Shown here: piece by piece, positions 1-32,381 of the stretch
Numbering within the stretch: the first letter of the stretch is position 1
Layout: the number at the start of each line of letters is the position of its first letter
NCBI GenBank assembly: GCA_022822085.1
Contig: JAJECK010000071.1
Location: forward strand, 1-32,381
DNA from: Candidatus Poribacteria bacterium
GTDB taxonomy: Bacteria; Poribacteria; WGA-4E; WGA-3G
DNA: 32,381 nt
Reading direction: 5' to 3'
Notes under the pieces: generated by a model
Database searches by the model: none
Seen by the model: the letters and a program-made list of their open reading frames with translations, nothing else
What the model was told of the DNA's origin: nothing
Made by a program: the position numbers and the translations under genes

Positions 1-3000
1 TAGATACTGATGCTTCAGGATATACCACTGAGAATAGTGATGATGCCTCAGCGGTTTCGCCATTCGCATCTGTCACCATCACGGAAATCAGGTGATCCCC
101 TTCAGACAACTTATCAGAAAGGTCAGCACTGAACTGATTACCTTCTATCGTCGCTTCTACAGCCTCACCATCTAACATCAGACTCACAACAACTTCACCA
201 ACACCACTAAACTCACCAGCAATGTGGCGGAAGGTGTGATCTGTAGTTGAACCCGCTGGAGGTGATTGGATAGATACTGACGCTTCAGGATACACAACTG
301 AGAATGATGATGATGCCTCAGCAGTTTCACCATTCGCATCCGTTACCATCACGGAAACCACGTGATCCCCTTCAGACAACCTATCAGATAGATCAGCACT
401 GAACTGATTACCTTCTATTGTCGCTTCTACAGCCTCACCATCTAACATCAGACTCACAGCAACTTCACCAACACCGGTGAACTCACCTGAGATATGACTG
501 AAAGTGTGATCATAGGTGTCGCCAGCTTCAGGTGATTGGATGGATACTGACGCTTCAGGATATACCACTGAGAACAGTGATGATGCCTCAGCAGTTTCAC
601 CATTCGCATCTGTCACCATCACGGAAACCAGGTGATCCCCTTCTGATAACTTATCAGAAAGGTCAGCACTGAACTGATTACCTTCTATTGTCGCTTCTAC
701 AGCTTCACCATCTAACATCAGACTCACAGCAACTTCACCAACACCGGTGAACTCACCAGCAATGTGACTGAAAGTGTGATCTGTAGTTGAACCCGCTGGA
801 GGTGATTGGATAGATACTGACGCTTCAGGATATACGACTGTGAATGATACTGATGCTTCAGCAGTTTCACCATTCGCATCTGTCACCATCACGGAGACCA
901 TGTGATCCCCTTCAGACAACCTATCAGATAGATCAGCACTGAACTGATTACCTTCTATTGTCGCTTCTACAGCTTCACCATCCAACATCAGACTCACAGC
1001 AACTTCACCAACACCGGTGAACTCACCTGAGATATGACTGAAAGTGTGATCATAAGTGTCGCCTGCTTCGGGTGACTGGATGGATACTGACGCTTCAGGA
1101 TATACGACTGTGAATGATACTGATGCTTCAGCAGTTTCACCATTCGCATCTGTCACCATTACAGAAACCACGTGATCCCCTTCTGATAACTTATCGGAAA
1201 GGTCAGTACTAAATTGATTACCTTCTATCGTCGCTTCTACAGCCTCACCATCTAACATCAGACTCACAGCAACTTCACCAACACCGGTAAACTCACCGGA
1301 GATGTGACTGAAAGTGTGATCATAGATGTCGCCAGCTCCAGGTGATTGGATAGATACTGACGCTTCTGGATAAACCACTGAGAATGTTGTTGATGCTTCA
1401 GCAGTTTCACCATTCGCATCTGTTACCATCACGGATACTGTATGTTCGCCTTCACTCAACTTATCAGCAAGTGTGTGTGTAAATTGGTTACCGTCTACCA
1501 TAGCATCAACAGCTTCACCATCTAACATCAGACTAACGGAGACATCACCAACTCCACTAAACTCACCAGAGATATTGCGATAGGTGTGATCCAGAGTTTC
1601 ACTGGCAAGAGGAGAAGTGATGGACACTGACGCATCAGGATAAACAACTGAGAATGTTGTTGATGTCTGTGCGGTGTTACCATTTGCATCTACTATTGAA
1701 ACTGAAACTGTATGTTCACCTTCACTTAACTTATCAGCGAGAGTATGTGTGAATTGGTTACCATCTATAACCGCCTCAACTGCAGTGTCATCTATCATCA
1801 GAGTTACAGCGATTTCACCAGCACCGGTGAACTCACCAGAGATATGACGATAGGTGTGATCATAAGTGTCGCCTGCAACGGGAGAAGCGATAGAAACAGT
1901 TGGAACAGGTAATCTGATTGTAAATACATGAGTTGCTGTAGCCGTCTTACCGTGAGCATCCATAACAACAGCGACTAATGTGTATTCGCCGTCATCTAAT
2001 GGAGCAGCAGGTGTGAATTCAAATGTATTTTCACCTTCGGTGGCTGAAACAACTTCACCATTTAAAGTTAGACTTAATGATACTGGTTCAGCATCACCTG
2101 AGAATGAACCATCAATTATAGGCATGCTGATATCATACATTTCAACCGCATGAATAACAACCATCGGGCCTGGTGTATCCACAGTAAAGGTCAACGCGGT
2201 TTGTGCTGTTACGCCACTACCGTCTGTAACTTCAACTTCCACTTTATGATCACCTTGAGCCAATGCTTCTGGAGGCATATATGTGAAGTCGTTGCCATCA
2301 ACATTTGCGGCGAGTTCCACACCATTGATAGTAAAGTTAGTTATTGTAACCTCACCACCGCCTGAGAAGAACCCAGTGATTTCTGCTGGACTATTGTCAA
2401 GTGACTGTCCAGAAGCGGGTGCGGTAATAACGACGATCGGGTCTTCACCTTCAACAGCAAAATTAACAGATGCTTCACCAATATTTCCGAGCATATCTGC
2501 AACTTGGACTGTGAACTGATATGCACCACCAGCGAGTTTGTCTATTCGAGTATAGACGACAGAGATTAAATTCTGCTCAACCATACTCTGATCAACATCA
2601 ATCGGCACGGCATCCTGAACAACTTCTTCCGGGCGGAGCCTCGCTAATGAAACGACAGCAGTGTCTTCGGCACTGACACCACTACCATCACTTATACCAC
2701 TGCCCAAATCACCATCACCGAAACCAGCAAGAAGTGTTGGCAAGTCATCGACTGAATGCCCTTCTGCGGGTGTTTCAATAACGATCATTGGACCGGTGTT
2801 GTCTAAGTTTATCGTTGCTAATGGGAAATCTACAAAACGTTCACGTATAGTTACCCGTCCGTGCGGTGTATACCATCCATCTGCTACTTCTGAAAGGTTG
2901 TTTGCCATGAGGGAGAAGGAATTTGCAGCATCACCACTACCTGCAGCGTAATCATCTCCATCTCTGGGCTGTCCTCCAACAACAACACCTGTAAGGTCTT

Positions 3001-6000
3001 CAACTGCTAATGAACCGTTATTAACATTGAAACTCACAGCGATTGATTCTTTGAGAGGGAACCTGCCTTGAAGTTCTCCAACAGTTTCTTGGAGTGGAAG
3101 CCTGTCTGGTGATTCACCATCAACTGCCGTTACAGTAAGATCAGTAATATCACTTACACGGAAGTTAAGGACATGAACGGTGATTACTGGAGAAGGTTTA
3201 TCAAGTTCACCTTGCACTTGCCAATTACCGAACTCGTCAGCGACAAGAGCATAGTACATGTAAGCCCCATTTTCGAGTAATCCTATATCAACGGTGAGTT
3301 GCCCTTCATCAACACTGGCAGATGGAAGTTCAGTAACTGCTCCATCAGGACCTGTTTGAACCAGTCTGATCATGCCACCTTCATAAGTGATAAGTTCGGC
3401 AGTCGGTTCAATAGAGAAAGTCAGTTTTGTTGACTCGACATTATCATCAACGATTCCGCGAGCAGTGTAGCTGCCATCTTCATTTGCTACCAGCGAACCA
3501 ACATGATCAGCAACATCAGTGATGTTTGTCGGACCGAGTGGTGGCACATCATCAACATTGTCTAATGAGAAGGATGCTTCTACACCGCCTCGTTCCAGAT
3601 ATTCATCGCGTTTTGGATATTCAACTTGATTCAGATTATCTGGTGTGAGTGCATACGCACGCACCGTATATTGGTTTGTGTCTGCGGTTACGTCGCGCTC
3701 AGAATCACCATCTCCCCTATTAATTGTATCATCAAGTTTGATGGCCTCATCATCTGCGTTTAACCTCGCCAAATCTCGGCTATCGATGGTAAACGTCCAT
3801 CTCATAAGGCTCGCGGGACTTCCGCCTTCTGCCTCAGAAATGTTAACAAGAGCACTGATAACACCTGAATTCGTAATTCCAGCAGAATTACGAATAATAT
3901 CTGGCAAATCTTTTACGTCTACTTCAGACACATTCACAAGTTCAGATGGCTCAGCAGTTCCAGTGATCCGTTCCCACGTACCATCAATAGGACGTTGCAC
4001 TTCAACACGAATCCCTTTAGTTGGGGCTGAAGTAATTCCATAAGTGTAGACATCAAAAGTGAGTTCACCTTGTGGTGCACCACTATCAGGATTTACCATA
4101 CCATCCGAATTTACAATGCTGATTGCTAACACACCCGGATCGGGTCTGTAGGAGTTCTCAACATGCACTGTGATTTTCTTTTCAACAGTGTCAATTATTG
4201 CGCCACTATCAACATCCCGGTCATGGGTTTGCGGATTCATCGCCTCGTCATAGGCAATAGCGTAAAGCTGGAACGAAAAGCGTTTTCCTTTTGGATTATA
4301 GATATTTTTGTCCGGATTTTCAATATATGCATCTTCCACATAAGTGTCATTGTGGACAAAATCATCATCATCCATAAGTGTGCCAACATCAATGGAGACA
4401 GTAATTGCACCGTTGCCTTCTGCAGTAATGACACCAGTTTCCTCATCAGGAACAAGGAGTGTGCCAGCGGAGTTTCTGATAATAGTGCCTTTAGGGAAAA
4501 TCGGATCAGGCATCAATTTGACTCCGGCAAAAGTTGCACTTGCGGCACCTGGCGTTATAGTAAACGTAACCACAGGAGAATTGACTTCTGGGTCATATTT
4601 ATCAACAAGACCGCCAACTGTGTAACTACCATCTGCGTTTGGCGTGACAGCCCCTGAGTCTCCTACTACACCAGTGATTACTGTCGGACCGAGTGGACCA
4701 ACATCGTTTTCGTTGTCTACTGAGAACATATCGGTATAGTCAGGACCTTCAACGGCATCTGAAATATCGCTTTCATCTTCGCCGACAGCATAAGCGCGCA
4801 CCATATAACGATTGTCATCTAACTCAGCATAGGATTTTCCATCTGGGTCAGAGGCTGCATGTGCAGCGGCAAGATTTTCGCTTGTGATAGTATCATCTAA
4901 TAGCGTTGTATCTACTGTGATCACCCATTTAAGGTAACTACCAGAATCCTGAATATGTAACATGTCATCAACATACACATCTGCTAAGGCTTTATCATTG
5001 AACATGATTGCCGCGGTGTCTGTCCCTGACATACCAGCAGGATCAACGAGTTCAACTGTCCCGATATCTTTCCAAGCATCATCGTTCATCCGCTTTGCTT
5101 TAACACGAATGGTGTCTGTTGCAGGAACAGTTCTGCGAGGTGTATATCCGATAAGTTGGATCGTCCCTTGCGGTGCCCCACTATCAGGATTGGTCATTAC
5201 GATAGATGAATCATCAACATCAACGACTAGGACCTTCGGATCAACTGGATGAACGTCATTGTCAAGCATTATTGTGAAATATTCTGCTTCAGGTGTTGTC
5301 GTTGTGAGGTCGAGCGCGTTTGATGTAATTGTGCGCAGTCTCACGACTTCACCAGCACCAATTAGATCATCAAAATCTGTTACAGTCCAAGGATGCTTGA
5401 ATGTCGTTCCCACCGGATGACCTGCTTCTACTAAATCAATAGGATCACCGATGGTAACCCAATCACCATCTGCATTCTCGTACTGAACCGTGATTGTGCC
5501 GGGGTGTGCTATGTCGTGATTCTCTGCCCCAGATCGTTGGTCAACCGAAATGGTTAGGGTTAGATCTTGTGCATTGGCATAGATTACGTTATTTTCATAG
5601 TCATCATCTTTACCATTATAGTTGATGTCCCCTAAACTTGCCAATGTGATGCTTGACCTATCATATTCAGGTTTAACGATTCTCAGACGGGTCGCCCCAA
5701 CATGAGAACTAATATTTAACAGGTTATCAATCCCCAATGCACGTATACCGTATTCACCTTCAGGGAACACCATTCTCATGACGCGATCTTCATTGTAGGT
5801 AAGTGGAATTGCATCAATGTCATCAACCAGAGCACCGAGTAGATCAACAATAAACTTCGCTCTTGCATCATTTATCGGTCGTATACCGAGTTTAGCAAGT
5901 TCTGGGTTTCCTATTTCTTGTATCAATCCAGGTGTTATTAGACCCAAAACTGCGTTAAATGGTAAACTCCAAAGTGAATCAACCAGTGACCGGTACTGCT

Positions 6001-8419
6001 CAGGAATGTTAGCCAAAAGAGGACTGCCTTGCAATTGCTCTTTGGCGATATCCCAGAGATCTGAAGCTAACATAGATGATTCTACCGTCAAAGGCAGCCA
6101 AGTTGTAATAGAATTTCCATCTTTATCAAGACCTGAGACCTGATAAAGCAGATAACCATCATCCCGGCCCAGAATGCCTTTTGTAAGTACACTACCAATG
6201 TCTAACAGCGCAGCTGGTCCGTCGTTCTTGTCTGTGCTAACAAAGATACTATCCTTATTCAAGTAACCAGAGGTATCAACGTCTGCATTAGCAATAGGTG
6301 TGAACGTTATATCTGCTTCAGGTGCAGAGGAATCACCGATAAAATCAACTACAATATGATCTACGTCATCACCATCCGCGTTACGCACAACAGCTTCAAC
6401 TGTGTAATCCCCATCAGCAATTGCGTCAAAATTAGCAAACCAGAGTGATTCTGTATCATAGTCAATATCTGGCACAGTGAAAACCGACGCCAGTTTCGGA
6501 TCAAAATAACCATCATTATTTTCAAATTCTGTTAGTAAACCGTTTGCGTTTCGTCCTAACAACTGTGTTAGTCTATTAAACTCGCTAAACGGAATTTGGT
6601 TTCCTCCTTGAGAAAGAAGGTATATTCTGGCAATTTCTAATGCGACATCTGGTGTTAAGAGTGCATCAATAATTCCCCGATCTTGGAACTGAAGGTTACG
6701 CGGGTCAGGCATTGACCAACTTGCAATCGTGTATTCCTTCGTTGCTGCTTCGTCATGAGTTCCGTGAGGAGAGGCTATTGCTTCACCGAGTGCTACAGGA
6801 TTGACAATATTAAGCTTTACAGGTTCCATCAATGTAACTTCAAAATAGTAGAAGACATTGCGTCCTGGAATAATACCGACATCTCCCTTCCAAACGACAC
6901 CCTTATCTTCATCATAAGGATCCATGTGAAGTGCAATATATTCTCCATCTAAACCTTCTTGTGAATACCGAAGTACCACTTCTCTGAAAATTTTAGGAAA
7001 ATCAGGAGCATCCGCGGGCCATGCTGGTAGGTTAGTTGCGGCAAGTGTTTCCTCAAGTTTGAAGGTATAAGGAATTGTATCTGCTTTGAATGCTGTTGGT
7101 GAAATACGTTTACCTTGCACTGATGGAGTACCGCTGAGTCTAAATTGGACGCTACCGTTCTCAAGTGCATTTGGAACGCGAACATACACGTTCATGTTAT
7201 TGCTAGCCAGATACTTATTCTCCGGAATCACATTGGTATAAAGTAAGTCTGTTAGCGCGGGTGAAATAGCGTTTCCGAAGTTTTCACTGTCTAACTGCGG
7301 TGGCTCATTCTGAAAAACAGATAAAGGTTGTTGTGCTGTCAAGGCATATCTAATCTGAGACTTAGGCAAAAACCCTTCTGGGATCTGATTCAACACAAAA
7401 TCAACAGCTTCAGCAATGAGAGCATCAGAAGCTCTTGGATCAAATCCAGATTCAGCGAGTAATTTATCAATAAACCCTCGTGCATAAATTTTGTTTAGAG
7501 AGACACCACCAAGCCGGGACTGACCATTCAGGTTTGAAGGGATAAGATTAACCGGTCGGTCTGGCTGATCCGGGGGTGTTGGATCCACTGGTGGAGTTGT
7601 TGGTTTCTCCACTGTAGCAAATGTAACCACAAAGGTTGCAGGGGATGAATCCGCTGTACCATCGTTGGCTACCAACGTTAATGTGACAGTTGCACCAGGA
7701 ATGGTAGGCATTGCCTCGGTGGGAGCAGTCTGCGTAACCTGGACACTGCTGCCGGTGATAGTCCTGCTGTAATAACTCGCTGCCTCAACTGGTTCCACAG
7801 AAAAAGAATCTATTCTCACGGTAACCGTGTCTTCTGCGTTAACATCTGCAGTCCTAAAAGCAATATTAAATGAACCCTGTTGCGCTGTTGGCGGGGGCCG
7901 GGTTGTAATAGATATCGTCGGCGGTGCTGGATCAGGCTTTGTTTCCTCACCAGGATCAATTGCCTCAGACTCATTGATCAACCTCAATAACTCATCAAGT
8001 CCTGCAACAAGGTCGGTCCCAGAAAGGCTTAATAAAGTTTTAGTATTGTCAGCAGCGAGGACCGCTTGAACATCTGCGTCGGCAATAATGGCGATATGAT
8101 CATCTGTTAACGTTAGACCTGCACCTTGTGCAATTGCCTTTAAGCTTGCACCTGTAGGATCCGTTTTTAATGAATTGACTGCGAAATCAATTACACCTGC
8201 TGGTGACAACCCAAGGGGTAATTCACCCTTTAAACCCTCAATAACCTCTGGCAGGTATTGCTTAACGTTTGCACGTCTAAGTACCAGATTGTGTTCATCA
8301 AACACCTGTTGGGCAAGTTCTTCGGGAGTTGCGTCCTGCCCAAACACAGTGTCTGTAATTGAAAAGTGAAAAACACACAATGTAAAAATCAAAAAACAAA
8401 CAAGTGTTCGTTTTTTCAT
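1..8419 (-). CDS. Giant secreted Ig-like repeat protein (3' end outside window)
   Basis: One open frame of 2,806 codons runs from ATG 8419 off the window edge with no stop, so the C-terminus is missing. A strong Shine-Dalgarno (GAGGAGGAAGAG) precedes the ATG. Residues 1-28 form a signal peptide (KKR, hydrophobic core, then VFGQ), so the product is exported. In order: an alpha-rich N-terminal region (~30-160), an Ig/cadherin-like domain (~164-270), a Pro/Asp linker (~274-292), a long region of mixed beta modules, and a ~370-residue module present twice. Each module copy carries NPDSGAPQG (near 1080 and 1445) and DNxxDVxPLGP (near 1230 and 1617). From ~2000 onward Ig-like domains repeat, the last seven at exactly 90 residues. 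The acidic composition (D/E/N/G/T) suits calcium-stabilised surface adhesins. Function is inferred as cell surface or extracellular adhesion. No catalytic motif or sorting signal is visible, although the latter would lie in the missing end. Confidence 0.9.
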   Translation of the reverse strand, partial: MKKRTLVCFLIFTLCVFHFSITDTVFGQDATPEELAQQVFDEHNLVLRRANVKQYLPEVIEGLKGELPLGLSPAGVIDFAVNSLKTDPTGASLKAIAQGAGLTLTDDHIAIIADADVQAVLAADNTKTLLSLSGTDLVAGLDELLRLINESEAIDPGEETKPDPAPPTISITTRPPPTAQQGSFNIAFRTADVNAEDTVTVRIDSFSVEPVEAASYYSRTITGSSVQVTQTAPTEAMPTIPGATVTLTLVANDGTADSSPATFVVTFATVEKPTTPPVDPTPPDQPDRPVNLIPSNLNGQSRLGGVSLNKIYARGFIDKLLAESGFDPRASDALIAEAVDFVLNQIPEGFLPKSQIRYALTAQQPLSVFQNEPPQLDSENFGNAISPALTDLLYTNVIPENKYLASNNMNVYVRVPNALENGSVQFRLSGTPSVQGKRISPTAFKADTIPYTFKLEETLAATNLPAWPADAPDFPKIFREVVLRYSQEGLDGEYIALHMDPYDEDKGVVWKGDVGIIPGRNVFYYFEVTLMEPVKLNIVNPVALGEAIASPHGTHDEAATKEYTIASWSMPDPRNLQFQDRGIIDALLTPDVALEIARIYLLSQGGNQIPFSEFNRLTQLLGRNANGLLTEFENNDGYFDPKLASVFTVPDIDYDTESLWFANFDAIADGDYTVEAVVRNADGDDVDHIVVDFIGDSSAPEADITFTPIANADVDTSGYLNKDSIFVSTDKNDGPAALLDIGSVLTKGILGRDDGYLLYQVSGLDKDGNSITTWLPLTVESSMLASDLWDIAKEQLQGSPLLANIPEQYRSLVDSLWSLPFNAVLGLITPGLIQEIGNPELAKLGIRPINDARAKFIVDLLGALVDDIDAIPLTYNEDRVMRMVFPEGEYGIRALGIDNLLNISSHVGATRLRIVKPEYDRSSITLASLGDINYNGKDDDYENNVIYANAQDLTLTISVDQRSGAENHDIAHPGTITVQYENADGDWVTIGDPIDLVEAGHPVGTTFKHPWTVTDFDDLIGAGEVVRLRTITSNALDLTTTTPEAEYFTIMLDNDVHPVDPKVLVVDVDDSSIVMTNPDSGAPQGTIQLIGYTPRRTVPATDTIRVKAKRMNDDAWKDIGTVELVDPAGMSGTDTAAIMFNDKALADVYVDDMLHIQDSGSYLKWVITVDTTLLDDTITSENLAAAHAASDPDGKSYAELDDNRYMVRAYAVGEDESDISDAVEGPDYTDMFSVDNENDVGPLGPTVITGVVGDSGAVTPNADGSYTVGGLVDKYDPEVNSPVVTFTITPGAASATFAGVKLMPDPIFPKGTIIRNSAGTLLVPDEETGVITAEGNGAITVSIDVGTLMDDDDFVHNDTYVEDAYIENPDKNIYNPKGKRFSFQLYAIAYDEAMNPQTHDRDVDSGAIIDTVEKKITVHVENSYRPDPGVLAISIVNSDGMVNPDSGAPQGELTFDVYTYGITSAPTKGIRVEVQRPIDGTWERITGTAEPSELVNVSEVDVKDLPDIIRNSAGITNSGVISALVNISEAEGGSPASLMRWTFTIDSRDLARLNADDEAIKLDDTINRGDGDSERDVTADTNQYTVRAYALTPDNLNQVEYPKRDEYLERGGVEASFSLDNVDDVPPLGPTNITDVADHVGSLVANEDGSYTARGIVDDNVESTKLTFSIEPTAELITYEGGMIRLVQTGPDGAVTELPSASVDEGQLTVDIGLLENGAYMYYALVADEFGNWQVQGELDKPSPVITVHVLNFRVSDITDLTVTAVDGESPDRLPLQETVGELQGRFPLKESIAVSFNVNNGSLAVEDLTGVVVGGQPRDGDDYAAGSGDAANSFSLMANNLSEVADGWYTPHGRVTIRERFVDFPLATINLDNTGPMIVIETPAEGHSVDDLPTLLAGFGDGDLGSGISDGSGVSAEDTAVVSLARLRPEEVVQDAVPIDVDQSMVEQNLISVVYTRIDKLAGGAYQFTVQVADMLGNIGEASVNFAVEGEDPIVVITAPASGQSLDNSPAEITGFFSGGGEVTITNFTINGVELAANVDGNDFTYMPPEALAQGDHKVEVEVTDGSGVTAQTALTFTVDTPGPMVVIHAVEMYDISMPIIDGSFSGDAEPVSLSLTLNGEVVSATEGENTFEFTPAAPLDDGEYTLVAVVMDAHGKTATATHVFTIRLPVPTVSIASPVAGDTYDHTYRHISGEFTGAGEIAVTLMIDDTAVEAVIDGNQFTHTLADKLSEGEHTVSVSIVDANGNTAQTSTTFSVVYPDASVSITSPLASETLDHTYRNISGEFSGVGDVSVSLMLDGEAVDAMVDGNQFTHTLADKLSEGEHTVSVMVTDANGETAEASTTFSVVYPEASVSIQSPGAGDIYDHTFSHISGEFTGVGEVAVSLMLDGEAVEATIEGNQFSTDLSDKLSEGDHVVSVMVTDANGETAEASVSFTVVYPEASVSIQSPEAGDTYDHTFSHISGEFTGVGEVAVSLMLDGEAVEATIEGNQFSADLSDRLSEGDHMVSVMVTDANGETAEASVSFTVVYPEASVSIQSPPAGSTTDHTFSHIAGEFTGVGEVAVSLMLDGEAVEATIEGNQFSADLSDKLSEGDHLVSVMVTDANGETAEASSLFSVVYPEASVSIQSPEAGDTYDHTFSHISGEFTGVGEVAVSLMLDGEAVEATIEGNQFSADLSDRLSEGDHVVSVMVTDANGETAEASSSFSVVYPEASVSIQSPPAGSTTDHTFRHIAGEFSGVGEVVVSLMLDGEAVEATIEGNQFSADLSDKLSEGDHLISVMVTDANGETAEASSLFSVVYPEASVS
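5..1894 (-). repeat. Seven tandem 270-bp coding repeats (90-residue Ig-like units)
   Basis: Units run 1894-1625, 1624-1355, 1354-1085, 1084-815, 814-545, 544-275 and 274-5, all exactly 270 bp and in frame. Each begins SI.SP and ends FSVVYPEASV or similar. The last five are nearly identical, while the first two are more diverged. Units 4 and 6 share EAGDTYDHTF and units 5 and 7 share PPAGSTTDHTF, so the newest part is a 540-bp two-unit repeat. More diverged copies lie upstream at about 1895-2440. The array continues to the window edge and may extend beyond it. Confidence 0.95.
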
Positions 8420-9060
8420 TAACTCTTCCTCCTCGTTAAGTCTACGCGAACACGAGACTAAATACTGAAGTTTTAGATGGGCAAGCAGAAAACACAATAA
8501 AACGACCGGAGGTAGGTGTCTGCCCATCCAAAATAAACATCCTACTACCAAGCATTTAAATTCTTTCCTTTAGTACGTAATTCAAATAGTTACGTAATTC
8601 AACCCGCGGATAGTGTCAATGTATCCGGACTGTAAGGTCAAAAGCGAGCAAAATTGGGCACCGAAGTTTTGTATTTGACCAACGGGCATCTTTACAGAAG
8701 GTTCACATAACAGATTCAAGTGATTACGTAACATAATGTATTTAACTTAAGATTTGATCATAATATAAGAACGTCTGTAATTTTAACAAAAGTGACTAAA
8801 TTAAGCAAGCATTTTAATCGGCATGTGGCGTTTAATGATAAAAATTCGGTAAATTTCCCCGCCTATCTGTATTTTACGATTAAATTGCAATCGGTATTTA
8901 ATATAATACTATAATTAACAAATTATGTCAAATGAAAATTCTGAATTTTTATCAAAATATTTTCAAACATAGACAAATAAAAATTAATCTAATTGACATA
9001 GTAACAAATTTCATATAAATTGTCAAATAAATTAAATATTCTGGTGAAAATACTTTAATT
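8420..9060. other. AT-rich divergent intergenic region
   Basis: This 641-bp gap separates the giant surface-protein gene (minus) from the dioxygenase gene (plus). No coding frame is convincing. It becomes extremely AT-rich from about 8750 to 9060. Near the surface-protein side a 12-bp direct repeat TACGTAATTCAA occurs at 8574-8585 and 8591-8602, and the palindrome TTACGTAA recurs at 8724-8731. These could be regulator sites, but no regulator is identified. No good sigma-70 promoter is obvious for the minus-strand gene. Confidence 0.6.
8993..9021 (+). promoter_or_regulatory. Candidate promoter of the PhyH-family gene
   Basis: A perfect -35 box TTGACA (8993-8998) is followed after 17 bp by TAAATT (9016-9021); TATAAA at 9014-9019 is an alternative with 15-bp spacing. 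This would leave a leader of about 30-35 nt before ATG 9061. The surroundings are so AT-rich that a chance match is possible. Confidence 0.45.
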
Positions 9061-9801
9061 ATGCTGACAACATCTCAAAAATCACAACTTAATGAGAACG
9101 GTATTCTTCTGCTGACAAATGTAATAAGCTTAGAGACAACATTGCAACTACGAGAGCGCGCCTTAGAACTTGCATCCGCAGATAAAAAAGCAGGAAAAGG
9201 GGACACCTATTTATCAAATGACAACGCACAACGTGTTTGGAATCTCGTAGACAAAGGTGAAGTATTCGAAGAAGCCATCCAAAACCCACATATGCTCGTT
9301 GCGATGGAATATCTGCTCGGGGCGGATTGTACACTGAGTTCGTTCACAGCGAATATCCTCTATCCTGGTGCCGTTGATGCTGGTCTGCATATTGATTTTC
9401 CTTTATCCGGTCTTCCAACACCGCGTCCTAGTTTTCCTATGGTGGCAAACAGTGTCTGGTTTTTAGATGATTTTACGACCGAAAACGGGGCAACCAGTTG
9501 TGTGCCAGGGAGTCATAAAAGACTTAAGTCATTACCCGAAGCAGGTGTGGAATACAATGACAAGCAGCAAATATGTGGTCCGCGGGGTTCGGTCCTCATT
9601 GTTAACGGTGCCGTATGGCACGGATCATCAGAAAACATGAGCGATACACCCAGAGTCGCGTTGCTTGGTTTCTTCTGTCGGTCTATCCTAAAACCGCAAC
9701 AAGACCATTTCAATCTGGTATCGGAGGGAGTCATTGAACGTGCGACACCAACACTAAAGCGACTACTTGGTTACAATTCAATTCCAAATAATAGGACATA
9801 A
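9061..9801 (+). CDS. Phytanoyl-CoA dioxygenase (PhyH) family protein
   Basis: This 246-residue protein is a non-haem Fe(II)/2-oxoglutarate-dependent oxygenase of the PhyH family. The iron-binding triad is visible as H110-x-D112 (GLHIDF) and the distal H187 (AVWHGSSEN). R198 in PRVALLGFF fits the 2-oxoglutarate salt-bridge position. The core around 95-205 forms the double-stranded beta-helix, including the typical FLDDFTTENGATSCVPGSH stretch. Length is normal for short bacterial members. There is no signal peptide, so it is cytoplasmic. The substrate cannot be read from sequence: family members hydroxylate fatty acyl-CoAs, ectoine and varied natural products. The Shine-Dalgarno is weak (GGTGA about 13 nt before the ATG). 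It stands alone on the plus strand, with palindromic repeats directly after its stop. Confidence 0.92.
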   Translation: MLTTSQKSQLNENGILLLTNVISLETTLQLRERALELASADKKAGKGDTYLSNDNAQRVWNLVDKGEVFEEAIQNPHMLVAMEYLLGADCTLSSFTANILYPGAVDAGLHIDFPLSGLPTPRPSFPMVANSVWFLDDFTTENGATSCVPGSHKRLKSLPEAGVEYNDKQQICGPRGSVLIVNGAVWHGSSENMSDTPRVALLGFFCRSILKPQQDHFNLVSEGVIERATPTLKRLLGYNSIPNNRT

Positions 9802-9805
9802 ATGT

Positions 9806-9959
9806 ACGTGAGTTTGATAATTTACATACAATAACCGGTGTCCGTCGGGTTGAGGCACGAAACCCAACATGTAGTGCTTATAATAATGAGAAAAGATGTT
9901 GGGTTTCGCGCCTCAACCTAATCTACGGTGACTTATATGTCGAATTATCAAACTCACGT
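9806..9959. repeat. Compound palindromic element downstream of the PhyH gene
   Basis: The outer arms ACGTGAGTTTGATAATT (9806-9822) and their perfect complement (9943-9959) enclose a second hairpin. The inner arms, 9848-9870 and 9896-9918, match at 22 of 23 positions around a 25-nt loop, and contain GAGGCACGAAACCC (GAGGCGCGAAACCC on the other arm). The whole 154-bp segment is an imperfect palindrome. The inner hairpin is related to the perfect palindrome at 32299-32380, so it is a dispersed family. It could also act as a bidirectional transcription stop between the plus-strand dioxygenase and the minus-strand haem operon. Confidence 0.8.
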
Positions 9960-9965
9960 TTAAAT

Positions 9966-10244
9966 AAATTAACTCGAGTTGCTACCTATAAGTTTTTAGA
10001 CCTGAAAACACCGTCTTTAATCAAAAATACTGATAATTAGCCAATATTTGTAGCGTGAACTCCCAGTTGGCACTCGGACGACACAAACTGAATGAAGTTT
10101 AAGTAAATATTTAGGTAATTTGGCGAGGTTAGGAAACCTCGCCAGCGGAGGAGCGAAACTTGCCTCGTACGGATAAAAAATTACCGAATTAATAAATTAA
10201 TCTTCATGAAGTTTGTGGTACAAGGTAGCAACTTGAGTTAAATT
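9966..10244. repeat. 279-bp segment bounded by 22-bp inverted repeats
   Basis: The arm at 9966-9987 (core AACTCGAGTTGCTACCT) and the arm at 10223-10244 (core AGGTAGCAACTTGAGTT) are inverted copies matching at about 20 of 22 positions. The right arm covers the cytochrome stop codon (10243-10245). The MITE-like copy at 10083-10217 lies inside, so this looks like an older element interrupted by a younger one. No coding potential is seen inside. Confidence 0.55.
10083..10217. repeat. MITE-like element, copy A
   Basis: Imperfect terminal inverted repeats of roughly 40 bp (10083-10123 and 10176-10217) flank a core. Their inner part reads TGAAG...GGTAATT on one side and AATTACC...CTTCA on the other. 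The core holds a 9-bp-stem hairpin with an AGGA loop at 10122-10143 (GGCGAGGTT/AACCTCGCC), then a GC-rich stretch AGCGGAGGAGCGAAAC and CCTCGTACGG. The same core and ends recur at 21681-21958 between ribosomal protein genes. It has no open reading frame, so any movement would need a transposase acting in trans. Confidence 0.75.
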
Positions 10245-11268
10245 AAGGAACTGTTTTACTTACTTCTGCCATTAGGACCCACTTTGTTTCGGGGGTTTCA
10301 GGGGTCAGTTGGTACCTTAATTGTCCAGTAAGAGTATCACCCTGTTTAACATCATAGACAAACGTACGTTTCTCATCAGGTTTAAGACGATTTTCCTCTT
10401 TTGCTGAGATCAATACTTGTTTCTTCTGATGTTGGGTGCCATCAGGTGAGAAGTGCATTACATCAAGGATGATAGTACGTAACGTTCCACCCGGCAATAA
10501 ATGTCCCGCTCTGTTTTGAAGAATCACGGTTACCTGCTTACCTTCAAACTCAATCTTGAGTGTTGCTGCACTCTTTAGTTGAGCAACACTACGGCTCCCT
10601 CGCCAAGTATGTTTCCTCCCTTTGATACTTTCATAACTTGCTATGCTTTGTATCCGCTTAACAACTGGCATGTGACAAGTTGCACAATTTTTCTTTTCAG
10701 TCGCATATCTGCTTTCAAGAAAACTTGATACCTGGTCGTGTTCGGGAACACTTTTTTGACCATGACATGTAGCACATAGTTTTGTTGGTGCCGTAAAGAT
10801 AGGATCGGTTACATTTACATGAAAATTTGTTTCAGCACTTGCTGGCGGTCCATGCATTGCACCGTCCTTATCCAGATGACATATTAGACATGAAACGCCT
10901 GAGTCCCGTTGTACGTTACGCAATTTCGGCATTTTCCCGATACCTGTCACAAGTATCGGTTCGGGGGCATGGCACGGGTCGCAGCTTTTTTCTCTATCAT
11001 CTACTTGCTCTGCAGCGGCTTGATAGATTTCATCCACCCATGCTTGTGCATGCATTGATTTTTCCCATTCTCGCCAAATCGCAGGATGACAACTCTTACA
11101 CTTGCCCTCTTCAAAGGAGCGAAACATGTCATGATACTTAGTGTCCTTGCTGCGTACATCAGATACAATAGATGCAAATAGTATGAAAACACATATCACT
11201 GCAGGACACAAAAAAATACTAATTTGAGAAAAAACTGTAAAACGGACCATCGTTCTTCTATATTTCAT
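10243..11268 (-). CDS. Five-haem cytochrome c (c554-like)
   Basis: This 341-residue exported protein has five CxxCH haem-attachment motifs: CKSCH (57-61), CDPCH (96-100), CLICH (127-131), CATCH (165-169) and CATCH (195-199). Residues 10-36 are a long hydrophobic segment acting as signal peptide or anchor, which places the haems in the periplasm. After the haem domain a ~110-residue beta-rich C-terminal domain begins at RAGHLLPGG, a motif seen in many bacterial multihaem cytochromes. It probably shuttles electrons, but the partner is unknown. The start overlaps the end of hemG by 11 bp, so the two are probably translationally coupled. An alternative start is Met7 (11250), which has AGAAG in front and lies just beyond the hemG stop. 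It is the last gene of the haem cluster, so haem supply and a haem consumer may be co-expressed. Confidence 0.88.
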   Translation of the reverse strand: MKYRRTMVRFTVFSQISIFLCPAVICVFILFASIVSDVRSKDTKYHDMFRSFEEGKCKSCHPAIWREWEKSMHAQAWVDEIYQAAAEQVDDREKSCDPCHAPEPILVTGIGKMPKLRNVQRDSGVSCLICHLDKDGAMHGPPASAETNFHVNVTDPIFTAPTKLCATCHGQKSVPEHDQVSSFLESRYATEKKNCATCHMPVVKRIQSIASYESIKGRKHTWRGSRSVAQLKSAATLKIEFEGKQVTVILQNRAGHLLPGGTLRTIILDVMHFSPDGTQHQKKQVLISAKEENRLKPDEKRTFVYDVKQGDTLTGQLRYQLTPETPETKWVLMAEVSKTVP

Positions 11269-12682
11269 TGAGTAACTTCACTGCTGCTTGTTGCCCGCTA
11301 TTAATACAATCAGGAATACCGATGCCGTAGTAAGCATTTCCGGCTAAAGCAAGTCCAGAAAAGTTCTCTACCAATTCATCTATTTCACTAACAAGTTTTT
11401 TGTGATCAACCATGTATTGTGCCATGGCTTGTGTATGTTGGCTGACGACTGAAAAAATAGGTTCTTTTTTAATACCGAGTAAATCCGATACCTCTTTAAG
11501 TACGGTAGTAAGCAATTCAGTTGAGTCGGGTCCTTCGTAAAATAAATTTGTGTTTTCACCGACAAAAGCGCGTAATAGCACATGATCCGTAGGTGCCCGG
11601 TTTTCAAATTTCACACTACTAAATGAACACCCCACTAAGTTCAATCCTTCCGTTATTGGCACAACAAAACCCATCCCATTGAGAGGGTGTATCACATCTT
11701 CACGCCGAAAAGCAAGATTTACAGTTACAGATGATGTGTATGGAATAGTAGAAAGTTTGTCAACAAGAGCGGCTGAAACTAAAGATATTAGAATTGCTGT
11801 TTGGTGTGCTGGTAACGCAATACAGAGTCCGTCTGTCTTCAACTCCTCGCCACCATCAAGACAAACACCCCAACCTTCTTCATCACCGATATGTTGAATA
11901 TTGGTTACAGTGTGTTTGAGACGAATACAATCACGTAGTTTTTCAGCAAGTGTCCCTATTAATGTCTGCATCCCTGCTGTAAAAGATTGAAACAAACTGT
12001 AACGTGGTCCACTTGTACCACGGCTTGTTTGTGCAGACTTCCGTTTTTGTGCCAAAAGTGCCTTGATGATACTCCCATGTTCACGTTCCATATCCAGAAA
12101 TCTTGGAAATGTAGCATTAAGACTTAAGTTTTCTGCATCAGAGGTATAGATACCGCCTATCATCGGTTGTGCCATCCGTTCAAACGCCTGTTTTCCAAGT
12201 CTACGTCTAACGAATGCTGCAACTGATTCATCATCTGGATCATTGCGACGTGGAATTAATAGATCGAGTGCAATACGAAATTTGCCCGACAAACTGAAGA
12301 TAGGGCTTTTTAAAAAAGGGCTAATAGCTCCCGGTGCCATCATGTAAAAACCTTCAGGGACTGGTAGCAACTTCCCTTTTCTGACAACAAAACTTCGTCT
12401 GACATGTGGGTTTGTACCGATCAGTTTATCTGCCAGACCAAGTTCTTCACATAAGGCTTTTGCCCACGGCTTTGATGTAATGAATGCATCGGGACCGTGT
12501 TCAATGATAAACCCATCTCGGTGTTCGGTTTGAATAACACCACCAACCCTATTTGATGCTTCAAGCAGAATAACCTCAAGTGGAATACCTCTTTTTTCTG
12601 CTTCCTGTCTTAAGTGATAAGCTGCTGTCAGACCAGTGATGCCGCCCCCTATAACAATTGCGCTTTTCTGTTCACGTGCCAT
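11258..12682 (-). CDS. hemG: Protoporphyrinogen/coproporphyrinogen oxidase (HemY type)
   Basis: This 474-residue flavoprotein has an FAD-binding GGGITG (12-17) at the N-terminus, a following E-rich strand and loop (LEASNRVGG, ~40-48), and a C-terminal FAD contact at GLALAGNAYYGIGIPDC. It is the oxygen-dependent HemY/PPOX family (called hemG or hemY in databases), which oxidises protoporphyrinogen IX to protoporphyrin IX; CgoX-type members oxidise coproporphyrinogen III instead. No signal peptide is present, so it is cytoplasmic or peripheral on the inner membrane. Start ATG 12682 has GAGGGG seven bases upstream. It lies 47 bp after hemH and overlaps the cytochrome gene. The order hemE-hemH-hemY resembles Gram-positive coproporphyrin-dependent operons, so the substrate is not settled by sequence alone. 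Confidence 0.92.
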   Translation of the reverse strand: MAREQKSAIVIGGGITGLTAAYHLRQEAEKRGIPLEVILLEASNRVGGVIQTEHRDGFIIEHGPDAFITSKPWAKALCEELGLADKLIGTNPHVRRSFVVRKGKLLPVPEGFYMMAPGAISPFLKSPIFSLSGKFRIALDLLIPRRNDPDDESVAAFVRRRLGKQAFERMAQPMIGGIYTSDAENLSLNATFPRFLDMEREHGSIIKALLAQKRKSAQTSRGTSGPRYSLFQSFTAGMQTLIGTLAEKLRDCIRLKHTVTNIQHIGDEEGWGVCLDGGEELKTDGLCIALPAHQTAILISLVSAALVDKLSTIPYTSSVTVNLAFRREDVIHPLNGMGFVVPITEGLNLVGCSFSSVKFENRAPTDHVLLRAFVGENTNLFYEGPDSTELLTTVLKEVSDLLGIKKEPIFSVVSQHTQAMAQYMVDHKKLVSEIDELVENFSGLALAGNAYYGIGIPDCINSGQQAAVKLLNEI

Positions 12683-12729
12683 TAGAAGCCCCTCAGAATC
12701 GACAACGAGTTAGCAGCTAACACATAATC

Positions 12730-13674
12730 CTACATCTCAGCTTTTTCACAAACAAATTCGGCGAGCATACTTATGAATTTGGGATGGTCACCCACTGTTC
12801 CTGCACGAATAAACTCTATTCCACCTGTATCCGCTATCTCTTTCGCTTCTATATCAAGGTCATATAACACTTCAACATGGTCACACAAGAACCCTATCGG
12901 AGAAGCAACGACAGTATCAACACCTTCTTTTTTCTTTGCTCTGAGCCAATCATTGATATCCGGTTGCGTCCACGGCACAGTGCTGGTTTCCACTTCACTT
13001 TGGTAGGCAAAATCAAACCTTGTTTTTCCGAGTTCATGTGCGACCGCTTCACCTGTTTTTTCAAACTGTTGGGAGTAAGGTGAACTATCAGCTGCGGCTT
13101 GAGGAATTGCGTGTGCAGTGAAAACCAGTTCTGCACGATCTAATTTGTCACCACAGGCAGATTTTATATTCTCAGCGATGGCACTAACATAGCCTTTGTG
13201 AGTATACCACGGTTCAAGATAATCAATAGTGAGTTTATCTCCTTCAACTGCATCAATACCCTTCTTGACTGCCAGTTGATACCATTCCCAGCTTACTTTA
13301 GATTGGTGAGGTGCCATAATTATTCCGAGGATTTTACGGTGTCCCTGATTAGCCATGTCAGCGATGACTTCCTTTAAATAGGGGGCCCAATGTCTAAATC
13401 CAGCAAAAACAGGCAGCGGTAAGTTCCTTTCCTTTAATGCGTTTTCTAATGCTTTGACTTGTTTAAAGGTCAATTCGTTGAATGGCGAAAATCCACCTAA
13501 TTGTACGTAATGGGATGAAATGTCTTTAACACGCTCTTTTTGAGATTCTGCTTCGCCGGCAATTCCTTCAACAAAGCAGTATGCCTCACCGGGGCAGTTT
13601 TTGGTATCATATTTTTTACAGCATCCAGGGGTTGGCCCGCCAAATGCTACGAGTAAAACGCTATCATATTTCAT
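12730..13674 (-). CDS. hemH: Ferrochelatase
   Basis: This 314-residue class II chelatase inserts Fe2+ into a porphyrin. Family landmarks are the N-terminal VLLVAFGGP, GGFSPFNELT (~60-69), GFRHWAPYLK, the metal-binding histidine in FTAHAIP, YQSEVETSTVPWTQP, and the acidic pair region PIGFLCDHVEVLYDLD. After the first strand it carries a short cysteine-rich stretch (C18, C19, C27, C33) where textbook ferrochelatases have an acidic EDV-type helix. The role of these cysteines (metal or Fe-S ligand, or disulphide) is unknown. ATG 13674 has AGGAG seven bases upstream, overlapping the stop of the MBL gene. Whether it acts on protoporphyrin IX or coproporphyrin III cannot be told here. Confidence 0.93.
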   Translation of the reverse strand: MKYDSVLLVAFGGPTPGCCKKYDTKNCPGEAYCFVEGIAGEAESQKERVKDISSHYVQLGGFSPFNELTFKQVKALENALKERNLPLPVFAGFRHWAPYLKEVIADMANQGHRKILGIIMAPHQSKVSWEWYQLAVKKGIDAVEGDKLTIDYLEPWYTHKGYVSAIAENIKSACGDKLDRAELVFTAHAIPQAAADSSPYSQQFEKTGEAVAHELGKTRFDFAYQSEVETSTVPWTQPDINDWLRAKKKEGVDTVVASPIGFLCDHVEVLYDLDIEAKEIADTGGIEFIRAGTVGDHPKFISMLAEFVCEKAEM

Positions 13675-13683
13675 TTTTGTCTC

Positions 13684-15141
13684 CTATGCCATATTAGCAA
13701 ATTGTGCGGGGATAAAACTCGGATCAACAGCAATTGCTTGTGCAAATGCTTCACGTGCGGGCGTTTCATCACCATTCGTGCGATGTGCGAGTCCAATGGA
13801 AAAGTAGGCTTGGGCGAGCTGTGTGCCTTGAATGCCGTTAACTAATGCCTTATAGATTGAGTCCATACCGGGTGTGGGATCGTCACCATTTCGGTAAGCT
13901 GAGAGGATATAGTTGGATCCGCGTAAAAGATGCGCTGGCGCGTAATCTGGGTTTAATTCAAGTGCAGTGTTGAGCGCATTTTTCGCCTCAAAGAAGAAAT
14001 CCCCTTTCTCAAGTACACTCGACACCGTCCGAGATGCCTGTATTAGCAGGTTAGCATATTCAGTCCATGTCTCTGGTAAAGTCGCAAATTTTTCCGTTGC
14101 GACTTTCAAAATAGCGATCGCTAATCCCAAATCATCACCTTCTGCCACCTCCTCAGCCGTTTCACGATATGCATCAAAATCTTGAAGTTCTTTTGTGGTT
14201 TGAGAAAACACATCCGCATCTGCTGATGGAATAGCAGACGGTTTGAAGTGCTGCCATCCCGGTTCCGGGTCGTCAATCAATCCACGATATACACGTAGGA
14301 TTGCATAACGAGGTGTGCCCCATACTTCAGCGATGTCGAGAATCCAATTCGGCATGTTAGCCTCCATATCAGAAAGCAATTCTGCTAAAGACATACCCTG
14401 CTCAACTCGATTTCGTACTTCTGAAAGAAAATAGGATTCTATTTTAATCAACAAGTCTATTTCTGCATCGTGTGCTAAAGGACCATGGCCGGGCAGCACA
14501 TGTTCTGGATCATAAGTACGCAGTTCCTGAATAGTGTTAATCCAATCATGGTTCGCCATAAGTCCTTCATTCATGACGGGTTGTCCAAAAATTGGAAAGC
14601 TACCGGTCATCACTGTATCCCCAGATACGATACATCCCTCTGCTGGTATTCTGATGGCAGTTGCGTCATCCGTTTCGGCTTTTCCCATGTGAACGAGATG
14701 TAAGGGTTGATTGCCCAAATCAAGTTCCATTTCGTGCGTAAATGTCTGTTGTGGTAAAAACGGTGGGTCTCCAAGTGTGAACCCGCGTGACCGTAAAAAA
14801 TCCTCTTGCCGTGGTGCCCGATTTACCATAAAATCTTTAGTCATCTCGCGGGCTACAACCGTTGCCCCTTCTTCACGAAATATTATATTTCCATTAGTAT
14901 GATCCCAATGATAGTGTGTATTTATCGCATACAGAATCGGTTTATCCGTTATGGAACGAATAGTTTTTAGCAACCGTCTACCCATCATTTGGTTTACCTG
15001 TGTGTCTACCACAGCAACCCCATTTTCTCCTATAATTATTGAAGAGTTGACGATATTGCGAAATAAATAGACTCGTTCTGTCACCTTAATTAGTTCTCCA
15101 TACTGTCGTGGAGCAAAAGGGTTTTCTTGAATGTTTCTCAT
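13684..15141 (-). CDS. MBL-fold metallohydrolase with C-terminal TPR-like region
   Basis: This 485-residue protein starts with a metallo-beta-lactamase domain (~15-230). The zinc motif THYHWDH gives H76, H78, D80 and H81; further ligands are probably in SGDTVM and PGHGPLAHD. The middle (~240-290, DIAEVWGTPRYAILRVYRGL then EPGW) resembles the alkyl-sulfatase dimerisation domain. The last ~170 residues (LNTALELNPDYAPAHLLRG, then REAFAQAIAVDPSFIPA) look like tetratricopeptide repeats. No signal peptide is seen. ATG 15141 is chosen because AGGA lies six bases ahead; a TTG at 15144 is also in frame. It sits between hemE (8 bp) and hemH (9 bp), clearly inside the haem operon. Its substrate is unknown; possible roles are thioester, sulfate-ester or nucleotide hydrolysis, or a scaffold in tetrapyrrole handling. 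Confidence 0.85.
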   Translation of the reverse strand: MRNIQENPFAPRQYGELIKVTERVYLFRNIVNSSIIIGENGVAVVDTQVNQMMGRRLLKTIRSITDKPILYAINTHYHWDHTNGNIIFREEGATVVAREMTKDFMVNRAPRQEDFLRSRGFTLGDPPFLPQQTFTHEMELDLGNQPLHLVHMGKAETDDATAIRIPAEGCIVSGDTVMTGSFPIFGQPVMNEGLMANHDWINTIQELRTYDPEHVLPGHGPLAHDAEIDLLIKIESYFLSEVRNRVEQGMSLAELLSDMEANMPNWILDIAEVWGTPRYAILRVYRGLIDDPEPGWQHFKPSAIPSADADVFSQTTKELQDFDAYRETAEEVAEGDDLGLAIAILKVATEKFATLPETWTEYANLLIQASRTVSSVLEKGDFFFEAKNALNTALELNPDYAPAHLLRGSNYILSAYRNGDDPTPGMDSIYKALVNGIQGTQLAQAYFSIGLAHRTNGDETPAREAFAQAIAVDPSFIPAQFANMA

Positions 15142-15149
15142 CAATTATC

Positions 15150-16229
15150 CTAAAATGTCTTTGCTACATGGACAAAATGTTTCACGTTCTCAAAAGGTGT
15201 GTCTCTATGAAGACCGTGGCTAAGGTTTAGTATATGTCCTGTCTTTCTTCCTTGTTCAATACAAGTTTGGACAGCTTGGGTGATGTCAGAAAAAGTTCCA
15301 TCTCGGAGGACATCGTTATCTACATTTCCCTGAAATGCGACTGAATCGTCTGTCTCGGATTTTGCTTTTTCAAGGTCAACACACTTCCCTATACTTAGGA
15401 CATCTGCTCCACTTTGGTACATTAAATTAACGTAAGGACACTCTTTAGCAAACAGTATTCCTGGTACATCTCTATTAATTCCCGAAAATATTCGTTGATG
15501 ATAAGGAAAAGCATAACGCTTATACAATTCCTCTGATAACACATCTGCGATGGATTCAAATAGTTGCACAACCTGAGCACCTTGACTGATCTGAAAATTC
15601 AGATAGTTGATTGTCATTTCAGTCAATTTGTCTAACAGTTTGTGCATAAGTTGCGGTGTCTGTTCCATCATATCAAAGACCGGGGTTGCTGCTTCCGAAA
15701 TACCTTCACCTTTTTTCATTGGACTCTCCCCTGCAATAAGGAAAAAGGCAAGTGTCAATGGTGCCCCCGCAAAACCGATGAGTGGCAATTCACCATTCAA
15801 CGTTTCTCGGAGCGTACGTATCACTTGTCCTGTGAACTCCAATTGTACGTATGGATTATCCAACGGAGTAAGGGACTCTATCTGTGATTGTGTTCGTATT
15901 GGTGGGTTTAACACAGGACCGGGGAGGAACCTAAACTGTGCCCCCATAGGTGCAAGCGGTGTAAGTATGTCCTTATAGACAATTATAGCGTCTACACCGA
16001 TCCGTTTAGGTAGTAGCGATATTTTTACTGCAGCTTCAACATCAGCGTCTGACATTGGGAAGGGACAAGTTCGGAACAAGCGTTCCAACGGAAGGTTAAG
16101 TTTTTCTCGAATTTCACGATAGAGAGGATCTGATCTACCCGCCTGCCGCATCATCCACACAGGCACGCGTTCTACCGGCAGACATCTCGCCGCGCGAAGA
16201 AGTAAGTCGTTTTTCAATTGTTGTGTCAC
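15150..16229 (-). CDS. hemE: Uroporphyrinogen decarboxylase
   Basis: This 359-residue cytoplasmic enzyme decarboxylates uroporphyrinogen III to coproporphyrinogen III. The signature PVWMMRQAGR (23-32) supplies the substrate-binding arginines. The catalytic aspartate is D87 in VYKDILTPL, and GFAGAPLTLA, the region around QGAQVVQLFES and LNLSHGLHRDTP near the end are family-typical. One oddity is that RSDPLYREI replaces the usual RYLPEYRE after the signature. The start is GTG (16229), only 4 bp after the stop of the Uma2-like gene and without a clear Shine-Dalgarno, so translation may depend on coupling to that gene. It is the first haem gene of the cluster. Confidence 0.94.
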   Translation of the reverse strand: MTQQLKNDLLLRAARCLPVERVPVWMMRQAGRSDPLYREIREKLNLPLERLFRTCPFPMSDADVEAAVKISLLPKRIGVDAIIVYKDILTPLAPMGAQFRFLPGPVLNPPIRTQSQIESLTPLDNPYVQLEFTGQVIRTLRETLNGELPLIGFAGAPLTLAFFLIAGESPMKKGEGISEAATPVFDMMEQTPQLMHKLLDKLTEMTINYLNFQISQGAQVVQLFESIADVLSEELYKRYAFPYHQRIFSGINRDVPGILFAKECPYVNLMYQSGADVLSIGKCVDLEKAKSETDDSVAFQGNVDNDVLRDGTFSDITQAVQTCIEQGRKTGHILNLSHGLHRDTPFENVKHFVHVAKTF

Positions 16230-16233
16230 TTTA

Positions 16234-16977
16234 TTACAGTGCTTTCAAGCGGGCAATTTCCTCTTGGAGTCGTGTAACTTCGGCTTCCGCTTCCTGTCTT
16301 GCCTCAATTTCTTGTTGAACACGTTTTTCTACTTGATGAACACGTTCCTCAGCTTGTTCGGCACGTTCTGTCGATGCCTCAGCAGATGTTTGCAGCCACT
16401 GTTTCGCAACCGGATCGAAAAGACCAAACCCATCATACAGTAAATGAAAATTCAGGTTCAGGACATCTGAGTGTATTCCGCCATCAACCGTTGAAGACAC
16501 TTGCAAATAAGTATCCTCGACAAGTCTAAATCCCATTAATGGCTCCGGTAAATAGCATCTATCAACATCATAGAGGAAATATTCAGGGATTCCCATGGAG
16601 GCATAGTGCGACATTTTCCCATCTAAGTCATCTTGATAGGTGCGTTCGATTGGGAACTCCATGACAAAGTCTGGTGCTTTCCCTTCTTCCCATACCTTAT
16701 ATGTCCGACGCTCCCCTTTCTCAATACCGAAAGCGACGAGAATATCGGGAGACGCTGCGGTTCGGAGAGGGCCTTCAATATCGTACATCATGATATTCCC
16801 AGAGAGATAGACATCGTCTCTTTGCTTAAAACGCCACTCAAGCACCTGACGCGTCCAAAATATCCACTTAAAGTGGATATCTGAATCAGCTATGGGTTTA
16901 CCATCCGATTCGGGATAGAGGTCTTCAGTTTCTGTCGGTGCGTAAGGTATTTTCTGTCCGTTTGGGTAGGTTTCCAT
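16234..16977 (-). CDS. Uma2-family (DUF820) nuclease-like protein with coiled-coil tail, copy 1
   Basis: This 247-residue protein has a PD-(D/E)XK-type fold at ~25-185. Candidate active-site residues are D78 (SPDILVAF), E107 (PDFVMEF) and K121 within DLDGKMSHYASMGIPEYFLYD, a stretch diagnostic of the Uma2/DUF820 family. The tail (~200-247) is a Glu/Ala/Arg/Gln-rich coiled coil. Uma2 proteins are common in cyanobacteria and some other phyla; their biological role is not established. ATG 16977 follows AGGAGG with five-base spacing. It is a tandem paralogue of the next gene upstream (roughly 80-85% identical by eye in the core) and ends 4 bp before hemE. Confidence 0.87.
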   Translation of the reverse strand: METYPNGQKIPYAPTETEDLYPESDGKPIADSDIHFKWIFWTRQVLEWRFKQRDDVYLSGNIMMYDIEGPLRTAASPDILVAFGIEKGERRTYKVWEEGKAPDFVMEFPIERTYQDDLDGKMSHYASMGIPEYFLYDVDRCYLPEPLMGFRLVEDTYLQVSSTVDGGIHSDVLNLNFHLLYDGFGLFDPVAKQWLQTSAEASTERAEQAEERVHQVEKRVQQEIEARQEAEAEVTRLQEEIARLKAL

Positions 16978-17023
16978 CTGCGCCTCCTGTCCGTAAAGTT
17001 AGAGTTAACGGAGCTCATCATGC

Positions 17024-17815
17024 CTATTGAACTAGTGCTTTCAAGCGGGCATTTTCCTCTCGGAGTCGTGCGGCTTCGGCTTCCGCTTGTTGGACACGGT
17101 CCTCAGCTTGTTCGGCACGGGCTGTCGCTGCCTCTCTTGCCTCAACTTCTTGTTGGGCACGGTCCTCAGCTTGTTGTCTTGCCTCAACTTCTTGTTGAAC
17201 ACGTTCGGTCGCTGCCTCAGCAGATGTTTGCAGCCATCGCTTCACAACCGGATCGAAAAGACCAAACCCATCATCAAGTAAATGAAAATTCAGGTTCAAT
17301 ACCTCTGAATGTAATCCTTCATCAACCGTTGAAGACACTGGCATATAAGTATCCTCAACAAGTCGAAATCCCATTAATGGAACCGGTAAATAGCGTCTAT
17401 CAACATCATAGAGGAAATATTCAGGAATTCCCATTGCGGCATAGTGCGACACTTTCCTATCTAAGTCATTTTGATAGGTGCGTTTGCTTGAGAACTCCAT
17501 CACAAAGTCTGGTGCTTTACCTTCTTCCCATACCTTATATGTCCGACGCTCCTTTTTCCCGATACCGAAAGCGACGAGAATATCGGGAGACACTGCGGTT
17601 CGGAGAGGCCCTTCAATATCGTACATCATGATATTCCCAGAGATATAGACATCGGGGTTTTGCTCAAAACGCCACTCAAGCACCTGACGCGTCCAAAGTA
17701 TCCACTTAATGTGGAGATCTGTATCAGCCATTGGTTTACCATCCGATTCGGGATAGAGGTCTGCAGTTTCTGTCGGTGCGTAAGGTATTTTCTGCACGTT
17801 TGGATAGGTTTCCAT
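17024..17815 (-). CDS. Uma2-family (DUF820) nuclease-like protein with coiled-coil tail, copy 2
   Basis: This 263-residue paralogue of the downstream gene has the same MET.PN.QKIPYAPTET start, the same candidate active-site D, E and K (PDILVAF, PDFVMEF, DLDRKVSHYAAMGIPEYF) and a longer coiled-coil tail (~200-263) built from QQEVEAR and AEDR-type heptads. The 16 extra residues all lie in that tail. Its leader with Shine-Dalgarno AAGGAGACGCAG is nearly the same as that of copy 1, so the duplication covered the 5' region too. Whether either copy is catalytically active cannot be judged from sequence. Confidence 0.87.
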   Translation of the reverse strand: METYPNVQKIPYAPTETADLYPESDGKPMADTDLHIKWILWTRQVLEWRFEQNPDVYISGNIMMYDIEGPLRTAVSPDILVAFGIGKKERRTYKVWEEGKAPDFVMEFSSKRTYQNDLDRKVSHYAAMGIPEYFLYDVDRRYLPVPLMGFRLVEDTYMPVSSTVDEGLHSEVLNLNFHLLDDGFGLFDPVVKRWLQTSAEAATERVQQEVEARQQAEDRAQQEVEAREAATARAEQAEDRVQQAEAEAARLREENARLKALVQ

Positions 17816-17911
17816 CTGCGTCTCCTTTCCGCAAAGTTAGAGTTAACGGAGCTCATCATGCCTATTGAACTTAGATATAGATCAATTTAGGTTCTGTTTT
17901 TACGATAGATT

Positions 17912-18256
17912 TCATTGCGAAAGGTTTCTCTTCTGACGACGTTCCAAAATTTGTCTTAACTTGGCAAAACTCTTAACGTTTTTCATTATCCTACCACTTT
18001 CACGTTCTTCAAGATATAACAAGAATCCCATAACATAGAGACTTAATAAAAACAACAAAAATCCCGATATGCATTGAGCAATTGCTCCGTAATTTCCTTT
18101 GATACTCAGGTATGGGGTGACTTTCACATCTTCAACTGCTACATCAGGCGCACTCTGTTCTGGCCACTCTATAGAAATAAAGTCACCCCATCCTGTTATA
18201 CCGAGAGACAAAAAGACGATTGACAACGCAAAAACGATAAAAAATGGTATTCCCAT
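17912..18256 (-). CDS. Small membrane protein of unknown function
   Basis: This 114-residue protein has two membrane segments: residues ~3-23 and ~62-84. Between them is a ~35-residue loop, probably outside the cytoplasm (WPEQSAPDVAVEDVKVTPY). The tail is strongly basic (KNVKSFAKLRQILERRQKR), which should keep the C-terminus inside. No family is recognised. It starts 13 bp after the dehydrogenase stop and lacks a good Shine-Dalgarno, so it is probably the second gene of that unit. A chance ORF is possible, but the clear membrane topology argues for a real gene. Confidence 0.6.
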   Translation of the reverse strand: MGIPFFIVFALSIVFLSLGITGWGDFISIEWPEQSAPDVAVEDVKVTPYLSIKGNYGAIAQCISGFLLFLLSLYVMGFLLYLEERESGRIMKNVKSFAKLRQILERRQKRNLSQ

Positions 18257-18269
18257 GTTCTAAAAAAAC

Positions 18270-19340
18270 TTAAGAAGAAACTTTTATCAACCCTTTTGTG
18301 CATTTATCTTCGCGATTACGGACCTTTGTAATCCCTTCAACAAGCGAATCAAGCGAAAATTCATGACTGATGATCTTGTCCATATTTACATCACCACTGG
18401 AAATGAGTTGAACAGCTTCTTCCCATGTATCTGGTGCTAACCATGAGAACCTGATGGTTTTATCCATAAGGATGGTATCAAGGATTGGTACCTCCATCAC
18501 ATCTTTGTCTCCGGGAAGTCCAAAGATAACGACGGTTGCATGCCTTCCTGTAACTTCAAGTGCAGTATGGATAGCATCGAGCGAACTTGTAGCAGTAATG
18601 GCACGGTCTGCTAATTCTCCATTATTGAGATCTTGAATTGTAGCCCCAAGGTCTTCAACGTAATGTGGTGAATCTTTGTCGCTAACGTTCACAACAACAT
18701 CCGCACCGAGTTCCTTACCACAATCCAAACGATAATCGCGAGTTCCGACCAGCAGCACGTTCTTCAAACCGCGACTTTTCAGCACTTGTACCATCATTAG
18801 GCCGATAGGACCGGGTCCGAAAACAACGGCAGTCTGTCCTGCTTCAGCGTTAAGATTGTTGATAGCGTACAATCCACATGCAAGTGGTTCAGTTAATGCC
18901 CCTTGATCGTAAGTAACATTCTCAGGTAATTTAACAGTCCAACGATAATCAGAAACAGCGTATTCAGCGAAACCACCATCAACACCTACACCCAAAATAC
19001 GTTTTTCTGGACATAGGTTAGACAATCCTTTTTGACTCCAAAAGGAATTTGGATTGGATTGAACAGGATTGACAACAACTCTATCCCCAACTTTAAATCC
19101 GCCAGTTTTACCTGCTACACTGCCGACTTCAACGACTTCACCAGTAAATTCGTGTCCAAGGATAAGAGGTCCTTTTCCATCATCTGTTTCAAGTGAACTA
19201 TTACCGAAATAGTATGCAACATCCGACCCACAGATACCAACTGAACGAACTTGAACTAACAGATCATTATCACCAGCTTCGGGCACAGGACGATCTTCAA
19301 GTTTCATTGATTCGGGTTCATAAAATATTTGCGATTGCAT
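18270..19340 (-). CDS. MDR-family zinc-type dehydrogenase (sorbitol/threonine dehydrogenase-like)
   Basis: This 356-residue NAD(P)-dependent medium-chain dehydrogenase has an N-terminal catalytic GroES-like domain with zinc ligands C37 (GICGSD) and H63-E64 (LGHEFTGEV). A Rossmann domain follows, with GPGPIG at 175-180. It most resembles polyol or L-threonine 3-dehydrogenases (EPLACGLYAI, PLILGHEF). The structural-zinc lobe, normally four cysteines, keeps only C110 (SNLCPEKRI); the segment at 91-108 has none, so the structural zinc is probably absent. ATG 19340 follows AGGAGG. The substrate, probably a sugar alcohol, sugar acid or amino alcohol, is not resolved. Confidence 0.88.
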   Translation of the reverse strand: MQSQIFYEPESMKLEDRPVPEAGDNDLLVQVRSVGICGSDVAYYFGNSSLETDDGKGPLILGHEFTGEVVEVGSVAGKTGGFKVGDRVVVNPVQSNPNSFWSQKGLSNLCPEKRILGVGVDGGFAEYAVSDYRWTVKLPENVTYDQGALTEPLACGLYAINNLNAEAGQTAVVFGPGPIGLMMVQVLKSRGLKNVLLVGTRDYRLDCGKELGADVVVNVSDKDSPHYVEDLGATIQDLNNGELADRAITATSSLDAIHTALEVTGRHATVVIFGLPGDKDVMEVPILDTILMDKTIRFSWLAPDTWEEAVQLISSGDVNMDKIISHEFSLDSLVEGITKVRNREDKCTKGLIKVSS

Positions 19341-19472
19341 TATGTGCCTCCTAAACCATAAATGTATACTGTTAGTTTAACATAGCTCCGTTAAATTTAC
19401 AATAAATTTTTAGGCTGCCTTGAGATGTGTCATAAACAGATGCTGAAAGTCCATCACACCTGGCTGCAATTT

Positions 19473-20324
19473 TCAAAACAGAAAACGCATAGACAAAAAC
19501 AGATACCGACTACAGAACTCGCCCAAAAAGACAGTAATAATTGCAATGAAAAGGAAACCGGTCGCAGCCCGAGTCGCACCAAGTTCATCCTTAGCAACGG
19601 ACTTCGGCCGTAAACAATCCCAGGTGATAAAATACAGGAGTAAAGTCCCTGCAAATCCAATACCTAATCGCATCCAAAAGATCAGTTGGAAATGAAAGTT
19701 AAATGACACGACTTCTTGTGTCCGGGACCTGAGAAACATATTCACACAAAATAAGACAATAGACACGATAAGTGTCCATAGTAGAACCGTGTTAAACCTT
19801 CTCAGATAGGACACAGGTAATTCAGGGGTTACAAGGTACCAATGTCCAAACCACATGCCAGTATGGACTATACCAAGCAACAAAGCTGAAACCAAAAATT
19901 GAAAAGTTATAATGGACTTTCCACCCGAAAATTGAATTACATCAAAGTATTGGTTAGCACTGAATATAATCCAGATTACACCTAACAGACTCCCAATATA
20001 AAAGAATATATCCGAGAGGACCGAAAAATTGAAACACCGACTCAGTGTATAAATCAAGACTGCAAAGACAAAACAGAAAACCAGAATAGATTCGTAGTTT
20101 GGCAATCCACCGATAAAGTTAAAAACAGTTACAGGTATTTCATTCAGGTATAGATTAGCACAACGTGCTAAACCACCCACAAGCAGATAGATCCCTCCCA
20201 TTAACCGGTAAAAGTTGGCATTCACCACTCCCTTCGGTATGAGGACCATTACTACGAATCCACCTACAGCAAGTTGACTGAAAACGAGGTAAAAATTCTT
20301 AACTAAAAAAGTCTCTGCGCTCAT
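19473..20324 (-). CDS. Polytopic membrane protein of unknown function
   Basis: This 283-residue, very hydrophobic protein has about eight predicted membrane helices, near residues 10-30, 38-57, 78-95, 103-122, 138-158, 177-196, 213-235 and 254-275. Conserved-looking polar residues sit at or within helices (HTGMWFGHWYL near 155-165; GEFCSRYLF at the C-terminus). Histidines and an arginine in such positions are seen in haem- or quinone-binding membrane proteins, but no family is recognised and this remains inference. There is no Shine-Dalgarno before ATG 20324. It begins just beyond the rplL terminator, in the slot where rpoB often follows, and is not part of the ribosomal operon. Confidence 0.7.
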   Translation of the reverse strand: MSAETFLVKNFYLVFSQLAVGGFVVMVLIPKGVVNANFYRLMGGIYLLVGGLARCANLYLNEIPVTVFNFIGGLPNYESILVFCFVFAVLIYTLSRCFNFSVLSDIFFYIGSLLGVIWIIFSANQYFDVIQFSGGKSIITFQFLVSALLLGIVHTGMWFGHWYLVTPELPVSYLRRFNTVLLWTLIVSIVLFCVNMFLRSRTQEVVSFNFHFQLIFWMRLGIGFAGTLLLYFITWDCLRPKSVAKDELGATRAATGFLFIAIITVFLGEFCSRYLFLSMRFLF

Positions 20325-20337
20325 GTGTTTGTAAGAG

Positions 20338-20372
20338 AAACCCCATTATAGTTCAACACCATAATGGGGTTT
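20338..20372 (-). terminator. Intrinsic terminator of the rplJL operon
   Basis: A perfect 12-bp stem AAACCCCATTAT/ATAATGGGGTTT with an 11-nt loop lies 54 bp beyond the rplL stop. On the minus strand it is followed by TCTCTTAC, giving a modest U-tract. It ends the ribosomal transcript before the membrane-protein gene. Confidence 0.8.
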
Positions 20373-20425
20373 TGTAAGTCAATATAGTAAAATATACCAA
20401 CATATATTGAAGGTATAAACACAAT

Positions 20426-20824
20426 TTATTGGATTTCGACGACTGCGCCGATGGCTTCAAGCTGCTCTTTGGTCTTTTCTGCGTCCTCTTTGCTGACACC
20501 CTCTTGGATGACAACCGGGGCGGATTCCACCTTTTCTTTTGCTTCCTTCAAACCGAGACCGGTGATGGAGCGTACCTCTTTAATAACAGGTATTTTTTGT
20601 CCACCAATTTCTTTGAGTTGGACATCAAACTCGGTTTTTTCCGCAGCTTCCTCTTCAGCAACTTCCGCTGCCCCACCAGCTGCTGGCACGGCTCCAGCAA
20701 CTGCCATCGCTGGCATAGCAGAAGCACTTACACCAAATTTCTCTTCAAGTGCTGTTACCAACTCAGAGAGTTCAAGTACAGTCATCTCGCTAATTTCATC
20801 TATCAATTTTTCTATATCTGCCAT
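20426..20824 (-). CDS. rplL: Ribosomal protein bL12 (L7/L12)
   Basis: This 132-residue protein has the N-terminal dimerisation domain (~1-34), an Ala/Gly/Pro/Glu-rich flexible hinge (~38-62) and the C-terminal factor-binding domain (~66-132) with [22 protein letters not shown] and [12 protein letters not shown]. It forms the ribosomal stalk that recruits elongation factors. Length is slightly above the usual 120-128 because of the hinge. ATG 20824 follows AAAGGA. It lies 34 bp after rplJ and is followed by a terminator instead of rpoB. Confidence 0.97.
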
Positions 20825-20858
20825 TGTAATATTCCTTTCTTAATCTAAATAGTTATGC

Positions 20859-21419
20859 CTATTCGGCTGCTTTTTTCTGTTCTGCGATCTGTGTTAACAC
20901 AGATGTCACTTGACCAATTGTATTGTTAAGCACATTAACGAACCCCTGCATAGGTGATCCGTTATTCAACACATTAACAAGTCCATATAGGGGTGCCCCA
21001 ATTCCACCGATTGCCTTAGCAATTAATTCTTCTTTTGAAGGCATATCTTGAAGGGCTTTAACACCATTTTCGTCGATGACCTGTTTTCCAAGAATACCGG
21101 CTTTTATTTTGAGGCTCTCGTGTTCCTCACTAAAATTGAAGAGTATTTTACTTATAGCGGCGGGGTCATCACACGCCGCAAGCGCGGTGTTCCCGATTAA
21201 ATAATCCGCAAGTCCTTCAATTTCTTTCTCTTGCGCGACAACATTAATTAACGTATTCTTGCAGACTTTGTATTGGACATTCGCTTCTCGTAACTGCTGC
21301 CGCAGAATATTAACTTCTGCAACAGAGAGTCCTTGAAAATCTGTCAGAAGAATTACGTCCGAGTTTTCAAATAACTCACGTATATGTCCAACCTGCTGCA
21401 CATTTGCTTCACTCGGCAT
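20859..21419 (-). CDS. rplJ: Ribosomal protein uL10
   Basis: This 186-residue protein anchors the L12 dimers of the ribosomal stalk. The globular N-terminal part (~1-130) shows DVILLTDFQGLSVAEVNILR and YKVCKNTLINVVA, typical of L10. The C-terminal helices bind L12. Within the tail the short motif VNVLNN occurs twice (GLVNVLNNGSPMQGFVNVLNN region, ~146-166). It is about 20 residues longer than the E. coli protein. ATG 21419 follows AAAGGAG. The gene is preceded by an L10-type leader and attenuator, so L10-L12 autoregulation is likely. Confidence 0.96.
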   Translation of the reverse strand: MPSEANVQQVGHIRELFENSDVILLTDFQGLSVAEVNILRQQLREANVQYKVCKNTLINVVAQEKEIEGLADYLIGNTALAACDDPAAISKILFNFSEEHESLKIKAGILGKQVIDENGVKALQDMPSKEELIAKAIGGIGAPLYGLVNVLNNGSPMQGFVNVLNNTIGQVTSVLTQIAEQKKAAE

Positions 21420-21460
21420 AGGTTAACTCCTTTCACATCATGACTACTCTGTCCGCAAAT

Positions 21461-21484
21461 AAAAAACCCCCAGGGTCCTGGAGG
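21461..21484 (-). terminator. Attenuator hairpin in the rplJ leader
   Basis: On the minus strand a 7-bp GC-rich stem (21484-21478 with 21473-21467, one G-U pair) with a four-base loop is followed directly by TTTTTTATTT. It lies about 40 bp before the rplJ ATG and after the L10-leader structure. This placement suits transcription attenuation of rplJL. Confidence 0.72.
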
Positions 21485-21600
21485 CTTGACCTAACTACGG
21501 TAGTCAAAACATGTTTCGTTACATTTCACACGAAACACTCTTTGACCATATCCGAGTCTCGGTAGGTAATTAAGCCAAAGCCCCTACTTTCTTAAACTCT
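21485..21600 (-). promoter_or_regulatory. Ribosomal protein L10 leader (autoregulatory RNA)
   Basis: The minus-strand RNA upstream of rplJ contains GTAGG...GGCTTAATTACCTACCGAG, a pattern typical of L10 leaders. Two nested stems follow: GTCAAA pairs with TTTGAC, enclosing TGTTTCGT (21537-21530) paired with ACGAAACA (21519-21512). The CCGAGACTCGG hairpin and the downstream ACTACCGTAG are also visible. In known L10 leaders the L10-L12 complex binds here and represses its own synthesis. A covariance-model search would confirm the assignment. Confidence 0.7.
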
Positions 21601-21680
21601 ATTTGTAGGACAGAGATGTCAACTGATTCTTTATATTTCCATTAAAAATCTATAATGTCATGTATTAAAATTTGTATATA

Positions 21681-21958
21681 TGAAGATTAAGAAAATAAAT
21701 CGGTCCTTTGGCGAGGTTAGGAAACCTCGCCAGCGGAGGAGCGAAACCTGCCTCGTACGGATAAAAAGACCGAATTAAAAAATTAATCTTCATTAGGCAT
21801 TCCCCGCCTCGCCAGCGGAGGAGCGAAACCTGCCTCGTACGGATAAAAAAGACCGAATTAATAAATTAATCTTCATTAGGCATTCCCCGCCTCGCCAGCG
21901 GAGGAGCGAAACCTGCCTCGTACGGATAAAAAAGACCGAATTAATAAATTAATCTTCA
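21681..21958. repeat. MITE-like element, copy B, with two extra tandem right-hand units
   Basis: A full copy spans 21681-21792. Its inverted ends are TGAAGATTAAG...CGGTC and GACCGAATT...AATCTTCA, and it has the same AGGA-loop hairpin (21710-21731) and GC-rich core as the copy at 10083-10217. Two more right-hand parts follow as an exact 83-bp tandem repeat (21793-21875 and 21876-21958), each with GCCTCGCCAGCGGAGGAGCG and ending in AATCTTCA. The last unit ends one base before the rplA stop codon. It sits inside the ribosomal operon between rplA and the L10 leader. Confidence 0.85.
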
Positions 21959-21959
21959 T

Positions 21960-22658
21960 TCATACAAATTCTTGGGGATCAATTCGGATACCAGCACCCA
22001 TTGTCGCCGAAATCGCAACACTCCTAAGGTATCTGCCAGATGTTCCAGAGGGACGTGCTTTCACAAGTGCATCCATTACTGTCGTAAGGTTATCCTTAAT
22101 TTGATTTTCTTCAAACGAGACTTTCCCGATTGGGACATGAACCACACCGGATGTGCGCTCAACGCGATATTCAATTTGTCCAGCTTTGATATTCCCAAGT
22201 GTTTCTGCAACATCCATTGTAACAGTGCCTGCCTTGGGGTTGGGCATTAACCCGCGCGGTCCAAGGACTCTCCCTAACTTCGGCATGATACTCCGCATCA
22301 GGTCAGGCGTAGCAATAGTCGCATCAAATTCGAGCCAACCATCAACAATTTTATCAACTAATTCATCAGTTCCAACAAAATCTGCACCTGCTTCCTCAGC
22401 TTCACGTGCCTTGTCTCCCTCTGCGAACACAACAACCCGAATAGATTTACCTGTCCCGTGCGGCAGTGAAACTGTCCCACGAATATTCTGCTCAGCAATC
22501 GCTGGATTTATGCCGAGACGGGATGCTAAATCAATAGTTTCATCAAACTTCGCTGAGCCTGTCTGCTTAACAAGTGATACTGCTTCGTCTACAGTGTATA
22601 AATTTTCTCTTTCAACATGCTGTTGAATATCACGATAGCGTTTTCCTCTTTTCGCCAT
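21960..22658 (-). CDS. rplA: Ribosomal protein uL1
   Basis: This 232-residue L1 protein forms the L1 stalk of the 50S subunit and in many bacteria represses its own operon. Family landmarks are the N-terminal MAKRGKRYRDI, DETIDLASRLGINP, the central VVVFAEGDKAREAEEAGADFVG, LGRVLGPRGLMPNPKAGTVT, and GTSGRYLRS near the end. ATG 22658 is chosen because GGAG lies seven bases upstream and it gives the standard MAKR start; an in-frame TTG at 22670 would add four residues. It lies 27 bp after rplK. The stop codon nearly touches the repeat array downstream. Confidence 0.97.
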   Translation of the reverse strand: MAKRGKRYRDIQQHVERENLYTVDEAVSLVKQTGSAKFDETIDLASRLGINPAIAEQNIRGTVSLPHGTGKSIRVVVFAEGDKAREAEEAGADFVGTDELVDKIVDGWLEFDATIATPDLMRSIMPKLGRVLGPRGLMPNPKAGTVTMDVAETLGNIKAGQIEYRVERTSGVVHVPIGKVSFEENQIKDNLTTVMDALVKARPSGTSGRYLRSVAISATMGAGIRIDPQEFV

Positions 22659-22685
22659 ATTGCTCTCCAAAATTGCTACTTTATA

Positions 22686-23108
22686 TTAGGTTATGTTCAA
22701 CCCCATACTTCGTGCTGTACCTTCAACCATACGCATTGCAGCTTCTAAATCTGTAGTGTTTAGATCCGGTAATTTCGTTTGTGCTATTTCGCGAATCTGG
22801 TCTTTGGTAACATTTGCCACCTTATTTCTATTCGGTTCTCCAGAGCCTTTAACAATTTTCGCAGCCGATTTTAGCAAAACTGCAGCGGGTGGAGATTTTA
22901 CTACATAAGTAAAGGAACGATCACTATAACACGTTATAATTGTGGTAACTACCATGCCACTTTGCTGTTGCGTCTGTGCATTAAAGGCTTTGATAAATTC
23001 CTGCAGATTAATCGCATAAGGTGCAAGACTCGGCCCGACCGGTGGTTGCGGTGTCGCTTGTCCAGACACCAATTGGAGTTTGACTTCACCTGCCACTTTT
23101 TTTGCCAT
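22686..23108 (-). CDS. rplK: Ribosomal protein uL11
   Basis: This 140-residue protein has the N-terminal domain with the usual proline-rich start ([22 protein letters not shown]) that meets the factor-binding centre, and a C-terminal rRNA-binding domain ([27 protein letters not shown]). Length is normal. It forms the base of the GTPase-associated centre with 23S rRNA. ATG 23108 has GGAG about eleven bases upstream. It lies 30 bp after nusG and 27 bp before rplA, so it is a mid-operon gene. Confidence 0.97.
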
Positions 23109-23138
23109 TTTCTATAATTCTCCGTATCTTCCTGAATA

Positions 23139-23711
23139 TTATAACCTTTCAACACCCATGAATCCTAATTCAAGAGGAGTTGAACGTCCAAAAATTGTTA
23201 TGGAAAGACTTAAGCGTTGGCGTTGCATATCAATTCCAAGGATTTCAGCAGTGAAAGAACTGAAAGGCCCTTCAATCACGCGAACTTTATCACCCACATT
23301 ATATACCATCTCTGGCACAGGTGCGTCTTCTTCAACGGTTGAACTTTCAAGCATTCGTTCTACATCTTCTGCACTGAGTGGTATTGGATTGGCATTACCG
23401 AGGAAATTCATCACTCCAGGTGTTTCTTGCACAAATGACCAAGCTTTTTGTCCCAGGGAATTTTCAGCGTGAGGACCAATTTCATGCATGGTGTTGATGA
23501 GAACATAACCTGGATACGTAGGCCCACTCCGGACTTTCCGATTTCCATCAACATTTTTTACAGTTGTAGACATAGGAACATTGATTTGTAAGATTTCGGA
23601 ACGAAGTTCCTTGTCAGCATCGGCATCAGACGTGAGGCGTCTCTCAAGGAGAGACTGTATTTTCTTTTCGTGTCCAGTATAGACCTGAACAATATACCAA
23701 TTGCCATTCAT
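23139..23711 (-). CDS. nusG: Transcription termination/antitermination factor NusG
   Basis: This 190-residue protein has the NGN domain at ~1-120 (WYIVQVYTGHEKKI at the start; PGYVLI and the VQETPGVMNFLG motif in the middle) and a C-terminal KOW domain (~135-190; GDKVRVIEGPFSSF, FGRSTPLELGF). It binds the RNA polymerase clamp and couples transcription to Rho or the ribosome. ATG 23711 (MNGNWYIV) is chosen: GGGA lies seven bases upstream and the start matches the family; an in-frame TTG at 23717 would add two residues. It lies 2 bp after secE. Confidence 0.97.
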   Translation of the reverse strand: MNGNWYIVQVYTGHEKKIQSLLERRLTSDADADKELRSEILQINVPMSTTVKNVDGNRKVRSGPTYPGYVLINTMHEIGPHAENSLGQKAWSFVQETPGVMNFLGNANPIPLSAEDVERMLESSTVEEDAPVPEMVYNVGDKVRVIEGPFSSFTAEILGIDMQRQRLSLSITIFGRSTPLELGFMGVERL

Positions 23712-23713
23712 AA

Positions 23714-24091
23714 TCAATTCCCGCTCAAAAACAGATCTCTTAAAAAGGACATCCCAAATCCACTCAGTGATTCAAGTTGTAAAACATAAGTACTTACGAG
23801 AACTACAATTAGAGGTATACAAGCGATGGCTGTTATGTATATCCGGCGTTTCTCTAAACCTTGACCGAGCACAAATACCGATACCGGAATTATTATCAAA
23901 ATCAAATTTACTGGCCATTTCCATTCAGGCGTACCAGAACTACCATCAACTAACCATAGGAAAAGCCCTAACATGCCGGACGCTATCAGGACTACAATTG
24001 TACTTCCACGGACCTGTTCTGCATCCGGTTTAGAGACCTTTTGCCATTCCAATATTATATTCTGTATGTAATTTTTAATTTTTGCTATCAT
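23714..24091 (-). CDS. secE: Preprotein translocase subunit SecE with extra membrane helices
   Basis: SecE is the small essential subunit clamping SecY in the inner-membrane protein channel. Residues 5-50 give the canonical core: an amphipathic helix (IKNYIQNIILEWQKVSKPD) followed by a membrane helix (~30-49, ending LWLVDG). A 60-residue segment follows with two more predicted membrane helices (~60-78 and ~84-104) separated by a basic loop (EKRRI), then a tail GFGMSFLRDLFLSGN that resembles the normal SecE C-terminus. The total of 125 residues is twice a minimal SecE. E. coli SecE also has three helices, but its extra two precede the core. ATG 24091 lies just beyond tRNA-Trp (its CCA ends at 24098) and 2 bp separate it from nusG. 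Confidence 0.87.
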   Translation of the reverse strand: MIAKIKNYIQNIILEWQKVSKPDAEQVRGSTIVVLIASGMLGLFLWLVDGSSGTPEWKWPVNLILIIIPVSVFVLGQGLEKRRIYITAIACIPLIVVLVSTYVLQLESLSGFGMSFLRDLFLSGN

Positions 24092-24097
24092 GATACA

Positions 24098-24174
24098 TGG
24101 CAGGCCAGGAGGGATTCGAACCCCCAACATCCGGTTTTGGAGACCGGCGCTCTACCAGTTCGAGCTACTGGCCT
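24098..24174 (-). tRNA. tRNA-Trp (CCA anticodon)
   Basis: The cloverleaf has acceptor stem AGGCCAG/CTGGCCT with G discriminator and an encoded 3' CCA (24098-24100). The anticodon stem CCGGT/ACCGG encloses the loop CTCCAAA, giving anticodon CCA. The T arm contains GGTTCGAATCC. It lies between rpmG and secE, the usual place. Confidence 0.96.
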
Positions 24175-24186
24175 GTAGGATAAATC

Positions 24187-24339
24187 TTACCGTATCTCCT
24201 TATGGAGTGTGTGTTTCCTGCAAAAGCGGCAGTATTTTTTACGTTCATACCGATCCTGCTGAGCTTGTCTATTACGGGTTGTTACATAATTTCTCTGTTT
24301 GCATGCATCACATGCTAAAGTCACTATATCTCTTGCCAT
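24187..24339 (-). CDS. rpmG: Ribosomal protein bL33
   Basis: This 50-residue protein begins [20 protein letters not shown] and ends [10 protein letters not shown]. It is the zinc-ribbon form: C10-x-x-C13 and C37-x-x-C40 would bind zinc. It is part of the 50S subunit near the E site. ATG 24339 follows AGGGAAATT. It lies 27 bp after tRNA-Thr(GGU), where many bacteria have tuf first, and just before tRNA-Trp. Confidence 0.96.
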
Positions 24340-24366
24340 AATTTCCCTGCCTTATATTTTTATTTG

Positions 24367-24442
<76 letters not shown>

Positions 24443-24459
24443 GATCAGTAGGTATCACA

Positions 24460-24532
24460 AGCGGGAGACGGGATTCGAACCCGCGACGCATGGCTTGGAA
24501 GGCCAATGCTCTACCAACTGAGCTACTCCCGC
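24460..24532 (-). tRNA. tRNA-Gly (UCC anticodon)
   Basis: Acceptor GCGGGAG/CTCCCGC with U discriminator; CCA is not encoded (TGT follows). The anticodon stem TTGGC/GCCAT (ending in a wobble pair) holds the loop CTTCCAA, giving anticodon TCC. The D arm is GTAGCTCAGTTGGTAGAGC and the T-loop GGTTCGAATCCC. Confidence 0.95.
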
Positions 24533-24543
24533 ACAAGACTGAA

Positions 24544-24625
24544 TGGGGGCGGACGGATTCGAACCGCCGTAGGCATAGCCAACAGATTTACAGTCTGCCC
24601 TTTTTGACCGCTCAAGCACACCCCC
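24544..24625 (-). tRNA. tRNA-Tyr (GUA anticodon)
   Basis: This is a class II tRNA with a long variable arm. Acceptor GGGGGTG/CGCCCCC with A discriminator, no encoded CCA. The anticodon stem CAGAC/ATCTG encloses the loop TGTAA, giving anticodon GTA. The T-loop reads GGTTCGAATCC. Confidence 0.95.
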
Positions 24626-24631
24626 AAAAGA

Positions 24632-24703
24632 AGCTGACGAGAGGAATCGAACCTCCAACCTAGTGATTACAAATCACTTGCTCTACCATTGAGCCACGTC
24701 AGC
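24632..24703 (-). tRNA. tRNA-Thr (UGU anticodon)
   Basis: Acceptor GCTGACG/CGTCAGC with U discriminator, no encoded CCA. The stem GTGAT/ATCAC encloses the loop TTGTA, giving anticodon TGT. It is the first gene of the operon, so the run Thr(UGU)-Tyr-Gly-Thr(GGU) matches the order upstream of tufB in E. coli. Confidence 0.95.
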
Positions 24704-24786
24704 ACACAACCATTCCTCTCTTCACTAACCGTACAATGTGTGCATATCAGATATTCGCTGAAATATTTGACCTCTTCACCCCTTTA

Positions 24787-24815
24787 AGTATACAAACTTT
24801 ATAGGCGTTTGTCAA
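24787..24815 (-). promoter_or_regulatory. Strong sigma-70 promoter of the tRNA-ribosomal operon
   Basis: On the minus strand TTGACA (24815-24810), a 17-bp spacer and TATACT (24792-24787) match the consensus almost perfectly. The predicted start near 24780 lies about 75 bp before tRNA-Thr(UGU). This is the best promoter in the window, fitting a stable-RNA operon. Confidence 0.88.
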
Positions 24816-24837
24816 TAAAATATAGTCTTGTAGCGGT

Positions 24838-25227
24838 TTACTCAGCACTTTCGCCTGACTCTTTTTCGGTCTCTGTCTGATCCGCTTCTGCTTCACTGTC
24901 CGTAGATTCTACCTCATCTTCTTCGGTAGCATTTTCTCCATAGAGTTCAGCTAACGGATTATCATCCTCAACTTCATCATACCCCTCAGATTCAGAAGTA
25001 AACAGAGATTGACTCTCAGATTCTGATGTATTAGGATCAAGTTTTCTATACGACAAATTACCTGATGCCAATTCATCAGTCGCAACAGAAACTGGTTTCT
25101 GTTTTTGAGATAAACCTGCTCCTAAAAGTTCATCATTTAAGGAACGCGCACGTTTTGCTATTACATTAACAGCAAGGTATTTATTTGGTACTTCTTTAAC
25201 TAACTCTTCAAGATAGATTATTGCCAT
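24838..25227 (-). CDS. rpoZ: RNA polymerase omega subunit with acidic tail
   Basis: This 129-residue protein has an omega domain at ~1-35, with the hallmark MAIIYLEEL...NKYLAVNVIAKRARSLND region (the usual form is V..R..L..VA.KRARQL). Omega assists assembly of beta-prime in RNA polymerase. The rest, from ~60 to 129, is highly acidic and Ser/Glu/Asp-rich (for example NPLAELYGENATEEDEVEST) and is probably disordered. ATG 25227 is chosen: GGAG lies seven bases upstream, and the promoter at 25261-25289 would start transcription close to 25254, too near the other in-frame ATG (25257). The omega domain is diverged, so the assignment rests on the first 35 residues. Confidence 0.8.
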   Translation of the reverse strand: MAIIYLEELVKEVPNKYLAVNVIAKRARSLNDELLGAGLSQKQKPVSVATDELASGNLSYRKLDPNTSESESQSLFTSESEGYDEVEDDNPLAELYGENATEEDEVESTDSEAEADQTETEKESGESAE

Positions 25228-25260
25228 TTTTTTCTCCGTTAATTCAAGACTCAACATATA

Positions 25261-25289
25261 ATTATACTGAAATTCAGTGGTGAAGTCAA
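25261..25289 (-). promoter_or_regulatory. Promoter of rpoZ
   Basis: TTGACT (25289-25284), 17-bp spacer, TATAAT (25266-25261) on the minus strand. The -10 box is perfect and the -35 box matches at five of six positions. It is back to back with the mqnC promoter. Confidence 0.85.
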
Positions 25290-25297
25290 ATTAAATT

Positions 25298-25327
25298 TTG
25301 ACATACATACAGTAAAAGTGGTAAAAT
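25298..25327 (+). promoter_or_regulatory. Promoter of mqnC
   Basis: TTGACA (25298-25303), 18-bp spacer, TAAAAT (25322-25327). Transcription would start near 25334. That leaves only about six bases before the first in-frame ATG (25340) and supports the start at 25370. Confidence 0.75.
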
Positions 25328-25369
25328 AATAGTATTAGAATGACACGATTTCAGAAGGAAACAAAACAC

Positions 25370-26437
25370 ATGGATACAGCAGGACAATCGATTTTGGAAA
25401 AAGCAATTGCGGGAGAACGTTTAGATTTTGATGATGCATTAACGCTCTTTAAAAGTCCTAATCTATTACCGCTTGGACACGCTGCAGATGCTATTCGACA
25501 ACAAAAACACCCGGAAGGATACATAACCTATATTGTAGACAGAAATATAAACTATACCAATTGGTGTTATGTTGATTGCGATTTTTGTGCCTTCTACCGC
25601 CACCGAAAAGACCCCGATGCTTATGTGATGGAGCGTGATGAACTTGGTCAAAAAATACAAGAAACTCTTGAATTGGGTGGTGAACTAATTCTGATGCAAG
25701 GTGGTCTTCATCCCAAACTAAAATTGGAGTGGTATGAAGATTTACTACGTTGGATAAAAGCAAACTACAAAATACATATTCACGGATTTTCACCACCAGA
25801 ACTTGATTGGTTCGCAAAAATAAATCGGCTGTCCTTACGAGAAATGCTTATTCGATTGCGGGATGCTGGACTTGATTCTATTCCTGGTGGTGGTGCCGAA
25901 ATATTGACTGACCACGCCCGGAACATCATCAGTCCGAAAAAGTGTACAGCAGACGAATGGCTTGAAGTAATGCGACAAGGGCACAAAGTCGGTCTCAAAT
26001 CCAGTGCTACTATGATGTATGGACACGTTGAAAGTTATGCAGAACGCGTGGAACATCTCATGCGGTTACGCGAGCTACAAGATGAAACAGGCGGGTTCAC
26101 TGCATTCATCTGTTGGTCATTTCAACCGAGTAATACAGAGCTGGCACACATTCCACCTGCCGGCAGTTTCGAATATCTCAAAACCCTCGCTATTTCACGA
26201 TTAGTTTTGGACAATATCAATAACTTCCAATCGTCATGGGTTACACAAGGTCCAAAAATCGGTCAACTCTCATTGAAGTTTGGTGCAAACGATATGGGTG
26301 GAACGATGATAGAAGAAAACGTCGTCAGTAAAGCAGGAACGGTCTACTGTATGCCAATAGAGGAAATTGAACGCACTATCTCAGAATTAGGGTTTGTACC
26401 GAAACGCAGAAATTTCTTCTACGACATCCTCAATTAA
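25370..26437 (+). CDS. mqnC: Cyclic dehypoxanthinyl futalosine synthase (radical SAM)
   Basis: This 355-residue enzyme of the futalosine route to menaquinone converts dehypoxanthinyl futalosine to its cyclic form by radical chemistry. The [4Fe-4S]/SAM motif is CYVDCDFC (C66, C70, C73) within NINYTNWCYVDCDFCAFYR, typical of MqnC; MqnE has a different consensus. LMQGGLHPKLKLEWYEDLL, IHGFSPPE and GLDSIPGGGAEIL are family signatures. ATG 25370 is preferred because AAGGA precedes it and transcription starts near 25334; ATG 25340 would add ten residues. The other mqn genes are not here. Its stop overlaps the convergent chaperone gene by 4 bp. It implies menaquinone-based respiration. Confidence 0.94.
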   Translation: MDTAGQSILEKAIAGERLDFDDALTLFKSPNLLPLGHAADAIRQQKHPEGYITYIVDRNINYTNWCYVDCDFCAFYRHRKDPDAYVMERDELGQKIQETLELGGELILMQGGLHPKLKLEWYEDLLRWIKANYKIHIHGFSPPELDWFAKINRLSLREMLIRLRDAGLDSIPGGGAEILTDHARNIISPKKCTADEWLEVMRQGHKVGLKSSATMMYGHVESYAERVEHLMRLRELQDETGGFTAFICWSFQPSNTELAHIPPAGSFEYLKTLAISRLVLDNINNFQSSWVTQGPKIGQLSLKFGANDMGGTMIEENVVSKAGTVYCMPIEEIERTISELGFVPKRRNFFYDILN

Positions 26438-28413
26438 CGATAATCTTCGTGAATCCAAATATCCGCTGCTTTTATCCGAGCTGCAAGCCAAGTATCATAA
26501 ACGTCCATTTTCTTCCGTTGGAGAAGTGTCTGAATTCGTTTGGTCTTTTGGCTTGGATCAGTAGTGTACAATTCCAAATCCGGTTCAACACGTTCAACCA
26601 ATTCAATAATATACGCCGCTGAGTCCCCTTGGAACGGTCCACGAACATCACCTACCGACATCTTAAACGCTGCAAACATCGCATCCTTTGAGTTACCCAT
26701 ACCAGATACATAAGAACTGCCTTTATTTAGATTAAAGAGACTGCTCTCTTGAACAGATTTTTCTGTTGTCGTCGCGCCTTCTGGGGCTTCGAACTTCTTA
26801 ATTAAATCATCAAGCGATTCATTGTCGGTATATTGATTAAAGAGTTCTTGTGCAGCAGCTAATGCACTGTCTTTTGCTTTTTTCTCTTGCAAACCTCCTG
26901 TGTCACTAATAACCTTTTCTTTCACTTCTTCAAATTCTGGAATCATAGGTGGTTTTTTACCAAGAACCGTCGCAACAAAAATGGCTGAAACATCACCATT
27001 AAAGTTCTTCGTTTCAATTGTCTTTGTTACACCTACTTCCATATCAAAAAGTTCCTTAACCAATCCACCGTAAGTGAATAAAGAACCAATCTTTGGAATA
27101 CTTAAAGCATCTTTGGGGAAGAAATCTGTTTCACCCACTGAAAGCGAAAGATCTTTATACCGATCAAGCGTAATCGCAGTCTCATAATCCAGTATCTCAA
27201 CATCCATCACCAAGTTTTCCGCTACCTCTTTCGCACCATCCACGCCATTGATTTGAATAAGTTTATCACGAATTTCAGTTTCTACTTCAGTGAAAGGTTT
27301 GAGAGTCGATGTAAATTTTTCTTCCAAGTTAATTATATGATATCCGAAACGGGTTTCAACCAGTTCACTAACTTCACCAGGTTTTAAAATATCAAAACAC
27401 GCTTCTTCAAACGGTTTTACCATTTGGCCGCGTCCAAAATATTTACCAGGCGGTAACTCCGGTTTGCTGGAACCTAAAGCACCACCATCAACATTTGACG
27501 GTCCCTCTGAATGTTCCTTTGCTAAGTCTGCAAAAGATGTTCCGGCTGCTAAACCTGCATTAACAGTTTCCAGGAGTTCTTCAGCAGCCACCTTCGTTTC
27601 AGCTTTCTGTTCGTCTGTCGCATCGTCAGGGAACTTTTTCAAGATATGCCGCGCTCTGACAACATCTTCTGACATGAATTCACTTTGATTCTCTGTATAA
27701 TATGTAACAACATCGTGTTGTGTGACGAAATCTATAGGTTTAATTTCGATATATTTTACATTTACTTGTTCTTCAGTTCTATAGTTATCAATATTTTCTT
27801 GAAAGAACGCTTCCGCTTCTGCATCGTCCACGTTCACCGTTGAATTATAATCGGTGTGTCGAAATTCAATATATTTTACCTTTGCCTTATCAGCTTCAAG
27901 ATTGAACGCTTGTTCAACTTCAGTGTCGGTTACCAACTCAAGGTTTTGGATGTTATCCCGCAATGCAGTCGAACTGAGAAATAAACGGACATTTTGTTTA
28001 TACATATTCGCGACATCGGGTCTAAATTGATTATACTGTTGTACTCTCTTTTCATCACTTCGGATATAATATTCAACTTCCGCTTCACTGATATTGGCAC
28101 TGCCTTCAATTGCCTGTTTTATCAGACCATCAATAATGTTTTTCTCCGCTTCTTTTCTATCTGTGGGACCACCAAATCGTTGGTTGTTTCGTTGTGACTG
28201 CATTTGACGGTCTACCACATCTTCAAAGTAACCTCTTGAGATTTCTAAACCGTCTATTCTGAGCACCACTTCATCTTGAGATCCTACCCCTCCTTGACCA
28301 CCTGACCCACTGAATAACTGTGGACCAACCATGACCGAAACAAGCACAAATATAACAGCAATCACCCACATAAAAATTTGCGCAATAAATTTTTCACGCA
28401 GAAAGATCATCAT
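26434..28413 (-). CDS. Membrane-anchored SurA/PpiD-like peptidyl-prolyl isomerase
   Basis: This 659-residue chaperone starts with an inner-membrane helix at ~9-31 (MWVIAVIFVLVSVMVG), followed by a SurA-N-like helical domain (~45-240) in the periplasm. The parvulin (PpiC) domain is at ~250-367: VRARHILKKFPDD, GTSFADLAKEHSEGPSN, GGALG, GRGQMVKPFEEACF and ETRFGYHIINLEE are all typical. A second, more diverged half (~370-650) completes a PpiD-like layout. PpiD-type proteins help fold newly exported proteins near SecYEG. The start is one of two adjacent ATGs (28413 or 28410), with AGGAG about twelve bases upstream. A promoter is seen at 28456-28484. Confidence 0.9.
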   Translation of the reverse strand: MMIFLREKFIAQIFMWVIAVIFVLVSVMVGPQLFSGSGGQGGVGSQDEVVLRIDGLEISRGYFEDVVDRQMQSQRNNQRFGGPTDRKEAEKNIIDGLIKQAIEGSANISEAEVEYYIRSDEKRVQQYNQFRPDVANMYKQNVRLFLSSTALRDNIQNLELVTDTEVEQAFNLEADKAKVKYIEFRHTDYNSTVNVDDAEAEAFFQENIDNYRTEEQVNVKYIEIKPIDFVTQHDVVTYYTENQSEFMSEDVVRARHILKKFPDDATDEQKAETKVAAEELLETVNAGLAAGTSFADLAKEHSEGPSNVDGGALGSSKPELPPGKYFGRGQMVKPFEEACFDILKPGEVSELVETRFGYHIINLEEKFTSTLKPFTEVETEIRDKLIQINGVDGAKEVAENLVMDVEILDYETAITLDRYKDLSLSVGETDFFPKDALSIPKIGSLFTYGGLVKELFDMEVGVTKTIETKNFNGDVSAIFVATVLGKKPPMIPEFEEVKEKVISDTGGLQEKKAKDSALAAAQELFNQYTDNESLDDLIKKFEAPEGATTTEKSVQESSLFNLNKGSSYVSGMGNSKDAMFAAFKMSVGDVRGPFQGDSAAYIIELVERVEPDLELYTTDPSQKTKRIQTLLQRKKMDVYDTWLAARIKAADIWIHEDYR

Positions 28414-28455
28414 AACGTTTCATTTCTCCTACATTATCTGAGTTTACTACACTTA

Positions 28456-28484
28456 ATGATACAATGTAATGATAATTTTTTCAA
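28456..28484 (-). promoter_or_regulatory. Promoter of the PpiD-like gene
   Basis: TTGAAA (28484-28479), 17-bp spacer, TATCAT (28461-28456) on the minus strand, each box matching the consensus at five of six positions. The leader would be about 36 nt. Confidence 0.65.
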
Positions 28485-28503
28485 TTAATTTTTCCTTTAA
28501 CAC

Positions 28504-28532
28504 TTGCATTTTGTTGTGTTTTATCATATAAT
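28504..28532 (+). promoter_or_regulatory. Promoter of the DNA glycosylase gene
   Basis: TTGCAT (28504-28509), 17-bp spacer, perfect TATAAT (28527-28532). The transcript would begin near 28539-28542, essentially at the start codon, so the mRNA is probably leaderless. Confidence 0.65.
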
Positions 28533-28541
28533 TTGTTGACA

Positions 28542-29432
28542 GTGAAGTTGAAAATTAAAAATGTCACCGATTTTAACCTAAAATATACATTAGAATCTGG
28601 GCAATCATTTCGTTGGAACAGGATAGATGACGCATACTACGGTGTCGTTGAAGGTAGAATTCTTAAAATTTGCCAACACAGTGGGACCCTTATTATAGAA
28701 AGTTCAGATGATGAAGATAAGGGCATCTTCACAGCTCAGATGTTCCATTATCTTGACCTACATCGGGATTTAGCATATATTCTAAATGCTGTGAATGTAG
28801 ATGCATACATTGATCGTGCTATAGATAGGTTCAGAGGGATGCGTCTTCTGAACCAGGAAATATGGGAAACCGTAGCCTCGTTCATATTATCGCAAAATAA
28901 CAACATGGCACGTATACGAAAAATTATACGCACATTGTCTGAACGTTTTGGATACAAGGTTGATTATGATGGGTACGTGGATTGGACTTTTCCGACACCA
29001 CAGATACTTGCTGATGCAGGTCCTGAGGAAATCTATAAATGTGGCACAGGATACCGAGCAGGTTATCTTTATAATGCTGCCAATGATGTCATCAACGGTC
29101 GTTTAGACCTAAATGCACTCAAACAATTAGACTACAATGATGCAAAACACGAATTGATGAAATTGGAGGGCGTTGGGGAAAAAGTAGCTGATTGCATCTG
29201 TCTCTTTTCTCTTGGACACCTCACAGCATTACCCATTGATGTATGGATTAAGCGGATTTTTGAACGCGTATATCTACGTAAAACTGCAAAACCAAAAGAA
29301 ATACAAGATTTCGCCAAACAATATTTCGGTGAATACGTCGGTTACGCACAACAATACCTATTTCATTATGCTCAAAACCAACCTAATTGGGACGATGCTG
29401 AACACTTGGAATTACGCTTCAAACAAAAATAA
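28542..29432 (+). CDS. 8-oxoguanine DNA glycosylase/AP lyase (OGG1 type)
   Basis: This ~296-residue protein has the OGG N-terminal domain (~1-95; LESGQSFRWNR) followed by the helix-hairpin-helix glycosylase domain (~100-295). The HhH and catalytic lysine are in LEGVGEKVADCICLFSLG (Lys ~214), and the essential aspartate is in LPIDVWIKRIF (Asp ~233). FILSQNNN is the usual DNA-contact helix. It excises 8-oxoguanine opposite cytosine and nicks the backbone. There is no Shine-Dalgarno. Possible starts are GTG 28542 (preferred from the promoter) or TTG 28533/28536, which would overlap the -10 box. It is divergent from the PpiD-like gene. Confidence 0.9.
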   Translation: MKLKIKNVTDFNLKYTLESGQSFRWNRIDDAYYGVVEGRILKICQHSGTLIIESSDDEDKGIFTAQMFHYLDLHRDLAYILNAVNVDAYIDRAIDRFRGMRLLNQEIWETVASFILSQNNNMARIRKIIRTLSERFGYKVDYDGYVDWTFPTPQILADAGPEEIYKCGTGYRAGYLYNAANDVINGRLDLNALKQLDYNDAKHELMKLEGVGEKVADCICLFSLGHLTALPIDVWIKRIFERVYLRKTAKPKEIQDFAKQYFGEYVGYAQQYLFHYAQNQPNWDDAEHLELRFKQK

Positions 29433-29463
29433 TTCTTGTCCATGAAAGTGACACTAACAAGAT

Positions 29464-29507
29464 TGTATTTAAAATACATTGGATAGATTAAAAATAAGTT
29501 ATATTTT
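29464..29507 (+). promoter_or_regulatory. Weak promoter candidate with a palindrome
   Basis: The palindrome TGTATTTAAAATACA (29464-29478) lies just before TTGGAT (29479-29484), 17 bp, TATTTT (29502-29507), each box matching at four of six positions. It could drive the ZapB-like gene, with the palindrome as an operator, but the region is AT-rich. Confidence 0.35.
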
Positions 29508-29528
29508 ATTATAGATTAGGAGGATTCA

Positions 29529-29891
29529 ATGGCTGAAACAACAGGTAAAAACGTAGTTTCTCTTTTGGAAGAACATGTTGACCTTGCCATCTCGACCGTA
29601 AAAAAATTAAGAGATGAAAAACTTGCACTTGAGGCTGAAATTTCTCGCCTTAACAGTGACGTAATTCAACGTGAGGCAAGGATTCAAGAATTGGAAAGTC
29701 TCAACAGTGACATGCGTGAAGCTTCAGAACTTGCACGGTTAGCAACTGAAGAGGAACGAGCAGGAATACGTAGACAGCTCGAAGATCTCATGGAAGGTCT
29801 TTCTGAACCCAATGGAGATTCAGAAAGGACCGATGCAGCAGAAAACAGTGCTGAAAACGAATTAACTTTTAAGGCAAAAGATGTAGGATAA
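29529..29891 (+). CDS. ZapB-like coiled-coil protein
   Basis: This 120-residue soluble protein has one long coiled coil at ~8-90 (heptads such as VKKLRDEKLALEAEISRLNSD and IQELESLNSD) and an acidic disordered tail (EPNGDSERTDAAENSAENE). It resembles short division-associated ZapB-type proteins, which sit at the FtsZ ring, but coiled coils are easily matched and the function is uncertain. A perfect Shine-Dalgarno AGGAGG lies six bases before ATG 29529. ZapA, often encoded next to such genes, is not here; a glycosyltransferase begins 19 bp downstream and is probably co-transcribed. Confidence 0.75.
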   Translation: MAETTGKNVVSLLEEHVDLAISTVKKLRDEKLALEAEISRLNSDVIQREARIQELESLNSDMREASELARLATEEERAGIRRQLEDLMEGLSEPNGDSERTDAAENSAENELTFKAKDVG

Positions 29892-29910
29892 CACTCCTAC
29901 GAACAAACTT

Positions 29911-31041
29911 GTGCGTGTCTTAGTCCTTTCACACTCCTATATAATGAAACCGTATCGGAGGAAGTTTGATCTTATCGCAGCAAAACCGGATGTTGAAATG
30001 CGTGTCCTTACACCTGACCGATGGTACGAAAGTTTTCAGGAGATAAATTTCATACCTGCAGATGACATCCACTGCGAGGAGGTCCCTTGTCCCATACGGT
30101 TTTCTGGTTACGGCAGCAGATTTTTTTACCGTCGAGGCATTTCACAACACTTCAAGCATTTCCAGCCAGATATTATCCATCTTGAAGAGGAAGCGTGGAG
30201 CCTTAATGCTTGGCAGACAGTACGGTTGAAATGCAAATTTTGCCCAGATAGTCGATTCATATTTCGCACTTCACTCAGCATTCCATCAAAACAACGTTTC
30301 GGTCCATTACCTATATGGATTGAGAAACGTGTTTTCCGTGAAACCGATATGGCATTTCCACTCAGTGAAAATGCAGGAAAGATACTTAATCAAAGAGGTT
30401 ATGACGGTCCACTAATTCCATTTCCAAACGGTGTGGATATTTCTCTCTTTCAAAAGCAGGACATGAACCAATTAAAACAATCACTCGGTCTTTCGGATTG
30501 TTTTGTTATCGGTTATGTCGGTCGACTTCTTAAGATGAAAGGTATTGGGACGCTTATTGAAGCAGCAGGAAATCTTGCATTCCCATTCAAACTATTAATC
30601 GTCGGTAGCGGAGAAGATAAATCAAGATTCCGAGAATTAGCTACCCAACATCATATTTTAAATAAAATTATTTGGGTTGATGCAGTTCCTCCCGAAGAAG
30701 TACCGAATTATGTTAACTGTATGGATGTCTTAGTGCTACCATCCCGGACAACTCCTGATTGGGTAGAATTTTTTGGTAGGGTCCTAATTGAGGGGATGGC
30801 ATGTGAAGTTCCAGTCATCGGTTCAGATTCAGGTGAAATTCCACAAGTCATTGGTGATGCGGGTTTAGTTTTCCCTGAAGGAGATGCCGCTGCTTTAGCA
30901 GAAAAGATAAGCCGGATTGCATCGGATCCAACACTTTGTGAAACCCTTCAAAAACGCGGTCTGGTTAGGGTACAGAATTTTACATGGGAAACAATTGCGC
31001 AACGGACTTATGAGGTGTATCAGCAACTGTTAGCCGAGTAG
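29911..31041 (+). CDS. GT4-family glycosyltransferase
   Basis: This 376-residue retaining glycosyltransferase has a GT-B fold. The N-terminal acceptor domain begins MRVLVLSHSYIMKPYRRKF. The C-terminal nucleotide-sugar domain shows FVIGYVGRLLKMKGIGTLIEA (~193-213), the EX7E motif in EFFGRVLIEGMACEVPVIGS, and GEIPQVIGDAGLVFPEGD. It transfers a sugar to a glycan, lipid or small molecule; donor and acceptor are unknown. No signal peptide is seen, so it is cytoplasmic or peripheral on the membrane. The start is GTG 29911 with no obvious Shine-Dalgarno, suggesting coupling to the ZapB-like gene 19 bp upstream. No other cell-envelope sugar genes adjoin it. Confidence 0.9.
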   Translation: MRVLVLSHSYIMKPYRRKFDLIAAKPDVEMRVLTPDRWYESFQEINFIPADDIHCEEVPCPIRFSGYGSRFFYRRGISQHFKHFQPDIIHLEEEAWSLNAWQTVRLKCKFCPDSRFIFRTSLSIPSKQRFGPLPIWIEKRVFRETDMAFPLSENAGKILNQRGYDGPLIPFPNGVDISLFQKQDMNQLKQSLGLSDCFVIGYVGRLLKMKGIGTLIEAAGNLAFPFKLLIVGSGEDKSRFRELATQHHILNKIIWVDAVPPEEVPNYVNCMDVLVLPSRTTPDWVEFFGRVLIEGMACEVPVIGSDSGEIPQVIGDAGLVFPEGDAAALAEKISRIASDPTLCETLQKRGLVRVQNFTWETIAQRTYEVYQQLLAE

Positions 31042-31169
31042 GACATATCTCATAAATTGGAGAATGAGGTTAGCAAAAGTTTTTAGAAAAAGTAATCGTC
31101 TCTGACAACTTCAAGATACTGAAAAAAGGATTTTAGGTTTCGGACAAGGTGATTGTCTGCGGAGGATAA

Positions 31170-31748
31170 ATGGCTTTAAATCAAACAACGATTAAAAACG
31201 AAATCGCTCGTTTAGAAGCAGAACTTTTGGAAAAACAAAATAGATTGAACGATCTTAGAAGGCAGCTTTCGCCAGAAGAAATAAAAGACTACGTTTTACA
31301 GGGTTCGGATGGTAAAAGGGTGAGACTTTATGAGATGTTTGATGACAAAAAAGATTTGATTGTTATTCATAATATGGGTAAGAGTTGTTCTTATTGTACT
31401 CTCTGGGCAGATGGGTTCAATGGTATGCTTCAACATCTGGAAAGCCGTGCGGCATTTGTTGTCGTATCGCCAGATCCTCCTGAGACACAGGCAACATTTG
31501 CTAAAAAAAGAGGTTGGCAGTTTAAAATGTATTCCAGTGAAGAGTCGACGTTTACCGAAGATATGGGTTTCAAGAATGGAAACGGTTGGTTACCAGGCGT
31601 TTCGACTATTTACAAAAAGGCTGACGGCAAAATTGTTCATATTTCAAAAGCAGCTTTCGGTCCGGGTGATCCTTTTTGCGCAGCTTGGCATCTTTTTGGT
31701 CTGCTCACTAACGGTGTTAATGATTGGGAACCTGAATTCAAATATTAG
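31170..31748 (+). CDS. DUF899 thioredoxin-fold protein
   Basis: This 192-residue protein has a short N-terminal coiled coil (~6-33) and then a thioredoxin-like domain. GKSCSYCTLWADGFNGML carries the C73-x-x-C76 pair typical of DUF899, followed by FVVVSPDPPETQATFAKKRGW and GWLPGVSTIYKK. The end FCAAWHLFGLL is also family-typical. These proteins are probably thiol oxidoreductases, but the substrate is unknown. There is no signal peptide. ATG 31170 follows GGAGG with normal spacing. A 128-bp gap separates it from the glycosyltransferase and no promoter is clear there. Confidence 0.87.
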   Translation: MALNQTTIKNEIARLEAELLEKQNRLNDLRRQLSPEEIKDYVLQGSDGKRVRLYEMFDDKKDLIVIHNMGKSCSYCTLWADGFNGMLQHLESRAAFVVVSPDPPETQATFAKKRGWQFKMYSSEESTFTEDMGFKNGNGWLPGVSTIYKKADGKIVHISKAAFGPGDPFCAAWHLFGLLTNGVNDWEPEFKY

Positions 31749-31829
31749 CAAACAGATCATTTCTGGGTTGGTTGGCGACCTTAATTAAGGTTCAAATCCA
31801 TTTGCCAAAGATGGGTGTCAAGGAATGCT

Positions 31830-32049
31830 CTTAGTGTCAACCTAGCGATTCTCCAATAATTGTAGATGCGGTTTCCTAACCGCATTACCATTATTCTCTT
31901 GACAGATACGACTTTTTGCTGTGTCGGACTGTCCGGAGGACACTATAAACGGGTGTTTTTGCTTAGACTTCGGTGCAGTTAGGAAACCGCACTGCCCAGG
32001 GCAGGGTGAGGTGTTCTAAGCATTATTATCTTCTTAAGTTGACACATAA
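31830..32049. repeat. ~220-bp element with terminal inverted repeats and two hairpins
   Basis: Ends CTTAGTGTCAACCTA (31830-31844) and TAAGTTGACACATAAG (32034-32049) are inverted copies with a one-base gap. Inside lie two hairpins in opposite orientation: ATGCGGTT-TCCT-AACCGCAT (31866-31885) and GTGCAGTT-AGGA-AACCGCAC (31973-31992, one mismatch). A further CTGCCCAGGGCAG lies at 31991-32003. There is no coding frame. The GGTTAGGAAACC core links it to the elements at 10083 and 21681. The bases before it (31749-31829) hold only a 14-bp palindrome ACCTTAATTAAGGT (31778-31791). Confidence 0.6.
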
Positions 32050-32063
32050 GGATGTCTTAGGAA

Positions 32064-32146
32064 TGCCTCCGACTGGACTCGAACCAGCACGCCAATTAAG
32101 GCACAGGTCCTTAGCCTGCCGTGTATACCAATTCCACCACAGAGGC
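32064..32146 (-). tRNA. tRNA-Leu (AAG anticodon)
   Basis: This is a class II tRNA with a long variable arm (GCCTTAATTGGCGT). Acceptor GCCTCTG/CGGAGGC (one G-U) with A discriminator, no encoded CCA. The anticodon stem GCAGG/CCTGT encloses the loop CTAAGGA, giving anticodon AAG, which reads CUU/CUC after wobble inosine or unmodified pairing. The T-loop reads GGTTCGAGTCC. It stands alone between repeats. Confidence 0.93.
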
Positions 32147-32298
32147 ATTTAATTATTATACTTCCCAACAGGCAGAAAGTCAAATTTTTCGTAGAAATGC
32201 CGTATTTCACAGAAAAAATTGTCTTTCCGTTGAAAAAACCATTAAATTGACAATTTCATAAGGATAATACCATTCCTACTTTATAATGGACCCTTTTT

Positions 32299-32380
32299 CG
32301 TAGGTCGGGTAGAGGCACGAAACCCGACAAGTATTGATTGTGGTTATCATGTCGGGTTTCGTGCCTCTACCCGACCTACG
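32299..32380. repeat. Perfect 31-bp inverted repeat (dispersed palindrome family)
   Basis: Arms 32299-32329 and 32350-32380 are exact reverse complements around a 20-nt loop, starting CGTAGGTCGGGTAGAGG and containing GGCACGAAACCCGACA. The related hairpin at 9848-9918 shares the GAGGCACGAAACCC core, so copies are dispersed. A perfect stem this long implies recent spread or selection for pairing. Confidence 0.85.
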
Positions 32381-32381
32381 G

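What the first reader, a model, noticed from the sequence alone, without database searches (positions are those of the whole stretch)
13684..15141. MBL-TPR protein embedded in the haem operon
A metallo-beta-lactamase-fold hydrolase fused to an alkyl-sulfatase-like dimerisation region and TPRs sits between hemE and hemH with 8-9 bp gaps. I know of no haem-synthesis step that needs such an enzyme. It could be a new accessory factor, for example in substrate channelling, quality control or linking haem supply to the downstream cytochrome.
Basis: inference. Interest (0 to 1): 0.55.

Follow-up and report, generated by a model that had tools for sequence, protein, structure and literature searches.

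The report
Conserved hydrolase-TPR gene in haem operon
In Poribacteria, an uncultured group of bacteria known mainly from sponges, an uncharacterised metal-dependent hydrolase gene sits between two haem-making genes and shares its evolutionary history with one particular form of the iron-inserting enzyme, which suggests an unknown helper of haem synthesis.

Summary
Window 13684-15141 (-) encodes a metallo-beta-lactamase (MBL)-fold protein with a helical, TPR-ending C-terminus, 8 and 9 nt from hemE and hemH. The organism belongs to Candidatus Poribacteria. The gene is single-copy in 61 of 84 phylum genomes (58 of 58 in the home family). It lies between hemE and hemH in 36 of 38 carrier loci read, window included. 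Its dN/dS is the lowest of the haem genes compared, and seven metal-ligand positions are invariant in 38 of 38. The closest whole-length folds are type III alkylsulfatases. It shares their Glu for the third metal His, but not their second Glu or SCP-2 domain. The haem route around it looks coproporphyrin-dependent and complete with or without it, so it fills no missing step. New here: its presence follows the ferrochelatase (HemH) lineage rather than rpoB. Carrier HemH sequences form one clade with six fixed differences; rpoB rejects carriers as a clade at p 0.016. I read it as a dedicated accessory of the HemH step, probably a hydrolase; its chemistry is unproven.

The parts
13684..15141 (-). 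MBL-TPR protein (485 aa from ATG; TTG alternative at 15144)
   Evidence: orthologues
14485..15057 (-). MBL-fold domain, residues 30-220 (numbering of the 486-aa form); ligand positions H77 H79 D81 H82 E157 D176 H220
   Evidence: domain; all seven invariant in 38 of 38
13687..14217 (-). helical C-terminus, residues 310-486, ending in TPR (Pfam TPR stretches at 386-409 and 444-476)
15150..16229 (-). hemE, uroporphyrinogen decarboxylase
12730..13674 (-). hemH, ferrochelatase (coproporphyrin type by kinship and pocket residues); the H95-type variant of MBL carriers
11258..12682 (-). hemY/cgoX-like oxidase
10243..11268 (-). multihaem c-type cytochrome at the end of the cluster
17912..18256 (-). 114-aa protein without a Pfam family above cut-off; lies upstream of hemE also in g7 and g10 genomes without MBL, not found in the f3 loci

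Best explanation
It is a dedicated accessory enzyme of the coproporphyrin-dependent haem pathway of Poribacteria, coupled to the ferrochelatase (HemH/CpfC) step. Shown: it is an intact MBL-fold protein with an invariant dinuclear ligand set under strong purifying selection, lying 8 and 9 nt from hemE and hemH, and its presence tracks one HemH lineage. Inferred: it descends from the short alkylsulfatase-dimerisation MBL family; it works as a metal-dependent (probably Zn) dimeric hydrolase on a carboxyl derivative of the tetrapyrrole or a related small ester or lactone; and its C-terminal helices/TPR dock it near HemH, so that the substrate entering iron insertion is kept clean or its delivery is tuned. 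The HemH changes (F93, H95, A121, W131, at or beside positions that align with the pocket of solved enzymes) would be the partner's adaptation.
For: hemE-MBL-hemH in 36 of 38 carrier loci and 51 of 52 (overlapping set). Single copy in 61 of 84 phylum genomes. dN/dS 0.046-0.059 in four comparisons, below hemE, hemH, hemY and the cytochrome in each (dS is near or above 1 in many of these). Seven ligand positions invariant in 38 of 38. HemH: six columns fixed for different letters between 37 MBL+ and 10 MBL- sequences, the HemH of G035 included, which is not next to MBL. On one set of 15 genomes HemH has 6 such columns of 297, rpoB 0 of 1055, hemE 0 of 335. Carrier HemH is one clade at 100/99 and HemH rejects taxonomic family f4 held together (p-AU 0.00016); rpoB does not reject f4 (0.37) and rejects the carriers held together (0.016). 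H95 aligns with B. subtilis H88 (counted by hand); W131 precedes Y132, which aligns with B. subtilis Y125, taken as Listeria Y124, the propionate-2 tyrosine (PMC9794026 passages).
Against: No substrate, metal or binding partner is shown. g7 and f3 genomes have the same pathway genes without it. G038 carries MBL but no ferrochelatase was found (92% complete), and in both g4 genomes MBL stays with hemE, not hemH. The HemH differences may stem from one event, two HemH rows are long branches, and the carrier grouping was tested after a first tree had been seen. With f3 left out rpoB also has 3 fixed columns (HemH 9, hemE 0). hemE rejects neither grouping. Plasmid relatives of the fold family have no haem gene in the annotated 2.5-kb flanks seen (two further loci carry no annotation).
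Confidence: 0.4

Rival explanations
1. A hydrolase of an unrelated small molecule (ester, lactone, sulfate ester or thioester) that entered the hem operon once and is kept there for co-expression only.
For: Annotated plasmid relatives lie beside transporters, an amidase or an alpha/beta hydrolase, not haem genes. The pathway genes are present without it in g7 and f3.
Against: It stays next to hemE in three families (f1, f2, f4), its presence tracks the HemH lineage against rpoB, and it has the lowest dN/dS of the haem genes compared.
Confidence: 0.33
2. A scaffold or regulatory protein: the MBL domain binds metal (for instance Fe2+) and the TPR holds HemE/HemH together or senses or delivers iron; catalysis is secondary.
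For: TPR end; short gaps to both neighbours; the HemH change at the residue aligned with B. subtilis H88, which I recall as metal-linked but did not find in the passages read; S. aureus CpfC has a regulatory iron site (PMC5633918 passages).
Against: A complete, invariant ligand set and an invariant 17-residue loop 179-195 look like an enzyme.
Confidence: 0.15
3. A di-iron oxidase or oxygenase of MBL fold acting on a porphyrinogen, as CmlA is a di-iron hydroxylase of this fold.
For: Glu replaces the third metal His in 38 of 38; I recall the same exchange in CmlA. PMC7785958 passages list CmlA among iron-dependent MBL oxidoreductases but give no ligands for it.
Against: The same ETDD motif occurs in six of seven plasmid relatives aligned, and Glu is found in zinc alkylsulfatases (PMC5426288), so it is a family trait. 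The oxidase step already has HemY above cut-off in 49 of 59 genomes, 48 of the 49 in f1-f4.
Confidence: 0.06
4. A type III alkylsulfatase.
For: Whole-length fold matches to YjcS, SdsA1, Pisa1 and SdsAP; Glu at the His196 site.
Against: Asp, not Glu, at the Cys221 site; no SCP-2-like domain found; the arginines of the YjcS loop after the second site have no counterpart in the alignment (that this loop binds sulfate is recalled).
Confidence: 0.05

Closest known systems
Type III alkylsulfatases (SdsA1, SdsAP, Pisa1, YjcS)
   Same: MBL domain plus helical region over 428-473 aligned columns; Glu (Asp in Pisa1) in place of the His196-site ligand
   Different: Asp not Glu at the Cys221 site, no SCP-2-like domain, TPR end, 13-19% identity with rmsd 7.7-12, different gene setting
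Short (420-436 aa) MBL proteins of the 'alkyl sulfatase dimerization domain-containing' kind from Cupriavidus (two), Haloferax, Terrarubrum, Halomarina and Ensifer plasmids (the last two unannotated)
   Same: ETDD motif in all six and the same layout; HxHxDH, SGD and PGHG/SGHG motifs in the four that are not from Cupriavidus
   Different: 22-26% identity for the five found by tblastn, no TPR extension; the GW-rich motif of the dimerisation region is degenerate in the Poribacteria protein
Quinoprotein relay system zinc metallohydrolase 2 (TIGR04559)
   Same: best NCBIfam match (124.5 bits, residues 30-263)
   Different: far below the curated cut-off of 280; His at the third ligand in the one member aligned, which lies near a methanol dehydrogenase gene
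8d2z (Burkholderia cenocepacia MBL-superfamily protein) and 6uxu (chlorothalonil dehalogenase)
   Same: best structural neighbours of the MBL part (Z 20.4 and 21.3)
   Different: cover about residues 13-300 only; 8d2z lacks several metal-site letters in the alignment

Membership tests
Metallo-beta-lactamase superfamily | PF00753 above cut-off | tested here: met
   74.6 bits, cut-off 22.7
Metallo-beta-lactamase superfamily | HxHxDH and the later Asp and His ligands | tested here: met
   H77 H79 D81 H82 D176 H220 in 38 of 38
Metallo-beta-lactamase superfamily | His at the third ligand (His196 site); common but not universal in the superfamily | tested here: not met
   Glu157 in 38 of 38; the same exchange is described for SdsA1 and SdsAP
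Type III alkylsulfatase | Glu (or Asp) at the His196 site | tested here: met
Type III alkylsulfatase | Glu at the Cys221 site | tested here: not met
   Asp176 in 38 of 38; Glu in the three solved enzymes
Type III alkylsulfatase | dimerisation domain PF14863 | tested here: inconclusive
   1 of 38 members at E 0.066; fold matches span the region
[quoted passage not shown]
   the protein ends in helices/TPR
Quinoprotein relay zinc metallohydrolase 2 | TIGR04559 above cut-off | tested here: not met
   124.5 against 280 bits
CmlA-type di-iron oxygenase | iron in the site and O2 chemistry | not testable with these tools
   the ligand likeness is recalled only
Coproporphyrin-dependent haem pathway (context) | CgoX-like HemY and CpfC-type HemH | tested here: met
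   HemY above cut-off in 49 of 59; HemH nearest to CpfC chains with the aligned Tyr, Ser and Tyr of the coproporphyrin pocket in 47 of 47, though His at the Arg45 position; substrate not testable
Coproporphyrin-dependent haem pathway (context) | coprohaem decarboxylase ChdC | tested here: inconclusive
   PF06778 above cut-off in 47 of 49 f1-f4 genomes but at 57-68 bits and mostly over its C-terminal half
Coproporphyrin-dependent haem pathway (context) | no HemF and no canonical HemN | tested here: inconclusive
   HemF in 0 of 59; only below-cut-off HemN relatives except in G051

The most novel reading that the evidence does not exclude
A previously undescribed haem-biosynthesis protein: an MBL-fold TPR enzyme that co-evolved with one form of coproporphyrin ferrochelatase and acts on its substrate or its iron supply, so that HemH and MBL form a two-part module which replaced, or was replaced by, a stand-alone HemH in different Poribacteria.
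Probability: 0.3. Interest if true: 0.75.

Novelty: new variant of a known kind. Interest (0 to 1): 0.45.

Why it matters
No step of haem synthesis is known to me to need an MBL-fold enzyme (recalled; searches listed no paper that links them, within one open-access library). If the HemH link holds, it names a testable helper of iron insertion in a pathway described as mainly used by monoderm bacteria (PMC9794026, abstract in listing 77), here in an uncultured phylum. It also gives a natural comparison: the same pathway genes with and without the helper, together with the HemH residues that change.

Tried and rejected
Filling a missing step: rejected, since HemE, HemY, HemH and a ChdC-like protein are found in genomes with and without MBL.

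Di-iron oxygenase from the His-to-Glu exchange: at first attractive; weakened when the same ETDD motif appeared in six of seven plasmid relatives.

Chance insertion: rejected.

Gain or loss read from species relations alone: inconclusive. The rpoB trees leave the order of g4, g6, g10 and g7 open, and several rpoB frames carry long inserts.

VIA-align rows covered mainly the MBL part; alkylsulfatases and CmlA are not among its 50 rows, nor is CmlA among the 50 Foldseek rows shown; that shows nothing.

Paper searches listed no paper on an MBL gene in a haem operon. Search 71 read 'hemE' as 'heme', so it was loose. A role of B. subtilis H88 was not found in the passages read and is recalled. Papers were seen as passages only: PMC5426288, PMC7785958, PMC5633918, PMC9794026, PMC9133952 (81, one reference entry); none was read whole.

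Promoter-like sites are at chance level (23 found, 22.8 expected), so no promoter is claimed.

The Listeria-to-B. subtilis residue numbers (one apart) were inferred from the active-site residues named in the papers, not from a printed Listeria alignment.

Full report
What is there. The window is contig C115 of a 5.6-Mb genome, G000. Close relatives of the protein in a named collection are all Candidatus Poribacteria (52 of 52 loci); that these are mostly sponge symbionts is recalled. On the minus strand lie two Uma2 genes, hemE, the gene in question, hemH, hemY and a multihaem cytochrome. The gene runs 13684-15141 from ATG, with a TTG one codon upstream. It starts 8 nt after hemE stops, and hemH starts 9 nt after it ends. 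No terminator-like site on the coding strand lies between the three genes, and promoter-like matches there are at chance level.

Anatomy. Residues 30-220 are an MBL domain (PF00753, 74.6 bits). From residue 227 on the model is mostly helical, ending in TPR (TPR_14 and TPR_2 at E up to 0.1 in 38 of 38 orthologues). H77, H79, D81, H82, E157, D176 and H220 are invariant in 38 of 38 sequences, and so is a 17-residue stretch M179-L195. The third ligand is Glu where most MBLs have His. Passages of PMC5426288 say that SdsA1 and SdsAP have Glu there (Pisa1 Asp) and that all three have Glu at the Cys221 site. Here the second site is Asp.

Kinship. Foldseek ranks 8d2z first (294 columns, MBL part) and then type III alkylsulfatases: YjcS, SdsA1, Pisa1 and SdsAP at E 2.4e-11 to 1.6e-9 over 428-473 columns, TM-score 0.43-0.48 by the query, rmsd 7.7-12. 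tblastn in plasmids finds 298 records. The five best-placed rows lie at 22-26% identity, and three of them are annotated as alkyl sulfatase dimerization domain-containing proteins; two have no annotation under the match. In an alignment of five Poribacteria sequences, YjcS and seven plasmid proteins, six of the seven plasmid proteins (420-436 aa) share E-T-D-D at the third ligand; the seventh, a quinoprotein relay metallohydrolase, has His. So the Glu is a family trait and not a sign of haem chemistry. The TPR end and the degenerate GW-rich motif set the Poribacteria protein apart.

Distribution. Full-length orthologues occur in 38 of 59 genomes, G000 counted, and in 61 of 84 phylum genomes at E 1e-30, one per genome: 58 of 58 in family f1, 2 of 2 in f2, 1 of 9 in f4, 0 of 3 in f3, 0 of 12 elsewhere. 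The scan of 84,980 named species uses short exact patterns and reaches close relatives only. I read gene order in 38 of the 61 carriers. Of 37 carrier loci fetched, hemE is the nearest tested gene upstream in 37 and hemH downstream in 35; with the window this makes 36 of 38 with both. The exceptions are the two g4 genomes, where MBL follows hemE and hemH is elsewhere (G035) or not found (G038). In the overlapping named set both neighbours are adjacent in 51 of 52. Six g7 genomes have hemE directly followed by hemH with no MBL, and so do three f3 genomes with a distant hemE. In g10 (G048) the contig ends after hemE and hemH lies on another contig.

Constraint. In four comparisons inside the genus (Nei-Gojobori) dN/dS of MBL is 0.046-0.059. 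It is lower than hemE, hemH, hemY, the cytochrome and Uma2 in each; only the ADH gene upstream is lower. dS is near or above 1 in many pairs, so the absolute values are rough.

The pathway. HemF: 0 of 59. HemN above cut-off: 1 of 59, G051; most others have weaker radical-SAM relatives. HemY above cut-off: 49 of 59. HemH: 48 of 59. A PF06778 (ChdC-family) protein: 52 of 59, strong only in five f5 genomes; the own copy aligns with HemQ/ChdC structures at E 7e-7 to 9e-4 over its C-terminal half. HemH matches B. subtilis and other coproporphyrin ferrochelatases (E 2e-37) well ahead of the mitochondrial enzymes (about 1e-21). It keeps in 47 of 47 the Tyr, Ser and Tyr that align with B. subtilis 47, 54 and 125, taken as Listeria Y46, S53 and Y124, which bind the coproporphyrin-specific propionates (PMC9794026 passages). 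The Arg45 position is His. The route is therefore most likely coproporphyrin-dependent, and looks complete with or without MBL.

The new clue. Between 37 HemH sequences of MBL carriers and 10 of non-carriers, six columns are fixed for different letters: A10/G, F93/M, H95/N, A121/S, Y162/F, E229/D. W131 is R or E in non-carriers, V127 (or F, I) is A or S, and K/R217 is a gap. The HemH of G035 lies away from MBL yet has the carrier letters. On one set of 15 genomes HemH has 15 of 297 disjoint columns (6 fixed), rpoB 8 of 1055 (0 fixed) and hemE 4 of 335 (0 fixed). Leaving out f3 the figures are 31 of 304 (9), 22 of 1060 (3) and 10 of 346 (0). In the HemH tree the carriers are one side of a branch at 100/99, and family f4 held together is rejected (p-AU 0.00016). 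In rpoB f4 is not rejected (0.37) and the carriers held together are (0.016). hemE rejects neither (0.275 and 0.323). So HemH and MBL share a history that differs from rpoB's. It may be a single event (joint transfer, or joint loss with replacement of HemH). Two HemH rows are long branches, and the carrier grouping was tested after a first tree had been seen. This is evidence of coupling, not of chemistry.

Reading. I take the protein to be an accessory enzyme of the HemH step, with hydrolase chemistry more likely than redox. The closest alternative is a passenger hydrolase kept only for co-expression. Which substrate it cuts, which metal it holds and whether it touches HemH are not shown.

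Novelty. No paper linking an MBL protein with a haem operon was listed by searches of the held open-access library; subscription papers are mostly missing there. The kind (MBL hydrolase of alkylsulfatase layout) is known; the TPR form and its tie to HemH are a new variant.

Noticed in passing
window 13576-13623 (hemH N-terminus): HemH carries C18, C19, C27, C33 and also C264 in 47 of 47 Poribacteria sequences. The first four lie before the part that aligns with the best-matching solved ferrochelatases (from residue 44). It could be an iron-sulfur or zinc site of a new layout; I recall [2Fe-2S] ferrochelatases with other cysteine positions.
   Followed up: partly
L150:1093-1827: The ChdC/HemQ-like protein is very divergent: PF06778 matches at 57-68 bits, mostly over its C-terminal half, in 47 of 49 f1-f4 genomes.
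   Followed up: partly
window 17912-18256: A 114-aa protein without a Pfam family above cut-off lies upstream of hemE also in g7 and g10 genomes without MBL, and may be an older companion of hemE.
   Followed up: no
L136, L137, L138: Family f3 has a quite different hemE (35-36% identity) still next to a related hemH, suggesting hemE replacement in place.
   Followed up: no
L198-L203: rpoB frames of the g2, g3 and two g7 genomes looked at are about 1494-1767 aa with unmatched inserts between matched parts, possibly inteins or lineage inserts; seven f2 and f4 genomes also have partial rpoB-like matches in a second frame of 1024-1104 aa.
   Followed up: no
L177:389-1807: A 472-aa HemN-like radical-SAM protein (CxxxCxxC followed by YF) occurs besides a 374-aa HemW-like copy (L178:3762-4886); its role is open.
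   Followed up: no

Follow-up and report, generated by a model that had tools for sequence, protein, structure and literature searches.

Transposases of the IS630/mariner superfamily are the textbook case of TA targeting. IS630/Tc1-mariner elements and their MITEs, such as the Correia elements and RUP, resemble the Candidatus Poribacteria elements described here in several respects: a DDE transposase recognised by the same IS630 equivalog model, a single ORF, short inverted ends, and high-copy derivatives that consist of the ends only (examples in PMC2817692). Whereas ISY100 and IS630 target TA (PMC2170065), the poribacterial IS and MITE lack a TA duplication, occupy the centres of palindromes and duplicate 1 nt. 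The REP-targeting ISs (IS1397, ISKpn1, IS621, ISRm22 and ISPpu9) also have REP palindromes as their targets, which ISRm22 enters at the axis of palindromy (PMC1525189). They belong to the IS3, IS110 or IS4 families, unlike the poribacterial parent, which is of the IS630 type, a family not mentioned in the survey of REP-targeting ISs (PMC1525189). They differ further in that the arm sequences of the poribacterial targets vary widely and that the MITEs re-enter REPs carried by other MITEs. With the REP/RAYT systems and BIMEs the present system shares arrays of hairpins (module B) with a GTAG foot around a RAYT gene, and inverted pairs of hairpins (CAAACT) with GTAG/CTAC feet; in contrast, the IS630 MITE described here carries REPs in its interior and also has them as targets. 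In the QMITE2/IS1111 pair of Coxiella, an IS likewise enters a REP carried by a MITE, but the IS is a different one, and the portions of that paper cited here describe no recursive nesting (PMC10969869). A search of the open-access literature, with subscription papers outside its scope, retrieved neither a paper on Poribacteria MITEs nor an IS630 element with hairpin targets.

Anatomy of the insertion at rplA

The window, i.e. the whole stretch of 32,381 nucleotides that was analysed, is a contig of a Candidatus Poribacteria (sponge-symbiont) genome. An earlier note on this DNA had located a MITE-like element between rplA and the rplJ leader, and rightly so: the insertion adjoins the rplA stop codon, upstream of the L10 leader. 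The proposed length of 112 bp with inverted ends holds without the outermost A/T; in full, the element measures 114 bp (21680-21793), with ends ATGAAGATTAA (21680-21690) and TTAATCTTCAT (21783-21793). It is followed by two 83-bp units (21794-21876 and 21877-21959), which are exact copies of each other, as claimed, with zero differences. They are not plain right halves, however, as the unit also contains the right arm, TTAGGCATTCCCCG, of module C, a third hairpin. The first right half, within the 114-bp element, differs from them by 2 edits. No nucleotide separates the second unit from the rplA stop codon (21960-21962, minus strand). The features are the following:

21451-21611, minus strand: divergent L10 leader with a terminator-like hairpin (21487-21464), downstream of the insertion in the direction of rplJ transcription
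21669-21677, unstranded: left arm of the outer target palindrome, AATTTGTAT, pairing with 21962-21970 after exactly 2+2 nt (AT/TC)
21680-21793, plus strand: complete MITE of 114 bp (module A), a REP hairpin flanked by IS630-type ends; the ends are identical to those of the autonomous IS at L282:852-2091
21710-21731, unstranded: module B, the REP-like hairpin GGCGAGGTTAGGAAACCTCGCC in the interior of the MITE; the same hairpin makes up the array around the RAYT gene (L251)
21793-21806, plus strand: right arm of module C (TTAGGCATTCCCCG), left arm missing; the junction recurs in L004-L007 and in L002, the balanced nest
21794-21876, plus strand: 83-bp unit 1, formed by the C, B and A right arms
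21877-21959, plus strand: 83-bp unit 2, identical to unit 1
21962-21970, unstranded: right arm of the outer palindrome (ATACAAATT), also the last rplA codons; the rplA stop codon (21960-21962) is intact
10092-10207, plus strand: second copy of the MITE, enclosed by a CACAAACT..AGTTTGTG hairpin within a larger 271-bp inverted-repeat element

The second copy had been placed at 10083-10217; the copy is present, but that range takes in the outer CACAAACT/AGTTTGTG arms. The larger inverted-repeat element that encloses it (window 9966-10242) has the ends TTAACTCGAGTTGCTACC and GGTAGCAACTTGAGTTAA. Similar larger elements occur in the sampled genome as 8 copies of 244-307 bp, seven of which enclose an exact MITE end and one a diverged copy. 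Comparison of the window MITE with its parent IS reveals that ~30 bp of each IS end are kept around the REP-like hairpin. Two MITE copies of the same genome (L108:18527 and L109:7464) harbor an interior REP of a different type (GTAGGTGCGGTTTCCTAACCGCACC), and the cargo hairpin is thus exchangeable.

Copy number and autonomous parent

That the element is mobile, as the earlier note held, is borne out by its many copies and by an autonomous IS with the same ends. Its relatives number well over 100 (>150) in its own genome. The core 23-mer, with up to 3 mismatches, matches the genome 88 times as compared to 0 in the reversed control, and the 11-bp end ATGAAGATTAA occurs exactly 316 times as compared to 5 in the control, so these copies are not due to chance. 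The own-genome sample comprised ~1 Mb of stretches out of 5.6 Mb, plus the listed copies, and the sequences used throughout come mostly from MAGs. A search of relatives found similar sequence in 40 of 60 genomes, where weak matches may cover the shared hairpin only; all the genome matches listed for the 22-bp core hairpin are from the phylum Poribacteria. The element exhibits the features of a MITE: it is short, non-coding, present in many copies, and its inverted ends are common to an autonomous IS. An Rfam search of the element returned no family, and a COG3860 match of 18 bits, below the threshold of 42.5, was taken as chance.

The autonomous parent, a 1,240-bp IS (L282:852-2091, contig C14) with one ORF for the transposase (L282:922-2073), has ends identical to those of the MITE (ATGAAGATTAA/TTAATCTTCAT). 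The ORF matches Pfam DDE_3 (PF13358, 73.6 bits, cut-off 28.6) and the NCBIfam equivalog transpos_IS630 (NF033545, 181.7 bits, cut-off 100). It carries QDE, QDN and NPIE contexts, which we take to be the D-D-E residues typical of the IS630 superfamily. The DDE transposase and the terminal inverted repeats around a single ORF are those of an IS630 element, but the TA target and TA duplication are lacking: the flanks follow the pattern XY[..]YZ, with many different dinucleotides. The combination of an IS630 transposase with the lack of a TA rule sets the parent apart from standard members, as an IS630-type element whose target is atypical. Other genera of the order contain homologous ISs that have these same ends.

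Insertion at palindrome centres

The position of the insertions, at the centre of palindromes, had been missed in the earlier note. In the window's own genome, a perfect outer stem of 5 bp or more follows after exactly 2+2 nt in 55 of 100 copies (62 of 97 in an earlier set with another deduplication), and such stems accompany 32 of 76 copies in other Poribacteria genomes; unequal offsets yield stems in 0 to 3 copies. Seven of the nine autonomous copies with both ends also lie in a palindrome centre. About 45% of copies are without a perfect outer stem; the non-matching (hybrid) outer flanks of some copies suggest recombinants between copies.

Unfilled CAAACT hairpins possess a 3-nt loop in 48 of 53 cases (AAA, AAC, GAA, GAC, GGA and others). 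The filled sites of this family (AA/AA, AA/AC, GA/AA, GA/AC and GG/GA, the slash standing for the element) match these loops with the middle nucleotide doubled. A 3-nt loop XYZ becomes XY[element]YZ, the inner nucleotide being identical in 45/55 stem-flanked copies of the own genome and 28/32 of the other genomes. Target duplication, which the earlier note had proposed to check, is thereby reduced to 1 nt, the doubled middle nucleotide of the loop, and no TA duplication was found at the insertion flanks. Orthologous unfilled sites were sought at 8 loci in 5 relatives, with one clear hairpin-only site: where one copy of the own genome is inserted, relative G005 has the hairpin but no element. 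At the remaining loci, hairpin and element are both lost or there is no synteny. The rplA site obeys the rule (AATTTGTAT-AT[element]TC-ATACAAATT) and would have been, before insertion, a palindrome with the loop ATC; this palindrome is absent in relative G010.

REP hairpins with a GTAG foot account for many of the targets. CAAACT hairpins dominate, with 30 of the 55 filled sites of the own genome, and as members of one hairpin family these sites are not independent. This dominance would suit an IS that reads particular REP sequences, by dyad-symmetric binding to the sequence and not by recognition of hairpin structure, non-REP targets being degraded REPs; IS1397, IS621 and ISRm22 do target particular REP sequences (PMC1525189). 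The diversity of the targets makes this a rather unlikely explanation: at least 18 different stem cores in the own genome and 16 in the others, unrelated in sequence and base composition, have in common only a palindrome and a short loop. We are evenly divided on the more general proposal that an IS630/mariner-superfamily DDE transposase that has lost TA specificity might instead recognise small-loop hairpins largely regardless of arm sequence and insert at the loop centre with a 1-nt duplication, so building recursively nested palindromes together with REP/RAYT. The hairpins would then be extruded cruciforms or single-stranded lagging-strand DNA.

Nested arms and tandem units

With A for the IS630 MITE, B for the REP hairpin and C for the GAATGCC..GGCATTC hairpin, contig C103 (L002) holds a complete, balanced two-level nest, A(B[C{A(B[ ]B)A}C]B)A. 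In the same notation, the window array is A(B[ ]B)A }C]B)A }C]B)A; here and in L003, the right side is as in L002 and the left arms are missing. Judged by their sequence, the "tandem half-copies" of the earlier note are the right arms of an element-C hairpin-REP-element nest, a relationship that it had overlooked.

The exact 83-bp unit was probably duplicated locally. Such a duplication is favored over independent insertion because the two units are identical, and the repeated one-ended insertion proposed previously is not supported. The order of modules is also that of a three-level nest without two of its left arms, which would require three independent levels of nested insertion and no tandem duplication. 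This is improbable in view of the two identical units and of a third only 2 edits away, since right halves elsewhere are a median of 11 edits apart and identical in only 3 of 5671 other pairs. To note, the number of 83-bp units may be mis-assembled, the genome being a MAG. The simplest order of decay in the window starts from a two-level element-in-C-in-REP-in-element nest: a deletion between the direct repeats of the left arm would have removed left arms, and local duplication of one right-arm unit would have followed.

REP hairpins and the RAYT gene

Modules B and CAAACT both behave as REPs: they have a GTAG-type foot, are dispersed, and occur in a genome with a RAYT. A clear GTAG foot is, however, lacking in the B copy that the MITE of the window contains. 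CAAACT hairpins form inverted pairs with GTAG/CTAC feet, as in the G005 pair GTAGCGTAAACT..AGTTTGTGCTAC. The whole element is not a REPIN, which would have two inverted REPs as ends; its ends are IS630-type. One of the three Y1 transposases of the genome (L251:1038-2070, contig C138) is a RAYT according to NCBIfam REP_Tyr_transpos (112.5, cut-off 80). Its gene lies inside an array of B hairpins with GTAG (GTAGG) feet; one A-type end follows, and IS630 ends may here have captured a REP/RAYT module. In some relatives, too, REP-like hairpins flank the RAYT genes and are of the B type or another. As REPs are found inside the MITE and the MITE enters REPs, the two mobile systems interlock. The array with its A-type end could be taken to mean that the RAYT moves the whole element as a REP or REPIN, with the IS630 ends as passengers. 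This is very improbable, as the element is bounded by IS630 ends and not by REP feet, and autonomous IS630 copies follow the same target rule without RAYT.

The rplA-rplJ region

The insertion leaves rplA intact, as well as the divergent L10 leader and its terminator-like hairpin. The leader scores 32 bits (E 0.0022) against Rfam RF00557, below the gathering score of 44; the spacer that contains it looks conserved in relatives, and the Rfam model at its cut-off misses the Poribacteria version. No terminator-like site was found within the insertion on the rplA strand. The rplJL genes may be served by read-through, which would then be harmless, or by a promoter of their own. The rplA-rplJ spacer is devoid of the element in all 28 relatives in which it is readable, including G010, whose rplA is 92% identical. 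Near rplA in L233 and L235, two 1-mismatch matches to the end motif were found, each single and with no partner end. A conserved regulatory RNA of this region, the reading that the earlier note would have adopted had the sequence been conserved at this site in distant species, is refuted by this absence and by the dispersed copies elsewhere, even though RNA of the insertion folds strongly (-117 kcal/mol, z -5.5).

Elsewhere in the window, a giant ORF (2-8551, minus strand) contains, at 1-1894, ~seven tandem repeats of 270 bp (90 aa), likely to be repeated surface domains. Two adjacent paralogous ORFs (16234-16977 and 17024-17815, minus strand) presumably encode Uma2-type proteins with repeated coiled-coil C-termini.

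Proposed mechanism and significance

The sequences directly display the MITE and its parent, the central position, the nesting and the absence in relatives. The explanation that we favor, and consider highly probable as a whole, starts from a MITE composed of IS630-family IS ends around a REP hairpin. An IS630-type transposase acting in trans would mobilise it into the exact centre of a palindrome with a ~3-nt loop, duplicating the middle nucleotide of the loop, and the hairpin structure would be the signal that the transposase recognises. REP hairpins would be its main targets, alongside other palindromes, for example the one at the rplA stop codon. New copies would insert into old ones and nest, since the MITE contains a REP hairpin that can itself carry C, and in the window the loss of left arms and the duplication of one unit would complete the series.

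An IS630 lineage that appears to read DNA secondary structure would offer a natural model of hairpin recognition by a DDE enzyme, and an insertion tool guided by structure could be derived from it. At the locus analysed here, the insertion sits between ribosomal protein genes, with rplA and the L10 leader untouched. The proposed mechanism would account for the way in which the nested palindromes of Poribacteria are assembled from REPs, MITEs and ISs.
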